DNA of 58,264 nt from Meiothermus rufus DSM 22234 (GTDB lineage Bacteria; Deinococcota; Deinococci; Deinococcales; Thermaceae). Of the stretch, positions 1 through 58,264 are shown one piece after another. Both the position numbers and the translations under genes were made by a program. Location of the stretch: NCBI RefSeq assembly GCF_000423425.1, contig NZ_AUHY01000014.1, positions 1 to 58,264 of the forward strand, in the 5' to 3' direction. The notes beneath the pieces were generated by a model, which ran no database searches, had not been told where the DNA came from, and was given only the letters and a program-made list of their open reading frames with translations. How positions within the stretch are numbered: position 1 is the first letter of the stretch; each line of letters begins with the position of its first letter.

Positions 1-129
1 AAAGGCATCATGGGCGGGAGGGCTCTTCTCCTTTGGACTACAGCGAGCGGCCTCGGTACAGGTGAAGACCCGCTGAGCGGCGATGAGAAAGTGGATGTAG
101 TCCAGGTCATCGCACTTCGGTGGGTTCAT
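1..129 (-). CDS. Transposase, N-terminal fragment (runs off the left edge)
   Basis: The minus strand reads an open frame from an ATG at 129 to position 1 (43 codons) beginning MNPPKCDDLDYIHFLIAAQ and continuing with CTEAARCSP and PPAHDAF. I recognise this as the N-terminus of a transposase family common in thermophiles and cyanobacteria (IS701/IS4-like by memory, family not certain). An AGGGGGTG stretch just upstream would serve as ribosome-binding site; an in-frame ATG at 135 is less well spaced. The rest of the element lies outside the window. Its outer end falls somewhere between about 150 and 225, inside a former protease gene. Confidence 0.7.
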   Translation of the reverse strand, partial: MNPPKCDDLDYIHFLIAAQRVFTCTEAARCSPKEKSPPAHDAF

Positions 130-213
130 GGGCATCACCCCCTTTGGAGAAGCTTGGCTAAGCACTCTCCTCCTAGCACACAGAAGAATGTCCAGTCAAC
201 TGCAACTGCGTAA

Positions 214-765
214 CTCCTACCCTTCTTCAACTCCATTGCCATCTCCAGCACCATTCCTTTAGCCCCTGGCGACTCCGGAGGGCCGGTGATCAACCAGGCT
301 GGGCGGGTAGTGGCTGTGGTGGTGGCCATTGGCCAGCCTAACGGGGTGTTCGAGAGCTATCTTTCGCCCCTTTTGGGCCTAGCCGAGGTCCTCGAGCAGC
401 TCAAAGCAGGTCGTAAGCGGGATGTGCCCTATATTGGTGTACAGCTTTTCCCTATTGACGATGAGACAGCAGCCACTTTGGGCATCCCCAAAGAGGGCAT
501 CCTAATCCGCGGCCTGCTGCCAGGTGGGGCAGCAGAGCGGGCGGGCCTGCGGGGGTTTGTGGTGCGACGGGAAAACGGGCGGGAGGTGTTCGAGTTCGAC
601 GTGATTCTCGAGGCCGATGGGCGCCCTTTCAACGAGGTGACCCAGCTTCAGCGCTACATCCGCAGCAAGGAGGTGGGGGATGCCATAACCCTCACCGTGC
701 GGCGGGGTGGCCAGATTCTCAAGGTCGAGCTGCGCCTGACCGCCAACCCTACCCGCCGGGGCTGA
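214..765 (+). pseudogene. HtrA/DegP-type serine protease, 5'-truncated remnant
   Basis: Read in frame from the stop at 211-213, the sequence gives SSTIPLAPGDSGGPVINQAG, the nucleophile-serine region of trypsin-like HtrA proteases. A PDZ domain follows (YIGVQL, about residue 60, to the C-terminus, ending in the typical LRLTANP). The catalytic His and Asp and the signal or membrane anchor are missing, because the frame closes at 211 where the flanking IS begins. HtrA proteins normally exceed 350 residues and about 180 remain. A GTG at 286 could start a PDZ-only product but lies after the serine motif. The stop overlaps the next ATG (TGATG). Confidence 0.8.
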
Positions 766-1037
766 TGAGAAGGTCGCTTAAGGGCTTCAAAGCCCATCTG
801 CCCAGCAAGGTCTGCCCAGTGTGTGGTCGCCCCTTTCAGTGGCGCAAACGATGGGCCCGCCATTGGGCGGAGGTTTTGTACTGCTCGGCCCGCTGCCGCA
901 AGGCTAGGTTTGTAGGGGTTGGTGGCACAGCCAGACCTCACTGCGAGCCCGCCAGCCCTCGGGCAGCCGAGCGCTTCGAGTGGGAGGCGGAACGGCCAGT
1001 ACCTTGTGTCCCACAATGCGGAACTCCAGCGCAGTGA
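765..1037 (+). CDS. DUF2256 zinc-ribbon-like small protein
   Basis: Residues 14-47 match DUF2256: KVCPVCGRPFQWRKRWARHW, then VLYCSARCRKAR, with four cysteines that look like a metal-binding knuckle. DUF2256 proteins are usually about 50-60 residues and end soon after the CSxRCR motif. This frame continues to 90 residues with a low-complexity tail (GVGGTARPHCEP onward) that lies over the antisense gene at 904-1305, so the tail may be read-through past a lost stop. The start codon overlaps the stop of the truncated protease, suggesting translational coupling before the IS inserted. Molecular function of the family is unknown to me. Confidence 0.7.
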   Translation: MRRSLKGFKAHLPSKVCPVCGRPFQWRKRWARHWAEVLYCSARCRKARFVGVGGTARPHCEPASPRAAERFEWEAERPVPCVPQCGTPAQ

Positions 1038-1305
1038 ACAGCCGGTCCAAGGCTTGGGCCAGGGGGCGGGTTTCCAGAGGGCTGAAGCGCAGGCGGGGCA
1101 GTTTGGCCTCGAGGCTTTTGCAGCCGGCATAGGGCAGCAACTCTGCGGGGTCGCGCCAGCGCCGGGGCGGCCCTATTAAGAGCTCGGCCAGCACCAGGGA
1201 AAGCCCAGGATAGCGGCGCAGGAACTCCTCTGGGTCGAACTCGAGGGAAAGCTCCAGATTGACCTCTACATCCTGCCAGACTTCGCGTTTCATGGCGCTT
1301 GCCAT
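904..1305 (-). CDS. Hypothetical protein, 133 aa
   Basis: Not recognised. The protein looks real: acidic-hydrophobic N-terminus (VEVNLELSLEFDPEEFLRRY), no signal peptide, and a regular alpha/beta-like composition with charged residues spread throughout. A start at the internal ATG (1293) is also possible; neither has a strong ribosome-binding site. Its 3' end overlaps the DUF2256 frame by 134 bp on the opposite strand, so one of the two C-termini is probably an extension. Confidence 0.5.
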   Translation of the reverse strand: MASAMKREVWQDVEVNLELSLEFDPEEFLRRYPGLSLVLAELLIGPPRRWRDPAELLPYAGCKSLEAKLPRLRFSPLETRPLAQALDRLFTALEFRIVGHKVLAVPPPTRSARLPEGWRARSEVWLCHQPLQT

Positions 1306-1343
1306 ACTTCAGCTTGCAATAAACCCCACCTTGAGTCAAGCAA

Positions 1344-1370
1344 AAATAACCCGTCTGAGACGGGTTATTT
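1344..1370 (-). terminator. Rho-independent terminator of the TPR gene
   Basis: A perfect 12-bp inverted repeat (1344-1355 and 1359-1370, core AACCCGTC / GACGGGTT) with a 3-nt loop. On the minus strand it is followed by TTTTTG. It sits downstream of the gene at 1445-1894 and upstream of the one at 904-1305. Confidence 0.9.
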
Positions 1371-1444
1371 GCCTTATGGCCTCTGACAGTTGTGCTAGAA
1401 AAGTGTCAGGTCTGGTTTCCAGCAAACCAGCGCGGCCAGGTAGC

Positions 1445-1894
1445 TTAGGCGGCAAACTCGGCCTGGCGTGGGAAAGCGTTGGCTTGGGCGTGGCAGTCGT
1501 GGGCCTGGGTGGGATCGCCCAGGTAGCCCCAGGCTAGGCCGATGGCTTTCAGGCTGGCCCACTGCCCCTCTTCATCGCCAAGAAAGCGATACACAGCCAG
1601 AGCGCGGGAGAAAAGCCCCAGGGCCTCGTGGATGCTTCCGCTGTACAGTTGGGATACCCCCCAGATAAAAAGGCTTTGTGCCCAGGCCCGATTATTGCCT
1701 TTGCGCCGGGCCAGATGCTCGGCCCGTCGGGCCGGTTCAGCGGCCTGAGCGGGGGCTTGGGCTAGTTTGCTCTCTGCTTCGGCCAGGAGTTGTTCTAGGT
1801 TTTCTCGCGAGGCAAGCTTGTGGAAGTTGCTCAAGGTGCTCATCACCACAGGCCAGGCTAACAGCCCGAGCGGTTTTTTTGGCTCATTTGCCAC
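1445..1894 (-). CDS. Small TPR-repeat protein, 149 aa
   Basis: The C-terminal half (SLFIWGVSQLYSGSIHEALG, then SRALAVYRFLGDEEGQWASL and AIGLAWGYLGDPTQA) reads as two to three tetratricopeptide-like helical hairpins, expected to mediate protein contacts. The N-terminal half is alanine- and glutamate-rich. The protein stops abruptly after the last repeat. In related bacteria such TPR arrays often precede GGDEF or kinase domains, so this may be the remaining N-terminal half of a larger signalling protein, although a strong terminator follows. GTG start at 1894; an ATG at 1843 is an alternative. Confidence 0.55.
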   Translation of the reverse strand: MANEPKKPLGLLAWPVVMSTLSNFHKLASRENLEQLLAEAESKLAQAPAQAAEPARRAEHLARRKGNNRAWAQSLFIWGVSQLYSGSIHEALGLFSRALAVYRFLGDEEGQWASLKAIGLAWGYLGDPTQAHDCHAQANAFPRQAEFAA

Positions 1895-2004
1895 TGCCCG
1901 CCTTGACTTAACGGTTGCTTAACGCTCATGGCGCACACATCCTCTCCAAAAGTAGGCGGTATTGAGGCTTTTACCTTGGTCAAGCTTGGGGGTAGGCTAG
2001 TAAC

Positions 2005-3345
2005 ATGCTGGAGAGCCTAAAAGACGCCTTGCCGGGAAAGGTGAGCACAGCACCAACCGACTTGGAAACCCACGGCAAAGACGAAAGCTATCCCTTACAG
2101 CACCCTCCTTTGGCCGTGGTCTATGCCCAGGGCCTGGCCGATGTACAAGCCGCCCTGGCCTGGGCGCGGGAAAAGCGGGTAGCGGTGATTCCCTTCGGTG
2201 CGGGTACCAGCCTTGAGGGGCATGTGGTTCCCCAGGGGCCGGCCATCTCGCTCGACCTGTCGGGTATGAACCGGGTGCTCTCGCTACAGCCGGAAGATTT
2301 CCTGGCGGTAGTAGAGCCTGGCCTCACCCGCAAGGCCCTCAACGAGGCTCTCAAGGGCACAGGCTTGTTTTTTCCTGTCGATCCGGGGGCCGACGCTACC
2401 TTGGGTGGTATGGCGGCGACCAATGCCTCTGGCACGACCACGGTGCGCTACGGGGGCATGCGGCCCAACGTGCTGGCCTTACAGGTGGTATTAGCCAGCG
2501 GGGAAGTGCTCGAGCTAGGCCGGGGTGTGCGCAAGACCAGCGCCGGCTACGACCTCAAGGACCTTTTCATCGGCTCCGAGGGTACCCTTGGGGTCATTAC
2601 CCGCCTGACCTTGCGGCTTCATCCCTTGCCGGCCCACATTCACACCCTGAGGGTTTTCTTTCCCGATCTAGAGCCTTGTGCCCAGGCCGCCTATGCGGTC
2701 ATGGCCAGCGGTCTGCCGGTGGCCCGGCTGGAGCTGGTCGACGAGATGGGCCTGCGGGCCATCAACCGTTACCTGGGGCGCAGCTACCCCGAGAAGCCGG
2801 CTTTGTTTGTGGAATTCCACTCTTCTACGCCTGAGGCGCTGGCGGCGGAGTCGAGGTTGGCCCTCGAGCTGATGCAGGAGGCGGGGGCCCTCGAGGTGGA
2901 CGTGGCCCACACCCAAGAAGAGCGCACCGCCCAGTGGGAGGCCCGCCACCAGGCGTACTGGGCTTTGGTGCATCTTTTCCCTGGCCAGCAGTACCTTTCT
3001 ACCGATACCGCGGTGCCCATCTCCAAGATGCCCGAGCTGGTCAGTGTTGCCCGGCGGTTGCTGCGGGAAATGGGCTTGCAGGGCAACATCCTGGGTCATG
3101 TGGGCGATGGTAACTTCCATACCCTGGTGGTTTGCCCCCCAGGGGATGCCCGGGCTGAGGCTTTTTCCCAGCGGCTGGTGGAGCACACCTTGGCCCTGGG
3201 GGGTACCTGCACTGGCGAGCACGGGGTGGGCTTGCGCAAGAAAAAGTACCTAGCTCAGGAACATGGGCCGGCCTTGCTTTGGATGAAGCAACTCAAAAAC
3301 CTCTTCGACCCTTTGGGTCTGCTCAACCCGGGTAAGATTTTCTAG
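2005..3345 (+). CDS. FAD-linked oxidase, D-lactate dehydrogenase / glycolate oxidase GlcD type
   Basis: A 446-residue soluble flavoprotein of the FAD_binding_4 plus FAD-oxidase_C architecture. The FAD-binding half carries VIPFGAGTSLEGHV and FFPVDPGADATLGGMAATNA, then GYDLKDLFIGSEGTLGVIT. The C-terminal half carries HVGDGNFHTLVV, with the histidines that bind substrate or metal in this family, and TGEHGVGLRKKKYL. Such enzymes oxidise D-lactate or glycolate and pass electrons to quinone or cytochrome. No Fe-S partner subunits (GlcE/GlcF) lie next to it, favouring a single-subunit D-lactate dehydrogenase. Its neighbours suggest no pathway; it stands alone and converges with the gene at 3388. Confidence 0.85.
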   Translation: MLESLKDALPGKVSTAPTDLETHGKDESYPLQHPPLAVVYAQGLADVQAALAWAREKRVAVIPFGAGTSLEGHVVPQGPAISLDLSGMNRVLSLQPEDFLAVVEPGLTRKALNEALKGTGLFFPVDPGADATLGGMAATNASGTTTVRYGGMRPNVLALQVVLASGEVLELGRGVRKTSAGYDLKDLFIGSEGTLGVITRLTLRLHPLPAHIHTLRVFFPDLEPCAQAAYAVMASGLPVARLELVDEMGLRAINRYLGRSYPEKPALFVEFHSSTPEALAAESRLALELMQEAGALEVDVAHTQEERTAQWEARHQAYWALVHLFPGQQYLSTDTAVPISKMPELVSVARRLLREMGLQGNILGHVGDGNFHTLVVCPPGDARAEAFSQRLVEHTLALGGTCTGEHGVGLRKKKYLAQEHGPALLWMKQLKNLFDPLGLLNPGKIF

Positions 3346-3387
3346 GCCATGCCGGGTTGACTACTTTGTGCTGCTTGCGCCGAACCC

Positions 3388-4401
3388 CTAATTTTTCAAG
3401 CCCAGGCCGGGGGCGCAAGAGTGGCTGAGCAGCTTGAACTGGTTTTGCAGGCCGTCGGAGCGCTGGGACATGGGGATGCCGATATCGCTATGCCTCGAGA
3501 CCACCTGGCGCAGGGTACCGCCGGGGCGGCCCAGTGTATCGGTATAGAAGACCTCAGGGCCATTGGGGTTATACCAGTAGACCGGGCCGTGATAGGCCTC
3601 GCGCTGGCAGCCCCGCAGGTTTTGGAATCCTCTAAAAACCGCCTCAGTGTAGTGCAGCTCGTTGGGGTTGGCAGGGTTAAGGGTGGTGATGGGGTCGAAG
3701 ACCGCGGTAGAGGCGATAACTTCAACTTTTTCTGCCAGTCGAAGCCGGAAGGTCCATATTTCGTAGAGCGAGCCGGGGTTTGGGCCGTGGCAGCCGCTAC
3801 CTGGTAGGGTCATCACCGTGCGGCCTACGTCGTTGTTGGGGTCGGCGTCGCTCAGGCTGCGGTCACGATCACAGATAGAGCCCGCTAGGCCGGTGTCGGC
3901 CATGCCCTGCACGCTAAGGCGGTGGCCGCTAGGGGCTACTAGGTCGAAGAGGAGAGAGTGCAGACGGGTGGTGTAGCGCCGTACCCCGCCGGTGCCCATG
4001 TGGGCCACAATACGGGTACTGGTCAGGGCCACGCGCCCTTCGTCGTTGAGGGTACCTCGATTAGCTACAAAAACCTTGAAGCCCTCGTGAGCCTCGGGCA
4101 TACCGGCCAGCTTGCCCACGTAGCCGAAGGGGGGTAGTTCAGGGTTGGCCAGGCTGCGGCGGGGGTCGTCGCCGTGATCGTGGTCGAAGTAGCAGCCATA
4201 ATCCGGGTCTACCGGGGGGTGCCAGGTTGGGTACCGCTCGCCGTCGGGGCCCAGAACGGTGTAGCGGTTGTGTACCCACTCTGGGCAGTGTTGCCTTGCG
4301 ATAGGGGTGGGCTGCCCAGGTGGGAGAGCCTTGGTGGTTTCGCAGGCCAGCAGAACCCCTACCAGCCCTCCCAGCAAAGCCAGGCTGCGCCGCATGGACA
4401 A
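3388..4401 (-). CDS. Secreted or lipoprotein hypothetical, 337 aa
   Basis: The N-terminus has two arginines, a hydrophobic stretch (SLALLGGLVGVLLACE) and a lipobox-like LLAC, so the product is probably a lipoprotein anchored outside the cytoplasmic membrane. The mature part is rich in His, Asp, Tyr and Pro (DPDYGCYFDHDHGDDPRR, WVHNRY, HYGPVYWYNPNG-like motifs) and has several cysteines. No catalytic family is recognised; histidine/aspartate clusters might bind metal, but that is a guess. ATG at 4395 is an alternative start. It lies 3' of the YceI gene on the same strand. Confidence 0.65.
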   Translation of the reverse strand: MSMRRSLALLGGLVGVLLACETTKALPPGQPTPIARQHCPEWVHNRYTVLGPDGERYPTWHPPVDPDYGCYFDHDHGDDPRRSLANPELPPFGYVGKLAGMPEAHEGFKVFVANRGTLNDEGRVALTSTRIVAHMGTGGVRRYTTRLHSLLFDLVAPSGHRLSVQGMADTGLAGSICDRDRSLSDADPNNDVGRTVMTLPGSGCHGPNPGSLYEIWTFRLRLAEKVEVIASTAVFDPITTLNPANPNELHYTEAVFRGFQNLRGCQREAYHGPVYWYNPNGPEVFYTDTLGRPGGTLRQVVSRHSDIGIPMSQRSDGLQNQFKLLSHSCAPGLGLKN

Positions 4402-4451
4402 AGCTTAGCAAAATCGGGGTCTTGGGGGGCTAAACCACGGTTTAGCTTTTC

Positions 4452-4985
4452 TTAACGCAGGCTGGCTCGAGCCTCCAGGCGTACTTCGACGGGGTCGTTC
4501 ACCCGAAGAAACAGCAAGCTAGGGGGGGTGAGGTTCCACTCGGAAAAACGGGTGTTGAAGCCACCAGAAAAGCGGTAGCCACTGCCTTCCTGTACCAGCC
4601 GACCGACGATGCGCACGCTCCGGCGGGTCCCGCTGATCTCCAGGGTACCCAGCAGCACGGCTTCCTCGCCGTTCTGGCTGAGGCGCTCTACCTCCAAGCA
4701 GCTTTGGGGAAAGCGGTTGACATCGAAGACTCCCCGAGCATCGGCGTCGCGCAGAGGGTTGCCTGAGTCGAAGCGGCTTAGGTCTACACAGACCCGGCCA
4801 GCGGCCTCGCCGGTCTGGCTGTTCCAGCGCACATTGCCTTGCACGCTGGTGTTGATGCCTTCCCAACGGCCCAGGTTGTAGCTGGCCTTGTAGGTTACCC
4901 GGCCTTCAATAGCGTAGGTCTGGCTCTGGGCTAGGCCGAGGCCCAATGCGGCCCAAAGGAGGACGATGAGCGGGTATGGCCTCAT
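4452..4985 (-). CDS. YceI family secreted protein
   Basis: A 177-residue protein with a cleavable signal peptide ([17 protein letters not shown]) and the YceI lipocalin-like barrel pattern: YAIEGRVTYKASYNLGRWEG, then RVCVDLSRFDSGNPLRDADA, FDVNRFPQSCLEV, a GTLEISGTRRSVRIVGRL strand pair and a C-terminal strand. YceI barrels bind polyisoprenoid-type amphiphiles and are associated with stress or lipid handling in the periplasm. It starts 11 bp after the stop of the upstream SDR gene, so the two are probably co-transcribed. Confidence 0.8.
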   Translation of the reverse strand: MRPYPLIVLLWAALGLGLAQSQTYAIEGRVTYKASYNLGRWEGINTSVQGNVRWNSQTGEAAGRVCVDLSRFDSGNPLRDADARGVFDVNRFPQSCLEVERLSQNGEEAVLLGTLEISGTRRSVRIVGRLVQEGSGYRFSGGFNTRFSEWNLTPPSLLFLRVNDPVEVRLEARASLR

Positions 4986-4996
4986 GGTTTTGCCCC

Positions 4997-5629
4997 CTAA
5001 CGAACCTCCAGAGTCTCAGGCAGGGGGTCGGCCAGGGCCCCCTCGAGGATGCGCTCGGCGGCTTGTGCTGGGGCCAAAGCGTTTTTGGGAGGTTCGCCAA
5101 AGGGGGCCCAGAGAGGGGTGGCAACGGCTGGCAGGCGTACCAGGCAGAAGCGCACCCCTTCGCGGCGAAACTCCCGGCGGGCTACGTGCAGCACCCCTTC
5201 GGCGGCCAGTTTGCTGGCAGTGTAAGCGGCTAGGCCCGGTACGCTGACCAGCTCGGGGTAGACCCCCAGCACCACCCCTCGGGCCCCGGGCCGGAAGGAG
5301 AGGTGCTTGAGGGCTAGGAGTAGCCCCTTTAGGTTGGCGGTAAACAGGCGCTCGAGGTCTTTTGTGCCCAGTTCGCGCAGGCCCTGTCGCACGACCGCGC
5401 CTGCGGCGTAGATGAATAAGTCTAGGGGCCCTACCTCGGCAGCCAGGGCCTGCACCTCCAGCTCATGGCCCAGCTCGGCGGGCACAGCCCGAGCCCCCAG
5501 GCGGCGGGCCAGCTCTGCCAGTGCCTGCCCATTGCGCCCGGAAAGCCACAATTGCCCCCCTCGCGCCGCCAGTGCGCTGGCCAGGGCTTGGCCGATGCCG
5601 CCGGTAGCGCCTAATACCAAGGTATTCAC
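4997..5629 (-). CDS. Short-chain dehydrogenase/reductase (SDR)
   Basis: A 210-residue Rossmann-fold oxidoreductase. The dinucleotide-binding motif VLGATGGIGQALASAL opens the protein, followed by IYAAGAVV (the NAAG-like motif) and the catalytic YTASK. A clear Ser of the triad is not obvious before the Tyr (GVVLGVYPELVSVPG has one nearby). At 210 residues it is short for the family (about 250), trimmed at the C-terminus. GTG start. The palindrome CCTAACATTAGG lies immediately upstream (5632-5643). Substrate unknown. Confidence 0.8.
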   Translation of the reverse strand: MNTLVLGATGGIGQALASALAARGGQLWLSGRNGQALAELARRLGARAVPAELGHELEVQALAAEVGPLDLFIYAAGAVVRQGLRELGTKDLERLFTANLKGLLLALKHLSFRPGARGVVLGVYPELVSVPGLAAYTASKLAAEGVLHVARREFRREGVRFCLVRLPAVATPLWAPFGEPPKNALAPAQAAERILEGALADPLPETLEVR

Positions 5630-5684
5630 GCCCTAACATTAGGTTTCCTCTAAAAAACCCACCGTAGCCTAGGGGCCAATCAGG

Positions 5685-8204
5685 CTAAAGAACTTTGTTT
5701 TCCATTTGGGCGGCCTGCTCGAGGGTCATGGGCAGGCCGATGTAGTACCCCTGGGCAAAGTGGCAGCCGTGGCGGCTAAGCCACTCGAGCTGGGCCTGGC
5801 TTTCCACTCCCTCGGCCAAGGTTTTAAGGCCAAAGGCATTGGCCAGGTGTAGCACGGCCCGCAGGATGTTTTCCGAAGAGGGGTTTTGCCCTATTTCGGC
5901 CACAAAACTTTTGTCAATTTTGATGAGGTCCACCGGAATTTGCTTGAGGTGGGCCAAGGAGGAATAGCCCATGCCAAAGTCGTCGAGGGCTACCCGCACC
6001 CCCAGGCCGCGCAGAGCCACCAGGCCCCCCAGCCACCTCTGCCGCTCAGGCAAAAGGGCCGACTCGGTGATCTCGAGCCAAAGCATCTGGGGTTGCAGGT
6101 TTTCTTCTACCAGTGAGCGCACCACCTCGCGGACCCAGTTGGGGTGGGCTAGGGTGACGGCAGAGAAGTTGATGGAGAGTTCGGCCCCCAGGTGCTGTTG
6201 ATCGCGTACAGCTTGTTTGAGCACGGCTAGGTCGAGTTCTCCAATCAAACCGGCTTCCTCTGCCAGAGGTACGAACTCGCTGGGGTGCAAGAAGCCTCGG
6301 GTGGGGTGTTCCCAGCGGACCAGGGCTTCCCATTTGCTCACCCTGCGTTCGGGAAGGCTCAGGATGGGCTGGTAGCGGATCAGGAAGCGGCCTTCGCGAA
6401 TGGTTTGTCGCAACAGTTGGATGGTCTTGAGGCGCTCGAGGGAGTTGAGGTCTTGGGTAGGGTCGTAGATGGCGATGCCGCTGTGGGCATGCTTGGCCTG
6501 GTACATGGCCACGTCTGCTGCGCGGGCCAGCTCGTCGAGGCTTTGGCCGTGTTCGGGATAGAGGGCCACCCCTAGGCTAGCCTGGACATGAATGGACTGG
6601 TCAGCCAGGGTAAAGGGTTCGTCAAAGACCGCTCGCACCCGCCGGGCAGCGCTTAGGGCCGACTGGCGGTCGGCAGAGGCCAAAAGCACGGCAAACTCAT
6701 CCCCTCCCATGCGGACCAAGAGGTCGTCTTGACGCAAGACCTCACGGATGCGCAGGGCAAGCTGGCGGAGCAGTTCGTCGCCAGCCTGATGGTCCAGGGT
6801 GTCGTTGACCATTTTGAAATTGTCCAGATCGAGGTAGATCAAAGCGGGGGTTTCGCGCCGGCGTCGGTCGGCCACAAAAACCTTCTCCGCTACGGCCCAG
6901 AGTTTGCGCCGGTTGGGTAAGTCGGTAAGGGGGTCGTGGTAGGCCAGATACTCGATGCGGGCTTGCTGGCGTTTGCGCTCCCCTACATCGCGGATGGAGA
7001 TCATAACCTGCTTCTGCCCTCCAAACTCTACCAGCGCGCCCAGGGCCTCGACCTCGAGTGCACGCCCATCCTTGCTCAGCAGGCGAACCTCCTCTACCCG
7101 GTCGGGTTCGCCCCCCAGGATACGCTGTACCCGCTCGGCCACCCGGGGTAGCGACTCGGGGTGCACAAAATGGGTCAGAGGGCGGCCTACCACCTCCTCC
7201 AGGCGCGGGTAACCCAGCCCGCGCAGTCCCGCTGGGTTGAGGTAAAGCAGCTTGGAACCGTCGTAGAGGGCTACTGCGTCGGGTAGGGTTTCCAGCAGGG
7301 TGCGGTAGAGGGTTTCCTGTTCGCGCAGGGCCTGATAGGCCTGGGCCCGGCCCATGGCCAGGCTGAGCTGGGCCGCGACCCCTTCTAAGAAGCCCAGGTC
7401 CCGGGGCTCGAGGCTGGGGGCATCGCTGCTGACTACCAGCACGCCCTGCACACTGCCCTTGACCAGCAGGGGCACCGCCATCAGGCTGCGGTCTCCTACC
7501 AGACCGGCCTTGCTGCGTTCCTCGGTGGAGTAAAGCACGACTGTTTCACCAGAGCGGGCTACACGCAGTACGAGTTCGTGGGTAGGGCCGAAGTGGTCGG
7601 GTAGGGTTTGTTTCCCTCCTAGCCAGACCCGCCGGAGTTGCTCGCCTTCGGGCAGATAGGCGGCCACGCTGTCGAAGCGGGGGTGTTCTTGTAAAGCATC
7701 CACCACACCCCGCATCAGCGCCTGGGGGTCGAGGTCGCGGCTTAGGCCGTCGCGTACTTTGGAAAAAAGGGCCAGCTCGAGGTTGCGCGCTTCGGCCTCG
7801 GCCTGGCTCTGGGCCATAGCGGCCTCGGCCAGCGAGCGGCGGTCGTACTGGTAGCGGAATAGTCCTATGGTCAAGCAGGCGGCCAGACCCGTTCCGATGG
7901 CTAGGTACACAAACTCGTGCAGGCCGGGGTCCCACTGGGCACCAACCCAGTTGAGCAGGATGATCTGTAAGGGAGCTTGAAGCAGACCCATCAGCAGCGC
8001 CCCGCCTAGACCCCCAACCCAGCTCAGCAACATCAGCCCTGGCAGCACCAAGATCAGCAGATTCTTGCCAAAACCGCGGTAAAATTCAGGAAAAAGCAAT
8101 ATGTAAGCCAGCAGAAGTCCGAAGCCCACGGAAAGCTCGAGCCAGCGGGGCCTGAGCCAGGCCGTGGCCTGCTTCTTTAGAACACTTTTCTGCCAAGCCT
8201 GCAA
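5685..8204 (-). CDS. Membrane GAF-PAS-GGDEF-EAL cyclic-di-GMP protein
   Basis: An 839-residue signalling enzyme. Residues 1-120 form about four to five membrane helices. A short coiled linker leads to a GAF domain (about 150-290) and a PAS domain (about 297-415). The diguanylate cyclase domain (420-585) keeps an intact GGDEF at 500-504 and the inhibitory RxxD site at 491-494. The phosphodiesterase domain (595-835) keeps EAL at 626-628, plus DDFGMGYSSL and KIDKSFV. Both activities therefore look possible; which dominates cannot be read from sequence. No c-di-GMP effector lies adjacent. A 257-bp gap separates it from the upstream photolyase. Confidence 0.92.
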   Translation of the reverse strand: MQAWQKSVLKKQATAWLRPRWLELSVGFGLLLAYILLFPEFYRGFGKNLLILVLPGLMLLSWVGGLGGALLMGLLQAPLQIILLNWVGAQWDPGLHEFVYLAIGTGLAACLTIGLFRYQYDRRSLAEAAMAQSQAEAEARNLELALFSKVRDGLSRDLDPQALMRGVVDALQEHPRFDSVAAYLPEGEQLRRVWLGGKQTLPDHFGPTHELVLRVARSGETVVLYSTEERSKAGLVGDRSLMAVPLLVKGSVQGVLVVSSDAPSLEPRDLGFLEGVAAQLSLAMGRAQAYQALREQETLYRTLLETLPDAVALYDGSKLLYLNPAGLRGLGYPRLEEVVGRPLTHFVHPESLPRVAERVQRILGGEPDRVEEVRLLSKDGRALEVEALGALVEFGGQKQVMISIRDVGERKRQQARIEYLAYHDPLTDLPNRRKLWAVAEKVFVADRRRRETPALIYLDLDNFKMVNDTLDHQAGDELLRQLALRIREVLRQDDLLVRMGGDEFAVLLASADRQSALSAARRVRAVFDEPFTLADQSIHVQASLGVALYPEHGQSLDELARAADVAMYQAKHAHSGIAIYDPTQDLNSLERLKTIQLLRQTIREGRFLIRYQPILSLPERRVSKWEALVRWEHPTRGFLHPSEFVPLAEEAGLIGELDLAVLKQAVRDQQHLGAELSINFSAVTLAHPNWVREVVRSLVEENLQPQMLWLEITESALLPERQRWLGGLVALRGLGVRVALDDFGMGYSSLAHLKQIPVDLIKIDKSFVAEIGQNPSSENILRAVLHLANAFGLKTLAEGVESQAQLEWLSRHGCHFAQGYYIGLPMTLEQAAQMENKVL

Positions 8205-8461
8205 GCGCTTATCCTCCTCACCCTGGCAACTACTTCGGTTTTAGCTGATTGGAGGGCGTTCCCTTCGGGCCTTCCTTGGAGAGTCTACATGAGAAACCCT
8301 TCCGGCGATAACGTTATTCACACCACGGCTATAGATAACGCCAGGGCTATTCCTGCCGTTACGGCTAAGGTAGTCGTCGGCACAAGCCACAGGCCAGGAT
8401 AGCCTAACCCCTAGCCTCAGCAGGTAACGGGGGATTGATGTTTGCTTGAGTCGGCTATCAT
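8205..8461. other. 257-bp intergenic region, little recognisable
   Basis: This lies between the 3' end of the photolyase gene and the start of the GGDEF-EAL gene (both minus strand). It holds a perfect ATAACGTTAT palindrome (8308-8317) and an imperfect inverted repeat around 8335-8365 (ATAACGCCAGG against CCTGCCGTTAC). A 74-codon minus-strand frame (8241-8465) crosses it, but its composition is not gene-like. It may be the long leader of the GGDEF-EAL mRNA. I see no convincing promoter or known riboswitch. Confidence 0.4.
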
Positions 8462-9958
8462 TCAAACCTCACCCAGAGCAAGGCCCTGGCGTAGCCTCTG
8501 GGCTTGCTGGTAGATGGCTTGTTGCCCCGCAGAAGAGTGCCTATCCCAGTGGCGGAAAAGGGCACCTAGGCGGGGATGGCCCTCGAGGCGGGCGCGGTGC
8601 TGGGCTAGAAAGTCCCAGTAGAGGCTGTTGAAGGGACAGGCCCGCTCCCCTAGGGTTTCGTGCACCTTGTAAAAGCAGCGCTCGCAGTGGTTGCCCATGC
8701 GGGCTATGTACTTTCCGCTGGCGGCGTAGGGTTTGGAGGAGAGAATGGGCGAGGCGAACACCCCCATACCCAACACATTGGGCACCATCACCCAGTCGGC
8801 TGAGTCTACAAAGGCGGAAATAAACCAGCGGTTCAGCTCCTGGGGGTTGGCCCCGTAGAGGAGGGCGAAATTGGCCAGTACCATCAGCCGCTCGATGTGG
8901 TGGGCATAGCCACGTTGCCAGACCCGTTGGATCACGCTATTAAGGCAGCGCATCCGGGTAGGGGCACCCCCGTACAGGGGGGGCAGGGGGCGGTGGGCCT
9001 CGAGCTGATTGGCCTGGGCTAGACCGGGCATCTCCCGGCGGTGGATGTGGTAGATGTACTCCCGCCAGCCGATAATCTGCCGCACAAACCCCTCGATGCT
9101 GGCCAGAGGAATCCCCCCCTCTTCATATGCGCTTAGGGCCCGCTGTACTACCTCGGCGGGGTGCAGCAGCCCCAGGTTGAGGGCAGGGGAGAGCAGGGAA
9201 TGGTGCAGGCTCCAGCTTTCCTCCATCAGGGCGTCCTGATAGGGGCCAAAGGCGGCCAGGCGGTTTTGCACGAAATCCTCCAAGGCGGCCAAGGCCTGGG
9301 GGCGGGTGACCGGCCAGGCGAAGCCCTCGAGGCTGCCCCAATGCCCCTGAAACCGCTCTTTTACGGTCTGTATGGCGCTTTGGGTTAGGGTGTCGGGGGT
9401 AAAGCACAGCGGGGGTGGGGGCTGGTAGCCCGGCGGAGGGGTTTGGCGGTTTTCCCGGTCGTAGTTCCAAGCCCCCCCCAGGGGCCGGCCCTTTTCCATC
9501 AGGTAGCCGGTGCGTTGGCGCATGAAGCGGTAGAAGTGCTCCAGTCGGTAGCTTCGGCGCTCCCCTGCCCAGGCCGCGAAGCTCTCGGCGGGCAGCAGCC
9601 ACAAAGGGTTGGGCTGTAGCTGGTAGGTGCCGCCCTGCTTCTCGACCAGGCTCCGAGCCCACTCAGCAAAGCCGTAGTCGGCGGGCTGCATCTGGGTTAG
9701 GGGCTCGCCGGGGTGGCCCTCATAGAAGCGAGCCAAGGCTTCGGCCAGGGTCTCGGCCTGAAGATAAACCACCTCGAGGCCCTCCGCCCGGAGTTCTTGG
9801 GCGAAGTGCCGCATGGCACTAAAGAACAGCACCAGCTTCTGGGGGTGCATGGGGGGCCTGCGTCCCAGCTCGTAGGCTTCGACCAGGAGTACCCGCCTGG
9901 GGGCCAGCTGCCGCACCGCCTGGTGGTTGAGCTGGTCGCCTAGAACCCAGAGGGTCAT
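8462..9958 (-). CDS. Fe-S cluster photolyase/cryptochrome (FeS-BCP, PhrB type)
   Basis: A 498-residue member of the deoxyribodipyrimidine photolyase-related family. The N-terminal lumazine/nucleotide domain begins WVLGDQLNHQAV; the FAD-binding helical half contains GWREYIYHIHRREMP, GYAHHIERLMVL and DSADWVMVPNVLGMGVF. Four cysteines at 338, 425, 428 and 441 match in spacing the 4Fe-4S ligands described for Agrobacterium PhrB, a (6-4) photolyase. It would use light to repair (6-4) photoproducts. The stop overlaps by 4 bp the start frame of nothing upstream; rather its own start (ATG at 9958) overlaps the stop of the upstream hydrolase gene, so the two are coupled. Confidence 0.9.
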   Translation of the reverse strand: MTLWVLGDQLNHQAVRQLAPRRVLLVEAYELGRRPPMHPQKLVLFFSAMRHFAQELRAEGLEVVYLQAETLAEALARFYEGHPGEPLTQMQPADYGFAEWARSLVEKQGGTYQLQPNPLWLLPAESFAAWAGERRSYRLEHFYRFMRQRTGYLMEKGRPLGGAWNYDRENRQTPPPGYQPPPPLCFTPDTLTQSAIQTVKERFQGHWGSLEGFAWPVTRPQALAALEDFVQNRLAAFGPYQDALMEESWSLHHSLLSPALNLGLLHPAEVVQRALSAYEEGGIPLASIEGFVRQIIGWREYIYHIHRREMPGLAQANQLEAHRPLPPLYGGAPTRMRCLNSVIQRVWQRGYAHHIERLMVLANFALLYGANPQELNRWFISAFVDSADWVMVPNVLGMGVFASPILSSKPYAASGKYIARMGNHCERCFYKVHETLGERACPFNSLYWDFLAQHRARLEGHPRLGALFRHWDRHSSAGQQAIYQQAQRLRQGLALGEV

Positions 9959-11241
9959 CTAATCCTCCGCAGGTACGCCGCGATGGGCCCTACCGCGGCC
10001 CCGGTGCGGCTGGTGAGTAGGTCGAGGTGGGTCAGACCCGGCAGGATGCGCACCTCAGTGGGGGTCTGGGGGAAGAACTCCCGCGTGCTGGCGAAGTCGG
10101 CCTCTTGAGGCAGCAGCCCCCGTCCGGCCCCCAGGGCCAGCACCGGGTAGGGCAGAGGCCTAGGCCTTAGCTCGGGCATGGCGACCTGGTAACCGGCAAT
10201 GTCCAGGGAGAGGCGGTAGGGGAAGAACCATTCGGAAAAGCCGGTGGTGGGGTTGGCGTAAAGGGCGATGAACTCGAGCGGATCGGTGGCCTCGCCGGTA
10301 TCCCGCCACTCCACCCGCTTTCCCCGAGGGCCACGGATGGTGTAGACCGGGTTGCCCAGCAACAGGCCCAGGAGGTTGAAGCCCTCCCGCCCGCTCGAGC
10401 GCCCCAGCGAGACGGCAAAGATGGGGGAGAGGGCGTAGTGGTCGTCTATGCGGGCCAAAGCGGCGGCCAGCCGGCTACTGGGAAAACGGCTCCAGCCTGG
10501 TGGCGCATCGGCCTGGGGAGCCTGGGCGGCCATGAAGGCCTGGGCCTCGGCCTGGGCAAAGCCCACCGGATTCAACCCAAAGGCGTTGATGTAGGGGGGC
10601 ACCTTGTTCTCGAGCAGCTCGTTGAGCCCAGCCAGCCGACCGAAGCTCCCCTGGGTGCCGCTATAGTACTGTTCACGGGTGATGGGGATCAGGCGGGGGG
10701 CCCCATCCAGCAGGATTAGGCCGCTGAGCTTATCCCCTCGATGGAGGGCGAACAGCGCGGCTAGGCTGGCCCCCAGAGAGTGCCCAGCCAGCACCACCGG
10801 TCCCTGCTGGCGGGCTTCATCTACCACCCGCTCGAGGTCCTCTAGATGTATCCGCAGGCCCCAGTCTTTGAGAAAGGGCAGCTCGGGTAGGCGGTAGTTT
10901 TGGTAGTAGGCCCAGGGGTCGGGGGTGCGGAAGCCCTGGCGATCCTCCAGTCCGTTGGCCCGTCGATCCCAGGCCCAGGCTGCCCAGCCAGGGGCAGCCA
11001 GTACCAGCCGCCGGGCCAGGGCATCGAAATTGGTGCCTCCGCCCAGGAACCCCGGCACGAACACCACCGTGCCCCGGGGAGTGTCCTGGGCAGGGTAGAT
11101 GAGCGCGTAGCTTTGGTCGAAGGCTGCACCTGCGGCTGTGGCTGCCCCCACAAAGGCCCGGTACTCCGGCTGGCCCGCCCAGCGTGCCTCTTGGGCCAGG
11201 GCCAGCCCCAGCAGCAGCATCCATGCGAACCATTTGCGCAT
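9955..11241 (-). CDS. Secreted alpha/beta hydrolase
   Basis: The start is set at the ATG giving MRKWFAWMLLLGLALAQEA, a clean signal peptide with AGGATAAA upstream; a longer frame to 11304 lacks these. The mature protein has FVPGFLGGGTNFDALARRL (oxyanion-hole region), the nucleophile elbow VLAGHSLGAS, and a late GLTHLDLLTSR that supplies the histidine. About 428 residues, larger than a minimal hydrolase owing to an insert (about 215-300) that may form a lid. Probably an extracytoplasmic esterase or lipase; substrate unknown. The last four bases overlap the photolyase start. Confidence 0.75.
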   Translation of the reverse strand: MRKWFAWMLLLGLALAQEARWAGQPEYRAFVGAATAAGAAFDQSYALIYPAQDTPRGTVVFVPGFLGGGTNFDALARRLVLAAPGWAAWAWDRRANGLEDRQGFRTPDPWAYYQNYRLPELPFLKDWGLRIHLEDLERVVDEARQQGPVVLAGHSLGASLAALFALHRGDKLSGLILLDGAPRLIPITREQYYSGTQGSFGRLAGLNELLENKVPPYINAFGLNPVGFAQAEAQAFMAAQAPQADAPPGWSRFPSSRLAAALARIDDHYALSPIFAVSLGRSSGREGFNLLGLLLGNPVYTIRGPRGKRVEWRDTGEATDPLEFIALYANPTTGFSEWFFPYRLSLDIAGYQVAMPELRPRPLPYPVLALGAGRGLLPQEADFASTREFFPQTPTEVRILPGLTHLDLLTSRTGAAVGPIAAYLRRIR

Positions 11242-11293
11242 AGATTTATCCTGTCCCGGCGACGGCTGGCCGACTTGACCGGAGCACACAAAA

Positions 11294-11314
11294 AGGTGGG
11301 CCACAGGCCCACCT
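11294..11314 (-). terminator. Terminator after the DUF4397 gene
   Basis: A 9-bp perfect stem (AGGTGGGCC / GGCCCACCT) with a 3-nt loop. On the minus strand it is followed by TTTTTGTGTG. It sits 20 bp past the stop of the DUF4397 gene. Confidence 0.85.
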
Positions 11315-11334
11315 AAAGCCAGACTGAAGGCCAG

Positions 11335-11994
11335 CTACGGACTGCCAAAGGTGTCTTCGACCACTACCACCTCGAGGGTCTGGCCAGCCACTAGGCCGAC
11401 CGCAAAGACGCTGTACACCTTGCCCGATTCAAAGGCCACCCCTTCTAAGGGCAGGGCCACATTGGTGGTGCCGGTGGGGCGTACCTCGAGGTCGTAGGCG
11501 TTGGCCGGCACAGTGCCATAGCCCGAGAGCTGGCCGAAAGCCAGGTTGCGGAAGAGCACCGGCCCTCCTTTCAGAGCCACATCCACTGCTGGGGCGTCGG
11601 GCGAGGCGTGCACTACCCGTACCTTAGCCACCCCTTCCGCGGGGGCGATCCGATCCTCGACCAGCCGGGTGCGCAAGGTGGAGGCTGTGCCCAGAGCCAT
11701 TACGGTGTAATACTTACCGGCCTGTACCCGGAGGGTTACCTCAGCGACCTTGACCGGGTTTTGCCCGCTGGTTTGCACCGTGAGGGTCAGGGTCCCTGCC
11801 GGGACCGCTTCGTAGTAGGTGACATCCTTGAAGCTTTGTGCCTCAAATACCTTGTTCTGCCCCGATAGGATATCTACCGCCGGGGCATCGGGCACTAGGT
11901 GGGCAAAACGCACAAATGCCGTGTTGGCATTTCCCTGGGCCAAGGCAAAGCCAAGCGCTAGGGCCGAAACAAGAACCCACTTTATCCACCGCAT
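11335..11994 (-). CDS. Secreted DUF4397 protein with two repeats
   Basis: A 219-residue exported protein: signal peptide KWVLVSALALGFALAQ, then a tandemly repeated DUF4397 unit. The first begins VRFAHLVPDAPAVDIL (about residue 28) and the second VRVVHASPDAPAVDVAL (about 125). Each repeat is a beta-sandwich-like module found in extracellular proteins; enzymatic activity is not known. The neighbouring fasciclin-domain gene is also exported, so these may belong to a cell-envelope or adhesion set. It has its own terminator and an AGAAAGGAG ribosome-binding site. Confidence 0.85.
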   Translation of the reverse strand: MRWIKWVLVSALALGFALAQGNANTAFVRFAHLVPDAPAVDILSGQNKVFEAQSFKDVTYYEAVPAGTLTLTVQTSGQNPVKVAEVTLRVQAGKYYTVMALGTASTLRTRLVEDRIAPAEGVAKVRVVHASPDAPAVDVALKGGPVLFRNLAFGQLSGYGTVPANAYDLEVRPTGTTNVALPLEGVAFESGKVYSVFAVGLVAGQTLEVVVVEDTFGSP

Positions 11995-12034
11995 AGATCA
12001 CTCCTTTCTACTGCTGGGTTATACGTTTGCAATG

Positions 12035-12053
12035 CCATCCTAACGTTAGATGG
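12035..12053. promoter_or_regulatory. Inverted repeat upstream of the DUF4397 gene
   Basis: CCATC-C-TAACGTTA-GATGG forms a near-perfect dyad 41 bp upstream of the start codon, with a TATAAC-like -10 between it and the gene. It could be an operator. The TAACGTTA core also occurs at 8309-8316. Confidence 0.35.
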
Positions 12054-12090
12054 GGAGATAAGCAACCGGCCAACTCCGTCAATGAAGAAA

Positions 12091-12111
12091 GGAGGGCTGA
12101 TCTGGCCCTCC
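12091..12111 (-). terminator. Probable terminator after the fasciclin gene
   Basis: A 7-bp stem (GGAGGGC / GCCCTCC) with a 7-nt loop. On the minus strand it is followed by TTTCTTC, a weak T-tract. It lies 20 bp past the fasciclin stop. Confidence 0.6.
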
Positions 12112-12130
12112 CGTAGTAAGCCCAGCCTGC

Positions 12131-12625
12131 TTACTTAGGCAGCAGCACGGTGTCGATCACGTGAATAATGCCGTTGCTGGCTTGAATGTCCACTGCGGTG
12201 ACCGTGGAATTGCCGTTTAGAACGACCTTGCCGTCCTTGACCTGGATGGTGATGTTCTGCCCCTCCACGGTTTTGGCCTCCTTCAGGTTGACCACCTGGC
12301 TCGAGGGGACCCGCCCGGCGACCACGTGGTAGGTGAGCACCTTGGTCAGGGCGGCTTTGTCGGCCAGCAGCTTATCTAAGTCGGCCTTGGGAATCTTGGC
12401 GAAGGCTTCGTTGGTCGGGGCGAAAACCGTGAAGGGTCCAGGGCCGGATAGGGTTTCCACCAGGCCCGCGGCCTGGACGGCGGCCAGCAGGGTGCTGAAG
12501 TTGGGGTTGGTCGCCACAATCTGGGCGATGGTCTGGTTCTGGGTGGTGCTCTGGGCGTTGGTGAGGGTCAGGCCCAGGGCTACCAGGGTTAGGCTACCGA
12601 GAACGAGCATGGTTTTGAGCTTCAT
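12131..12625 (-). CDS. Secreted fasciclin (FAS1) domain protein
   Basis: The start is placed at 12625 because AAAGGAGGCAAGCC precedes it and the product opens with a signal peptide ([20 protein letters not shown]). The single FAS1 domain is complete: [20 protein letters not shown], the H1 motif [25 protein letters not shown], and the H2 motif [17 protein letters not shown]1 domains mediate adhesion or carbohydrate and surface interactions outside the cell. About 164 residues, the normal size for a one-domain bacterial fasciclin protein. Confidence 0.9.
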
Positions 12626-12756
12626 GGCTTGCCTCCTTTGCTGCTTTTGCGGGTGGTGAAGCGGGTAAGGAGTGTTTACTGGCCTGGTTCGGTTTTGGCC
12701 CTTTGCTTTTGACGGACTTCCCAACCGCTAACTGTACTCTAGACGTGTAGGGTTAG

Positions 12757-12762
12757 TATAAT
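12757..12762 (+). promoter_or_regulatory. Candidate -10 box of the glycosyltransferase gene
   Basis: A consensus TATAAT within the only AT-rich patch of this gap. No good -35 lies 17 bp upstream, so confidence is limited. The implied leader is about 95 nt, and a GCGCAG/CTGCGC hairpin (12844-12859) lies just before the ATG at 12864. Confidence 0.45.
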
Positions 12763-12863
12763 ATTTGTCTAAGATACGTTTAGATTTGTGGGCCAGCGTA
12801 CAGCTCCAACGCAGCAGGGGGCGGGATGGTCTAAGCTGTAAAGGCGCAGCAGGCTGCGCTGCT

Positions 12864-13961
12864 ATGCCACAACGAATCCTGTTGGTCTACACCAAAGCAG
12901 GGGGGGGGCACTTCGCCCTAGCCCAGAACCTACACAAGCTGCTAACCGAACTCGAGCCCGAGTCCGAGGTGCGCTTGTTTAACTTCTTCGACGTGGGGCC
13001 GCGCTGGATCGCCCAGGCCATCCAGGATGGCTACAACTTTGCGGTGAACAAACAGCGCTGGTTGTTTACGGTGTTTCAGGCTTTCTACCAGACCCGGCCC
13101 GCCATCCAGACCTTTGCCCGAGTGCTGGGCATGCGCCTGGCCCCGGCCATCAACGCCTACCTCGAGGAGTTCAAGCCGGACAAAATCGTCTACTGCTACC
13201 CGGTGAACCACGGCTTTCGTCGGCTGCCCTACGTGCGCCGGCACAAACCCAAGACCCTGACGGTGGTGAGCGACATCTTCAGCCCGCACCTGTACTGGTT
13301 TGTGGATACCAAAGACCAGTACGTGGTCGCCAGCCCCGAGGCCTACAGCATCGCCCGGCGCTACCGGGTCCCGCCCGAGAACCTGCACTACTTCCAGACC
13401 CTCATCGACCCCCGCTACGACAAGCCCCTCGAGCCAGCAGAAATCGAACGCCTGCGCGCCGAGTGGGGCCTGAAGGAGCCCTACACCGTGCTGGTAACCG
13501 GGGGTGGGGCTGGCCTCAAGATCAGCTTCCGGCTGGTACGCGAGCTGGTGCGGATCGAGGGCATCAACGTGGTGGTGGTCTGTGGCTACAACCAGCGGCT
13601 TTACCGGCAGCTCGAGGCTTTCAAGGAAAAGCACCACCTCTCTAACCTGGTCTTGTTCGGCTTCACCAAGCAGATGTACGAGCTGATGAACCTGGCGGAT
13701 GTAGTGGTCTCCAAGGCCGGCCCGGCCACCATCGCCGAGGTGCTCTCGCTGCACAAAGACCTGATCGTCTGCGACTACGTCTGGCCCCAGGAGTATGGCA
13801 ACGTGGAGCTTATCCGGCACGAGAAGCTGGGCTACTACATCCGCCAGCCCCGCAAGATTGCCGAAAAAATCCGCGAGCTGAAGGATCGGCCCAAAGAGCG
13901 CAAAACCCTTCAGCTGCAAAACGACATCGTGCGCCTGGCCAGGTTTATTCTGGCGCTTTAG
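12864..13961 (+). CDS. MGDG-synthase-like glycosyltransferase (GT28/MurG type)
   Basis: A 365-residue soluble or membrane-peripheral glycosyltransferase. The N-terminal half has the lipid-acceptor loop ILLVYTKAGGGHFALAQNL and TVVSDIFSPHLYWF typical of diacylglycerol glycosyltransferases. The C-terminal UDP-sugar half has VTGGGAGLKISFRLV, LFGFTKQMYELMNLADVVVS and KAGPATIAEVLSL. It probably transfers glucose or galactose to diacylglycerol or a related lipid, fitting the glycolipid-rich membranes of Thermaceae. The frame extends upstream to 12765 but the homology starts at PQRILLVY, hence this start. It overlaps the convergent aldo/keto reductase by 17 bp. Confidence 0.85.
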   Translation: MPQRILLVYTKAGGGHFALAQNLHKLLTELEPESEVRLFNFFDVGPRWIAQAIQDGYNFAVNKQRWLFTVFQAFYQTRPAIQTFARVLGMRLAPAINAYLEEFKPDKIVYCYPVNHGFRRLPYVRRHKPKTLTVVSDIFSPHLYWFVDTKDQYVVASPEAYSIARRYRVPPENLHYFQTLIDPRYDKPLEPAEIERLRAEWGLKEPYTVLVTGGGAGLKISFRLVRELVRIEGINVVVVCGYNQRLYRQLEAFKEKHHLSNLVLFGFTKQMYELMNLADVVVSKAGPATIAEVLSLHKDLIVCDYVWPQEYGNVELIRHEKLGYYIRQPRKIAEKIRELKDRPKERKTLQLQNDIVRLARFILAL

Positions 13962-14913
13962 CGGGGTTGAGGATTCGCTCGATTTTCTCCAGGGCTTCGC
14001 TGGGCAAATCAACCCCGGCGGCCCCCAGGCTCTCCTTGAGCTGTTCCGGTTTGGTGGCCCCGGTGATGGCGCTGCTCACCCCCGGCTGGCGCAGCACCCA
14101 GGCCAGAGCCAGTTGGGTACGGCTCAGGCCTAGCTCGTCGGCTACCTTTTTCAGGGCCTTGACCTTTTTCACATTTTCGGGGGTCAGGAAGCGGTTACCG
14201 AACTGCGGATAGCGCTCAAAGCGGCTGTTCTTGGGCACGCCTTTGTCGTAGCGCCCGGTGAGCATGCCCATGGCCAGGGGGCTCCAGACCACCATTCCCA
14301 TCCCGAAGCGCTGGGTCTCGGGCAGGATTTCCTGCTCGACGCGCTCGCGGTAGAGCATGGAGTACTGCGGCTGTTCCACCACCGGGGGGTGCAGGCCATT
14401 GGCCCGGGCAAAGGCCGCCGCCTCGGCGATGCGGGGGGCCGGCCACTCCGAGGTTCCCCAGTACAGCACCAGGCCCCGGTCGACCAGGTTGCTCATGGTG
14501 GTCACGATCTCCTCCATGGGTACCTCGGGGTCGTAGCGGTGGCAGAAGTAGAGGTCGAGGTAGTCGGTGCGCATGCGTCTCAGGCTGCGCTCGAGGCTTT
14601 CCCGCACGTGCTTGCGCGAGAGACCCCGCCCGTTGGCGTCCTCGCTGGTGGGCCAGTAGACCTTGCTCGAGAGAACCAGCTCGTGGCGGGGGAACTGCTC
14701 CAGAAGGGCCTTGGTCATGAGTTCCTCGGCCAGCCCTTTGGCGTAGACGTCGGCGTTGTCGAAGAAGTTCACCCCGCCTTCGTAGGCGATGCGGGTGATT
14801 TTCTTGATCTGCTCGAGGTCGCTCACCGCATCGCCGTAGGTGACCCAGGCCCCCAGCGAGATTTCCGAAACCTTGATACCCCATTGTCCGAGCTTGCGAT
14901 AGCGCATGGGCAT
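13945..14913 (-). CDS. Aldo/keto reductase (potassium-channel beta-subunit-like)
   Basis: A 322-residue TIM-barrel NADPH oxidoreductase. It opens MRYRKLGQWGIKVSEISLGA and has the catalytic tetrad: Asp in FFDNADVYAKG, Tyr in the same segment, Lys in LSSKVYW, His in YFCHRYDPE. YWGTSEW and QPQYSMLYRERVE are typical of the AKR6 branch related to voltage-gated potassium-channel beta subunits and E. coli YghZ. It reduces carbonyl substrates such as methylglyoxal; the exact one is unknown. No partner is evident nearby. Confidence 0.88.
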   Translation of the reverse strand: MPMRYRKLGQWGIKVSEISLGAWVTYGDAVSDLEQIKKITRIAYEGGVNFFDNADVYAKGLAEELMTKALLEQFPRHELVLSSKVYWPTSEDANGRGLSRKHVRESLERSLRRMRTDYLDLYFCHRYDPEVPMEEIVTTMSNLVDRGLVLYWGTSEWPAPRIAEAAAFARANGLHPPVVEQPQYSMLYRERVEQEILPETQRFGMGMVVWSPLAMGMLTGRYDKGVPKNSRFERYPQFGNRFLTPENVKKVKALKKVADELGLSRTQLALAWVLRQPGVSSAITGATKPEQLKESLGAAGVDLPSEALEKIERILNPAKAPE

Positions 14914-14994
14914 AACGTAACCTCCTCAAAAACAGCGCATATGTTCCCCGTGGCCTGCAGGGCCTAAGGGCCTAGGGGAAAAGAGGGCTTAGGG

Positions 14995-15213
14995 CTATAG
15001 GACTTCCTCAGGTAGTTCGATGACCGCCGCGGGAGCGGTAAAGCCAGCGGCCTTGTGCGAGCCGTCGCAGAAGGGTTTGTTGCTCGAGTGCCCACAGCGG
15101 CATAGCGAGATGCGGGCTTTCTCTAGCACCACTTCCTCTCCGCCCTGGCGTAGGATGACCTTACCCCCGGTCTCGAGGCCGATGGAGCCATTTTCTCTGA
15201 ACTCGATTTTCAT
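14995..15213 (-). CDS. CDGSH iron-sulfur domain protein
   Basis: A 72-residue mitoNEET-type protein. The segment LCRCGHSSNKPFCDGSHKAA contains the complete three-Cys one-His ligand set (CxC, then CDGSH) for a 2Fe-2S cluster. No membrane anchor, so cytoplasmic. Such proteins handle redox or Fe-S transfer. It stands alone, divergent from the VOC gene at 15291. Confidence 0.92.
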   Translation of the reverse strand: MKIEFRENGSIGLETGGKVILRQGGEEVVLEKARISLCRCGHSSNKPFCDGSHKAAGFTAPAAVIELPEEVL

Positions 15214-15290
15214 AACGCCGATTTTACCCGTCTCAGGAGTGTTTCTGAACAGGAGACAGCTTTCAATCGGAGGGGAAAAAAGTCCAGAGA

Positions 15291-15698
15291 ATGGTAAAAA
15301 TGTATACCACCCGCTTGGCCTATGTGCATCTGAAGGTGCGGCACCTCGAGCAGGCCGTTACCTTCTATACCCGTTTTCTCGACCTACAGGTTTGCGAGCG
15401 CTTTGATCAAACCGCCCTTTTGGTGTCCTCCACCAACGAGGCCCACTACGAACTGGCTCTGAGCGAGGGGATGCCCTCGAGTTCGCTGGCGCTGGGGTTT
15501 GCTGCGGCTTCGGAGGCCGACTTTAAAGCAGCCCTGGCCTATGTGCGCCAGGAAGGGGTGCCCTACCATCTGGAGGACCGCGGCATTACCCATGTGCTAA
15601 GCCTGACCGACCCCGACGGCAACACCGTGGAACTCTTCCTAGACCGGCGCCGCAGTGGGGGCCGGGCTTTCTGGCGTGGGGAGCGCAGCCCACTCTGA
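15291..15698 (+). CDS. VOC superfamily (glyoxalase/dioxygenase-like) protein
   Basis: A 135-residue protein with two beta-alpha-beta-beta-beta modules: LAYVHLKVRHLEQAVTFYTR (first metal His), ITHVLSLTDPDGNTVELFLD (second-module His and the C-terminal Glu). The size and motifs fit a stand-alone VOC protein related to catechol-2,3-dioxygenase or glyoxalase; substrate cannot be assigned. An ATG at 15300 is an alternative start. A penicillin acylase follows 42 bp downstream with its own AGGGGGAAG ribosome-binding site. Confidence 0.8.
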   Translation: MVKMYTTRLAYVHLKVRHLEQAVTFYTRFLDLQVCERFDQTALLVSSTNEAHYELALSEGMPSSSLALGFAAASEADFKAALAYVRQEGVPYHLEDRGITHVLSLTDPDGNTVELFLDRRRSGGRAFWRGERSPL

Positions 15699-15740
15699 TG
15701 GGGCGCGAGCACATTTATACTGAAGCCAAAAGGGGGAAGT

Positions 15741-18083
15741 ATGCGCCTTTTGCGTTTTTTAGGCCGCTTATTGCTGGTGCTGGTGGGGCTGGTTTTGTTG
15801 GCTGGAGTGGGGGGCTGGTTCTGGCTGCGCTCCGCTACACTCCCGCAACATACCGGCCGGCTAGCCCTGCCGGGCCTCTCGGCTCCTGTGGAGCTATACC
15901 GCACCGCCGAAGGGGTGTTGCATATCCGATCCCAGACCGATGCCGATGCCTTCTTTGCCCTGGGGGTGGCCCACGCCCAGGATCGGCTGTGGCAGATGGA
16001 GTTTCAGCGCCGCATTGGGGCAGGGCGGCTTTCCGAGGTGCTGGGGAAGGCCACCCTCGAGCAGGACCGTTTTTTGCGCACCTGGGGCTTCTACCGGGCT
16101 GCCGAGGCGGCTTATGCCAGCTTGGGGCCGGCGGGTAAGGAGGCGGTGGATGCCTATGTGGCGGGCATCAACGCCTATCTAGCCACCAATCCCCCTTTGC
16201 CCCTAGAATTCCGCCTCTTAGGCTTCCGCCCCGAGCCCTGGAAACCCGCCGATGTGCTGGTCTGGGCCAAGATGATGGCCTACGACCTCTCGGGCAACTG
16301 GCGGGCTGAGTTACAGCGCTGGCAGTGGGCCGCTCAGGGGATGTCTTTCGAGCGTATGGCGCAACTCAAGCCTCCCTACCCCGAGGACGGCCCCACCGTT
16401 TTGCAGGCGGAGGACCTCAAGCTTCCCCCACCGCCTGCCCCCGATGGCGAGTCGGCCCGCGGCCTGCTGACCCTGGCCGCCGGATTGCCTAAAGCCTTGC
16501 ACCTGCCGGGAGAGTGGCTGGCCCGGGCCTCCAACAACTGGGTGATCGGCCCAGCGCGCAGCCAGAGCGGGAAACCTCTTTTGGCCAACGACCCTCACCT
16601 GGGGCTGGGGGCCCCTATGGTCTGGTATCTAGTGCACATAGAGGCCCCTACCTACAAGGCCATCGGTAGTAGCTTTCCAGGGCTTCCGGCGGTGGTGATT
16701 GGGCGCAACGAGCGCATTGGCTGGGGGGTGACCACGGTGGGGGCCGATGTGCAGGACCTCTACGTGTTGGAAGAAGCCCCTGGGGGCTACCGCTACCGTG
16801 GCCAGGTGGAACCCTGGCGCACCCGCACGGAGGTGATCCGGGTCAAAGGGGAGCCCGACCAGGTGCTCAGGGTGCGGGAAAGCCGCTATGGTCCGGTGAT
16901 CAACGACGTGGTGCAGAACCCCGGAGCCCGGCCCCTGGCCCTGCGCTGGACCAGCCTCGACCCCACCGACCGCACCCTGGAGGCTTTTTTGGGCATTGCC
17001 CGAGCCCAGAATTGGGCGCAGTTCAAAGCCGCTTTAGCCCTGTACAACGCCCCCAGCCAGAACTTTGTTTACGCCGATGTGGACGGCAACATTGGCTACA
17101 TGGCCCCGGCTCGCTTTCCCATTCGCCGCCCTGGGCATACTGGGCTGATGCCGGTGCCGGGGGATGGCAACTGGGACTGGCAGGGCTACTTGCCCCAGGA
17201 AGAGTGGCCCCAGGTGTTCAACCCCAAGGAAGGCTTCATCGTGACGGCCAACAACAAGGTCACGGCACCGGGCTACCCCCATGTGATCTCGTTGGAGTGG
17301 GAGGAGCCCTACCGGGCCCAGCGCATCCGTGAGCTGATTTTGGCCAAGGAAAAGCTTTCTATGGAGGATATGGTGGCCATGCAACAAGACCTCACCAGCC
17401 TGCTTTATCGCGAGTTCAGGCCGGTGTTGGAGCGCCTAAAGCCCCTTTCCGAAAACGCCCGGGGTTGGCAGGCTCGTCTGCTGGCCTGGGATGGGGTGAT
17501 GCGGGCGGAGCAGGTCGAACCTACGGTCTTTCAGGCCTGGTACACCGAGCTGAGCCGCCTGCCCAGCCGCGAGGTGGGGCAGGCCTTTTGGGAGCAGCCG
17601 CGCTACCTGCTGTCAGCCATGCGCCAGGGTGACCCGGCCTGCCAAACCCCCGACACCCAGACCTGCCTCGAGTTCGCCGCGCTGGCCTTGGACAAAGCCC
17701 TCGACTGGCTGGGGCCCAAGCCGCCTCGCTGGGGCGAGGTGCACCAGGCCAGCTTCCCCCACGCAGTGCTAACCAATGTGGCTCCCCTAAAGCGCCTGGC
17801 TGACCGCGCGATACCCCATGGGGGCGACCGCTACACCCTCAACCGGGCCTCCTACGACCCTACCACCTTCCGCATGACCGTGGGCAGTAGCTACCGGCAC
17901 ATCCTGGACTTTGCCGATCTGGAAAACTCCCGCTTCATCATCCCCATGGGCCAGTCTGGGGCGCTTCTATCGGGCCAGTACGATAACTTGCTGCGCCGCT
18001 GGGCCCGTGGGGAGTACCTGCCTATGCGGATGGCAGAGACGGCCTTCCAGACACGTCAGACCCTCGAGCCCCTCAAGCCATGA
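15741..18083 (+). CDS. Penicillin acylase family N-terminal-nucleophile hydrolase
   Basis: A 780-residue precursor. Residues 7-30 form a membrane anchor or uncleaved signal. The alpha-chain part has VLHIRSQTDADAFFALGVAH and QDRLWQMEFQRRIGAGRLSE. Autocatalytic processing would occur before Ser264 in ARASNNWVIGP, giving the beta chain with its Ntn serine; NDPHLGL and GLPAVVIGRNERIGWGVT follow as in the family. It would cleave amide bonds (beta-lactam side chains, N-acyl-homoserine lactones or other acylated amines) outside the cytoplasm. The last 4 bp overlap the next gene. Confidence 0.9.
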   Translation: MRLLRFLGRLLLVLVGLVLLAGVGGWFWLRSATLPQHTGRLALPGLSAPVELYRTAEGVLHIRSQTDADAFFALGVAHAQDRLWQMEFQRRIGAGRLSEVLGKATLEQDRFLRTWGFYRAAEAAYASLGPAGKEAVDAYVAGINAYLATNPPLPLEFRLLGFRPEPWKPADVLVWAKMMAYDLSGNWRAELQRWQWAAQGMSFERMAQLKPPYPEDGPTVLQAEDLKLPPPPAPDGESARGLLTLAAGLPKALHLPGEWLARASNNWVIGPARSQSGKPLLANDPHLGLGAPMVWYLVHIEAPTYKAIGSSFPGLPAVVIGRNERIGWGVTTVGADVQDLYVLEEAPGGYRYRGQVEPWRTRTEVIRVKGEPDQVLRVRESRYGPVINDVVQNPGARPLALRWTSLDPTDRTLEAFLGIARAQNWAQFKAALALYNAPSQNFVYADVDGNIGYMAPARFPIRRPGHTGLMPVPGDGNWDWQGYLPQEEWPQVFNPKEGFIVTANNKVTAPGYPHVISLEWEEPYRAQRIRELILAKEKLSMEDMVAMQQDLTSLLYREFRPVLERLKPLSENARGWQARLLAWDGVMRAEQVEPTVFQAWYTELSRLPSREVGQAFWEQPRYLLSAMRQGDPACQTPDTQTCLEFAALALDKALDWLGPKPPRWGEVHQASFPHAVLTNVAPLKRLADRAIPHGGDRYTLNRASYDPTTFRMTVGSSYRHILDFADLENSRFIIPMGQSGALLSGQYDNLLRRWARGEYLPMRMAETAFQTRQTLEPLKP

Positions 18084-19069
18084 GAATGCAGGCCATCTTG
18101 CTGGAAGCGGGCCAGCCGCTATACCTGGCCCAACGCCCGGTGCCTTCCCCAGGCCCAGGCCAGCTTCTTTTACGGGTGCAAGCCTGTGGGGTTTGCCGTA
18201 CCGATTTGCACATCCTAGACGGCGAGCTGCCCCCACCTTCCCGGCCCCTGGTGCTGGGCCATCAGGTGGTGGGGGAGGTGGTGGCCCTGGGGGAAGGGGT
18301 AGAAGGCTGGCGGCTGGGCCAGTGGGCCGGGGTGCCCTGGCTGGGCTGGGCTTGCGGGGTCTGTAGGTACTGCCGGCGGGGCCAGGAGAACCTTTGCGAG
18401 CGGGCCTTGTTTACCGGCTACCACCTAGACGGGGGTTTTGCCGAGTACACCTTGGCCTATGCCGATTTTGCCTACCCCCTGCCCGAGGGGTATGCCCCGG
18501 TGGAGCTGGCCCCGCTGCTTTGTGCGGGGCTGATTGGCTATCGCAGCCTGCGCTTAGCCGGCGCGGCCCAGCGGCTGGGCCTGTACGGCTTTGGCGCGGC
18601 GGCGCATCTGCTTGTGCAGGTGGCGGTGTACCAGGGCCGCGAGGTCTACGCCTTCACCCGGCCCGGCGATACCCGGGCCCAGCAGCTGGCCCGTGCGTTG
18701 GGGGCGGTCTGGGCAGGAGGCTCCGACCAGGCCCCGCCCCAAAAGCTAGATGCAGCCATCCTCTTTGCCCCGGTGGGGCCGCTGGTGCCCAAGGCCTTGC
18801 AGGATGTGGACAAGGGCGGGGTGGTGGTCTGTGGGGGCATTCACATGAGCGATATTCCCAGCTTCCCCTATGCCCTGCTTTGGGAGGAGCGGGTCTTGCG
18901 CTCGGTGGCCAACCTGACCCGCCAGGATGGACTAGAGTTCCTGCGGCTGGCTGGCGAGGTACGGCTTAGGCCGGTGGTCCAGGTGTACCCCCTCGAGGCT
19001 GCCCCCCAGGCCCTAGAGGACCTGCGCGCAGGCCGGGTGGAGGGGGCGGCGGTGCTGCAGGTGTGCTAG
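18080..19069 (+). CDS. Zinc-dependent alcohol dehydrogenase (MDR family)
   Basis: A 329-residue medium-chain dehydrogenase. The catalytic zinc region reads ACGVCRTDLHILDGE and VLGHQVVGEVVALG, with Gln replacing the more usual Glu of the GHE motif. The structural zinc lobe is complete: CGVCRYCRRGQENLC. The Rossmann segment is LGLYGFGAAAHLLVQVAV, one residue off the GxGxxG consensus but usual in the AdhA-like group. Start codon overlaps the acylase stop by 4 bp (ATGA), so both are made from one message, although no shared pathway is obvious. Confidence 0.85.
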   Translation: MRMQAILLEAGQPLYLAQRPVPSPGPGQLLLRVQACGVCRTDLHILDGELPPPSRPLVLGHQVVGEVVALGEGVEGWRLGQWAGVPWLGWACGVCRYCRRGQENLCERALFTGYHLDGGFAEYTLAYADFAYPLPEGYAPVELAPLLCAGLIGYRSLRLAGAAQRLGLYGFGAAAHLLVQVAVYQGREVYAFTRPGDTRAQQLARALGAVWAGGSDQAPPQKLDAAILFAPVGPLVPKALQDVDKGGVVVCGGIHMSDIPSFPYALLWEERVLRSVANLTRQDGLEFLRLAGEVRLRPVVQVYPLEAAPQALEDLRAGRVEGAAVLQVC

Positions 19070-19078
19070 AGCCTAGAC

Positions 19079-19120
19079 TTGACCTTTGGCTTGGATTGGT
19101 GTACTAAATAACTAGTGCAC
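19079..19120 (+). promoter_or_regulatory. Promoter and GntR/YtrA-type operator of the ABC operon
   Basis: TTGACC (19079-19084) and TACTAA (19102-19107) are 17 bp apart and form a plausible promoter. An inverted repeat GTGTACTA-6-TAGTGCAC (19099-19106, 19113-19120) covers the -10 region, as expected for autorepression by the GntR protein encoded next. AGGAGG follows at 19123. Confidence 0.6.
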
Positions 19121-19136
19121 TAAGGAGGTGGCAGGA

Positions 19137-19508
19137 TTGTGGCACTTAGACCTAGAGGCAGGGCCGATTTACGCCCAGATCGTGCGTGGCGTAGAGCAGA
19201 TGCTGGCCAGTGGCCAACTCAAGCCGGGCGATAGGCTGCCCTCGGCCCGCGAGTTGGCAGCGGAGCTAAAGGTGAACCCCAATACAGTGATCCACGCCTA
19301 TGGCCAGCTCGAGCTGGCCCAGCTGACCGAGACCCGGCGTGGCCTGGGTACTTTTGTGCGCCAAGATGTGGATGTGACTGTGGTTCGGCAGCGAATCCTG
19401 TTGCGAGCGGCGGGGCGTTTTTGGTCCGAGGTGCAGCACTTGGGACTGAGTTTGGAGGATGCCTGTAAAGCCCTGCAAGCTGTAGGGGCTAACCCGGAGG
19501 TAGGATGA
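19137..19508 (+). CDS. GntR family regulator, YtrA subfamily
   Basis: A 123-residue repressor consisting of a winged helix (GPIYAQIVRGVEQMLASGQL, DRLPSARELAAELKVNPNTV, ETRRGLGTFV) and a short helical tail, the YtrA layout without a large effector domain. The TTG at 19137 is chosen because AAGGAGG is 8 bp upstream; the GTG at 19128 lies inside that ribosome-binding site. It precedes and overlaps by 4 bp an ABC ATPase gene, the usual context in which YtrA proteins repress their own transporter operon. Confidence 0.88.
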   Translation: MWHLDLEAGPIYAQIVRGVEQMLASGQLKPGDRLPSARELAAELKVNPNTVIHAYGQLELAQLTETRRGLGTFVRQDVDVTVVRQRILLRAAGRFWSEVQHLGLSLEDACKALQAVGANPEVG

Positions 19509-20188
19509 TGCTAGCAAGGCTGAGCAGTGTGACCAAACGTTATGGTAAAGCCGAAGGGGTGCGGGAGCTGAGCCTCGAGCTTTATGCGGGCCAGGCGGTG
19601 GGGCTTCTAGGGCTCAATGGCTCGGGTAAAACCACCACCCTCAAGCTTCTAGCCGGGATGCTTTCTCCTTCCCAGGGGCATGTGGAGGTGCTGGGCCGGC
19701 CCCCGCGGGAAAGCCGAGGCCAGATCGCCTATCTCTCCGATGCCGATAGCCTATACGCCTGGATGACCCCAGCCGATGCCGAGCGCTTTATGGCAGGGCT
19801 ATACCCCGACTTTAGCCCCAGCCGTTACCGTGAACTGTTGGCTTTTTTAGAGGTGCCTAAGCAGGGTTACCGGGCGATGTCGCGGGGTCAGCGGGCCCGT
19901 TTGCGGCTGGCCATGGTGCTGGCCCGCGAGGCCCGGTTGTTTTTGTTGGATGAACCGCTTTCCGGCATCGACCTCATCTCGCGGGATCGCATCCTTAGAA
20001 GCCTGGTGCGTGAATGGCGGGAAGAGGCCTGTCTGGTGCTTTCAACCCACGAGGTGGGCGAAGCCGAGGGTATTTTCGAACGGGTTTTGTTGTTGAAAGA
20101 GGGCAGGTTGGTGCTGGATACCAAGGCGGAGGAATTGCGGGCCAAAGGCCAAAGTGTGCGGGATGCCTTTATCGAGGTTCTTGCTTAA
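19505..20188 (+). CDS. ABC transporter ATP-binding protein
   Basis: A 227-residue ATPase with Walker A GLNGSGKTTT, Walker B LFLLDEPLSGID and H-loop STHE. The signature is MSRGQRARL instead of LSGGQ, as often in YtrB-like exporters. It pairs with the membrane protein 12 bp downstream and is presumably controlled by the preceding GntR regulator. Substrate unknown; relatives are linked to cell-envelope antibiotics or acetoin. Confidence 0.9.
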   Translation: MMLARLSSVTKRYGKAEGVRELSLELYAGQAVGLLGLNGSGKTTTLKLLAGMLSPSQGHVEVLGRPPRESRGQIAYLSDADSLYAWMTPADAERFMAGLYPDFSPSRYRELLAFLEVPKQGYRAMSRGQRARLRLAMVLAREARLFLLDEPLSGIDLISRDRILRSLVREWREEACLVLSTHEVGEAEGIFERVLLLKEGRLVLDTKAEELRAKGQSVRDAFIEVLA

Positions 20189-20200
20189 AGAGAGGGGTCA

Positions 20201-20941
20201 ATGAGCGCGTTTGGCACATTGCTGTGGCTGGAGTTTCGCAAGCAGGGCACTTTTGCCATGGGCATGCTGATGGTGGTGGCCGGGTGGTCTTTGCTACTTA
20301 GGCAGTTTTTTGCTTGGGGGGCCGAACCTTCCATCGTGGCCCTGGCTGTGGTGGCTTCCACCCTGATGCTGGCCGGGGCGGTAGTGACGGCGTATTTGCT
20401 ATGGCTGGGCCTGGACTTTGCCCGGGAGTACCGCAATGGCCGCTGGGCTTTGCTGCTGGGTGCGCCGCAGCCTGGCTGGCTGCACCTATCTGCCCGGCTG
20501 CTCTTTGCCTGCGGGGTACTCACCCTTTTTGCCGCGGGGATGTGGGGGACGCTGGCCTTCTGGCTGGGCCGGGTGGGGCTGGAGTGGCCTTTGGGTCTGG
20601 GCCTCGCTCTTTGGGCGTATGGGCTGGGGGGTGTGGCTTTGGTTGTGCCGGTGCTTTTTATAGGCCTCTTAGTGGCGGCCTACCTGCCCGCTCGAGCTGA
20701 TCTGCTGGCTTTCCTGGTGGGGTTACTGGGGTTGGGCCAGCTTTTAGAGTGGAGCCTGCGTTTGTTTAGCGCGCAGTTCTACCGTTGGTTGCCGCCCTGG
20801 GGGTTGCCCCTACCCCGTCTGGGAGAGATGGCCTGGGAGGGTTTCCCCGGCCTGCCCAGTGAGGCCTTCGTTCTGCTTGTGCTGCTTTGTGTTCTGTTGT
20901 TTTCGGCGATGAGCCGCTTGTGGCAGGAAGTGGAGGTCTGA
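20201..20941 (+). CDS. ABC transporter permease, YtrC/ABC-2-like
   Basis: A 246-residue protein with about six hydrophobic segments (for example VALAVVASTLMLAGAVVTAY, LLFACGVLTLFAAGMW, AFVLLVLLCVLLFSAM) and no ATPase motifs. It lies directly after the ATPase with a GAGAGGGG ribosome-binding site and is the membrane half of that transporter. Sequence alone gives no substrate. Confidence 0.8.
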   Translation: MSAFGTLLWLEFRKQGTFAMGMLMVVAGWSLLLRQFFAWGAEPSIVALAVVASTLMLAGAVVTAYLLWLGLDFAREYRNGRWALLLGAPQPGWLHLSARLLFACGVLTLFAAGMWGTLAFWLGRVGLEWPLGLGLALWAYGLGGVALVVPVLFIGLLVAAYLPARADLLAFLVGLLGLGQLLEWSLRLFSAQFYRWLPPWGLPLPRLGEMAWEGFPGLPSEAFVLLVLLCVLLFSAMSRLWQEVEV

Positions 20942-20942
20942 G

Positions 20943-21131
20943 ATGACGGTTTTTCGATTGGGAGGTTTCGAGCTACTGTGGGTAAGCCTGGCTTTTGCTT
21001 GGCTGACCTATGCAGGTTACCGCTTGTGGACAGGCACCGCTAGCCCTACTGCACGCTTCCTCAGCCTAGGTTTGATTTTGCTAATCGCGATGGGGCTACT
21101 CCAGGACTTGCTCGACTTCAGCCGAGGGTAG
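20943..21131 (+). CDS. Small membrane protein of the ABC operon, 62 aa
   Basis: Starts one base after the permease stop, so clearly part of the operon. It has two predicted membrane helices (LLWVSLAFAWLTYAGYRLW and FLSLGLILLIAMGLLQDLL). No known family recognised; it may be a regulatory or assembly subunit of the ABC transporter. Confidence 0.65.
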   Translation: MTVFRLGGFELLWVSLAFAWLTYAGYRLWTGTASPTARFLSLGLILLIAMGLLQDLLDFSRG

Positions 21132-21328
21132 CGGAGTCGGTTTGGGTGGAAGCCCAGTGGGGTAAGAGTGGGTAGGTATTGCCTTCGCGGCGAAAGACCC
21201 TGCCGGCCTTTTTCCCGGCGTGCCCTACCGGGAGAGGTATTTGCGAGGCTGGGTTGCCGAAGAGGCTTGAAGGAGCTTTCCGTGTGGTTCTTGGAACCCG
21301 ATCCAGGAGCCGGATGCTGAGGTGAAGA
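21132..21328 (+). other. 197-bp intergenic region rich in hairpins, unexplained
   Basis: Between the YtrA-type operon and the Yip1 gene. It contains several possible hairpins, including GGTTC-TTG-GAACC and GCCGG-8-CCGGC, and ends GGAGCCGGATGCTGAGGTGA just before the ATG at 21329. GAGCCGGATGC resembles the 5' strand of group II intron domain V, but the matching 3' strand is absent. It contains no good ORF. It may be a structured leader or an intron scar; I cannot decide. Confidence 0.3.
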
Positions 21329-21940
21329 ATGTGGGATGTGCTAATCCAACCAACGCGCTTTTTTCAGGGTCTTTCCCAGCAAAAACCCAACCTAGTGCCG
21401 CCTTTTTTCATCGTGGTTGTCGGTACGGTGGTGGCAGCGCTGGGACAGGCTTTGTTGCTCCGATTGCTGCCCAGCGTGGTACCGGGCGGCTGGGGGGTAG
21501 GGCTGGTGTTTGCTTTGATCGGCGGGGTAGTCTCCGGCATGCTCTTATGGGGGATGGGGGGGCTTCTCATACGTCTGCTGGCCGGGCCCGATAGCCGGGG
21601 CTGGGAGGTGTATGGTTGGGCAGCGGTGCCCTCGCTTTTGTTGGGGTTGTTCATGCTGCCCATTGGCGCTTTGTTCCCGGTTACCGCAGACCTGCCACCG
21701 CTGCCCCCGGCTTCCGACCTCGAGGCCGTGCGGGCCTGGCAGCGGGCCTTTCAAGAGGCCGTGGGCCAGTCGGGAGGGGTTCGCCTCTTGCAGGGGCTTG
21801 GCCTGGTGGCCTCCTTATGGTCGTGGTGGATTATCTGGTCGGGCCTGCGGGTGTTGGTGCCGGGGCGGGCTGTGCTGGCCACCTTGGGGGTGGCGGTGGT
21901 CTCGCTAGCCTTCACCCTGTGGGGTTTGCTGTCGCGCTAG
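21329..21940 (+). CDS. Yip1-family membrane protein
   Basis: A 203-residue integral membrane protein with about five helices and the Yip1 opening MWDVLIQPTRFFQGLSQ (P-T-R-F-F near the N-terminus), followed by an NLVPPFFIVVVGTVVAALGQ helix. Bacterial Yip1 proteins are of unknown function but often accompany exporters. It lies 10 bp before the membrane fusion protein of a MacAB-like system and is probably co-transcribed with it. Confidence 0.75.
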   Translation: MWDVLIQPTRFFQGLSQQKPNLVPPFFIVVVGTVVAALGQALLLRLLPSVVPGGWGVGLVFALIGGVVSGMLLWGMGGLLIRLLAGPDSRGWEVYGWAAVPSLLLGLFMLPIGALFPVTADLPPLPPASDLEAVRAWQRAFQEAVGQSGGVRLLQGLGLVASLWSWWIIWSGLRVLVPGRAVLATLGVAVVSLAFTLWGLLSR

Positions 21941-21950
21941 GGGTCTATGT

Positions 21951-23147
21951 ATGCGAACGTGGATTTGGATTGTTCTGGCCGTGCTTTCACTGGGCCTAAC
22001 CGCCTATGGGCTGTTGCGCCCGCGGGCCGAGCAGGGCCTGCCGGTAAATGTGGTGCGGGCCGAGGAAGGAGAGTTCGTGCGGGAGGCGCGGGCGGTTGGG
22101 GTGGTGGAGGCCCAGGTCTACACCCTCAGCTTTGCCCGGCCAGGCCGGGTGGCCGAGGTACGGGTGCAAGAAGGGCAGAGGGTACCGGCAGGGACGTTGC
22201 TGGCCCTTTTGCAGACTTCTGAGGAAGAGGCCCGGTTGCAGGCTGCCCGGGCGGCCCTGGGTGCTTTGCAGGCCCGGATGGCTGCCCAGGAGGCCGAGTA
22301 CCAGAGCAACCGTACTCGCCTGCAAAACCAGCTCGAGCAGGCCCGGCATAGCCTGGCTCTTTCCCGCCAGCTTCTGGCCGTGGGTGGGGTGGCCGCCAAC
22401 GAGGTGGCCCAGCTCGAGCGGCAGGTGGCCGACCTCGAGGCCCAACTGGCCAGCCTGGCCCGGGGGCGCCAAAGCGCCCAGCAGGAGCTAAAAGCCCAGA
22501 TGGCGGCTCGCCAGAGCGAGGTGGCTTCCCTCGAGCAGAGCCTCGCCCAGGCCCGCCTGAGGGCCCCGGTGGCTGGCACGGTGGCCAACGTAGGGTACCG
22601 GGTGGGCCTCGAGGCCTCCGGGGCTATCCGGCTGATAGAGGCCGGTAGCCTGCGGGTGCAGGCCCGGCTGGCCGAGGCCGAGCTACCCTGGGTGCGCCCC
22701 GGGCAGCCGGTGCGCATCGAGCTCGATGCGGCTCCAGAAGAGCCTTTAGAGGGCCAGGTAGAGCGCCTGGGGGTGCAGGCCGAACTGGCTGGTAGTGGGG
22801 GTAGTGCGGTAGTGCCGGTGTTTGTTCGCTTTCTTACGGATAGGGCCGAGGCCTTGGCCAAGCCTGGCCTAACCGCTACCGCCCGGATCACCACCCTACG
22901 CTTGGCCCAGGCGGTGCGGGTTCCTTTGGAGGCCTTGGTAGAGGAGGAGGATCAGCGCTTCGTCTGGCGGATAGACCCCACAGACCGACGGGTGCGCAAA
23001 CAGCCAGTTGAGCTTCTGGCCCGCAACCTCACCCAGGCGGCGGTGAAGGGGGTGGAGGCGGGGGCCTTGCTGGTCTCGTTGCCCCCACAGGGCCTCAAGG
23101 AGGGGGCCAAGGTCAGTTACCGCCTGCCCGAGGAGAAAGCCCCATGA
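21951..23147 (+). CDS. Membrane fusion protein (HlyD/MacA type)
   Basis: A 398-residue periplasmic adaptor. An N-terminal membrane anchor (WIWIVLAVLSLGLTAYGLL) is followed by a split biotinyl-lipoyl domain (GRVAEVRVQEGQRVPAGTLL and LRAPVAGTVANVGYRVG), which flanks a long Gln/Ala/Glu-rich coiled-coil hairpin (about residues 90-200), then a beta-barrel. It joins the ABC transporter encoded by the next two genes to the outer layers. Starts and stops overlap by 4 bp with the ATPase gene. Confidence 0.9.
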   Translation: MRTWIWIVLAVLSLGLTAYGLLRPRAEQGLPVNVVRAEEGEFVREARAVGVVEAQVYTLSFARPGRVAEVRVQEGQRVPAGTLLALLQTSEEEARLQAARAALGALQARMAAQEAEYQSNRTRLQNQLEQARHSLALSRQLLAVGGVAANEVAQLERQVADLEAQLASLARGRQSAQQELKAQMAARQSEVASLEQSLAQARLRAPVAGTVANVGYRVGLEASGAIRLIEAGSLRVQARLAEAELPWVRPGQPVRIELDAAPEEPLEGQVERLGVQAELAGSGGSAVVPVFVRFLTDRAEALAKPGLTATARITTLRLAQAVRVPLEALVEEEDQRFVWRIDPTDRRVRKQPVELLARNLTQAAVKGVEAGALLVSLPPQGLKEGAKVSYRLPEEKAP

Positions 23148-23836
23148 CTCCAGTGGTCGAGATGCGGGGGGTGACTAAGGTCTACCGCTCGGGCTCGGGG
23201 GCCCGCACGGTGGAGGTGCACGCCCTGCGGGGGGTGGACCTGGCCATCCAACCGGGAGAGTATGTGGCCCTGATGGGCCCCTCGGGTTCGGGTAAGTCCA
23301 CCCTGATGCACATCATCGGGCTGCTGGACTCGCCCACCGAGGGCGAGTACCGCTTGGGGGGCGAGCCGGTGCGCGGCCTGAGCGAGGCCCAGCTAGCCCG
23401 CATCCGCAACCAGCGGGTGGGTTTTGTTTTCCAGGCTTTCTTTCTGCTACCGCGCCTTACCGCTTTGCACAATGTGGCCCTGCCCCTGGTCTACCGGGGG
23501 GTGCCCTTGGCTAAGCGGCTAGAGCGGGCCCGTGCCGCCCTCGAGGCCGTAGGGTTGGGCGACCGGCTCGACCACCTGCCCTCCGAGCTTTCCGGGGGGC
23601 AGAAGCAGCGGGTGGCCATTGCCCGGGCATTGGTGCAGGAGCCCGACTTGCTCTTGGCCGACGAGCCTACCGGTAACCTCGACTCGCAGTCTTCGGAGGA
23701 GGTACTGGCCCTTTTCGACGCGCTGCACCGGCAGGGCAAGACCATCCTGATGGTGACCCACGAGTACGAGGTGGGGGCTCGGGCCCAGCGCATTGTGCGC
23801 TTGCGCGATGGTCGGGTGGTGGAAGGAGGCGTATGA
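23144..23836 (+). CDS. ABC ATPase, MacB/LolD type
   Basis: A 230-residue ATPase: Walker [12 protein letters not shown]-loop [17 protein letters not shown], signature [15 protein letters not shown], Walker [15 protein letters not shown]-loop TH. These are the marks of the MacB/LolD/FtsE group, which move substrates by mechanotransmission and not by alternating access. It overlaps the permease gene by 4 bp. Confidence 0.92.
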
Positions 23837-25044
23837 GCCCGCTGGAAAACTTCCGCATGGCCTTCGAGTCTCTCCTGGGCAACAAGCTGCGCAGCTTTCT
23901 GGCCCTGTTGGGTATCGTCATTGGGGTTTTTGCTGTGACCGCTATGGTCTCGCTAGGGCAGATGGCTACCGCGGGCATCACGCAGGACCTCGAGGCCATT
24001 GCCGGGCGTTCTATCTTTGTGCAGCCTAACTTCAACGAGGGCCAGGACTTCACCAGCGCGCCCATTCGCGAGGAAGACCTGGTGGCGTTGCAAACCCTGC
24101 CGGTGCAGGTAATCCCCCAGCTTTTCACCAGCCTGCAGTACGAAAGCCGGCCCGGCGAGCGGCGTTCCTTGCAGCTCCAGGGTACCCCAGGCGACCTGCC
24201 CCGCCTCGACCCCACCACCCGGGTGGCCCGTGGCCGCTACTTTACCGAGGCCGAGGCCCGGGGAGGGCTAGCGGTGGCGGTGCTTTCCGACCGAGCGGCC
24301 CGGGAGCTTTTCCCTGGGCGCGAGGCGGTAGGCCAGGTGGCCCGGTTGTACTACCCCGGCGGGAGCCGCCTCGAGCTCACCGTGGTGGGGGTGCTGGAGC
24401 CGCCCAGCGGCATCTTTGGCGGCCTGGGCTCGAGCGCGGTGGTCTTTGCCCCCATTCCCCTGGTTTGGAACACCGCGCCCAACCTTCGCCGAGGGGAGTA
24501 CGCTTTTGTCGTTTTGTCCCTTAAAAAAGGGGCCGATGCCCGGCAGGTCACCCAGCAGGTGCGGCGCATCTTTGAAAGCCGCTACGGTAAGGGCAAGTAC
24601 CAAGTCCAGTCCACCGAGAGCTTCCAAGATACCCTGCGCTCGGTGACCCTAATTCTGCAAGCCCTTCTGGGGGCTATCGCCGGGCTCTCGCTTCTGGTTG
24701 GTGGCATCGGCATCATGAACATCATGTTGGTCTCGGTGACCGAGCGCACCCGCGAAATTGGTCTGCGCAAGGCTCTGGGAGCTACCTCGGCCCAGGTGCG
24801 CCAGCAGTTTCTCATTGAAGCGGTGGTGCTGACCCTGGTGGGCGGGGTGCTGGGGGTGGTGCTGGCGGCTAGTCTGCTCTTTCTGGTTACCGCCACTGTG
24901 CCTTTTTTCAAGGTCTACATCCTCAGCCCCCTCACGGTGCTGTTGGCCCTTGCGGTGAGCGCCTTGGTGGGCCTGTTCTTCGGGGTATGGCCGGCGGCTC
25001 GGGCTGCCGCACTGGACCCTATTGAGGCGTTGCGCTACGAGTAG
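23833..25044 (+). CDS. MacB-like permease (FtsX fold)
   Basis: A 403-residue membrane protein: N-terminal helix ([18 protein letters not shown]), a large periplasmic MacB_PCD domain (about residues 45-265), then three C-terminal helices in the FtsX pattern ([53 protein letters not shown]). With the adaptor and ATPase it forms a MacAB-type exporter of a lipid, peptide or drug. The stop is 2 bp from the convergent exonuclease gene. Confidence 0.92.
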
Positions 25045-25046
25045 GC

Positions 25047-26918
25047 CTAAGCGTAGCGCAGCCGGGCTAAGGGGGTTTTGCCCATGGCCTCGAGGGTTTG
25101 GCCCAGGGTAACCAGGCCGCGCCCTTCTAGGAGGGGCAGCATGCGGCAAAAGACCTCGGCGGTCATCAGGGTATCGCCCAAGGCGGTGTGCCGCCCCAGC
25201 ACCGGCACCCCAAAACGGGTACAGAGCGCCTCGAGGCTGTGCGAAGGGGCCTCGGGAAAGAGCACCTGGCCCAGTAGCAGGGTGTCCAGCAGGGGGCCGC
25301 GGAAGGCCAGCCCTTGCCGTTGCCCGGCTTTTTGCAAGAAGGCCAGGTCGAAGGCCCCGTTGTGGGCCAGAAGCAGGGTCTCCTCCTGGAAGCGGTAAAA
25401 CTGGGGCAGCACCTCCTCCAGCCGGGGCTTGCCCTGCAGGTCTTCCCAGGTTAGGTCGTGGATCTGGGTGGCGGCTATGGGAATGGGCCGGCCCGGGTCG
25501 GCCAGGGCCTCGAAGCTTTCCTCCAGCAGACGGTCGCCCAGCAGCCGCACCGCCCCGATGGCGATGATGCTGTCGCGCTCGGGGTCCAGCCCGGTGGTCT
25601 CGAGGTCGAAGGCGGTGTAGAGCAGGCTGCGCAAAGGGCGCTGCAGAAGCTCGCGGTCGGGGGGCTCGAGCAGGCGCAGGTCGAAGGTGGGCGGGCGCTC
25701 GCCTGCGCGGCTTGCGGGCGCGGGCGGCTCGGCCAGGCTGGGCAGGAGCAGCACCAGCCGCTCGCCCTCGAGCCAGGCTTCACCTCCTTGCTGGCTCACC
25801 GCCTGCAAAAAGGCGGGGGGCACCTGGGCTACCGGGAAAAGCTCGAGGCGGGCCAGGCCCTTCCAGGGCCGCCCCTGGATGTAAAACCCCTCGGCCTCGC
25901 GGGCCAGGGGCCCCAGGGCCTGGAGCAAAGCGGCCCGGTCGACCGCCACATAGGTCTCCTCGCTCACGTCCAGCCCAGGGGCGAAACCTAGCCGATCCTC
26001 CAGGGCCCGGGCCAGGGCCAGGGCCAGTGCCTTGAGGCTCTGGGCCTCCCGACGGGGGGCTTCCTCCTGGCGCAAGAGCTCGGCCAGCCGCTCGGCCTCC
26101 TGCCGCAACAGGGCCAGAAAGGGGCCCTGCTCGGCGGGGGGTACCCGCGGCAGCACCTCGGCCAGGCTGCGTAAAGCCCCGGTGCGGGCCCGCAGCTGGC
26201 GGAATAGCGCCCCCAGGTCCTGCTCGGCCTCGGGCTGGGTGAGCATGAGCACAAACCCCCCACCGGCCTCCTCCAGCTTTAGGGCTTGCAGCCGGAAGTC
26301 CTCCAGGCGAAAGGGCAGGCCTGGGGCCTCCAGCGCGTGCACCAAGAGGTGCCGGTCCAACAGGCCATACAGGCTTTTGCCCAGGGCCAGGCCCGGCAGA
26401 AAGCCTTTGGCAATGGGGTTGTACAGCACCACCTGCCCCAGCCGGTTGGCCAGGATGACCCCCTGGGGCAACTGGCCCAAAAGCGCCGCCAGCCGGTTGC
26501 GCTCCTCCAGCAGGGTGCGTTTGGCCGCTTCGATGCGGGCTTTGAGTTCTTCCTCGCGGGCCTCGTGCCGCTCGGCCAGCCGGTTGATCAGCTGGCCCAG
26601 TTCGCGCAGCTCCCAGGGGCCTTTTAGCCGCAGGCGGTGCTTGGGGTTGGCCTCGAGGATCACCTCGGCCTCGCGGGCCAAAGCCCTCGAGGCCGCCAGG
26701 TAGCCCAGGAAAAGGGGCTGTAGCATCAGCCCCAGCACCCCCACCAGCAGCAAAACCAGCAGCAGCAAAGCCGGCACCCGCTCGTACAGGGCTTTCTGCA
26801 GCAGGGTCTGCCCCTCGGGGCTCAGGGCCGAGAAAAGCAGGTAGTACGTGGCCAGCCAGAAGCCCAGCAGCAGCACCAGGCCCAGGGCCAAAGCCGCGGC
26901 GAAGCGCAACAGGTTCAC
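25047..26918 (-). CDS. Membrane sensor-like protein fused to a DEDDh 3'-5' exonuclease
   Basis: A 623-residue fusion. Two N-terminal helices (about 6-32 and 49-73) lead to a HAMP/coiled-coil region (80-140), a PAS-like fold (VILANRLGQVVLYNPIAKGF), and then a stretch with the layout of a histidine kinase but no phospho-accepting H-box (QLRARTGALRSLAEVL stands at its place) and no N- or G-boxes. After a Pro/Ala linker (about 398-430) comes a DnaQ-type exonuclease with the full active site: Asp438, Glu440, Asp524, His577, Asp582. DnaQ-like genes are known members of acetate symporter/CrbS clusters. It overlaps the response regulator by 4 bp. Its nucleic-acid substrate is unknown. Confidence 0.88.
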   Translation of the reverse strand: MNLLRFAAALALGLVLLLGFWLATYYLLFSALSPEGQTLLQKALYERVPALLLLVLLLVGVLGLMLQPLFLGYLAASRALAREAEVILEANPKHRLRLKGPWELRELGQLINRLAERHEAREEELKARIEAAKRTLLEERNRLAALLGQLPQGVILANRLGQVVLYNPIAKGFLPGLALGKSLYGLLDRHLLVHALEAPGLPFRLEDFRLQALKLEEAGGGFVLMLTQPEAEQDLGALFRQLRARTGALRSLAEVLPRVPPAEQGPFLALLRQEAERLAELLRQEEAPRREAQSLKALALALARALEDRLGFAPGLDVSEETYVAVDRAALLQALGPLAREAEGFYIQGRPWKGLARLELFPVAQVPPAFLQAVSQQGGEAWLEGERLVLLLPSLAEPPAPASRAGERPPTFDLRLLEPPDRELLQRPLRSLLYTAFDLETTGLDPERDSIIAIGAVRLLGDRLLEESFEALADPGRPIPIAATQIHDLTWEDLQGKPRLEEVLPQFYRFQEETLLLAHNGAFDLAFLQKAGQRQGLAFRGPLLDTLLLGQVLFPEAPSHSLEALCTRFGVPVLGRHTALGDTLMTAEVFCRMLPLLEGRGLVTLGQTLEAMGKTPLARLRYA

Positions 26919-27271
26919 TCCAGCAACCTCCGCACCTCGGCCAGCATCTCCTCCAGGCCAAAGGGCTTGACCAGGTAGGCCTCCGCTCCCAGGGCCAGGC
27001 CCTTGGCCCGCTCTACCTCGCGCCCTCGAGCCGAAAGAATCAGCACCCTAGGGGGCTTTTGTCGGGCCTTGAGCTGTTGCAGCACCTCGAAGCCGTCCAG
27101 GCCGGGCAGCATCAGGTCGAGCAAGACCAGCTCGGGCTGGAGCCGCTCGGCCAGGCGCAGCCCCTCCTCGCCGCTTTCGGCCCAGGCCACCTGGTGTCCC
27201 TCCTGCCGCAGGATGTACTCCAGCGGCAGCCGGATGCTGGCTTCATCCTCCACGATGAGTATCCGTGCCAC
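26915..27271 (-). CDS. Receiver-only response regulator
   Basis: A 118-residue CheY-like domain with the acidic pocket VEDE, phospho-acceptor Asp52 (LVLLDLMLPGLDG) and the conserved Lys in YLVKPFG. There is no output domain. GTG start. It overlaps the histidine kinase gene by 29 bp and the exonuclease fusion by 4 bp, so it is almost certainly the kinase's partner. In Proteobacteria the matching CrbR carries a LuxR DNA-binding domain, which is absent here; the signal must leave by protein contact. Confidence 0.9.
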   Translation of the reverse strand: MARILIVEDEASIRLPLEYILRQEGHQVAWAESGEEGLRLAERLQPELVLLDLMLPGLDGFEVLQQLKARQKPPRVLILSARGREVERAKGLALGAEAYLVKPFGLEEMLAEVRRLLE

Positions 27272-29636
27272 GTTCCACCTCTAGGATAAACCGTGCCCCC
27301 TCTTCCCCTTCCACCCACAGCCGCCCCCCGTGGGCCTGGGCGATGCGCCGGCAGATGGCCAGCCCCAAGCCGGTGCCCCCTTTGCCCAGCTTGCGGAAGG
27401 ACTCGAAGATGGCCTCCCGCATCTCCGGGGGAACCCCGGGGCCGTCGTCCTCCACCTCGAGGCGGCTTTTGCCCCCCTCGCAGTAGGTGCGCACCCAGAC
27501 CCGGCTTTTAGCATGGCGGGCGGCGTTGGAGAGCAGATTCAGCAAAAGCTGCAACAACCGGTCGTGGTCGCCCTCGAGTATGGCCGGCTCGAGGCGGGTC
27601 TCCACCCCCAGCCCTCGCTCAGCCAGAAGCGGAGCACTGAGCTTTAGCGCTTCCTGGGCTAGACTAGCCAGATCCAAAGGCTCGCGCTTGAGGCCCGGGC
27701 CTGCCTGGAGTTCGGCCAGGTCCAGCACCCGGTTGACCAGGCGCGACAGCCGCTGGCTTTCCTCCACCAGCAGGCGCAAAAACTCCCGCCGCTCCTCCTC
27801 GGGCATCCCGGGCCGCATGTGCAACAGCTCGGCAAAGGAGCGGATGGCGGTGAGCGGGGTGCGCAGCTCGTGGGAGACCGTAGCGATGAACTCGTCTTTG
27901 AGTTGGTCCAGCTCCTTCAGGCTGCGGTAGGCCTCCACCGCCTCGACCACCTCCTCCACCCGGGGGGCCTCCTGGGCCACCGAGGCCATTAGCAGCCGGG
28001 CCGAGGCCGGGCCCAGCACCCCCGCCAGCAGGGCCTCGGCCTTTTCCAGGCCCTCGGGCGAGCGGGCCAGCTCCTCCAGTACCCCGGCCTCGAGGAAGCG
28101 CCCCAGCACCGGGCGCACCCGTTCCCAGTCGGCCTGGTAGGCCGGAGGGGCCTGCTCCAGCACGAAAACCTGGGCCTGTCGCGCTTCCTCCTTGCTCTTG
28201 GCAAAGGCATACGAGCCCAGCACCGCCAGGGCCAGGTTTGCCCCCAGGCTCAGGAAGGCGGTCTGGGCCACCGGGTCCAGCCCGGGAAACCAGGAGGCAA
28301 ACCCCGGAAACACCTCGGGCCAAAGCCCCGGCAGGAACAAACCATAGGCCCACAGGGCATACCCAGCCAGCATCCCCAGCATCACCCCCAGTCGGCCCGC
28401 CTCCTTCCAAAAAAGCCCCAGCAGGCCCGCCGGGGCCAGCTGGGCCGCAGCCACAAAGGAGACCAGACCCATCTGCACTAAGCTGGCCTCGGGGCTAAAG
28501 CGGAAGTAGAGGTAGGCCAGGATGAGCAGCACGACCACCGTTACCCGTCGCAAGTTGAGCAGAATCTGGCCGGGGTCTTGTAGGGGCGAGCGCAGCACCA
28601 GCGGGCTCAGCAGGGTGTTGCTGATCAGGATGGAAAGGGCCAGGGCTTCCACCACCACCATAGCGGTGGCCGCCGAGAACCCTCCCAGAAAGGCCAAAAG
28701 GGCCAGCTCGTAGCTGCCCAAGTGCAAAGGTAAAGCCAGCACAAAGAGGTCGGGGTTGAGACCCGGCAGAAGCCCCAGCCCGGCCAGGCTCAGCGGCAGC
28801 ACCGGCAGGTTGATGAGCAAAAGGTAGAGGGGGAAGGCCCAGGCGGCCTGGCGCAGGTGTTCTTCCTGCTCGTTTTCCACCACCATCACGTAGAACTGCC
28901 GGGGGAGGAAGAAGAAGGCCAACATCGAGAGCAGGATGAGCATGCTCCAGTTGAACTGGGCCTCGAGGCTGGGGGCCAGCCGCTCGGTCTCCCAGGGTAG
29001 GCTCAGCTCGAGCTGAAAGACCTTCCACAGCACAAAAACCGCCACCACTAGAAAGGCCAGCAGCTTAATCAGCGATTCGAAGGCCACCGCCAGCACCAGC
29101 CCAGGGTGGCGCTCGAGGGGGTCTAATCGGCGGGTGCCGAAGAGCACGGTGAACAAGGCCAGGGCTAAGGCGGTATACAGGGCTACGTCCTCCAGCGGTT
29201 GGGGCTGGGGCCCCCCGGTAGAGCCTTGCAGGTAGATAAAACTTTGGGAGATGGCCTTTAGCTGCAAGGCCAGGTAGGGCAGCAGGCCCAGAATTAGCAG
29301 TAGGGCAGCCAGGCTGCCTAGCAGGCGGTCGTTGCCGTAGCGGGCTGAGAGGAAGTCGGGCCAGGAGGTCAGGCGGTGGCGCTTGGCCAGCCGCAACAGC
29401 TTGAGCCAGAAGGGCCAGAGTAAGAGGCCCAGGGTAGGGCCCAGGTAGATGGGTAAAAACCCCACCCCATCCTGGGTGGCCCGCCCGACCGAGCCATAAA
29501 AAGTCCAGGCGGTGGCGTAGACCCCCAGGGAAAGGGTGTAGACCCAGGGCGAGCGCAGCCGGCCGCGCCCCTCGCCCCACAGCCCCAGGGCGAAGAGCAG
29601 GGCTAGATAGGCCAGGATCAAAAGTAGCAGGCTCAT
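27243..29636 (-). CDS. Sodium/solute symporter-type sensor histidine kinase (CrbS-like)
   Basis: A 797-residue protein. Residues 1-480 form an SSS-family transporter-like domain of about 12-13 helices (ATAWTFYGSVGRATQDGVGF, SWPDFLSARYGNDR, FFFLPRQFYVMVVENEQEEH). It is followed by a helical linker and a complete kinase: His589 in FIATVSHELRTPL, N-box LLNLLSNAARHAKSR, G-boxes VEDDGPGVP and GGTGLGLAICRRI. CrbS proteins in Vibrio and Pseudomonas control acetyl-CoA synthetase in response to acetate, which fits the acs genes nearby. It is joined by ATGA overlap to the 58-residue membrane gene upstream. Confidence 0.92.
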   Translation of the reverse strand: MSLLLLILAYLALLFALGLWGEGRGRLRSPWVYTLSLGVYATAWTFYGSVGRATQDGVGFLPIYLGPTLGLLLWPFWLKLLRLAKRHRLTSWPDFLSARYGNDRLLGSLAALLLILGLLPYLALQLKAISQSFIYLQGSTGGPQPQPLEDVALYTALALALFTVLFGTRRLDPLERHPGLVLAVAFESLIKLLAFLVVAVFVLWKVFQLELSLPWETERLAPSLEAQFNWSMLILLSMLAFFFLPRQFYVMVVENEQEEHLRQAAWAFPLYLLLINLPVLPLSLAGLGLLPGLNPDLFVLALPLHLGSYELALLAFLGGFSAATAMVVVEALALSILISNTLLSPLVLRSPLQDPGQILLNLRRVTVVVLLILAYLYFRFSPEASLVQMGLVSFVAAAQLAPAGLLGLFWKEAGRLGVMLGMLAGYALWAYGLFLPGLWPEVFPGFASWFPGLDPVAQTAFLSLGANLALAVLGSYAFAKSKEEARQAQVFVLEQAPPAYQADWERVRPVLGRFLEAGVLEELARSPEGLEKAEALLAGVLGPASARLLMASVAQEAPRVEEVVEAVEAYRSLKELDQLKDEFIATVSHELRTPLTAIRSFAELLHMRPGMPEEERREFLRLLVEESQRLSRLVNRVLDLAELQAGPGLKREPLDLASLAQEALKLSAPLLAERGLGVETRLEPAILEGDHDRLLQLLLNLLSNAARHAKSRVWVRTYCEGGKSRLEVEDDGPGVPPEMREAIFESFRKLGKGGTGLGLAICRRIAQAHGGRLWVEGEEGARFILEVERGTDTHRGG

Positions 29637-29809
29637 CTTGGCTCTTCCTCGTTACCCCGGCTGGGCAGGCCCCGGTTCAGCACGATGAGCAACCCCCAGG
29701 CAGCAAACAGGTAGACCGCCTGGGCCAGCCCGCCTGGGGGCAGATAGAGCAGGGGATAGCTGAACAAAAGCAGCCCCAAAGCGAAGAGAAAAAGGCTTCG
29801 CAGCTTCAT
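29633..29809 (-). CDS. Small membrane protein, 58 aa, between DUF294 and kinase genes
   Basis: Translated directly from the sequence: MKLRSLFLFALGLLLFSYPL begins the first helix, a second helix runs LAQAVYLFAAWGLLIVL, and the tail RGLPSRGNEEEPR is charged. The ATG overlaps the stop of the DUF294 gene and its TGA overlaps the ATG of the kinase gene, both as ATGA. That arrangement, the hydrophobic pattern and Leu-rich codon use make it a real gene. It may be a subunit of, or chaperone for, the symporter-kinase. Function unknown. Confidence 0.8.
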   Translation of the reverse strand: MKLRSLFLFALGLLLFSYPLLYLPPGGLAQAVYLFAAWGLLIVLNRGLPSRGNEEEPR

Positions 29810-31557
29810 CGTATCTGGAACCTTTGCAGGGTGGCCTCCTGGGCCTGTAGGATGGCCTGGAAAACCTCCTTTAGCCGCCGGGTCTCCCGGGGGCTTAGCT
29901 CGGCCAGGCGAACCCGGTTGGTGGGGGGCTGGCCCTGGCGCAAGGCCGCAAGCTGCTGGCGCAGCCGCAGCTCGAAGAGGAAGGCATACCCTTCGGCCAG
30001 GGCTTCGCTGGTGGCCGGGCTCAGGTGGCCGGCCTGGGCCGCTGCGTTGAGGCGAGCCAGGGTGCCGCGGGCCCGACTCTGGGCTAATAGGCCGTATAGC
30101 CGGGCCAGGCTCACGATGGGGGCGATGCCGGCGCGTTTGAGGTCCAGCTCGCCACCGGGGGCCTGCAGCCGGCCAAACAAGCCTAAAGGAGGGCGGAAGG
30201 CCAGGCTGGCCTTGGCCAGGTGGTACAAAAACACCCCCCGGCGGGCCCGCTCCAGGATCAGCTCATCCAATGGGGCCAGCTCGAGGGAGCCGTAGACCCC
30301 TCGGAAGTCGAAGAAAATCTGGGCCTCGAGCAATGCCTGAGGCTCGGGGTTTTCCATGTATTGCAGCAACATCGCCTGCCAGGCAGCCAGGCTCTGCCGG
30401 TATCGGGTGGCCATAAACCCTCCCTGGCAGTAGGGGAAACCAGCCTGGTGTAGCCCCTCCACCACCTCTTCGGCCAGGGCCTGAAAGTAGTCTGCCCCAG
30501 TTTCCTGGCCCAGTACCAAGGCGTTGTCCTGGTCGGTGAGCAGGGCCTGTTCCTTGCGGCCCTCCGAGCCGTAGACCACGAAGGCGTAGGGCACCGGGGG
30601 TGGGCCCAGCCGGGCCTCGGCCTGGCGCAGCAGGCGCCGGATGAGGGCATCGTTGAGGGTGGCCACTATCTCCCCGATGCGCAAAGCCGGCACACCGCCA
30701 TTGAGCAGGTTTTCGACCAGGCGGCCCAGGGCTTGGCCGTACTGGCTTAGCTCCAGCCGCTCGATGCGTTTGAGCAGGAAGAGGGGGCTTTGGGTCTGGG
30801 CCTCGAGGTAGGTGGTGTGGGTGATGACCCCCAGAAAGCGATTCTCCTGGCTGAGGGGCAGGTGGTGGATGCCCTGCTCGACCATGTAGGCCAGGGCCTC
30901 GAACAGCGGGGTTTCGCCAGGGAGCGAACGCACCGGCGCACTCATTACGGCGGCCACCTTTGTCTCGGGGCCTAAGCCCTGGGCCAGTACCCGGTTGCGC
31001 AAATCCCGGTCGGTGAGGATACCCGGGGGCTGGCTTTCCACCAGGAGGCTCGAGACCCCCTCCTCGGCCATCTTTTGCGCCGCCTGGGTCACGCTGGCCT
31101 GGGGCGAGATATAGACCGGTGGGCGGCGGAGGAGGCTTAGGGCTGGCTGGAACAGCAGGGCTTCCTCCCGCTCGGGCAGGTGGATGCGCTCAGCCAAGCT
31201 CTCGAGCAGCAGCTCGGCCAGCCGGGGCTGGGAGAGCAACAGGGGCAATGCCTCGCGGGGCAGGCGCAGCAAGCGCACCGGGGTCTGGGCCTCCAGGCTA
31301 TAGCGTGGGGGCTCGCCCGAGAGCAGGGAGGGTAGGGCCAGAAAACTGCCCGGCCCCAGCACCGCCCGCGGCTGGCCGCCCCGGCTAAGCCGCACCTGGC
31401 CTTCCTCTAGGAAGTAGAAATGGCTGGCCGGTGGGCCGGCCTCCTCCAACAGGAGGTCACCTGCAGCATAGGTGGCCCAGCTACTCATCTGCAGCAGGGT
31501 TGTAAGCTGCTCCGCCGGCAGCAGGTTTAGAGGGAAAAGCTCGGTGGCGGTTTCCAT
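29806..31557 (-). CDS. cNMP-binding/CBS/DUF294 nucleotidyltransferase-like protein
   Basis: A 583-residue soluble signalling protein. Residues 5-125 are a cyclic-nucleotide-binding fold (GDLLLEEAGPPASHFYFLEE). Two CBS motifs follow at about 145-255 (VYISPQASVTQAAQKMAEEG, MSAPVRSLPGETPLFEALAY). A GlnD-like nucleotidyltransferase domain contains GSEGRKEQ (330-337) and TDQDNAL. A DUF294 C-terminal helical domain completes it. This family regularly accompanies DUF4212/SSS acetate symporters and is thought to regulate them. First gene of the chained group that ends at 25047; a terminator separates it from the symporter genes. Confidence 0.9.
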   Translation of the reverse strand: METATELFPLNLLPAEQLTTLLQMSSWATYAAGDLLLEEAGPPASHFYFLEEGQVRLSRGGQPRAVLGPGSFLALPSLLSGEPPRYSLEAQTPVRLLRLPREALPLLLSQPRLAELLLESLAERIHLPEREEALLFQPALSLLRRPPVYISPQASVTQAAQKMAEEGVSSLLVESQPPGILTDRDLRNRVLAQGLGPETKVAAVMSAPVRSLPGETPLFEALAYMVEQGIHHLPLSQENRFLGVITHTTYLEAQTQSPLFLLKRIERLELSQYGQALGRLVENLLNGGVPALRIGEIVATLNDALIRRLLRQAEARLGPPPVPYAFVVYGSEGRKEQALLTDQDNALVLGQETGADYFQALAEEVVEGLHQAGFPYCQGGFMATRYRQSLAAWQAMLLQYMENPEPQALLEAQIFFDFRGVYGSLELAPLDELILERARRGVFLYHLAKASLAFRPPLGLFGRLQAPGGELDLKRAGIAPIVSLARLYGLLAQSRARGTLARLNAAAQAGHLSPATSEALAEGYAFLFELRLRQQLAALRQGQPPTNRVRLAELSPRETRRLKEVFQAILQAQEATLQRFQIR

Positions 31558-31598
31558 TGCGGCTTACCGGGCCGGGGGTGGATGCCCGTATTGTACAA

Positions 31599-31630
31599 AA
31601 AACCGCCCGGCCAGGAGGGCCCTGGCCGGG
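31599..31630 (-). terminator. Terminator after the symporter gene
   Basis: A 10-bp perfect stem (CCCGGCCAGG / CCTGGCCGGG, 31606-31615 and 31621-31630) with a 5-nt loop. On the minus strand it is followed by GCGGTTTTTTG. It divides the symporter pair from the downstream signalling genes, probably allowing partial read-through. Confidence 0.88.
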
Positions 31631-31644
31631 TAGGGGGATGGGGC

Positions 31645-33387
31645 CTAGTCGGGCATGCGCATCTGGAGTACGAACTCCTCCCGTTCCTTGCCCTCGGCGC
31701 TGGTAGCTAGGGAGGCCAGCACCGCAGCAATGGCGTTGGCTGCGACGGAGATCATCCCCCAGGCGATGGTACCGATCTTCTGCCCGAAGAGCACCAGGGG
31801 CGGGGCGTTGAAGACCCCAACCGCCAGCACGTAGGGCAGGGCCACCAGCATGCCTACCACCATTCCGGCTACCACCCCGTAGCGGTTGAGCCGCCGCCAG
31901 AAGATGCCCAACATGATGATGGGGGTGAAGCTCGAGGCCGCGAAGACGAAGGCCCAGCCCACCATCAAGGCCACGTAGCGGCTGAAGTTGGGGTCGCTCA
32001 GGGCCAGGTAGCCCAGGAAGCCGCCGATGAGGCCGATCACCACCAGCATCACCCGCACGAAGCCCACCTCGCCCTCTTCCGAGGCCTGGGGGTTGATGAA
32101 GCGCTTGTAGATGTCGCGCGATACCGCAGTGGACATGGCCAAAAGCAGCCCGTCAGCGGTGGAAAGGGCGGCGGCCAAGCCGCCTACCGCCACCAGCGGG
32201 GCGATGAGCCAGATCATGCCGAACATGTCGGGCATGCCCACCACCACGATGTCGTTGTGGAAGGAAAGCTCGGCGGGTTGGATGATGCCGTCGGAGTTGG
32301 CGTCGTTCACCTTGACCAGGCCAGTGGGCAGCCACTTCTGCACCCAGGGGGTATTCTGTACGACCTCGAGGGGTTTGTTCCACAGCTCGCTGATGGCCCG
32401 ACGGGCAATGGCCGCGTAGATCGAGGCCGAGGTGTAGAGCAACCCGATGAAGAGGAGAGCCCAGCCCACGCTCATGCGGGCGGCGTGCACGCTGGTCACG
32501 GTGTAGAAGCGTACCAGGATGTGGGGCAGGCCCATGGTTCCCAGCATCAGCACCAGCGCGGCCAGTATCCAGTTAAGCTGCCCCGTACCCCCGGCAAACG
32601 GTCGGGCAAAGGGCTCGGTCCAGAGGGGGCTCAGCCCGGCTGCCGCCTCGCGCGACTCCACCTCGCCGACCAGCGGGCCATACTGCACCCAGGGCAAGGG
32701 CAACAGGCCCAGCGCCGCTCCGGCGATCACGATGGGGGTGAGGTACATGGCGATCAGCACCCAGTACTGCACGAACTGCACCCAGGTGATGCTGCGCCAA
32801 CCACTGGTCCAGGCGTAGGCCAGAGCGCCGAATACCCCCACGAAGACCGCGATGGTAGCCGGAATGCCCAGGAAGCGGGAGAAGACCACCCCTACCCCGG
32901 TGAGCTGGGCGGTGAGGTAGGTCAGGGAGGTGATGAAAACGATGATAACCGCGATCACCCGGGCGGTGGGCCAGCCCCCAGCCAGCTTTTCGATCAGCTC
33001 AGGCACGGTGTAGGTGCCCGACTTGCGCACGAAAGGCGCGATGGTGAAGGCCATCAGGGTATAGCCCAGGGTCCAGCCGATCACGTAAGGCAGGGCATCG
33101 AAGCCCAGAAAGGCAATGATCCCGGCCATGGAGAGGAAGCTGGCTGCGGACATCCAGTCGGCGGCGGTGGCGGCTCCGTTCACCAAGGCGGGAATGGAGC
33201 GGCCCGCCACGTAGAAGTCCCCTGTGGACTGGGAGCGGATAGAAAGGGCCAGCACCAGGTAGACCGCGATGCTACCGATAATCAAAATCAGGGAAGTCAG
33301 GTACTCCCTACCGATGGGGTAGGCCAGCGCGGCCAGAAGCACGACCACGACAGCCGTAATCAGGGGGTTGCGTACTACGGGCGACAT
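31645..33387 (-). CDS. Sodium:solute symporter (VC_2705 / ActP-like acetate family)
   Basis: A 580-residue membrane protein with about 13-14 helices in the SLC5/SSS fold (NGAATAADWMSAASFLSMAG, GYTLMAFTIAPFVRKSGTYT, GGLAAALSTADGLLLAMSTA). The long cytoplasmic or periplasmic loop with VNDANSDGIIQPAEL resembles a calcium-binding EF-hand-like loop, seen in this subfamily. With the DUF4212 protein it forms a sodium-driven importer of acetate or related short acids. Position in a cluster with acetyl-CoA synthetases supports this. It begins 3 bp after the DUF4212 stop. Confidence 0.9.
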   Translation of the reverse strand: MSPVVRNPLITAVVVVLLAALAYPIGREYLTSLILIIGSIAVYLVLALSIRSQSTGDFYVAGRSIPALVNGAATAADWMSAASFLSMAGIIAFLGFDALPYVIGWTLGYTLMAFTIAPFVRKSGTYTVPELIEKLAGGWPTARVIAVIIVFITSLTYLTAQLTGVGVVFSRFLGIPATIAVFVGVFGALAYAWTSGWRSITWVQFVQYWVLIAMYLTPIVIAGAALGLLPLPWVQYGPLVGEVESREAAAGLSPLWTEPFARPFAGGTGQLNWILAALVLMLGTMGLPHILVRFYTVTSVHAARMSVGWALLFIGLLYTSASIYAAIARRAISELWNKPLEVVQNTPWVQKWLPTGLVKVNDANSDGIIQPAELSFHNDIVVVGMPDMFGMIWLIAPLVAVGGLAAALSTADGLLLAMSTAVSRDIYKRFINPQASEEGEVGFVRVMLVVIGLIGGFLGYLALSDPNFSRYVALMVGWAFVFAASSFTPIIMLGIFWRRLNRYGVVAGMVVGMLVALPYVLAVGVFNAPPLVLFGQKIGTIAWGMISVAANAIAAVLASLATSAEGKEREEFVLQMRMPD

Positions 33388-33390
33388 GGG

Positions 33391-33666
33391 CTACTTTCCC
33401 TCCTGGAGCTGTCGCTGCAGCTCCTGGTCCAGTTGGTTCATCTTGGCTGCATACCAGAAGATCAGCACAACCCCCAGCACAATCACGATGAAAGCGTTGA
33501 TGTACCAGTGAAGTGAGGGGATGGGCCCTAGAGTGACCCCTTTAAGCGAGGGCGAGAGAACTGGCAGCACGATGGCGATGATGATCCAGTAGATCAGGGA
33601 GGTGACGGTGAGCCTTTTGACCTGGCCCCAGTACCACTCCCGGATCGCTTCAGGTGTTTCTCCCAT
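33391..33666 (-). CDS. DUF4212 symporter small subunit
   Basis: A 91-residue protein with two helices (SLIYWIIIAIVLPVLSP and WYINAFIVIVLGVVLIFWYAA), the usual DUF4212 pattern beginning WYWGQVKRLT and ending in a charged coiled tail (MNQLDQELQRQLQEGK). ATG at 33666 is chosen because GGAGG lies 5 bp upstream; in-frame ATGs at 33678 and 33684 overlap that site. It is the constant companion of the SSS permease encoded next. Confidence 0.9.
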   Translation of the reverse strand: MGETPEAIREWYWGQVKRLTVTSLIYWIIIAIVLPVLSPSLKGVTLGPIPSLHWYINAFIVIVLGVVLIFWYAAKMNQLDQELQRQLQEGK

Positions 33667-33737
33667 AACAGCCTCCATGTACATGCAAGCAGTCCCACAG
33701 GGCCTCCTTGGGGCTTTTTTTCTGCTTGCTGGGGGGT

Positions 33738-33766
33738 ATCTTAGCCAGCCACTGTATACCCGTCAA
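33738..33766 (-). promoter_or_regulatory. Promoter of the DUF4212-symporter operon
   Basis: Minus strand: TTGACG (33766-33761) and TAAGAT (33743-33738) with a 17-bp spacer, starting about 65 bp upstream of the DUF4212 ATG. The ten bases ending at the -35 (TTTCTTGACG) are identical to those of the acs promoter. Confidence 0.8.
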
Positions 33767-33778
33767 GAAACACCTCCT

Positions 33779-33802
33779 TTTTGCGTATCCCGCAAAATTG
33801 CT
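33779..33802 (-). promoter_or_regulatory. Putative activator site upstream of the symporter promoter
   Basis: The dyad TTTTGCG-5-CGCAAAA (33779-33785, 33791-33797) lies 12 bp upstream of the -35. With its flank it matches the element in front of acs (shared GCAA, TT, GC, GGAT, CAAA blocks). GGAT is 24 nt from the first base of the -35 here and 23 nt at acs. No T-run follows it, so it is not a terminator of the upstream ACS gene. Confidence 0.5.
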
Positions 33803-33805
33803 TTT

Positions 33806-35689
33806 TTACTCCTCTAAGGTGGAGAGATCCCCGGGATCCTTGCCCAGTTCCTGGGCTTTGAGGAGCCGGCGCAGAATCTTGCCCGAGCGGGTTTTGGGTA
33901 GCTTGTCTAAGAAGACCAGTTCGGCAGGGGTGGCGATGGGGCCCAGCTCGAGGCGCACGTGCTGGATGATTTCCTCCCGCAGGGCTGGGCTTTTTTCCCG
34001 CCCGGCCCTGAGCACCACAAAGGCCTTGATGTTTTCCCCTTTGATGGGGTCGGGCACCCCGATGACCGCAGCCTCGGCCACCGCCGGGTGCGAGACCAAG
34101 GCACTTTCCACATCGGCAGTGCCAATGCGGTGGCCGGCCACGTTGAGCACGTCGTCGGCCCGGCCCAGCACGCCAAAGTAGCCATCGGGGCTCTGGCTGG
34201 CCACATCGCCGGCGGCGTATACCCAGCCGGGTATCTCGGTCCAGTACTGGGTGTAGCGGGCGTGGTTGCCCCAGACGGTGCGCATCATGTGGGGGAAGGG
34301 GCGCTTGAGCACCAGCAACCCCCCGCTGCCGGGGGGAACCTCGTGGCCCTTAGCGTCCACCACCGCTGCCTCGACCCCCGGCAGGGGCACCCCGGCAAAG
34401 CCCGGACGGGCCTCGAGGGTGATGGGGGTGCCCAGGGTAGGCCCGCCCAGCTCGGTCTGCCACCAGTTGTCGGCCACAAAGCCGCGCTTTCCCCCCTCCG
34501 TCAGGTGCTCCACCGCCCACTGCCAGGCCTCGGGGTTGAGCGGCTCGCCCGCCACCCCAACGAGGCGCAGGCTGGAGAGGTCGTGGCGGGCGGGCCACTC
34601 CGGGCCAAACTTCATAAACATCCGCACCGCGGTGGGGGCGGTGAACATCACGTTCACCCGGTAGCGCTCCACCACGCTCCAGAAGGCCCCGGGGTCGGGG
34701 TAGTCGGGCGCTCCCTCCCGCAAGAGGCTGGTCACGCCCTCCAATAGCGGCGCATAGACGATGTAGCTGTGCCCCACGATCCAGCCGATGTCGGAGGTGG
34801 CCCAGTACACGTCGGTATCCTTCACATCGAAGAAACTGCGCAGGTGGTAGGCGGTGCCCACCATGTAGCCCCCGTGCACGTGCACCACCCCTTTGGGCTT
34901 GCCGGTGGAGCCGGAGGTATAGAGGATGAACAGGGGGTGCTCGCTGTCGAGGGGCACGGCCTCGGCCTTGGGGGGGTGGCTCCAGAGCAACTGGTTGAAG
35001 TCGTGGAAGCGGGGCCCCTGGGGGGCGGCCTTGCTGCGGCAGAACCAGACCGTGGGAATATCCAGGTCTTCGATGGCCTGAAGCACGATGGCCTCGAGGT
35101 CTACCGCCTTGCCCCGGCGGTAGCTTACGTCCCCGGCCATCACCAGCTTGGCCCCGGCGTCCAGGATGCGCTCCCGCAGGGCCGAGACCCCCAGACCGGC
35201 ATAGACCACCGAGTGGATGGCCCCGATGCGGGCACAGGCCAGTATGGCGATGATGCCCTCCAGGGTGAGGGGCATGTAGATGATCACCCGGTCGCCTTGG
35301 GCAATGCCTAAGCGGCCAAGCGCGGTAGCCAGCCGGGCTACCCGGTCGAGGAGTTCGCCGTAGGTCAGCTTTTCCTCCTGGCCGTCCTCCCGCAGGTAGA
35401 GGAGGGCCACCTGGTTGCGCTTGGGGCCTTTGGCGTGGCGGTCGAGGGCGTTGTAGGTGATGTTGGTCTGGCCGCCCACAAACCAGCGGTGGTCGGGGAA
35501 GTTCCACTCCATGACCCGCTCGTAGGGGCGGAACCAGTGAAAGCGCTGGGCCTGGGCCCCCCAAAACCCCTCGGGGTCTTGCAGGCTACGGGTGTACTCC
35601 GCCTGGAAATCCGGCACATTGGCGGCCTCTCGCAAGGCCGCCGGGGCCTGGTAGCGAAGCTCGGTTTTGAGTAGTTGCTCGAGTTCCAT
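33806..35689 (-). CDS. Acetate/short-chain acyl-CoA synthetase (second ACS)
   Basis: A 627-residue AMP-forming ligase. It carries the ATP loop [11 protein letters not shown], the acyl-pocket and aryl motif NWWQTELGG with the tryptophan typical of acetyl- and propionyl-CoA synthetases, the hinge GRADDVLNVAGHR, and the catalytic and acetylatable lysine in [18 protein letters not shown]. It activates acetate or propionate to the CoA ester. Closest relative in the window is the ACS half of the adjacent IclR fusion: a 100-bp tract is identical at DNA level. It begins 16 bp after the stop of that gene, so the two are probably co-transcribed. Confidence 0.9.
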   Translation of the reverse strand: MELEQLLKTELRYQAPAALREAANVPDFQAEYTRSLQDPEGFWGAQAQRFHWFRPYERVMEWNFPDHRWFVGGQTNITYNALDRHAKGPKRNQVALLYLREDGQEEKLTYGELLDRVARLATALGRLGIAQGDRVIIYMPLTLEGIIAILACARIGAIHSVVYAGLGVSALRERILDAGAKLVMAGDVSYRRGKAVDLEAIVLQAIEDLDIPTVWFCRSKAAPQGPRFHDFNQLLWSHPPKAEAVPLDSEHPLFILYTSGSTGKPKGVVHVHGGYMVGTAYHLRSFFDVKDTDVYWATSDIGWIVGHSYIVYAPLLEGVTSLLREGAPDYPDPGAFWSVVERYRVNVMFTAPTAVRMFMKFGPEWPARHDLSSLRLVGVAGEPLNPEAWQWAVEHLTEGGKRGFVADNWWQTELGGPTLGTPITLEARPGFAGVPLPGVEAAVVDAKGHEVPPGSGGLLVLKRPFPHMMRTVWGNHARYTQYWTEIPGWVYAAGDVASQSPDGYFGVLGRADDVLNVAGHRIGTADVESALVSHPAVAEAAVIGVPDPIKGENIKAFVVLRAGREKSPALREEIIQHVRLELGPIATPAELVFLDKLPKTRSGKILRRLLKAQELGKDPGDLSTLEE

Positions 35690-35704
35690 CCAGCCTCCTT
35701 GGGT

Positions 35705-38356
35705 TTAGGGTTCTAGTGTGGAAAGGTCGCCAGGGTCGGCGCCTAGCTCCTGGGCTTTGAGCAGGCGGCGCAAAATTTTGCCACTCTTGGTGCGGGGCAG
35801 GTGCTCGAGGACCTCCACTTCGGTATGCAGGCCGGCGCTACCTAGCTGGCGGCGCAGATAGGTGGCCAGTTTGCTGGCCATAATCTCACGGACCTGGAGG
35901 CTACTTTCTCGGGTTTTGAGCACCACGTAGACCTTGATGACCTCGCCGTGAATGGGGTCGCTCAAGCCCACCGCAGCGGCCTCGGCTACCGCAGGGTGGG
36001 CCAGCATAGTTCCTTCGATCTCGGCGGTGCCAATGCGCAGCTCGCCTACCTTAATCACGTCATCGGAGCGGCCCAAAAGGGCGATGTACCCCTCGCTGTC
36101 GCGCACTGCCAGGTCGCCGGTGGCATAGACCCCCGGGATGCGCTGCCACTGTTCGGCGTAGCGCTCCGGGTTATTCCAGAAAGTGCGCATGAAGTGGGGG
36201 AAGGGGAACCGCAGCACCAGGTGGCCCTTTTCGCCTGGGGGCAGCTCCCGCCCCTGGGGGTCTACCACTGCCACCTCTACCCCCGGCAGGGGGAGGCCCA
36301 CCTTGCCCGGCTTGACCGGGCAGCACAGGGGGGTGGAAAGGCAGGGCCCACCGGTCTCGGTCTGCCACCAGTGGTCCAGCACATGGGCCAGGTGTTTGGT
36401 AGCCCAGTGCCAGACCTCGGGGGCCAGGTACTCGCCCACGCTGGCCACCAGGCGAAGCTCACTCAGGTGGGCTTTCTTGGCCCAGTCGTCGCCATGCTTG
36501 CGCAGGGTGCGTAGCCAGGTGGGGCTGGTGATGAGCACGTTAACCCCGCACTCTTCCAGGGTCTCGTAAAAGGAGCCGGCGTCGGGGTAGTCCAGCCGCT
36601 CGGCCCGCAGCACGCTGGTCAGGCCCTCCAGAAGGGGGGCGTACAGGCCGTAGCTATGCCCCACAATCCAGGACAGATCGGCGGTGGCCCAGCTGACCTC
36701 CCCCTCCTTCAGGTCGAAAAGGGTGCGCAGGTGGTAGGTGGTCCCCACCATGTAGCCCCCGTGCACGTGCACCACCCCTTTGGGCTTGCCGGTGGAGCCG
36801 GAGGTATAGAGGATGAACAGGGGGTGCTCGCTGTCGAGGGGCAGGGCAGGGGTGGTGGGCCGGTGGGCCTCGAGCAACTCCCAGAACTCCAGCGTATCTT
36901 GCTGCCCATCCCGGCTATGCCACAGGATGGGCATGGTCAGCCCTTGGGTAGCCTCTTCGACCAGCCCGCGTAAGGGAATGGTGCGCCCGGCCTGGTACAT
37001 GCGGTCGGCAGCCACCAGGAGCCTCGCCTGGGTGTCCAGCAGGCGCTCCCGCAAAGCCTGGCTGCCCAGGCCAGCGGGGATGGCTACATGCACCGCCCCG
37101 ATGCGGGCACAGGCCAGGAAGGTTAGGGTGGTCTCCAAGCTGGTCGGCATATAGACCGCCACCCGGTCGCCCGCCCCTACGCCTAAAGCCTGCAGCCCAC
37201 CGGCTAACCTCGAGACCAGGTCGCGTAGCTCGCGGTAGCTTACCTTGTGCACGCTGCCATCGTCGGCCAGCACCACCAGGGCCAGCTGGTTGCGCTTGGG
37301 GCCTTTGGCGTGGCGGTCAAGGGCGTTATAGGTGATGTTGGTCTGACCGCCCACAAACCAGCGGTGGTTGGGGAAGTTCCACTCCACGACCCGCTCGTAG
37401 GGGCGGAACCAGTGAAAACGCCGGGCCCACTCGGCCCAGAAGCTCTCTGGGTCTTGCTGGCTGCGAGCGTATTCTGCTGCGTAGTCTTGCAGGTTGGCGT
37501 TGTTTCGCAGCGAAGCTGGGGCCCATACCGGCTGCTCCTCATAGGAAGGGATGGCGGGGGGTGTCCGAGGGGGTTGTAGTGCAGGCGCGTTCTTTTCCTC
37601 CTCTTCCTTTGGCGTTTGGGCCTGGGGGGGGAAGCTCGAGGCGGCCCGGGCTACCTCCTGCACGGCCTGGGCCAGCCGGGTAAAGGCGTAGGGGAAACGC
37701 CTCGAGGGCACCAGTACGCCCAAGGCCCCCACCACCCGGCCCTCTGGCCCAAAAATGGGTGCGGCCAGGCTGGAAAGGCCCTCGGCGTGCTCCTCGATCT
37801 CCACGGCAAAGCCCAACTGCCGCACCTTGGCCAGCTCCTCCTCGAGGGTCAGGGGGTCGGTGATGGTGAGAGGGGTAAAAGGGCGCAGGTGCTGGAAGTG
37901 GCGGGCCTGAGCCTCGGCCTCCAGGAAGGCCAGCACGGCTTTGCCCAGGGCCAAAGCGTGGAAGCCTTCGGTCACCTGATCCAGGCCCACCAGGCGGGGC
38001 AATCCCTGCCGCCCCCGTGTGCTGAGCCTTAGCTCCCCTTCGCGGCCCAGGAGGGCCAGATAGCTCCGCTCGCGGGTGCGCAGGTAGAGTTCCTCCAGGG
38101 CGTCGCTCAGCTTTTCAGGTCGGGCCAGGGGGGCTGGGGCTGGAGCCAAAGCCGTGCGGGAGAGCCGGTAGGTGCTCCCTTCCCGCTCAGCAAAACCCTC
38201 CGCTACCAGGCTGGCCAGAAGGGCGTAGGCGGTGGAGAGGCTCTTGCCCAGGAAGGTGGCCAGCCGCGCGGCCTCCACGCCCTCGGGGTGCTGGGCCAAA
38301 TAGGCCAGCACGCGCAACGCAGCTTGTACGGTGGTCAGTTTGCGGCTCTGTGCCAT
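35705..38356 (-). CDS. IclR-type transcription regulator fused to an acyl-CoA synthetase
   Basis: An 883-residue single frame. Residues 5-65 are an IclR winged helix (LTTVQAALRVLAYLAQHPEG, KSLSTAYALLASLVAEGFAE). Residues 75-240 are the IclR effector domain (GFHALALGKAVLAFLE, SLAAPIFGPEGRVVGALGVL). A Pro/Glu-rich linker spans about 241-280. Residues 281-883 are a full acetyl-CoA-synthetase-like enzyme with [35 protein letters not shown] and LPRTKSGKILRRL. The gene is transcribed divergently from acs across a 224-bp region with a dyad between the two promoters. I infer a regulator that senses its own substrate or adenylate and controls acetate genes. GRSDD replaces GRADD; activity untested. Confidence 0.9.
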   Translation of the reverse strand: MAQSRKLTTVQAALRVLAYLAQHPEGVEAARLATFLGKSLSTAYALLASLVAEGFAEREGSTYRLSRTALAPAPAPLARPEKLSDALEELYLRTRERSYLALLGREGELRLSTRGRQGLPRLVGLDQVTEGFHALALGKAVLAFLEAEAQARHFQHLRPFTPLTITDPLTLEEELAKVRQLGFAVEIEEHAEGLSSLAAPIFGPEGRVVGALGVLVPSRRFPYAFTRLAQAVQEVARAASSFPPQAQTPKEEEEKNAPALQPPRTPPAIPSYEEQPVWAPASLRNNANLQDYAAEYARSQQDPESFWAEWARRFHWFRPYERVVEWNFPNHRWFVGGQTNITYNALDRHAKGPKRNQLALVVLADDGSVHKVSYRELRDLVSRLAGGLQALGVGAGDRVAVYMPTSLETTLTFLACARIGAVHVAIPAGLGSQALRERLLDTQARLLVAADRMYQAGRTIPLRGLVEEATQGLTMPILWHSRDGQQDTLEFWELLEAHRPTTPALPLDSEHPLFILYTSGSTGKPKGVVHVHGGYMVGTTYHLRTLFDLKEGEVSWATADLSWIVGHSYGLYAPLLEGLTSVLRAERLDYPDAGSFYETLEECGVNVLITSPTWLRTLRKHGDDWAKKAHLSELRLVASVGEYLAPEVWHWATKHLAHVLDHWWQTETGGPCLSTPLCCPVKPGKVGLPLPGVEVAVVDPQGRELPPGEKGHLVLRFPFPHFMRTFWNNPERYAEQWQRIPGVYATGDLAVRDSEGYIALLGRSDDVIKVGELRIGTAEIEGTMLAHPAVAEAAAVGLSDPIHGEVIKVYVVLKTRESSLQVREIMASKLATYLRRQLGSAGLHTEVEVLEHLPRTKSGKILRRLLKAQELGADPGDLSTLEP

Positions 38357-38400
38357 ACCTGCCGTCCTTGGTAGCGCAAGCTACGATTTCGATTAGGGCT

Positions 38401-38429
38401 ATGATGGCTTTACCCGGGGTGGGTGTCAA
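38401..38429 (-). promoter_or_regulatory. Promoter of the IclR-ACS fusion gene
   Basis: Minus strand: TTGACA (38429-38424) and CATCAT (38406-38401), spacer 17 bp. The start codon is 45 bp downstream of the -10. Perfect -35, four of six at the -10. Confidence 0.6.
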
Positions 38430-38432
38430 GTA

Positions 38433-38458
38433 TTGGCAAAATTCGCAGGATTGCCAAA
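38433..38458 (+). promoter_or_regulatory. Dyad operator between divergent acs and IclR-ACS promoters
   Basis: TTGGCAA-11-TTGCCAA is a perfect 7-bp inverted repeat (38433-38439, 38451-38457) placed between the two -35 boxes, 13 bp upstream of the acs -35 and 3 bp from that of the fusion gene. Similar sequence precedes the symporter promoter. Position fits activation of acs and repression of the fusion gene. Confidence 0.55.
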
Positions 38459-38470
38459 GTAGAGGATTTC

Positions 38471-38499
38471 TTGACGAGAGGGGTTTTTCTTTCTATCCT
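38471..38499 (+). promoter_or_regulatory. Promoter of acs
   Basis: TTGACG (38471-38476) and TATCCT (38494-38499) separated by 17 bp. The leader is about 75 nt and ends in GAGGGG about 8 bp before the ATG. Confidence 0.75.
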
Positions 38500-38580
38500 C
38501 ACCAGCAAAAGGGGTAGCTTTACGGACAAAATCGTGGGCATTTAGCTCTGCCCCACCAACTTCTTTCGAGGGGATAGCCT

Positions 38581-40527
<1,947 letters not shown>

Positions 40528-40536
40528 CAAAAGGGT

Positions 40537-40550
40537 CTCGGGAAGCCGAG
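40537..40550 (-). terminator. Weak terminator between acs and prfB
   Basis: A 5-bp stem CTCGG/CCGAG with a GNAG-like 4-nt loop. On the minus strand it is followed by ACCCTTTTG, so it could end prfB transcription. Confidence 0.4.
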
Positions 40551-40559
40551 TGAGGGCTC

Positions 40560-41658
40560 CTACTCTTCCTCGCCGCTGGCCACGGCTTCCCGGCGCCCGG
40601 CCTTCCATTCCAGCCCGGCCCAGATCAGGCTTTCCAGGTCGCCGTCCAGCACGTTCTCGGGGTCGTGGCGCATCTCGCCGGTGCGGTGATCCTTAACGTA
40701 TTGTTTGTCCAGCACATAGCTACGAATTTGGCTGCCCCACTCGATGGGTCGGGCCTCGCCGCGCAGACGGGCCAGCTCTTCCTGCTTCTTTTTGTATTCG
40801 ATCTCAAAGAGCTTGGAGCGCAGGATGTTCAGGGCCAGCTCCTTGTTTTTCTGCTGGCTGCGGGTGATCTGGCACTTGACGAAAAGGCCAGTGGGCAGGT
40901 GCACTACCCGCACGGCTGAGTCGGTGGTGTTGACCCCCTGGCCCCCCTTACCTTGCGAACGCATCACATCGATGCGCAGATCCTCGGGGTTGATCTGGAT
41001 ATCCACCGATTCGTCGACCTCGGGCATCACTTCCAAAGCGGCAAAGCTGGTCTGGCGTTTGCCCTGGGCGTTGAAGGGGGAGGGGCGCACCAGGCGGTGT
41101 ACCCCGGCCTCGGGGGAGAGCAGGCCAAAGGCATTTTCACCCCGCACGATGAACTGGGCGTGGTCGATGCCGGCTTCGGCGCCCGGCTCGAGGTCCACCA
41201 GCTCCACGCTAAAGCCTTTGCGCTCGGCAAAGCGGGTGTACATGCGGTAGAGCATCTGGGCCCAGTCGCAAGCCTCGGTGCCGCCGGCCCCTGGCTTGAT
41301 AGTCACGATGGCCGCGTTTTCGGCGTAGGGGAAGGAGAGTAGAGTCTGGTGGTAGAGCTCTTCCAGCTCGCGCCCAGCCCGCTCGAGTTCGGGTTGCATC
41401 TCGGTTCGCTCCTCGGCACTCATCTCCGGCCAAAGCTCCAAAAGACCCTGTAGGTCCGACTCCAGGCGGCGAAAACCATCCACCACCTTGCGCAACCGGG
41501 CCGATTCCTGCGAGATTTTGCGGGCCTGGGCTGGGTCGTTCCAGAGCTGGGGGTCGTTTAGGTGTTGCTCGAGTTCTTTGAGCCGGGCTTCCTTACCAGG
41601 GATGTCAAAGATACCCCCGTAGGGCCTCGAGGCGGCGTTCTAGGGTGGGTAAGTCCAT
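40560..41658 (-). CDS. prfB: Peptide chain release factor 2 with programmed +1 frameshift
   Basis: The main frame (from 41495 downward) has the RF2 core: IKPGAGGTEACDWAQML (GGQ-neighbour region), RSQGKGGQGVNTTDSAVRVV with the catalytic GGQ, and the C-terminal RSYVLDKQYVKDHRTGE. Upstream, a 17-codon frame starts at ATG 41658 (MDLPTLERRLEALRGYL) and ends at TGA 41607-41605 in CGGGGGTATCTTTGAC, essentially the E. coli autoregulatory frameshift site with its internal Shine-Dalgarno. Slipping +1 at CTT-T reads GAC ATC CCT onward and joins the frames, giving 17+37+311 = 365 residues, the normal RF2 length. Low RF2 would favour the shift. Confidence 0.95.
41605..41619 (-). promoter_or_regulatory. 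prfB frameshift signal
   Basis: Minus strand CGG GGG TAT CTT TGA: an internal Shine-Dalgarno-like G-run 3 nt before the CTT slippery codon and the in-frame UGA that RF2 itself recognises. Translation continues at GAC in the +1 frame. Confidence 0.92.
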
Positions 41659-41712
41659 AAGTTCTGAGTCTAGGGCAAAGACCGCCTCAGGTCAAACGCG
41701 TAGTCTAGAAGG

Positions 41713-41979
41713 GTGAAGCCACGGGTGGATCAGGTGTTGGTCTGGCTCGAGCAGGGCCGGGCGGTGGTGCAGGTGGAGTATTTCGACCATCTGGGCCGGC
41801 TTTGTCGGGAGCGCTTCTACCGGCCTACCCGCGAGGTGGGCCAGGCTTTGGAGGAGGTGGCCGGGGTGCTGGCCCAGCGCGGAATGCAGGGGCGGCCTCG
41901 GGTGCGGCGTAAACAGGGGACGCGACTGCTATCTGCTCCGGAGCTAGAGCAGCGCTTCTGGGCTGGGTTGAACCGCTGA
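41713..41979 (+). CDS. Hypothetical protein, 88 aa
   Basis: Not recognised. GTG start preceded by AGAAGG. Strand-rich N-terminus (QVLVWLEQGRAVVQVEYFDH), then a basic segment (RGMQGRPRVRRKQGTR) that might bind nucleic acid. Divergent from prfB and convergent with the gene at 41992. Confidence 0.5.
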   Translation: MKPRVDQVLVWLEQGRAVVQVEYFDHLGRLCRERFYRPTREVGQALEEVAGVLAQRGMQGRPRVRRKQGTRLLSAPELEQRFWAGLNR

Positions 41980-41991
41980 GCCTGGTGTCGG

Positions 41992-42528
41992 CTAGGCGCT
42001 CAACGCTGCTAGAACCGGCTGGCCCTGGGGGAGCTTGAAGACCAGATACTCATCCTGGCTGCGCAGGAGCACCAGCAGGTATGTTGCTGTTTTCAGCCGC
42101 ATGAACAAGGGCAGGGCATAGCGGGCTTCGCCCCGCTCGATGCGGGTTTGGCCTAGGGTGTAGGCCATGAAAAAGTCCTCGTCGCTTTGCATCAGGTTAG
42201 GGGTGTAGAAGAGGGTCAGGTCGGCCTCTTCCTTGTCGGCTTTGGCCAGGGCTTCCCAGACCAGTTCCTGGGCCTGAGAGGCGCCGAGGTACTCCCCCTG
42301 CACCGGGCCGAGGCGGCCATAAAAAGCCGCAGGAAACTGCTTGAACTCGTAGAAAAAGCCGCCCGCCCCATGCCACCAGCGCACAATCTCGTTTTCGCCC
42401 GCGCAGCCTTGCGCTTGCTCGAGGGCATACTCGCGGGCTAGGGCCAGGGGTTTCAGATCGGGGAGCGCCCCGGTTTCTATGCCTTCCAAGATCAGGGTCT
42501 GAGGGTCGATTTCAATGGCTTGGTTCAT
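41992..42528 (-). CDS. Hypothetical protein, 178 aa, coupled to menG
   Basis: No family recognised. The start is set at ATG 42528, which overlaps the menG stop (ATGA); a longer frame to 42789 lies inside menG and is discarded. Mixed alpha/beta composition without signal or membrane helices; TLILEGIETGALPDLKPLAL and FKLPQGQPVLAAL are the most regular stretches. Coupling to menG suggests co-expression, not a proven quinone role. Confidence 0.6.
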   Translation of the reverse strand: MNQAIEIDPQTLILEGIETGALPDLKPLALAREYALEQAQGCAGENEIVRWWHGAGGFFYEFKQFPAAFYGRLGPVQGEYLGASQAQELVWEALAKADKEEADLTLFYTPNLMQSDEDFFMAYTLGQTRIERGEARYALPLFMRLKTATYLLVLLRSQDEYLVFKLPQGQPVLAALSA

Positions 42529-43241
42529 GGAGCCTCGAGTTTCTGGCCGATGTGCAGTGCGGCGATGCCGCCGGTGAATAGCCGGTAGCGGGTTTGGAAG
42601 CCAGCCTGATTCATCATACCCGCCAGGGTGGGGGGGGTGGGGAAGCACTCCACCGAGGCGGGCAAGTAGCGGTAGGCGGCAGGGTTGCCCGAGACCAGCC
42701 CCCCAACCCAGGGCAGCACGCGGGTGAAGTAGAAGCGGTATAGCGCACCCAGACCACCCTGGGGCGGTGGAGGAAACTCCAGGATGCACAGCCGGCCCCC
42801 TGGGGCCATCACCCGGTACAGCTCGGCTAGGGCCTGGGTGTAGTCGGCAAAATTGCGGAAACCAAAGGCGATGGTGATGGCCTCAAAATGCCGGTCGGGG
42901 AAGGGCAGGTTGAGGGCGTCGGCCTCCACGAAGGGAATCTCGAGCCCAAGTTTTTGCGCTTTCTGCCGGGCCAGCTCGAGCATAGGGGGGGCGAAGTCGG
43001 CCCCTACCACCTCGGCCTGGGGGGCCAGCCGCTTTAGCAGTAAGGCCATGTCCCCGGTGCCGGTAGCCAGGTCTAGAATGCGCCTGGGGTTCTGCTCCAG
43101 CGCAGCCTTGACCGCAGCCACGCGCCAGCTTCGATCCACCCCTGCCGATAGAAGGCGGTTGAGCAGGTCGTAGCGCAGGGCAATCTCGGAAAACATCTTT
43201 TGTATAGCCTGGGCTTTGGCCTGGGTCGTGTCTTGCACCAA
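42525..43241 (-). CDS. menG: Demethylmenaquinone methyltransferase
   Basis: A 238-residue class I SAM methyltransferase of the UbiE/MenG family: KMFSEIALRYDLLNRLLSAG at the start, SAM motif ILDLATGTGDMALLLKR, GADFAPPMLELAR, and the family signature ITIAFGFRNF. It methylates demethylmenaquinone in the last step of menaquinone synthesis, consistent with menaquinone as the respiratory quinone of Thermaceae. The N-terminal MVQDTTQAKAQAIQ fits the usual start. Confidence 0.93.
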   Translation of the reverse strand: MVQDTTQAKAQAIQKMFSEIALRYDLLNRLLSAGVDRSWRVAAVKAALEQNPRRILDLATGTGDMALLLKRLAPQAEVVGADFAPPMLELARQKAQKLGLEIPFVEADALNLPFPDRHFEAITIAFGFRNFADYTQALAELYRVMAPGGRLCILEFPPPPQGGLGALYRFYFTRVLPWVGGLVSGNPAAYRYLPASVECFPTPPTLAGMMNQAGFQTRYRLFTGGIAALHIGQKLEAP

Positions 43242-43298
43242 AAAAGTCTAGCATCCTGCCCGGAGGGTGGGGAGGGCGTGCCCTACAAAGGCCAGGGC

Positions 43299-43327
43299 TT
43301 AGCCAAACCGGGAGTGCAGTGTAGAAT
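43299..43327 (+). promoter_or_regulatory. Possible promoter of the permease operon
   Basis: TTAGCC (43299-43304) and TAGAAT (43322-43327) with a 17-bp spacer, 17 bp before the ATG at 43345, which has AGAGGA upstream. Weak -35. Confidence 0.4.
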
Positions 43328-43344
43328 CCGCTTCAGAGGAATCT

Positions 43345-45219
43345 ATGGGTCGGTACTTTTTTCTCTTGGTCAACTTGCTGGTGCTCCTCACCATGCTCCT
43401 GGCCCCCTGGGCGGTTCCAATGCGGGAGTTCGATGGCACCGGTTACCTCCTCAACCCCCTGGGGCCGATAAACCCCCAGGGTCTCGCCTTGCCGGAGGGG
43501 CTTACCTTTGGCTGGATCGGCCCAGTCTTCGTCCTTTGGATTTTGCTGCTTTTGGTTGCCAGCGGCGTGCTGTTTTTGCCCAATGCCGAAAGCCGGGCTC
43601 GAGGGCTCTACGTTCTGGGGGGTCTGGGCTTGGCCCTTTTCGCCCTCGAGGCTCTTCTTTTCTACCAGGCGGTGAGCGCGGCCAATGAAGCCGCCTTGGC
43701 CGCCGGCGCCCGCCGCCCGCCCTTGCGCCGTTTTGCCCTATCGCTAGGGATGTACGCTGGCTTCTTTTACTCGCTGGCCCTGCTGTTGCTGGCCCGGATG
43801 CAGCTTCCGGGGGGGCGGGCCTTCCTGGTACGGCTGCGGGGCGTGGTGGTGCCGGTTTTTTCCCTCTTGCTGGCGGTGGTGGTAGGGGCTTTAGTGGTGG
43901 CTGTTCTGAGGCCCGGCCTGGGCACCGAAGGGGTGGAGGGGGTGGGCCTGCGCGAACTGGTGGCGGGGAAGCTCGACTTGGTGACCTACACCTTCCAGAT
44001 TCTCTTCAGCCCCATTCTGAGCTTGCCCGGCCTGTTCAATAGCCTGGCCTTTGCGACGCCGCTTATCTTTACTGGCTTGGCGGTGTCTTTTGGTTTCCGC
44101 GCGGGCTTGTTCAACATCGGGGCCCCAGGCCAGCTCACCATCGGTGCGCTGTTCGCCATGCTGGCGGGGGTATACCTGCCCCTGCCGGGCTGGCTGCTCC
44201 TGCCAGCGGCTATCCTGGCCGCGGCCCTAGGTGGGGCCTTGTGGGGGGGCATTGTGGGCTGGCTCAAGGCCCGCTTTGGCGCCAACGAGGTCATCAACAC
44301 CATCATGATGAACTACATTGCCGCTTCGGTACTGCTGTTTATGCTGGCCGCCAACGAGTACCGCTTTTTCGGCCAGACGGTGCGCCTGCCCTTCAAGGCC
44401 GAAGGCTTCGAGGGGCGCAGCGAGGAGATGCAGGAAGGGGCCCGCATCCCCCTGATGATTCATATCCTGGCTCCCGACAGCACCTTTTCCTGGGCTTTGC
44501 CTTTGGCAGTGGTGGCTGCGCTGGGGGCCTACTATGGCTTTAGGCGCTGGGAGCTGGGTCAACGCCTCTTGCTGACCATAGTAGCCATGGTGCTGGGCTT
44601 TGCGCTGGGCGGGCTGCTGCCTGGCTTCCCAGTGACCATCAGCTCAGCGCTGGCCTCACAGCTGCTCAACGGCTCCTTCCTGATCGCCATTTTGGCCTTG
44701 CTCTTCTACAACTTCTACCTTTTCCGTACCTCTGCGGGGTACGAGCTGCGGGCCACTGGTCTGGCACCCAAAGCCGCCGACTACGCCGGGGTGAACCTCA
44801 AGCGGAAAACCGTCCTGACCATGGTGATCGCGGGAGCCTTGGCGGGGTTGGCGGCTACCCACTACGTGCTGGGGGCCGGTATGGACGGCACCTACCGGCT
44901 CAAGACGGCCATTCCGGCCAGCGTCGGCTTCGATGGTATCGCCGTGGCGCTGATGGGCCAGAACATGCCCCTGGGCATCTTTCTCTCGGCCACCCTGTTC
45001 GGCGTGCTGTTGGCCGGGGGGGTCTCGCTCAATGCGCAGCTGGGTATCAGCAACCAGATCATCCAGGTGCTTCAGGCCCTGATTATCCTGTTTATTGCGG
45101 TGGGAGGGCTGCTGCCGCGCTACTTCACCGATCCGTTGCGGGCCGCCCAGATCGAGACCGAGGCCAAGGCCGAGCAGGAGGCCCGGCAGGCCAAGTCCGC
45201 ACCTGCAGGAGGAAACTAA
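43345..45219 (+). CDS. ABC importer permease (BMP/nucleoside type), extended
   Basis: A 624-residue membrane protein. The C-terminal two-thirds is a BPD_transp_2 permease (FRAGLFNIGAPGQLTIGALF, ANEVINTIMMNYIAASVLLF, RTSAGYELRATGLAPKAADY, GLAATHYVLGAGMDGTYRLK). The first 230 residues add about five further helices not normal for this family, and residues about 345-440 insert an extra hydrophilic plus hydrophobic segment. It pairs with the permease starting 3 bp downstream. Its ATPase and binding protein are probably those at 55-58 kb. Nucleosides or simple sugars are the usual cargo. Confidence 0.88.
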   Translation: MGRYFFLLVNLLVLLTMLLAPWAVPMREFDGTGYLLNPLGPINPQGLALPEGLTFGWIGPVFVLWILLLLVASGVLFLPNAESRARGLYVLGGLGLALFALEALLFYQAVSAANEAALAAGARRPPLRRFALSLGMYAGFFYSLALLLLARMQLPGGRAFLVRLRGVVVPVFSLLLAVVVGALVVAVLRPGLGTEGVEGVGLRELVAGKLDLVTYTFQILFSPILSLPGLFNSLAFATPLIFTGLAVSFGFRAGLFNIGAPGQLTIGALFAMLAGVYLPLPGWLLLPAAILAAALGGALWGGIVGWLKARFGANEVINTIMMNYIAASVLLFMLAANEYRFFGQTVRLPFKAEGFEGRSEEMQEGARIPLMIHILAPDSTFSWALPLAVVAALGAYYGFRRWELGQRLLLTIVAMVLGFALGGLLPGFPVTISSALASQLLNGSFLIAILALLFYNFYLFRTSAGYELRATGLAPKAADYAGVNLKRKTVLTMVIAGALAGLAATHYVLGAGMDGTYRLKTAIPASVGFDGIAVALMGQNMPLGIFLSATLFGVLLAGGVSLNAQLGISNQIIQVLQALIILFIAVGGLLPRYFTDPLRAAQIETEAKAEQEARQAKSAPAGGN

Positions 45220-45222
45220 GCC

Positions 45223-46134
45223 ATGGAGATTGTTATCGCGCTCTTTTTTTCCACCCTGCGCCAGGCCGCGCCGCTTTTGCTGACCTCGCTGGGCGGGTTG
45301 TTTTCCGAGCGCAGCGGGGTAGTGAACATTGCCCTCGAGGGCATGATTCTCTTTGGTGCCGCTGCCGCGGCCATCACCGTGAACCGCATCGAGGTAGCTA
45401 CCGGGGGGCAGGTGGCCTTCTGGATTCCCTGGGTGGGTTTGCTGGCCGGGGCCTTGGTGGGCGGGCTGGTGGGCCTGGTGCACGCCATCGCCTGTATCCG
45501 CTATCGGGCTGACCAGATTGTCTCTGGTACAGCCATTAACATCGCCGCCCTGGGGGCGCCCTCCATCGTGCTGCAGGTGCTCTACAACAACACCTCCACC
45601 TCGCAGGAGGTAGTCAACCGGCTGCCCAATGTGCCTTTGGGGCCGGGCAGCGTCTCGATTCTGGTCATCGTGGCCTTTTTGCTGGTGCCGCTGGTCTGGT
45701 GGGTGCTGTTCAAGACCCCCTGGGGGCTGCGCCTGCGGGCGGTGGGCGAGCACCCCGAGGCCGCCGAGACCATGGGCGTGAATGTGATCCGGATGCGCTA
45801 TACAGCGGTGATTTTGTCCGGGGTACTGGCGGGGATTGCTGGGGCCTATCTCTCGATTGGCTTCCTCAACCAGTTCATCCGGGCCATGAGCGCGGGGGCG
45901 GGCTTTATTGCCCTGGCGGCCCTCATCTTCGGCAAGTGGCATCCCTTTGGGGTGCTGGGGGCTACCTTGCTCTTTGGCTTTGCCCAAGCCCTGGCCATCC
46001 AGCTTCAGGGGGGCGATATTCTACCCGCCACCATCGTGCAGGCCATGCCCTTTATCCTGACCATGCTGGTGCTGGCCGGCTTCATCGGTCGCAGCCGTCC
46101 GCCGGCGGCGGTGGGCAAGCCCTACGACAAGTAG
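45223..46134 (+). CDS. ABC importer permease, second subunit (YufQ-like)
   Basis: A 303-residue BPD_transp_2 permease with about eight to nine helices: LGGLFSERSGVVNIALEGMI, YRADQIVSGTAINIAALGAP, LRLRAVGEHPEAAETMGVNV (the EAA-like cytoplasmic loop), then LAGIAGAYLSIG. Follows the first permease with a 3-bp gap and GGAGGAAA ribosome-binding site inside its 3' end. Forms the heterodimeric channel of a BMP-type importer. Confidence 0.9.
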   Translation: MEIVIALFFSTLRQAAPLLLTSLGGLFSERSGVVNIALEGMILFGAAAAAITVNRIEVATGGQVAFWIPWVGLLAGALVGGLVGLVHAIACIRYRADQIVSGTAINIAALGAPSIVLQVLYNNTSTSQEVVNRLPNVPLGPGSVSILVIVAFLLVPLVWWVLFKTPWGLRLRAVGEHPEAAETMGVNVIRMRYTAVILSGVLAGIAGAYLSIGFLNQFIRAMSAGAGFIALAALIFGKWHPFGVLGATLLFGFAQALAIQLQGGDILPATIVQAMPFILTMLVLAGFIGRSRPPAAVGKPYDK

Positions 46135-46166
46135 GGGGCTGGCCCACAGAATCCAGGTTTGTGGGG

Positions 46167-46802
46167 CTACACTTCAAAGGCCCTTTGCGGCACAAGCTGC
46201 ACGTAGGCCACGGCCCGGGCCACCGTCGAGAAGCCCAGCAGCAGCAGGTACATGCTTATTTGTAGGGGTAGCCAGGTCGAAAGGGTCGAGACCAGGACCA
46301 AAGCCTCGAGGATGGCAATCAACAAAAGGTGCTGGCCCAATCCCCCCTGCTGCATCAGGTCCCAGCCTTTGCGAATGGCTTTTTGCCAGGTCTGTTCGTC
46401 GTCTACCATGATCTGGAAGGTGTAGAACCACAGCAGGTGGATGGCCATCAGACCCAGATACCCCAGAAGCGAGGCCAGCAGAGCATTCGGCACCGCGACC
46501 GGAAGGCCGACCACAAACGCTGCCAGGGCGCTGGTTACAAACACCATTCCCGCCACGATATTGTGCCCGCTGACATGGCCCCACAGGGCCTCGGGGTGCC
46601 ACGCCCCCGTGCGGGCATAACGGGTTAGAACCGTGTAGAGGCCTACCTGCATGGGCCCGGCCAGCAGGCCCAGGGTAAACAGGCTAACCAACAGGGCTTG
46701 GATCAGCAGCCAGACAGTGCCCAAGGGGTGCTGGGCCAAAAGCCCAAAGCTACGGGTGAGCACCTTGCCGATGTCAAGCACCCTGCCCCCCGAGAAACCC
46801 AT
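46167..46802 (-). CDS. Hypothetical integral membrane protein, 211 aa
   Basis: The start is placed at ATG 46802 (MGFSGGRVLDIGKVLTRSFG); the frame reaches 46889 but the extra residues do not look coding and overlap ricT. About six helices (TVWLLIQALLVSLFTLGLLA, AFVVGLPVAVPNALLASLLG, LLLIAILEALVLVSTLS). Resembles uncharacterised DUF975/YesL-like proteins in general pattern, but I cannot name a family with confidence. Confidence 0.55.
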   Translation of the reverse strand: MGFSGGRVLDIGKVLTRSFGLLAQHPLGTVWLLIQALLVSLFTLGLLAGPMQVGLYTVLTRYARTGAWHPEALWGHVSGHNIVAGMVFVTSALAAFVVGLPVAVPNALLASLLGYLGLMAIHLLWFYTFQIMVDDEQTWQKAIRKGWDLMQQGGLGQHLLLIAILEALVLVSTLSTWLPLQISMYLLLLGFSTVARAVAYVQLVPQRAFEV

Positions 46803-46885
46803 AGCGCTTGCTGAGGGGCATAGTGGTTCCAAGTGTAGCAGAGTGGACTGGGTCGAACATCGGCCCTCGCTGGCCCAAAGGTGGG

Positions 46886-47665
46886 TCACTCCGGCTTTAG
46901 CTCGCTTTTGTGTACGGTAACCAGGCTGCCCTCCTCGGTGAGTAGCTCCACGGTTCCGGCCAGGGGGTTGAGCTTGGCCACTTTGCCGCAGGTGCCGTGG
47001 ATGCTACAGACCTTGGCGTTCTTGCGCGGTAGGTCGGCCAGAAGCTCCTGGTAGAGGTCGTGCTCGTACTGCAGGCAGCACAGCAAGCGACCACATGGCC
47101 CCGAGATTTTTTCTGGTGAGAGGGGAAGCTGCTGGTCGCGGGCCATCTTGATGGAGACCTGGGCAAAGTCCTGTAGCCAGCTCGAGCAACACGACTCCAT
47201 GCCGCAGGCCCCCAGGGTTCCCAGGTAGGCCGTCCGGTCGCGCGGGCCTTGGGCGATAAACTCCACTCGAGCCCCCGCGAGCTTGTTCAGTTCGCCCACC
47301 CAGCGCCGCAGGTCGATGCGCTTTTCGGCGGCATAGTAAACCGATAGGTGGCCTGCATCCAGGGTAAAAGCGCAGCCCAGTACCTTGGCCTCGAGGCCCT
47401 CCCGGCGCAGCCGGGCCTTGAGCCACCAGTGCACCTCCTCAGCCCGTGCCTTGAGGCGGGCTTGTTTTTCCAAGTCCTGGGGGGTGGCTAGGCGTACCAC
47501 CTCCCCTGCAGGCTGGCCCGGGCGGGGCGCCGTGCGCACCTTGGCCAGCTCGAGGCCCCGTTTGCTCTGAACCACCACCCAGCTATCCAGAGGCGGGGCG
47601 GGCTCGCTAAAACGATAATCGTAGATTTTAGGGCTGTGCGCAAACCGCACGCCGACACATTGCAT
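46886..47665 (-). CDS. ricT: PSP1-domain protein RicT (YaaT)
   Basis: A 259-residue protein with the PSP1 C-terminal domain and the cysteine-rich core: CGMESCCSSWLQDF, GPCGRLLCCLQYEHDLY and CSIHGTCGKVAKLNPL. In Bacillus, RicT with RicA and RicF forms an Fe-S complex that affects mRNA maturation by RNase Y. ATG 47665 is chosen because GGGGGAGG precedes it. It lies just downstream of holB, the order kept in Firmicutes (holB-yaaT). Confidence 0.9.
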   Translation of the reverse strand: MQCVGVRFAHSPKIYDYRFSEPAPPLDSWVVVQSKRGLELAKVRTAPRPGQPAGEVVRLATPQDLEKQARLKARAEEVHWWLKARLRREGLEAKVLGCAFTLDAGHLSVYYAAEKRIDLRRWVGELNKLAGARVEFIAQGPRDRTAYLGTLGACGMESCCSSWLQDFAQVSIKMARDQQLPLSPEKISGPCGRLLCCLQYEHDLYQELLADLPRKNAKVCSIHGTCGKVAKLNPLAGTVELLTEEGSLVTVHKSELKPE

Positions 47666-47757
47666 GTGAACCTCCCCCAAAAAGGGCAGAATTCTGTACG
47701 AAGAGACTGCCGCCAAGGCAATCTTCCCTCAGCCTATCGCAGGATAGGCCGGTAGGG

Positions 47758-48645
47758 CTAGAGCCGGGCCAGCCGCAAGGCCAGCCAGGTTACCACCAGA
47801 TCCTCGCTCACATAGGCGGCCAGGGCATCCTGGGCCTGGGCCAGGGCCTCGAGGGCTTGCCGGTAGGCCGGTTGCTCTGGGGAGAGGGCCTGGCCCAGCC
47901 GGCGGGCCAGGTAGGGCAAGGCCTCCTCCAACTCGCCCAGTAGCTGCAAGGCTTCCAGGGTCTGGGCGGGCCCGCCCCGTGGCCCCATGGCCTCCAGCAC
48001 CCCTTCCACCCGGCTAGTCAGCCGGGCCAAGTCCTGGGGGTGCTCGAGGGCCCAGCGAAGCCGCCCCACCGAGCCCTGGGCAAAGGCCAGGGCCTCCGGG
48101 TCGGTGCTCAGGGTACGCAGTTCGGCCTCGGGCAGAGGGGCAAACCCTACCTCGAGGCTGCGGCTGGCCAGGGTGGGCAGCACCAGCTCGCGGCTGGGGG
48201 CCACCAGCACGATTCGGGCAAAGCCGGGGGGCTCCTCCAGCAGCTTGAGCAGGGCATTGGCGGCGGCCTCGCCCAGCCAGTGGGCCCCGTCGATCACCGC
48301 CACCTTGACCCGAAAGCGGGGGTAGGTGCTCATCCACTCCAGCAGGCTGGGCTCCTCCTGCCCCTCACGGGGGGCAATCTGCTCTAGGCGAATCTGGGGA
48401 AGGCGGGCTTTGCGCCCAGTCTTGGTCTCGCTTTGCGGGCCGATCTCCAGGTAGTCGGGGTGGGGTTCTAGCCGGCAGGAAGGGCATGCCCCGCAGGGAG
48501 GGAAGCCCTGGGCACAATTAAGCCCGGCGGCGAACCAGCGGGCTACCGTGCGCCGGCCCACCCCTTCCGGGCCGCTGAACAGAAAGGTTTGGGCCTTCAG
48601 CCTGGGCAAAGTCTCGAGGATGTGCCGATGCCCAAGGACCTTCAT
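47758..48645 (-). CDS. holB: DNA polymerase III delta' subunit
   Basis: A 295-residue clamp-loader subunit. It opens MKVLGHRHILETLPRL, has the degenerate P-loop FSGPEGVGRRT, a zinc knuckle CAQGFPPCGACPSC, sensor segment VAVIDGAHWLGEAAANALLK followed by LLEEPP, and the C-terminal collar region. Delta' is the stator of the clamp loader. The start lies one base after the stop of the phosphoesterase gene; the frame beyond it is not coding. Confidence 0.92.
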   Translation of the reverse strand: MKVLGHRHILETLPRLKAQTFLFSGPEGVGRRTVARWFAAGLNCAQGFPPCGACPSCRLEPHPDYLEIGPQSETKTGRKARLPQIRLEQIAPREGQEEPSLLEWMSTYPRFRVKVAVIDGAHWLGEAAANALLKLLEEPPGFARIVLVAPSRELVLPTLASRSLEVGFAPLPEAELRTLSTDPEALAFAQGSVGRLRWALEHPQDLARLTSRVEGVLEAMGPRGGPAQTLEALQLLGELEEALPYLARRLGQALSPEQPAYRQALEALAQAQDALAAYVSEDLVVTWLALRLARL

Positions 48646-48646
48646 A

Positions 48647-49384
48647 CTATTTGCCCAAGACCAGCCGCTCGTAAAGCCACATGGGGAAGCGCTCGTGGTG
48701 CAGCCGGGCAAGCACCTGCTCGAGGTTGTACTTGACCCGGAAAAACTCCACGGTGTCCTCGGTTGGGTTCCAGATGGCGTAGGCCGCGCCCACCACCCCG
48801 TCGCGGGGCTGGCCGGTGGAACCCGGGTTGACGATAGCCCGCACCCTTGGGGCCACGATGAGCTCGCCTCCCTGGGCGTAGCGCTGGTAGCGGAGCATCG
48901 GGCTGGTGGCCTTGGGGTTTGCCAGGTAGAGGTAGCTGCCGGCCAGATGGGTATGGCCGTGAAAAATCCAGCGGTGGGACACCCGCTCGAACACCTCGCG
49001 GGCCTGCTCCAGTTCCTCGAGGTAGGCCATCGGGTCGAGCGGGCTGCCGTGCACCAGTAAGGCCCCTTCCACCTCGGTGGTCCAGGGTAGCTGGGAGAGG
49101 TACTCGCGGTTCTCGGGGGTTAAGCGCTCGGCCTGCCAGGCCAGAATCTCCAGCACCGGCCCGTCGACCTGCATAGACTCTATGTCCAGTAGCCAGATGT
49201 CGTGGTTGCCCAGTACCCCCTTGGCATTGACGGAGCGCAGCCAGTCCAGCACCCGGTTGACGTCGGGGTAGTAGCCTACCGCATCGCCCAGGAAGAGCAC
49301 TTGGTCGTAACCCCGGGCCTCCTTGAGGATGGCCTCGAGGGCGGGCCAGTTGCCGTGGAGGTCGGAAACGATCAGATAGCGCAC
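48647..49384 (-). CDS. Calcineurin-like metallophosphoesterase
   Basis: A 245-residue metallophosphoesterase with the complete motif series: VSDLHGN, FLGDAVGYY, VLGNHD, LLVHGSP and IFHGHTH, binding two metals. Related to YfcE/MPE proteins that cleave phosphodiesters; substrate unknown. Likely co-transcribed with holB and ricT downstream. Confidence 0.9.
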   Translation of the reverse strand: MRYLIVSDLHGNWPALEAILKEARGYDQVLFLGDAVGYYPDVNRVLDWLRSVNAKGVLGNHDIWLLDIESMQVDGPVLEILAWQAERLTPENREYLSQLPWTTEVEGALLVHGSPLDPMAYLEELEQAREVFERVSHRWIFHGHTHLAGSYLYLANPKATSPMLRYQRYAQGGELIVAPRVRAIVNPGSTGQPRDGVVGAAYAIWNPTEDTVEFFRVKYNLEQVLARLHHERFPMWLYERLVLGK

Positions 49385-49443
49385 AGCCTTACCATCATAC
49401 CCCCTTGCCCGCCAAAGAGGCGTGCAGAGGCTGAGTCCAAAAA

Positions 49444-51021
49444 CTACCGATTTTCTCTTAGGCGGAAGCGCTGAATCTTGCCGGTGGGGGTGAGGGGCAG
49501 TTCATCCACATAGTGCACCTCTCTGGGGTAGGCGTGGTGCCCTACCCGCTGGCGCACCTCCTCCTGCAAGGCCTGGGTTAGACCGGGCGTGCCCACCTGC
49601 CCCGGGCGGAGCTTGATGTAGGCCACGATGCGCTGGCCCCGCTGGGCGTCGGCCACCCCTACGACCGCCGCCATGGCCACCGCGGGGTGGTGCAGCAGGG
49701 CTTCTTCCACCTCGAAGGGGCTGATACGATACCCGGCGCTTTTGATTAGGTCGTCAGCGCGGGCTTTGAACCACAGGTAGCTGTCCTCGTCTTTGCTGCC
49801 CAGGTCGCCGGTTTTCAGGTAGGGGCCGATGAACTTCTGCTCTGTGGCCTCGGGGTTGTTCCAGTACGCTAAAAAAGCGACCGGATCGGGGGTGCGCAAG
49901 GCGATCTCGCCCACCTCGCCGGGGGGCAGCGGCTGGCCGGCCTCATCGATGATCTCAACCTGGTGGCCGGGGTAGGGGAGCCCCATGGAGCCAGGGCGGA
50001 TGGGGTCGGTGGTGTAGCTGTTGCCTACCAGCAGGTTGGCCTCGGTCTGGCCATAAAACTCGTTGACCGGTAGGCCGAAATTCGCCTCCACCCAGGCCAG
50101 AAGCTCAGCGCCCAAGGGTTCGCCCCCCGAGTGAATGCTCTTCAGTGCAGGAGGGTTTTTGATGTGCTCGAGCTGGCGTAGCAGCTTGAGCGCGGTGGGG
50201 AAGAGGAAGGTGTGGGTCACCCTTTGGCTTCGCAGAAGGTGCAGGGCCTCTTCGGGGTCGAAGCGCCTCGAGCGGTAGGCCACCACGGTGTAGCCCCCGG
50301 CCCAGGCACACAGCAGCACGTTGAGCAGCCCGCCAATCCAGGCCCAGTCGGCTGCCGACCAGTAGATGGCCTCTTCCCCTGGGAAGTTGCAGAACATGCG
50401 AAAACCGGGCAGATGGCCCAGCAGGGTGCGGTGTGGCAGCAGAACCCCCTTGGGCTTGCCGGTGGTGCCGGAAGTGTAGATCAGTAGGGCGGGGTCCTCG
50501 GCCCGGGTGGGGTGGGGGGTAAACTCGGGGTGGGCTGCCCCTAGGTTTTCCAGGATCTGCTCCCGGTAAATGACCGGCAGATCGGCGGGCCGCTTTAGGT
50601 CCAGCGCCTCGAGGGCTGCCCGCTCGGCGATCAGTAGGCGGGCTCCGGCGTGTTCCAGCCGGTACAGCAAAGCATCCCGCCCAAACAGAAGGGAGAGCGG
50701 CAGGGCAATGGCCCCCAGCTTGTAAAGGGCTAGGTGAGCCAAGGCCAGCTCGAGGGACTGGCCCATTAAGAGCCCTACCCGGTCTCTGGGTCTTAGGCCC
50801 TGGGCTTGTAAAAAGTTGGCCAGCCGGTTGGAGAGCTGGTGTAGCTCGGCGAAGGTGGTTTGCCGTTGCAGTTGGGGTTCGATCAGGGCCGGGCGGTGGG
50901 GGTGTTTTTGGGCAGCGCGGCCTACCGTAGCCTCGGCCAGGTTGAAGAAGGCCGGCACCTGCCAGCAAAACTGCTGGGCTAGCACGGCTCTGGGAGCGGG
51001 GGCAAAGCGCAGGCTGTCCAC
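49444..51021 (-). CDS. AMP-dependent acyl-CoA synthetase (medium-chain type)
   Basis: A 525-residue adenylate-forming enzyme: QTTFAELHQLSNRLANFLQA, ATP loop IYTSGTTGKPKG, NEFYGQTEANLL, hinge KARADDLIKSAGYRISPFEV, and LPLTPTGKIQRFRLREN. YGQTE instead of WWQTE and the size suggest a medium-chain or benzoate-type acid and not acetate. GTG at 51021 is chosen because GGAAGGAAAA lies upstream and because the longer frame would overlap the divergent gene at 51061. Confidence 0.88.
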   Translation of the reverse strand: MDSLRFAPAPRAVLAQQFCWQVPAFFNLAEATVGRAAQKHPHRPALIEPQLQRQTTFAELHQLSNRLANFLQAQGLRPRDRVGLLMGQSLELALAHLALYKLGAIALPLSLLFGRDALLYRLEHAGARLLIAERAALEALDLKRPADLPVIYREQILENLGAAHPEFTPHPTRAEDPALLIYTSGTTGKPKGVLLPHRTLLGHLPGFRMFCNFPGEEAIYWSAADWAWIGGLLNVLLCAWAGGYTVVAYRSRRFDPEEALHLLRSQRVTHTFLFPTALKLLRQLEHIKNPPALKSIHSGGEPLGAELLAWVEANFGLPVNEFYGQTEANLLVGNSYTTDPIRPGSMGLPYPGHQVEIIDEAGQPLPPGEVGEIALRTPDPVAFLAYWNNPEATEQKFIGPYLKTGDLGSKDEDSYLWFKARADDLIKSAGYRISPFEVEEALLHHPAVAMAAVVGVADAQRGQRIVAYIKLRPGQVGTPGLTQALQEEVRQRVGHHAYPREVHYVDELPLTPTGKIQRFRLRENR

Positions 51022-51060
51022 TTTTCCTTCCAATATACTGGCCCTGGGGGCTATTTTGCT

Positions 51061-51654
51061 ATGCCAAAGACCGCTACGCCGCCAGCCCATTGGCTCACCG
51101 CTTTGCTGGAGGAACGAACCCGAACCCTGGTGGACGAGTTCGGCAGTTTTTACGCCTCGCTCGAGGGGGCCTACGGGGGCGAGACCCTGCTATTGTGGAT
51201 GCCGGCTTCTTGGCTGGAGGAGGTGCTGCCCCAGCTACCCCATCGCTTCAAGGGACGGCTGGTGCTGGGCCTCGACTTTTCCGAAGGCCATGCGGCTCCC
51301 TTTGCCCGGGCCCTCTACTGGGCCAGCCCGCGCCGGGCGCTGGTGGTGTGTGCGGGGGAGGGCTTGGGCATCCGCTACCCTGGCCAAAAAGAAGTGGCCG
51401 AGGGGGTGTGGGTTCCCTGGGACGACCCCCGCCAGGCTCGGCTGCTCGAGGTGGCGCTCAGGCCGGAGTTTGGCTACCTCGAGCCCAGGGCCTATGCCCC
51501 CTGGGAAGCCCCGGCCCCGGCCCCACTGCCTACCTTTGAAGGGCCGCGGGTAGGGGCCTTGGGCTGGGCCCAGGGTATACCCACCTACGGCATAGGTCTG
51601 GTAGGCTTAGGAGGAAGCCTCGAGGCCCTGCTCCGCGCCTGGCGAATGGCCTAG
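51061..51654 (+). CDS. Hypothetical protein, 197 aa
   Basis: Not recognised. A globular soluble protein rich in Leu, Pro and Gly (ETLLLWMPASWLEEVLPQLP, ALVVCAGEGLGIRYPGQKEV). Transcribed divergently from the acyl-CoA synthetase with a 39-bp gap. Ends 45 bp before a small membrane protein gene on the same strand. Confidence 0.55.
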   Translation: MPKTATPPAHWLTALLEERTRTLVDEFGSFYASLEGAYGGETLLLWMPASWLEEVLPQLPHRFKGRLVLGLDFSEGHAAPFARALYWASPRRALVVCAGEGLGIRYPGQKEVAEGVWVPWDDPRQARLLEVALRPEFGYLEPRAYAPWEAPAPAPLPTFEGPRVGALGWAQGIPTYGIGLVGLGGSLEALLRAWRMA

Positions 51655-51699
51655 CAGGTGGGGCTTCCAACCGGCAATTACTACACGAGGAGGAGTAGC

Positions 51700-51909
51700 G
51701 TGCTGTTTGCCATCCTGTTTACCATCGGCTCGATTCTGGTGACCTGGCTTCTGTACCTGGCCTTGCGCCCCCGCACCCTCGAGGTCGAAAGCGAGGGGGC
51801 TGACCTGCGCTATATCGGCATGGCCCTGATCCTGATCATCCTCACCGCGGCCACGGTGGCCTCGATGCTCATTCTGGGTAAGCTGGGCCAGGCGACCATT
51901 AGTTTCTAG
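51700..51909 (+). CDS. Small membrane protein, 69 aa
   Basis: GTG start preceded by GAGGAGGAGTAGC. Two membrane helices (LFAILFTIGSILVTWLLYLAL and IGMALILIILTAATVASMLI) joined by a charged loop. No family recognised. The frame extends to 51658 but has no ribosome-binding site there. Confidence 0.65.
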   Translation: MLFAILFTIGSILVTWLLYLALRPRTLEVESEGADLRYIGMALILIILTAATVASMLILGKLGQATISF

Positions 51910-51979
51910 TCTGGACTGGGCACAGACTGCTGCGTGCTGCAAGGCAGGCAGCAAGGCCCTCTTGAACTGGGCGCAGCCC

Positions 51980-52636
51980 TTACCGGTAAAGGCAGAGCAC
52001 CGTCAGGTACATCCCCAGGCTGCCCAGCAGCACGAACAGGTGCCAGAGGCCGTGGAAGCCCACCCGTTGCGGCAGCGGGTTGGGCCACTTGGTGGCGTAG
52101 ACCAGGGCCCCTAGGCTGTAGGCTACCCCACCGGCTATCAGGAACCCTAAGGCCCAGGGGGTAATGGCCAGCTTGGGCAGAAAAAAGACCGCGAGCCAGC
52201 CCATGCCCAGGTAGGTGGCGGTGTACAGCCAGCGGGGGGCCTTAAGGGTCACCAGTTTGAGGCCCACCCCCAGAGCGGCCAGGGTCCAGACCAGGCCCAA
52301 GGCCCAGGGCCGCCAGGCTGGCTCGAGGGCTTGTAAAAGCACAGGGGTGTAGGTTCCGGCGATAAAGAGAAAAATAGCGGCGTGATCCAGCTTACGTAGC
52401 CAGAGTAAGGCTCGTTCGGAGACCCGTAGGGCGTGGTAGAGGGCCGAGGAGGTGTACATCAGCACCATGCTGAGGCCGAAGACCAAAGCCCCGGCGACCT
52501 TGGCAGCACTGCCTTGGGTAAAGAACAGCAGCACTACCGTGCCAACCAGGCCCAATAGAGCTCCGGCGGCGTGGGAGAGGGCGTTGAAGGGCTCGCGGGC
52601 CCCCCGGCTGAACCAAGGAAAGGAGGGGTTCTTCAT
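51980..52636 (-). CDS. Hemolysin III family membrane protein (PAQR/YqfA type)
   Basis: A 218-residue seven-helix protein with the family motifs NALSHAAGALLGL, YTSSALYHAL, RKLDHAAIFLFIAGTYTPV and the C-terminal GFHGLWHLFVLLGS. The His and Asp residues are those that bind zinc in PAQR receptors. Role in bacteria unclear; linked to membrane homeostasis. Faces glnS across a 45-bp gap on the same strand. Confidence 0.9.
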   Translation of the reverse strand: MKNPSFPWFSRGAREPFNALSHAAGALLGLVGTVVLLFFTQGSAAKVAGALVFGLSMVLMYTSSALYHALRVSERALLWLRKLDHAAIFLFIAGTYTPVLLQALEPAWRPWALGLVWTLAALGVGLKLVTLKAPRWLYTATYLGMGWLAVFFLPKLAITPWALGFLIAGGVAYSLGALVYATKWPNPLPQRVGFHGLWHLFVLLGSLGMYLTVLCLYR

Positions 52637-52681
52637 AAACAGCCTGACCCTAGTGTAGCGGCTACGAGATGAGAGGGATGG

Positions 52682-55024
52682 CTAGCCCGAGAGCTTGCGG
52701 GTGAGCAGGGCTTGCAAAATTTGGGGATTGGCCTGCCCCTGGGTCTCCCGCATGGCCTGGCCCACAAAGAAGCCCAGCAGACCGGTCTTGCCCGCGCGGT
52801 AGGCCGCGACCTTTTCCGGGTACTGGGCCAGGATGCGCTCGAGGAGGGCCTCGAGGGTGGCTTCATCGCTTAGCTGCCGCAGCCCCTTGCGCGCGACCAG
52901 TTCGGCGGGGTCGGCGCCCTCGGCTAAGGCCTCGGCCAGCACATCTTTGGCAATGCGGCTGTTGATCTGGCCTTCCTGCAGAAGTCGTACCAGTGCGGCC
53001 AGCCCTTGGGGAGAGACCCGGCAGGTGTCGGCCCGGATGGCTGGGCCTAGGTCGTTGACCACCCATCCGGCCAGGGCGGCCAGGGGGGCATGGGCGGCGG
53101 CCTCTTGCAGATACGCCGCCAGCCGAGGCTCCCGCGCCAGTACCAAAGCCTCCGCCGCCCCAACCCCCTGGGCCTGGAAGGCCTCGAAGCGGGCCTGCTG
53201 TTCGGGGCTGAGCGGGGCCAGACTGGGAGCTGGCGCAGCCACACGAACAGGCTTTTGCCGCTCGTCTTGGCCTTCGCTGGCCTTGCTCCAGGTGTCCTTC
53301 AGGGTCACGATGCGGTTGAAGACCAGGGCCTCGGGCCTGGAGTCAAGCGGGTCTTGCCAGAAATAGCCCAACCGCTCGAGCTGGTAGCGGGTCTGGGGTG
53401 GGTCGGCCAGCACGCTCTTTTCGATATACCCCTGCACCACCTCGAGGCTTTTGGGGTTCAGGAAGGCCAGGAAGTCCTTTTCCTCGGCCTCGTGTTCATC
53501 CTCGTGTTCCTTAGCCTCGGCCTCGGGGTGTGGTACGGTGAAAAGCCGGTCGTAGAGGCGGAACTCCGCCGGTACAGCCTCGGCCTCGCTAACCCAGTGG
53601 ATGACCCCCGCCGCCTTACCCTCTTCCCCCAGCCAGGTACAGCGTAGTTCGCACACCGCCCCGGAGGCATCGGTCGAGTAGTCGTCGCAGCGGATGACCC
53701 CGGCCATCTTCAAGCGCACCTGGCCTCCGGGCCTCAGGCGCTTGAAACCAGGAGGGGGGGTTAGGGCAAAGTCCTCCTGCTCGATGTAGACCACCGACGA
53801 TAGAACCCGTGGGCGGGTGGCCTCCTCGGGCTGGACCCGCCGTCCATCGGGGAGGGGAACCCGGCCACCGGGGGACTCCGCCACCACGTCGTGGGGCCAG
53901 TAGGGCATGGCGATGGTTCTAGGCTCGGCTAGGTTGGTAAGCACCACCCGCAGCGGGCGTAAAACCCCCATCACCCGGGGGGCCACGGTGTTGAGGTCGT
54001 CGCGGATGGCCCCTTCTAAAAGGGCTATGTCCACCGTGCGGTTGGTGCGGGAGATGCCTACCTGGCGGGCAAAGCGCAGAATGGCCTCGGGGCGCACCCC
54101 CCGTCGCCGCTGGGCGGCCAGGGTGGGCAGGCGGGGGTCGTCCCAGCCCCGCACATAGCCACCTTCCACCAGCTTCTTCAGCTTGCGCTTGGAGACCACG
54201 GTGTACTCCAGGCTACGGCGGCCAAACTCGTACTGCCGGGGTGGGTCGCCGGGCCGGGTGCGGATTTCCTCCCAGAGGTGCTCCATCAGCCAGTCGTAGA
54301 TGGCCCGGTTATCCACGAACTCCAGGCTGCACAGGCTGTGGGTAACCCCGTCTAGGGCATCCGCAGTGGCCTGGGCGAAGTCGTAGGAGGGGTAGATGCA
54401 CCACTTCCTGCCGGTACGGTAGTGGGGGGCATGGACGATGCGGTAGAGCACTGGGTCGCGCAGCTTCATGTTGGGGCTGGCCAGGTCGATCTTGGCCCGC
54501 AGCACGTGCTCGCCATTTTTGAATTCCCCGGCGCGCATCCGCCGGAACAGCTCGAGGTTCTCCTCCACGCTGCGCTCCCGGTAGGGGCTAGGGGTGCCGG
54601 GCTGGTCCACCGTGCCGCGCAGCCGGGCCATCTCCTCAGGGGAGACGCTGTCCACATAGGCCAGCCCCTTCTGGATCAGCCGTTCGGCCATGGCGTAGAG
54701 CTTTTCGAAATAGTCCGAAGCGTAGCTGACCTTAGGCCCCCAGTCCCAGCCCAGCCAGCGCATATCGGCAATCAGGGCCTCGGCGTACTCGGCTTTTTCG
54801 GTCTCGGGGTTGGTGTCGTCCATGCGCAAGCGGCACTCCCCGCCGTAGTCCTTGGCGATGCCGAAGTCGATGTAGCTGGCGATGGCGTGCCCCAGGTGGG
54901 CATAACCGTTGGGCTCAGGGGGAAAGCGGGTGACCACCTTGGGGTAGCGGCCTGCTTTCAGGTCCTCATCGATAATCTCGGTGATGAAATTGGGGCTAAC
55001 CCATCTGTGCTTGTACTCTGTCAT
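52682..55024 (-). CDS. glnS: Glutaminyl-tRNA synthetase with C-terminal YqeY domain
   Basis: A 780-residue protein. The catalytic part (1-540) opens with [20 protein letters not shown] and has the class I motif [62 protein letters not shown] and the two anticodon-binding beta-barrels. A 215-residue YqeY/GatB-tail domain follows a Pro/Ala linker (from about [12 protein letters not shown] to [10 protein letters not shown]). This fusion is known from Deinococcus, where the tail helps tRNA-Gln recognition. The start is at ATG 55024; the open frame beyond overlaps the ATPase gene and is not coding. Confidence 0.95.
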
Positions 55025-55052
55025 AAAGCTTCCCGCGGTGCCGTGATTGGAA

Positions 55053-56594
55053 CTAGTCGGTGATGCCGGCCATCCATAGCCCCAGCTTCTCCTCGCTAGC
55101 CTGGCTGGCCTCGAGCTCGCCCATAATGCGGCCTTCAAACATAACCAGGATACGATCAGCCAGGGAGCGCACCTCGTTGAGGTCAGCCGAGACCAGCAGC
55201 ACGGCCATACCCGCGTCGCGGGCCTTGACGATGTTTTCATGGATAAACTCGATGGCCCCAATATCCACCCCGCGGGTGGGCTGGGCTGCCACCAGTACCT
55301 TGGGCTTGCGGCTCAGCTCACGTCCCACGATGATTTTTTGGGCGTTGCCGCCGGAGTAACGCCGGGCGGGGAGATCGGTGCTACGGGGGCGGATGTCGAA
55401 GCGTTCCACAATCTCACGGGCCTGCTGCTCGATGGCCTCGGCATGCAAAAAGCCCAGGAAACCGGCGTTGGGAGGGCGGTAGTGGTCGCCCAGAATCAGG
55501 TTTTCCCGGGTGGTGAAGTCCAGCACCAGGCCGCGGGCGTTGCGGTCTTCGGGGATGTGGGACAGGCCCCATTCCCGCACCACCCGGGCACTGGGCTTTA
55601 GGGGCTGGCCGCCGTAGAGGATGCGGCCCTCATAAGGGCGTAGGCCGGTGATGGCCTCGACCAGCTCGGTCTGTCCGTTGCCCTCTACCCCGGCGATGCC
55701 GACGATCTCGCCGGAGCGTACCTGGAAGGAGACACCCTCGAGGCGATGCTTTTTGTCCTTGCCCGGAACGCTGAGGTTGACCACCTCGAGGGCCACCTCG
55801 CGGGGCTGGGCCGGGCCTTTGTCCACCGATAGAATCACCTCCCGCCCCACCATCATGCGGGCCAGCTCGGCCACGTTGGTCTGGGGGGTGTGGACGGTGC
55901 CGACCACCTTGCCGTCGCGGATTACCGTAACCCGGTCGGAGAGTTGGATGACCTCGGCCAGCTTGTGGCTAATGAAGATCACCGCGTGGCCCTGGGCCAC
56001 GTAACGGCGCAAAAAGGCAAACAGCTCCTCGGCTTCCTGCGGGGTAAGTACCGCAGTGGGCTCATCCAGGATGAGGATTCGGGCCTTGCGGTAGAGGGCT
56101 TTGAGGATTTCCACCCGCTGCTGCAAGCCTACCGGCAGTTCCTCCACCGGGGTGTCCAGGGGCAGGCTGAACTCGAGGTCCTTCATCAAAGCCTCTACCT
56201 CGGCCCGGGCCTGGGCCAGGTTGAGCTGGGCCCCTTGGGTAGGCTCAGCCCCCAGGATGATGTTTTCCAGCACCGTGAAGGGGTCTATCAGCATGAAGTG
56301 CTGGTGCACCATGCCAATCCCTAGGGCGATGGCGTCGCCCGGCTCTTTGATCTGGACGGGCTTGCCATCTACCCAGATTTCCCCCTGGTCGGGTTTGACC
56401 AGGCCGTAGACGATTTTCATCAGGGTAGACTTACCCGCCCCGTTTTCGCCTACCACCGCCAGCACCTCACCCCAACGTACCTCGAGGGAGATGCGGTCGT
56501 TGGCCAGCACCAGCGGGTAGCGCTTGGTGATGTTTTTTAGTTCCAGGGCCATCGCGCCATCCGAGGGCACGCCAATGGAAGCCGGGTCGCTCAT
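55053..56594 (-). CDS. ABC importer ATPase with two cassettes (YufO-like)
   Basis: A 513-residue tandem ATPase. First cassette: [43 protein letters not shown]. Second: [47 protein letters not shown]. The degenerate second Walker sites are usual for sugar/nucleoside importers of this class. It lies downstream of the binding-protein gene behind a terminator, and its permeases are probably those at 43.3-46.1 kb. The start could also be ATG 56552. Confidence 0.9.
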
Positions 56595-56629
56595 GAACCC
56601 AATCATACAGGGTGAGGAAGCAGGCAAAA

Positions 56630-56656
56630 AAGCCCAGGGAGGTGTTCCCTGGGCTT
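56630..56656 (-). terminator. Terminator between binding-protein and ATPase genes
   Basis: An 11-bp stem AAGCCCAGGGA/TCCCTGGGCTT with a 5-nt loop. On the minus strand it continues into TTTTTT. It would lower ATPase expression relative to the binding protein, the usual stoichiometry. Confidence 0.9.
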
Positions 56657-56671
56657 TGCTGGAGAAGCGTA

Positions 56672-57805
56672 CTAGCGCCTATCCGGCACCTTAAGCGCGC
56701 CGGAGATGATTTGGGCCCGGATAACGTTCAAGCGGTCGATCACCGCCTGGGGAATGAGGGCCCGGTTGTACTCGTCCAGGGCGTAGCCTACCCCGTTGTT
56801 GCTCAGGCCGAACTCGCGCACCCCACCTTTGAAGGTTCCCTCTTTGACAGCTTTGATGACCTCAAAGGTGGCTACGTCCACCCGCTTGAGCATGGAGGTC
56901 AGGACATGGTTGAGGGTGTTGGGGTTGTTGTCGGTATCGCCCAGGTAGTTCTGGTTGGCGTCCACCCCAATCATGAATAGCGGGCGGGTGGTAGCCGCGG
57001 GGCAGGACTGATTGTAAGCAGGGTAGCGCGGTACGTTGGCCCCGTTGTTGGAGATGAAGCGCACACCCGAGGGCAGGTCGCCCTGCTTCAAGCAGCGCTG
57101 CTGCTTCACGAAGTCCAGCACCCCCAGGCCCGAGGCGCCGGCAGCGGCATAGATGATGTCCGCGCCCTGCTTGGCCTGGGCGGTGGCGATCTCCTTGGCC
57201 TTGCCAGGGTCGTTCCAGGCAGCGGGGGTGTTGCCTACGTAGTTGATCAGCACCCGGGGGTTGGCGATGCCGCGCTCGCGCATCCCGGCAATGGCCCCAG
57301 CCCGGTAGCCTTGCTCAAACTTGTGGATGAGGGGAATATCCATGCCCCCCACGAAGCCCACCACGCCGGTGTTGGTCATCCGACCGGCGATGTAGCCCAC
57401 CAGGTAGCTGCCCTCGTGCTCGCGGAAGACCAGACCCACCGCGTTCTCGCACTTGCCCTCGCAGGGTACCGAGTCGATTACGGCAAACTTGACGTCTTTG
57501 AACTCCTGGGCGTTGCGGGTGATGGAGGGTTCGTTGGCAAAGCCCACCCCAATGATTAGGTCGAAGCCTTCTTCGGCGAAGCGGCGGATGCCCTGGCCTA
57601 CCTGGCCGGGGTCGCCCGGCTCAAAGTCGAAGACCCGCACCCCTAGCTCGCGCGCGGCGCGCTGGGCCCCTTCAAAGGTGGACTGGTTGAAGCTCCGGTC
57701 GTTTTTGCCACCCGCGTCGAAGGCCATGCCTACGCGGATTTGCTGGGCTAGCCCCAGGCCTAGGGCAGTAGCCACGGCTAAACCAAGTGCGATGAGTTTT
57801 TTCAT
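56672..57805 (-). CDS. BMP-family (Med/PnrA-like) substrate-binding protein
   Basis: A 377-residue exported protein: signal peptide [20 protein letters not shown], then the BMP opening [19 protein letters not shown] and [49 protein letters not shown] (two cysteines likely disulfide-bonded), [20 protein letters not shown], and [23 protein letters not shown] proteins bind nucleosides or similar ligands. The Cys pair and the cleaved, Cys-free signal peptide show it is a soluble or non-lipid form. GGAGG precedes ATG 57805. Confidence 0.9.
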
Positions 57806-57842
57806 GCGATTTGCCTCCGTAAACTGGCTGTTAGCCTCCGGC

Positions 57843-57871
57843 ATTATAGGGCAAAAGTGGCCCCTTCTGAA
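57843..57871 (-). promoter_or_regulatory. Promoter of the binding-protein gene
   Basis: Minus strand: TTCAGA (57871-57866) and a consensus TATAAT (57848-57843) with a 17-bp spacer. The 79-bp IS-end duplication begins 6 bp upstream of the -35. Confidence 0.85.
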
Positions 57872-57876
57872 AGAAG

Positions 57877-58034
57877 TGTAATCGGTCAACACATGTGAGA
57901 CTGGGGAACCGACTCCTCCTGCATCTTAGCTAAATACTCCAAGGGAGCAAGACCCTGTAATCGGTCAACACATGTGAGACTGGGGAACCGACTCCTCCTG
58001 CATCTTAGCTAAATACTCCAAGGGAGCAAGACCC
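57877..58034. repeat. 79-bp tandem duplication of the transposon 3' end
   Basis: Two identical 79-bp units, 57877-57955 and 57956-58034, each starting TGTAATCGGTCAACACATG and ending GCAAGACCC. The unit holds the last codons of the transposase and its terminal TGT...; the inner copy is continuous with the transposase gene, the outer one is a stub abutting the binding-protein promoter. Confidence 0.95.
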
Positions 58035-58264
58035 CCCAGGGCCATGTGAGGCCTTCGGCGGTTGTAGTGGTCCAGGTAGGCATCCAGCTCTGCCTGTAGC
58101 TCGCTGAGCCGGGGGGGCAGAGGCCGGGTATAGAGCTCCTCCCTAAAGGTCCGTTGCACCCGCTCCACGTGACCATTGAGTTTAGGACTCCTCGGCGGCA
58201 GCACAAACAAGGCAATCCCCAGAGCACAGCAGGCCTCCTCAAACTCGGCCATGAACTCGCTGCC
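57965..58264 (-). CDS. Transposase with rve integrase core, C-terminal part (runs off the right edge)
   Basis: The frame is open to the window end. It reads GSEFMAEFEEACCALGIALF, then LPPRSPKLNGHVERVQRTFR with the third catalytic acid in the VER motif, and ends YNRRRPHMALGGLAPLEYLA plus 14 residues. This is the C-terminal portion of an IS481/IS3-like DDE (rve) transposase. The stop codon lies inside the IS terminus, 57965-57967. The N-terminal part is outside the window. Confidence 0.88.
   Translation of the reverse strand, partial: GSEFMAEFEEACCALGIALFVLPPRSPKLNGHVERVQRTFREELYTRPLPPRLSELQAELDAYLDHYNRRRPHMALGGLAPLEYLAKMQEESVPQSHMC

Follow-up and report, generated by a model that had tools for sequence, protein, structure and literature searches.

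The last gene of a transport operon in the genome of Meiothermus rufus DSM 22234 is predicted to encode a membrane-anchored derivative of a WalK/VicK-type sensor histidine kinase, whose kinase core would be without catalysis and whose output would be a DEDDh 3'-5' exonuclease. The gene lies in a window of 58,264 nucleotides, the whole stretch of DNA analysed here. The domains of this fusion are all known; their combination appears to be uncharacterised. Two-component signalling usually ends in transcription, in a second-messenger enzyme or in a protein interaction, and among characterised proteins we are aware of none with a nuclease output borne directly by a histidine-kinase fold. A literature search confined to open-licence papers, and hence weak evidence of absence, found no description of a pseudokinase-nuclease fusion. 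As a tentative first choice, we propose that the protein is a WalK/VicK-derived membrane sensor that works as a pseudokinase in the manner of DivL but has a nuclease as its output, with the kinase CrbS as its probable modulator through a single-domain receiver. A dead kinase may in this way relay a signal to a nuclease, and distantly related bacteria carry the same fusion in operons of a similar kind. If true, the DivL principle would reach beyond a single developmental pathway into metabolic control in more than one phylum, and a starting point would be gained for explaining the as yet unexplained DUF294-exonuclease pairs that many bacteria, Pseudomonas and Vibrio among them, have next to symporters.

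The fusion is encoded on the minus strand, a detail absent from the original prediction, and its domains and neighbouring genes are listed in Table 1. Hydropathy bore out the two membrane helices that had been claimed; as the loop between them has about 17-20 residues, the fusion has no room for an extracytoplasmic ligand or sensor domain. A long helix lies between the membrane part and the PAS-like region, and the latter was recovered by family-level PAS matches and by the WalK PAS structure. The HAMP assignment that accompanied these claims proved to be the weakest, with a match in one of 25 homologous fusions (0.049) and none for the window protein itself. A conserved YDFDLL-like motif is found in the linker joining the CA-like region to the exonuclease.

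Table 1. Features of the fusion gene and of the surrounding operon (positions in the window).
Feature	Position	Strand	Remarks
Fusion gene	25047..26918	minus	TM-TM-helical/HAMP-like-PAS-pseudo(DHp-CA)-DEDDh exonuclease; 623 aa; GTG start 26918, stop 25047
Two membrane helices, residues about 3-30 and 47-75	26694..26912	minus	hydropathy
PAS-like domain, residues 141-228	26235..26498	minus	family-level PAS matches; WalK PAS structure 4mn5, E=9.6e-7
DHp-like two-helix region, residues 235-290	26049..26216	minus	without phospho-His; omega 0.57 in Thermus
CA-like (HATPase-like) region, residues 291-398	25725..26048	minus	without N-box Asn; omega 0.40
DEDDh 3'-5' exonuclease domain, residues 431-600	25119..25628	minus	D438, E440, D524, H577, D582; omega 0.18
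Single-domain receiver, 118 aa	26915..27271	minus	Asp52 and Lys102 conserved; 4-nt GTGA overlap with fusion; omega 0.23
CrbS-like SSF/histidine kinase, 797 aa	27243..29636	minus	intact H-box (SHELRTP) and N-box; 29-nt overlap with receiver
Small membrane protein, 58 aa	29633..29809	minus	between DUF294 and CrbS; ATGA overlaps on both sides
cNMP-CBS-DUF294-DUF294_C putative nucleotidyltransferase	29806..31557	minus	GS...DQD motif
Sodium:solute (acetate-type) symporter	31645..33387	minus	
DUF4212, small subunit of symporter	33391..33684	minus	
Acetyl-CoA synthetase-like enzyme	33806..35689	minus	

Pfam searches with the window fusion protein alone gave no match to HisKA, HATPase_c, PAS or HAMP. 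Across the 25 homologous fusions, PAS models matched up to nine members, while HATPase_c (best 0.0016) and HisKA (best 0.038) were each matched in two. A profile made from the N-terminal parts of 15 fusions matched the VicK-like structure 4i5s (E=5.7e-16) and the ThkA structure 3a0r (1.5e-14), in both cases spanning PAS-DHp-CA (residues about 125-398), as well as several WalK PAS and HK853 entries. The full-length AlphaFold model, for which the input was 10 Thermaceae sequences, had a mean pLDDT of 58 and a poorly modelled nuclease part; a model of residues 141-398 was confident in the CA-like part only (blocks of pLDDT about 75-86). Foldseek matches of both models were nearly all histidine kinases or relatives, including WalK, as the original prediction of a kinase-like region would have it, and those of the full-length model included DivL (4q20). 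Only the fold family of the matches was used from these low-confidence models, and the fold so obtained is support rather than proof because the TM-scores were low and the models shallow. By profile and fold searches, the N-terminal two thirds of the fusion appear to belong with the WalK/VicK-type histidine kinases. The TM-TM-(HAMP)-PAS-DHp-CA order and the sequence-profile match are common to both, but the fusion differs in having no H-box, ATP site or extracytoplasmic PAS, and in carrying an extra C-terminal nuclease.

The kinase-like region had been described as lacking the phospho-accepting His and the ATP boxes, and the alignment of the 25 fusions upheld this. The H-box His and the N-box Asn were absent at the aligned positions in all 25, with Gln, Glu, Ala or other residues in place of the His, and no ATP-lid or G boxes were recognisable in the CA-like region of the window fusion. 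Profile searches found neither a functional H-box nor a functional ATP site in the window protein. The least degraded kinase remnants are those of Cupriavidus, which have LTQDARATLANIR where xSHELRTPLxxIR would stand. A His retained in some members (LRRHAAT, Paracoccus yeei) is not aligned with the H-box. Loss of the H-box and N-box residues across all members rules out a functional kinase.

The exonuclease site is complete, as predicted: Pfam RNase_T matched residues 436-590 (E=1.6e-30), and the five Exo I/II/IIIe catalytic residues of Table 1 are all present in the window fusion and invariant across the 25 fusions. The best sequence matches of this domain were the proofreading domains of PolC (E=3e-29 for the PolC exonuclease 2p1j) and DnaQ rather than oligoribonuclease. 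The complete DEDDh motif set is common to the fusion nuclease and PolC/DnaQ-type exonucleases, but the former has no polymerase attachment, is membrane-anchored and is encoded within a transport operon. A second messenger had been suggested as a substrate; judging by the sequence matches, nothing would favour it over RNA or DNA. Database annotations of the fusions read only 'exonuclease domain-containing protein', '3'-5' exonuclease' or 'DNA polymerase III subunit epsilon'. A role in anti-phage defence was considered and rejected, with PADLOC matches limited to the generic DEDDh domain and neighbouring genes that are metabolic. A DEDDh exonuclease fused behind Sel1 repeats was also encountered, on the megaplasmid of Methylorubrum extorquens AM1 (locus L143, 6345-8678, plus strand).

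The gene order of the operon is acs, DUF4212, symporter, DUF294, 58-aa membrane protein, CrbS-like kinase, receiver and, last, the fusion. Translational coupling of the five genes from DUF294 to the fusion is suggested by their ATGA, ATGA, 29-nt and GTGA overlaps, and the claim that receiver and fusion are chained genes thus holds, GTGA being common to the stop of the former and the start of the latter. The CrbS-like protein gave Pfam matches to HisKA and HATPase_c. The 58-aa hydrophobic ORF had no Pfam match, and a similar small hydrophobic ORF is found in the equivalent position in Thermus and Paracoccus. In the receiver, Pfam identified a receiver domain only, with no output domain and, unlike in CrbR, no DNA-binding domain. 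The window operon therefore shares with the CrbS/CrbR system an SSF-linked histidine kinase beside acetate uptake genes, but differs from it in this receiver and in its chaining to a nuclease fusion. Beyond acs lies a gene of 883 codons (35705-38356, minus strand), one among three adjacent Acs-like genes, that encodes, in a single protein, an IclR-type regulator with HTH and effector domain and an acetyl-CoA synthetase-like enzyme.

Among 111 genomes of the phylum, orthologues of the fusion were found in nearly all Thermus genomes (more than 20, with the same gene order), in one genome of another genus (G019) and in the window genome, but the remaining 17 genomes of its genus had none. The CrbS symporter part was present in 25 of 50 family genomes, namely those with a full-length or frameshifted fusion; a single scan of genome contigs returned Thermus only. 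Outside the phylum, where the proteobacterial data are plasmid records, the fusion is carried on large plasmids of Cupriavidus, Paracoccus, Marivivens, Ruegeria, Limimaricola, Rhizobiaceae and others. The occurrence of this architecture with conserved gene order in both Thermus and Proteobacteria is far beyond chance. In the nuclease-domain tree, the fused nucleases all fell within one clade (87/92), where the Thermaceae group was sister to the Cupriavidus/Paracoccus denitrificans group (86/91), which holds the other CrbS-containing operons. This placement, in a midpoint-rooted tree with long branches, suggests transfer between phyla.

Based on these observations, we propose that CrbS would sense substrate at its symporter domain and phosphorylate the adjacent single-domain receiver, which would then dock onto the DHp/CA-like region of the fusion, as DivK~P does on DivL. 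Docking, together with the PAS/membrane part, would alter nuclease activity at the membrane. In a more weakly inferred step, the nuclease may trim or remove either the nucleotide product that its DUF294 partner makes or an uptake-pathway transcript, whereby uptake and activation of acetate-like carbon sources would be adjusted. The core of the system would be the PAS/membrane part with DUF294, and the receiver link an add-on lost in several lineages. DivL of Caulobacter has neither kinase nor phosphatase activity, yet binds DivK~P specifically (PMC4211667). The points in common are a histidine-kinase fold without kinase activity or phospho-His, a PAS domain upstream and a single-domain receiver as the input (the likely input here); DivL, however, has the kinase CckA as its target and carries no nuclease, and the kinase core of the fusion is far more degenerate. 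The likeness concerns a core that is kinase-dead by sequence and, on the receiver side, only co-occurrence and adjacency.

The constant partner of the fusion is DUF294, more so than the receiver, a point that the original prediction missed, as it did the retention of the PAS/membrane part where the receiver has been lost. All fusion loci sampled have a DUF294 gene next to the fusion, as does every sensor-less member checked next to its nuclease; where examined beside the nuclease, DUF294 had a complete GS...DQD nucleotidyltransferase motif (21 of 21 loci). Standalone DEDDh nucleases that follow DUF294 in Meiothermus and Vibrio belong to a clearly different lineage, outside the fusion clade, so that two DEDDh lineages pair with DUF294. 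Such a pair stands beside a sodium/sugar symporter in Salinivibrio and in a sugar-acid region near pectin genes in Vibrio pelagius. In P. putida, PP_0353 (RNase_T) is in an operon with PP_0354 (DUF294) under the control of MxtR/ErdR, which correspond to CrbS/CrbR; deletion of PP_0353 impaired growth on pyruvate but not on acetate, whereas for a PP_0354 mutant no defect was seen with any carbon source tested (PMC9927547). This bears out the statement that DnaQ-like nucleases occur in acetate-symporter/CrbS clusters. As in the window, a DUF294-linked nuclease lies within an acetate/CrbS system, but PP_0353 is reported without a sensor part and is likened here by gene context, not by nuclease lineage. 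The window's genome also holds a second DUF294 gene (L113, 4060-5609, plus strand, contig C40), which is broken by a frame change with about 46 residues missing and has no adjacent nuclease, in contrast to the intact DUF294-nuclease pairs of related genomes.

It is conceivable, though we consider it doubtful, that DUF294 modifies a protein (the symporter or Acs, perhaps) or an RNA by adding nucleotides, that the DEDDh domain removes them and that the sensor only times the removal. The complete motif beside the nuclease in all 21 loci argues for such a scheme, as does the presence next to DUF294 of two well-separated DEDDh lineages, also near sugar symporters and pectin genes. Set against it, gene adjacency is not biochemistry, the substrates of both enzymes are putative, the tree is midpoint-rooted with long branches, and the PP_0353 and PP_0354 mutants differ in phenotype (PMC9927547). 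That the whole constitutes a phosphorelay from CrbS through a free receiver and a dead kinase to an exonuclease, which would counteract the nucleotidyltransferase of the same operon and yield a transport-coupled reversible nucleotide mark, seems unlikely.

The DivL-like reading of the fusion ascribes a role to the receiver, and here the distribution of the two is informative. The pseudokinase region measured 182-238 aa in all 16 receiver-bearing loci sampled, and 139, 14, 10, 14, 14, 92, 222, 91 and 220 aa in nine receiver-less loci, being shortened or deleted in seven of the nine (Mann-Whitney p=0.002; naive Fisher p=7e-5, ignoring kinship); these p-values are only indicative because the loci are related and non-random, coming from one phylum plus plasmids. 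On the tree, the losses seen without a receiver are scattered over at least four positions (G019; the Ruegeria group with Limimaricola; Agrobacterium; Shinella). In Ruegeria, Limimaricola, Tateyamaria and Tritonibacter the pseudokinase region is deleted outright, TM-PAS and nuclease being retained, and in Neorhizobium and Ciceribacter a long pseudokinase region stands without a receiver. Seven loci have receiver and fusion without CrbS nearby (L101, L123, L124, L126, L130, L135 and L138, one of them split), which indicates that the receiver goes with the fusion. Two Thermus genomes (G055, G062) have neither CrbS nor receiver and only a standalone nuclease; it is nested in the Thermaceae fusion clade, and sensor, CrbS and receiver therefore went together. 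The suggestion that the receiver is the input of the fusion thus gains indirect support from its co-occurrence with the pseudokinase region, and the receiver is a candidate for that role. In Marivivens LCG002, the acidic pocket of the receiver (L135, 7313-7672, plus strand) is degenerate (ASSHE), with the phospho-acceptor Asp kept.

Omega values, pooled over close Thermus pairs, were lowest for the nuclease, which at 0.18 is maintained, followed by the membrane helices (0.24), PAS (0.26) and the long helix (0.29). The values of 0.57 and 0.40 for the DHp-like and CA-like regions, against 0.27 and 0.25 for DHp and CA of the working CrbS, make the pseudokinase about twice as relaxed as the working kinase, but not free. 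This relaxation, greatest in the DHp-like region, is the chief argument against a docking face under strict conservation. It would also agree with a rather unlikely alternative in which the kinase remnant is no more than an eroding spacer, the protein a PAS/membrane-tethered sensing nuclease working with DUF294, and the receiver a servant of CrbS, for example as a phosphate sink, without contact with the fusion. The outright deletions that spare TM-PAS and nuclease and the constancy of DUF294 point the same way. However, omega of the region is still below 1, the region is never shortened beside a receiver (16 of 16), and a CrbS-only role leaves unexplained why the receiver is kept beside the fusion in the seven CrbS-less loci.

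Overall, the DivL-like reading draws on histidine-kinase homology without the H and N residues, invariant nuclease residues, the gene overlaps, a receiver with intact Asp and no output domain, the receiver-pseudokinase covariation, the constant DUF294 and the role of PP_0353 in carbon use (PMC9927547). It is opposed by the DHp-like region being the least constrained part, which is odd for an essential docking face, by the Neorhizobium and Ciceribacter exceptions and by the lack of phenotype of the PP_0354 mutant.

DEDDh enzymes include RNases, as is generally known, and the nuclease might degrade selected mRNAs belonging to the uptake or the acetate pathway, an explanation that we regard as improbable. 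It follows a speculation by the authors of the PP_0353 study (PMC9927547), but the closest sequence relatives are DNA proofreading domains and Pfam found no RNA-binding module in the fusion.

Wrongful joining of two genes by annotation or assembly has practically no chance of being correct: although the gene is split by frameshifts in two Thermus genomes and one Paracoccus plasmid annotates it as two genes, it is already refuted by intact copies, one in the window and others in over 20 independent genomes from three bacterial classes. For the window, a frameshift between sensor and nuclease is ruled out by the single unbroken ORF. The frame changes of the two Thermus genomes (L109, 5268-7180, and L110, 4824-6740, both minus strand), for which sequencing error, decay and recoding are alternative origins, lie in a common Pro-rich stretch, close to where the CA-like region ends.

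Follow-up and report, generated by a model that had tools for sequence, protein, structure and literature searches.

IclR of E. coli is a regulator of the acetate and glyoxylate genes, and BirA is a bifunctional ligase and regulator that remains an active ligase. In T. thermophilus TTHA0507 is annotated as "acetate operon repressor" and is listed beside the malate synthase TTHA0506 (PMC7662524). Motif groups given for the IclR family by Suvorova and Gelfand (2021; PMC8222616) include GKTYCRY-W3-4-RYGRAMC and TGRAACA-N1-2-TGTTYCA. A literature search, with subscription papers mostly outside its coverage, found no paper describing a fusion of IclR to an acetyl-CoA synthetase. Such a fusion, IclR-ACS, is encoded in the window (the whole stretch of 58,264 nucleotides analysed here), divergent from acs. 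As judged from sequence comparison, the predicted and conserved operator described below and its regulon are real, and the assignment of IclR-ACS as the regulator is strong by computation.

The locus and its two promoters

On the minus strand the window carries the proposed regulator IclR-ACS (35705..38356; 883 aa), the second acetate-CoA ligase-type protein ACS2 (33806..35689), the small symporter subunit DUF4212 (33391..33684; PF13937, TIGR03647) and the large subunit of a sodium/solute symporter of the VC_2705 type (31645..33387; TIGR03648, 517.9 bits, cutoff 320.75). The acetate-CoA ligase gene acs lies on the plus strand (38581..40527), and its divergence from the IclR-ACS gene is an arrangement found across a family of 50 genomes. 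The reading frame of IclR-ACS is conserved in the family, and the protein combines HTH_IclR (38.5 bits, cutoff 22) and IclR_C (81.7 bits, cutoff 24), both above the Pfam gathering scores, with an ACS-like AMP-binding domain. This ACS half scores 587.4 bits with TIGR02188, below the cutoff of 724.95, whereas acs (1020.3 bits) and ACS2 (731.9 bits) are above it. The symporter scores 134.2 bits with the ActP model TIGR02711, below its cutoff of 1099.25; we infer that its substrate is acetate.

The acs promoter has a -35 hexamer TTGACG (38471..38476, plus strand) within TTTCTTGACG (38467-38476), followed after a 17-nt spacer by the -10-like hexamer TATCCT (38494..38499, plus). The promoter of the symporter (DUF4212) has TTGACG (33761..33766, minus strand) within TTTCTTGACG (33770..33761) and, again after 17 nt, the -10-like hexamer TAAGAT (33738..33743, minus). 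Upstream of the latter lies the predicted operator core TTTTGCG-GGATA-CGCAAAA (33779..33797, minus), which has homologues in the family. It is a perfect 7-bp dyad, TTTTGCG-N5-CGCAAAA, that ends 12 nt before TTGACG, and its GGAT starts at 33790, 24 nt from the -35 on the minus strand. On the acs side the conserved core ATTCGCAGGATTGCCAAA (38441..38458, plus) lies in the region that separates the acs promoter from the divergent iclR-ACS promoter, with GGAT at 38448, 23 nt from the -35 (start to start). An outer dyad, TTGGCAA-N11-TTGCCAA (38433..38457), is likewise perfect over 7 bp and ends 13 nt before TTGACG. The -35 hexamer of the divergent iclR-ACS operon is TTGACA (38424..38429, minus), at a GTCAAG...CTTGAC spacing that is largely kept in the family.

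The initial annotation had claimed that both promoters share TTTCTTGACG, a preceding GAGG and a related upstream block with a dyad 12-13 nt before the -35; all of this is present in the sequence, and its coordinates, letters and distances were correct on recheck. As a description of a shared element it stands for the quasi-palindromic core, which is conserved, but not for the GAGG, present at only 4 of 46 aligned sites (by eye), nor for the outer dyad, the left arm of which, TTGGCAA, occurs in none of the other same-genus sequences in the alignment (by eye); these parts are specific to the window or nearly so.

Among the 1,653 pairs formed by the 58 TTGAC sites of the window, the acs/symporter pair ranked third by upstream similarity, with 28 identities in the aligned upstream region against a mean of 17.5 (sd 2.5); the top-ranked pair is a local near-duplicate. 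The TTGAC sites at 57889 and 57968 (minus), 79 nt apart, have near-identical 46-nt contexts with 44 identities, a local duplication. When the window was scored with a matrix from other genomes only, the symporter site came second and third (its two strand readings) and the acs site fourth of 116,494 positions, and both were outscored by a match at 43574 in a coding ORF. The best motif scores fall within the Markov-simulated range, and in 58 kb the motif by itself does not reach significance. The window pair is insufficient on its own, and it is conservation that, in our reading, carries the case for the element.

A scan of the chromosome for the motif, proposed in the initial annotation, was made on the 2.74-Mb draft of the own genome with a held-out model of promoter plus element. 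It recovered the symporter site first (E 0.0033), but the acs site, a weak member, only fourth (E 1.04). A strict pattern of the letters shared in the window recovered only the symporter site plus two GC-rich matches at 2 mismatches, was not better than its reversed control and was set aside as too strict. A match at C10:53605 (E 0.06 and 0.03 in two runs) has no CTTGAC box, lies where a transporter ORF ends and was taken as chance.

Conservation of the element in the family

The family sample consisted of 50 genomes, from what we infer to be Meiothermus- and Thermus-type bacteria, 48 of them with the IclR-ACS fusion and two (G006 and G011) without it. In the extracted acs/iclR-ACS intergenic regions a quasi-palindrome, approximately TTTNGCNNATNNNGCNAAA, is flanked by the -35 boxes of both divergent promoters and lies upstream of the -35 by 11-13 nt. 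All 47 of the 47 scored fusion genomes carry it, the observed score being reached by no more than 2 of 60 shuffles; the matrix omitted the genome being tested and, because close relatives stayed in the training set, these scores are not fully independent. In the 48th fusion genome, the fragmentary G042, the model located the acs site. G006 and G011, which have no fusion, score lowest at acs, with 28 and 18 of 60 shuffles, respectively, reaching the score, and lack the element. Although the sequence flanking the core varies, the distance between the -35 boxes, GTCAAG to CTTGAC, is nearly constant: of 47 genomes, 43 have 39 nt, three have 40 and one has 41. Absence of conservation in relatives had been named in the initial annotation as what would speak against the element, and the element survived the family footprinting. 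In several g4 genomes near-complete self-complementarity extends over the whole 51 nt from one divergent -35 box through the other; it covers 42 of 51 positions in G022 (L137:14792-14842), far above the 24 of 51 in the window genome.

At the symporter promoter the element was found in 42 of the 50 genomes. It precedes the symporter genes that follow ACS2 in 25 genomes including the window, as located by a pattern search, and in G041, as located by the model; in ten same-genus genomes it takes the form TTTCGCANATAT..., at about 11 nt from the following TTG(A/C)C. Six genomes have a cluster without the symporter, and in all six the model locates the element elsewhere, 69-101 nt upstream of a relocated DUF4212-symporter-CBS operon, at sites that were absent from its training set. 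Among the matches listed outside the acs/symporter cluster with E <0.01 there are seven, of which six are these relocated operons and the seventh (G043:C18) is without promoter context. The symporter element was not found in eight of the 50 genomes (G001, G002, G003, G004, G006, G008, G011, and G019); in G004 a likely one is visible by eye. Weaker model matches (E 0.01-0.5) were read in 11 regions and discarded as mostly inside ORFs or unconvincing, those resembling promoters being only G034, the malate synthase/iclR intergenic region, and possibly G003. In G003 the weaker element (L187:3632-3670, E 0.012) precedes the gene for a 2Fe-2S protein by about 270 nt, and this gene is a possible extra target of the regulator.

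The DUF4212-symporter pair of the window is 71-73% and 85% identical to the pairs of G044 and G047, which belong to another genus, and the cluster symporters of same-genus relatives are only about 38-41% identical to that of the window. Because identity to the other genus exceeds identity within the genus, a horizontal replacement of the pair is suggested, in which the operator may have been retained or carried along.

A predicted regulon and its candidate regulator

We propose, with a probability of about 0.78, that the shared block is the operator of IclR-ACS and that it couples acetate activation, synthesis of the regulator itself and short-chain acid uptake in one regulon. A dimer or tetramer of IclR-ACS would bind the quasi-palindrome at the midpoint of the divergent promoter pair of acs and iclR-ACS, as well as a second operator copy at the equivalent position upstream of the symporter promoter, and acs, ACS2, iclR-ACS and short-chain acid uptake would thereby be jointly controlled. 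The fused synthetase domain, with its altered thioester-stage loop, would detect acetate or acetyl-adenylate as the signal. Binding would presumably activate transcription, the site being upstream of, and not on, the -35 boxes and at rigid spacing to both divergent promoters; the centre of the element is about two helical turns from the -35 hexamer. In the paralogous malate-synthase system a similar element is located upstream of the malate synthase -35 and overlaps the sequence TTGAAA, a possible -35 of the iclR gene (by eye). Activation of the metabolic gene, the mode of control that the initial annotation had postulated for acs and the symporter, is a plausible reading of both systems because the element precedes the -35 boxes of the metabolic genes and in the latter system overlaps the -35-like sequence of iclR.

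It is quite possible, if rather doubtful, that IclR-ACS instead represses from the element and that acetate or acetyl-adenylate relieves the repression. E. coli IclR is a repressor, the 39 nt that separate the two -35 boxes are within the reach of a tetramer, and the near-consensus core promoters of acs and the symporter are compatible with this, -35/17/-10 cores being equally typical of repressed and activated promoters. The core element, however, ends 11-13 nt short of each -35, and the layout of the malate-synthase system is familiar from IclR-type activators such as PobR.

Whatever the sign, IclR-ACS is very probably the regulator of the acs/symporter element, since the element tracks the fusion, persists where no other IclR homologue was detected and dissociates from the malate-synthase IclR. 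The acs element is absent in both genomes that lack IclR-ACS (G006 and G011), and present in the three genomes (G001, G019, and G058) in which the fusion is the sole IclR homologue detected (E <=1e-4). Of these, G058 does not belong to the family, and among such genomes it alone matches the IclR half (E <=1e-22, in an 894-residue frame; 61 genomes of the phylum searched). Its acs/iclR-ACS intergenic region carries the element (E 0.001); none was found in the four other order-level genomes searched. A contig scan with the whole fusion found 80 loci; in 79 of them the reported match leaves out at least the first 234 query residues and so covers mostly the ACS part, and in the remaining one (L025) it begins at residue 203. 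The initial annotation had postulated a common regulator for acs and the symporter, which gains support from the conservation of the element at both promoters, and had considered IclR-ACS the best candidate, a choice that agrees with the co-occurrence just described (2/2 absent, 3/3 present). It had discounted the local response regulator as lacking a DNA-binding domain; this was borne out by Pfam, and two-component control by this protein was set aside because only a receiver domain was found.

It is improbable that the element is instead bound by the stand-alone, TTHA0507-like IclR encoded beside malate synthase and that IclR-ACS is an incidental neighbour. Cross-binding is conceivable, as the divergent region of the malate-synthase IclR holds a similar element of its own, approximately TTTTGCNTNTATTGAAAAA, at 12 of 12 loci by eye, including those of G006 and G011. 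Yet G001, G019, and G058 are without a stand-alone IclR (E <=1e-4) and have the acs element, whereas G006 and G011 retain the malate-synthase IclR (82% and 81% identity) together with its element but are without the acs element; the latter two genomes may reflect one common loss event.

That an unlinked factor such as a CRP/FNR-type regulator binds the element appears very improbable too. The co-occurrence tests covered part of the DNA-binding proteins of these genomes, which is to its advantage, but absence of the element follows absence of the fusion and variants of the element adjoin four IclR-type genes (IclR-ACS, the malate-synthase IclR, G011:C122, and G044:C10). The ACS-less IclR genes in G011 and G044 have TTTGCAGGATTTGCAAAC and TTGCAGAATATGCAAAA, respectively, upstream (by eye). 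The stand-alone IclR of G011 (L210:4200-7403), with the TTTGCAGGATTTGCAAAC element before its gene, shares 41% identity with the IclR half of the fusion and is located upstream of two E1-like dehydrogenase genes, which we take to be of the pyruvate/acetoin dehydrogenase type. Finally, a chance resemblance of two strong sigma-70-type promoters in a thermophile has next to no probability and seems already largely refuted by the footprint, for although the element score alone is within the chance range for 58 kb and TTTCTTGAC recurs at acs and symporter promoters family-wide, the element is conserved in 48 genomes at acs and in 42 at symporter promoters, including the relocated operons, and is lost together with the regulator.

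The fused synthetase half and comparison with known systems

The synthetase halves of 44 fusions were aligned, three short ones of 47 being omitted. Residues for adenylation are kept, with the active-site Lys of the C-terminal motif in 41 of 44 and the acetate-pocket Trp in 44 of 44. The Gly of the loop N-V-S/A-G-H-R is invariant in acs (48/48) and ACS2 (42/42); in the fusions this position is Glu in 40, Asp in one, Gly in two and unreadable in one, and the loop Asn is replaced by Lys in 41 of 44. The window fusion has K-V-G-E-L-R in place of the intact thioester-stage loop. In Salmonella substitution of the corresponding Gly reportedly blocks thioester formation. In a fungal acetyl-CoA synthetase a loop is active in the thioester-forming conformation, and its Asn548 and Arg553 contact the adenylate (PMC8383264); by our mapping it corresponds to the loop N-V-S/A-G-H-R.

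Because the adenylation residues are kept, the thioester-loop Gly is Glu in 40 of 44 fusions and the ligase cutoff is missed, we propose that the fused synthetase may serve as a sensor of acetate or acetyl-adenylate rather than as an enzyme. In its full form this idea is tentative, at somewhat less than even odds: IclR-ACS would be a dedicated acetate sensor, a former synthetase with its CoA half-reaction disabled by the Gly-to-Glu change, which holds acetate or acetyl-AMP and signals to the IclR domain. The latter would in turn switch acs, the symporter and the operon of the fusion itself, and a BirA-like logic would have arisen independently for acetate. The sensor reading fails for some orthologues because the fusions of G001 and G003 keep a normal, ACS2-like AGHR loop, and such intact loops suggest that the enzyme can be swapped back in. 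At the loci of these two genomes (L131 and L133) no separate ACS2 was found beside the fusion, as if tandem ACS genes had recombined. The locus would offer a family-wide and directly testable acetate-use regulon for thermophilic bacteria. Its regulator apparently includes a metabolic enzyme converted into a sensor of its own substrate, and would be a clear example of how transcriptional sensors arise from enzymes.

Compared with the group 1 motif of the IclR family, as given in PMC8222616, the element has similar half-sites by eye (TTTCGC on the left, GC(G)AAA on the right), but in the examined sites the two halves are spaced about 1-2 nt further apart and the match is inexact. The fused half has the adenylation residues of the AMP-forming acetyl-CoA synthetases and differs from them in the loop Gly and Asn and in missing the TIGR02188 cutoff. 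BirA-type ligase/regulators resemble IclR-ACS in having DNA-binding and adenylate-forming domains in one chain and in an arrangement suited to controlling genes of the same metabolite; BirA, however, is still an active ligase, whereas in IclR-ACS the thioester-stage loop is altered and it is the domain make-up that suggests adenylate signalling. With the IclR-family regulators of acetate and glyoxylate metabolism, E. coli IclR and TTHA0507, IclR-ACS shares HTH_IclR and IclR_C, a divergent neighbour in acetate metabolism and a quasi-palindrome with AT-rich outer and GC-rich inner parts, and it differs from them in being fused to an acetyl-CoA synthetase-like domain and in its predicted targets, acs and the symporter.

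Follow-up and report, generated by a model that had tools for sequence, protein, structure and literature searches.

A gene in the 58,264-nt window analyzed here, from Meiothermus rufus DSM 22234, encodes in a single chain an IclR-type transcription regulator and an acetyl-CoA synthetase (ACS) that has largely kept its residues for adenylation and has glutamate in place of a glycine of the CoA tunnel (Table 1). We consider it rather probable that the product is a one-component regulator responding to acetate or another short-chain carboxylate, in which the ACS half would act as the sensor through the formation or binding of an acyl-adenylate. Several features favor a sensor: the regulator is complete by profile match, a candidate site beside the gene is conserved, the adenylation side of the enzyme is kept, its CoA side is altered, and an ordinary ACS is encoded next to it.

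Table 1. Features of the fusion gene and its surroundings (positions in the window)
Feature	Positions	Strand	Basis or remark
cNMP-binding/CBS/DUF294 protein, cluster end	29806..31557	-	Pfam
VC_2705-family sodium/solute symporter	31645..33387	-	TIGR03648 518 bits, cut-off 321
Small membrane ORF, 97 aa, before symporter	33391..33684	-	
acs2, sister paralogue of fused ACS	33806..35689	-	TIGR02188 732 bits, narrowly above 725
IclR-ACS fusion gene	35705..38356	-	883 codons, open from ATG to stop
ACS half	35708..37513	-	aa 282-883; Pfam and fold match
Codon of Lys860 (catalytic Lys609 position)	35777..35779	-	Alignment
Codon of Glu772 (Salmonella Acs Gly524 position, pantetheine tunnel)	36041..36043	-	Alignment
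Pro/Glu-rich variable linker	37514..37636	-	aa 241-281
IclR C-terminal effector domain, matched part	37637..37960	-	aa 133-240; Pfam IclR_C
IclR winged helix-turn-helix	38180..38323	-	aa 12-59; Pfam HTH_IclR
-35 box TTGACA, fusion-gene promoter	38424..38429	-	Read from sequence
Candidate operator, 39-bp spacer between back-to-back -35 boxes	38431..38469	.	Conserved intergenic module
-35 box TTGACG, acs promoter	38471..38476	+	Read from sequence
acs, canonical acetyl-CoA synthetase, divergent	38581..40527	+	TIGR02188 1020 bits, cut-off 725

The preliminary description had read the gene as one uninterrupted frame with an IclR winged helix and effector domain (aa 1-240), a Pro/Glu-rich linker and a full ACS with ATP loop, WWQTE and lysine motif, transcribed divergently from acs, and it was right on each of these points. 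The frame runs through the linker uninterrupted by a stop or frameshift, and all five IclR and ACS Pfam domains exceed their cut-offs: HTH_IclR (residues 13-59) scores 38.5 bits against 22 and IclR_C 81.7 bits against 24 (profile positions 63 to 173 of 174), and the ACS half matches ACAS_N, AMP-binding and AMP-binding_C at residues 292-345, 348-726 and 779-860. Both IclR domains were matched in 23 of 23 relatives scanned, and a profile of the IclR half from 23 relatives had the IclR structure 1mkm as its best match (E value 1.5e-27, positions 7-214 of 233), so that by profile match the IclR half is complete. The helix-turn-helix segment (aa 8-62) has a mean identity of 93% to 15 copies from the same genus. 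Mean identity within the genus is 36% in the linker versus ∼79% in the ACS half. The ACS half contains the P-loop, WWQTE and lysine motif, and its structural model superposes on Salmonella Acs with a Z score of 53 and an rmsd of 1.7 to 1.8 Å over ∼597 residues. The predicted structure of the IclR half (pLDDT of <50 at residues 67-271) is uninformative, because its input alignment held no other IclR rows.

IclR and ACS are joined in one frame in 46 of 50 genomes of the family, from five genera, and 41 of these frames are full-length; the others are cut by a contig end (G019), end early (G001) or are broken within the ACS half (G028, G038 and G045). A joined frame in so many genomes rules out sequencing or assembly error as the origin of the fusion and equally disposes of separate genes in all close relatives, both of which the preliminary description had raised against its own reading. 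In G004 the two parts sit at the edges of two contigs, G042 (65% complete) has an IclR fragment only, and the fusion is absent from two nearly complete family genomes, G006 and G011, as is the symporter. G011 does encode a free-standing IclR regulator (L191, 4402-5256), which has ∼40% identity to the IclR part of the fusion. In the phylum sample of 111 genomes, where listed matches stop at about 3e-13, the matches listed for the 61 genomes outside the family include one genome with the fusion, G058, from a second family. In three other phyla, with 1,194 genomes in all (400 from the L038 phylum, 396 from the L041 phylum and 398 from the L046 phylum), none of the matches listed is a fusion or extends into the IclR half, the lowest listed query start being 214; weakly similar fusions in these phyla could be missed, because the E value was strict and the matches listed for the L038 phylum are a subset. 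Among the best 80 relatives, no ORF of at least 120 aa gave an IclR match. In L038 and L085 the ORF looks extended at its N terminus, but the extra stretch has no match to IclR and seems to precede the true start codon. A plasmid search reported three records at 80% query coverage, outside the best 60 matches listed.

Unlike acs and acs2 on either side, which both exceed the NCBI cut-offs for ACS, the fused ACS misses the curated thresholds (TIGR02188, 587.4 versus 724.95; PRK00174, 597.8 versus 657). Residues were counted from alignments with Salmonella Acs numbering, and for an unbiased count 41 fusions were compared with 151 references (67 paralogues and 84 outside ORFs), a column being taken as invariant where ≥95% of the references carry one residue. 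Of 125 such columns, the fusions keep 91 and have lost 18. The kept columns include most of the P-loop, W413, W414, Q415, T416, E417, D500, R515, R526 and K609, and Lys609 is found in all 41 fusions that reach its position (5 of 46 stop short). To judge from the alignment, the fused ACS thus keeps its adenylation residues, including Lys609, largely complete. Trp414, which is retained in the fusions, limits acid size (excerpts of PMC8383264 and PMC6122825). Adenylation could itself be weakened, because Lys270 of the P-loop is replaced in 13 of 45 fusions (by Arg in 8) and Pro389 in 43 of 45, although the latter position also varies among the references; the window copy has Lys at 270 and Tyr at 389.

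The lost columns include S160, V161, A357, A360, N521, G524 and H525, which we place in stretches bordering the CoA channel; the others have no obvious role. The preliminary description overlooked the missing tunnel glycine, Gly524, which in the window protein is Glu at residue 772. Of 43 readable fusions of the family, 40 have Glu at position 524, one has Asp and two have Gly, and the 3 broken copies are gapped there; G004 adds a Glu and G058 an Asp, and with the two Gly copies set aside as chimeras (see below), the residue is acidic in 43 of 43 readable non-chimeric fusions. Gly524 is kept in 30 of 30 acs2 and 37 of 37 acs genes (full-length copies in fetched regions), and in outside organisms (84 ORFs from 80 loci) it is Gly in 82 and Ala in 2. 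ACS paralogues with Ala at 524 and Lys at the place of residue 521 occur in L038 (Bacterium HR24), where the paralogue adjoins an ordinary acs, and in L039 (a Chloroflexi MAG); these are possibly another altered ACS.

From the numbering of hinge and motif, we equate Gly524 of Acs with Gly409 of 4-chlorobenzoate:CoA ligase (CBL), and Acs with the G524L substitution has reportedly lost thioester formation. CBL Gly409, in motif A8, is one of the residues lining the phosphopantetheine tunnel, and its replacement by Leu impairs thioesterification only (excerpts of PMC6122825). In a medium-chain synthetase, Ala instead of Gly at the equivalent position made little difference (excerpts of PMC10455477), and glycine as such would therefore be dispensable there. 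A further position, 163, at which the Phe of Acs sits 3.3 Å from the CoA adenine (excerpts of PMC6122825), is Pro in 45 of 45 fusions. Several changes on the CoA side need not end CoA use, however, because acs2, which is presumably active, also differs from Acs there (Tyr163, Ala164, Val311, Asp335 and Ala523). Loss of the arginines that contact the CoA phosphates was ruled out as a general mark: Arg191 is kept in 23 fusions and Arg584 in 17, the canonical acs of the family lacks R584, and the R191 position is Glu in 77 of the 84 outside ORFs. Taken by its residues, the fused half looks like a neofunctionalized ACS rather than a working acetyl-CoA ligase.

In a quick tree search of 71 selected ACS domains, with SH-aLRT support only, all 22 fusion ACS domains formed one clade (support of 100), and 15 acs2 domains formed a separate clade (88) that is its sister (100). 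The sister relationship indicates that the fused ACS and acs2 are a duplicate pair. Paths to the fusion ACS, summed from four paths, are ∼3 (window) to ∼6 (G029) times those to acs2 of the same genome. The two fusions with Gly524, G001 (L146) and G003 (L145), come from two genera and, by window-by-window identity, are chimeras: the first part of each is ∼67 to 75% like the fusion (∼40% in the linker window), the C-terminal half is ∼73 to 87% like acs2, and the break points differ. No separate acs2 is among the matches listed for these two genomes, and the G001 chimera ends before Lys609. With the glycine in place, the chimeras may represent a CoA-competent form; G003 could be bifunctional or G001 decaying. 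Four genomes with the Glu/Asp form (G002, G004, G035 and G058) likewise have no acs2 among the matches listed or at the fetched locus, and G002 and G004 belong to the same two genera as the chimeras. Because G002, G004 and G035 keep Glu without a listed acs2, acs2 appears to have been lost by more than one route, for which a Gly524 fusion is not required; with G058, they also indicate that the work cannot always fall to an intact acs2, although acs is present.

The intergenic region between the fusion gene and acs contains two back-to-back promoters. The likely −10 element of the fusion-gene promoter is at 38401-38406, and that of the acs promoter, TATCCT, is at 38494-38499 with a spacing of 17 bp. 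GTCAAG stands at the fusion-side −35 place in 48 of 48 regions compared, and the acs side has CTTGAC in 46 and CTTGCA in 2. The GTCAAG/CTTGAC pair is separated by 39 bp in 42 of these 46 regions, by 40 bp in 3 and by 41 bp in 1; the CTTGCA variant of the remaining 2 regions, at 39 bp, was chosen post hoc. Such a pair, at 20 to 50 bp, occurred in 4 of 9,600 letter-shuffled regions. Information content in the 19 columns at the center of the spacer is 1.49 bits versus 0.65 in the spacer flanks in the genus of the window (16 distinct sequences) and 1.63 versus 1.11 bits in a Thermus-like genus (22 distinct sequences), and in the window this conserved center is at ∼38441-38459, midway between both −35 boxes. 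The dyad that the preliminary description placed between the promoters does exist, at 38433-38457, but it is offset 5 bp from the spacer midpoint and its left arm lies outside the block kept by relatives. The best dyad center of the spacer is the exact midpoint. Its symmetry is weak (48% of nine pairs versus a shuffled best of 41%), and a clear palindrome is unsupported, since 138 of 2,000 column shuffles were as good. The candidate site is upstream of both −35 boxes, with its center 19 to 20 bp from each, a position seen more often with activation than with simple occlusion. G011, which is without the fusion and has acs2 and acs divergent, has no such module in its intergenic sequence. A search of the window genome with the 51-bp module pattern (≤3 mismatches) found no second match, and a wider regulon is unsupported because the full module occurs once in the genome.

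We infer the DNA target, the ligand, adenylate formation, the loss of CoA ligation and the direction of control, and propose the following. The IclR half would recognize the conserved site in the intergenic region and from there control both divergent units, acs on one side and fusion-acs2-symporter on the other. The ACS half would bind ATP together with a short carboxylate, and most likely it would make and hold the acyl-adenylate. With an acidic side chain in the pantetheine tunnel, little or none of this adenylate would be passed on to CoA. The C-terminal domain of an ANL-type enzyme swings by 140 degrees (excerpts of PMC10455477), and adenylate formation with this swing might change the IclR dimer and hence DNA binding. 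More tentatively, and with confidence that falls somewhat short of even, we suggest that these proteins are a class of transcription factors, found throughout the lineage, in which half an enzyme reaction serves to sense a metabolite. In this scenario an ACS duplicate would have been fused to an IclR regulator, an acidic residue would then have closed the CoA tunnel, and the trapped acyl-adenylate, reflecting the product of acetate and ATP and counteracted by pyrophosphate, would have become the signal for acetate genes. The chimeras of two genera would have arisen by recombination with the separate paralogue, which left them a C-terminal ACS half of the CoA type.

The ACS half might instead be a dead pseudoenzyme: it would bind ATP, AMP, acetate or acyl-CoA, and its occupied state would be the signal, with no reaction catalyzed. 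The long branches of the fusion clade, the frequent replacement of K270 (13/45) and P389 (43/45) and the altered CoA-side residues would suit such a protein, but Lys609, which adenylation requires, is retained by all 41 copies that reach its position despite the high divergence of the clade, and D500, R515, R526 and most of the P-loop are kept as well; we regard this explanation as unlikely. The largely complete adenylation residues could also belong to a working acyl-CoA ligase that doubles as a transcription regulator, essentially the bifunctional enzyme-regulator, in the manner of BirA or PutA, of the preliminary description; the two genomes with an acs2-like C-terminal half carrying Gly524 point the same way, as does the presumably active acs2 with its several CoA-side changes. 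A conserved regulator-enzyme fusion beside acs with an operator-like module stands from that proposal, and a BirA-like logic is plausible. A PutA-like enzyme is unsupported: the tunnel glycine is replaced in all 43 non-chimeric copies, and an ordinary ACS adjoins. The fused ACS also scores under the NCBI cut-offs (598 versus 657 and 587 versus 725) that both neighbors exceed, and one of the two chimeras, G001, stops before Lys609. The gene sequences thus suggest that the bifunctional-enzyme reading is probably wrong, and a working ligase seems to us decidedly improbable.

A role for the ACS half in tethering, stabilizing or dimerizing only, with the IclR effector domain sensing a small ligand of its own, would agree with an IclR half that is complete by profile. 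Nearly all adenylation residues are kept in the ACS half, however, and because a mere scaffold would not need them, we think such a role very unlikely indeed. The preferred reading, a sensor that works through an acyl-adenylate, has a parallel in BirA, a single polypeptide that likewise joins a helix-turn-helix domain to an adenylate-forming enzyme and in which the enzyme-bound adenylate is the regulatory ligand (excerpts of PMC4016012). The fusion differs in having an IclR DNA-binding family and an ANL/ACS enzyme fold, and none of the seven Pfam families listed for the chain is a biotin ligase. Moreover, BirA completes the second half-reaction, whereas in the fusion that half-reaction appears, from the residues present, to be disabled. 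By analogy, the fusion is plausibly BirA-like in logic and unrelated in fold.

With AMP-forming acetate--CoA ligase the fusion shares the fold and most adenylation residues, but it differs in the IclR part, Glu/Asp for Gly524 and a score below cut-off. Its HTH_IclR and IclR_C domains are those of IclR-family regulators, but it carries a 600-residue enzyme domain via a linker, and we know of no described IclR-family member with such a domain. In MocR/PdxR-type regulators, a GntR helix-turn-helix is combined with a PLP aminotransferase fold reused as a sensor; the design, a helix-turn-helix joined to an enzyme fold as sensor, is similar, but both parts are unrelated to those of the fusion. Among the open-licence PMC papers listed by full-text search, none describes an IclR-ACS fusion by its title or abstract, and public records probably already hold such chains under generic names. 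If our proposal is true, acetate control in this family (Thermaceae), which includes the laboratory organism Thermus, uses a sensor design without report in the open-licence papers searched, and it offers a clear example from nature in which a metabolic enzyme, having lost one of its two half-reactions, has turned into a signal receptor.

The gene for acs2 starts 15 nt downstream of the fusion gene and, by the matches listed, follows it in most genomes of the family. Farther along the cluster, the 97-aa membrane ORF is probably the small subunit of the symporter, which itself probably serves carboxylate uptake. Among 22 wider fusion loci, a symporter match is nearby in 15 (one of them weak, in G002) and a DUF294 gene in 16; several of the other genomes have the symporter at a different place, and one locus runs into a contig edge. 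The G058 locus has the symporter and the DUF294 gene without acs2. The window symporter is 86% identical to those of G044 and G047, from another genus, and ∼37 to 44% identical to the listed matches from its own genus, which suggests that it was likely replaced by transfer.
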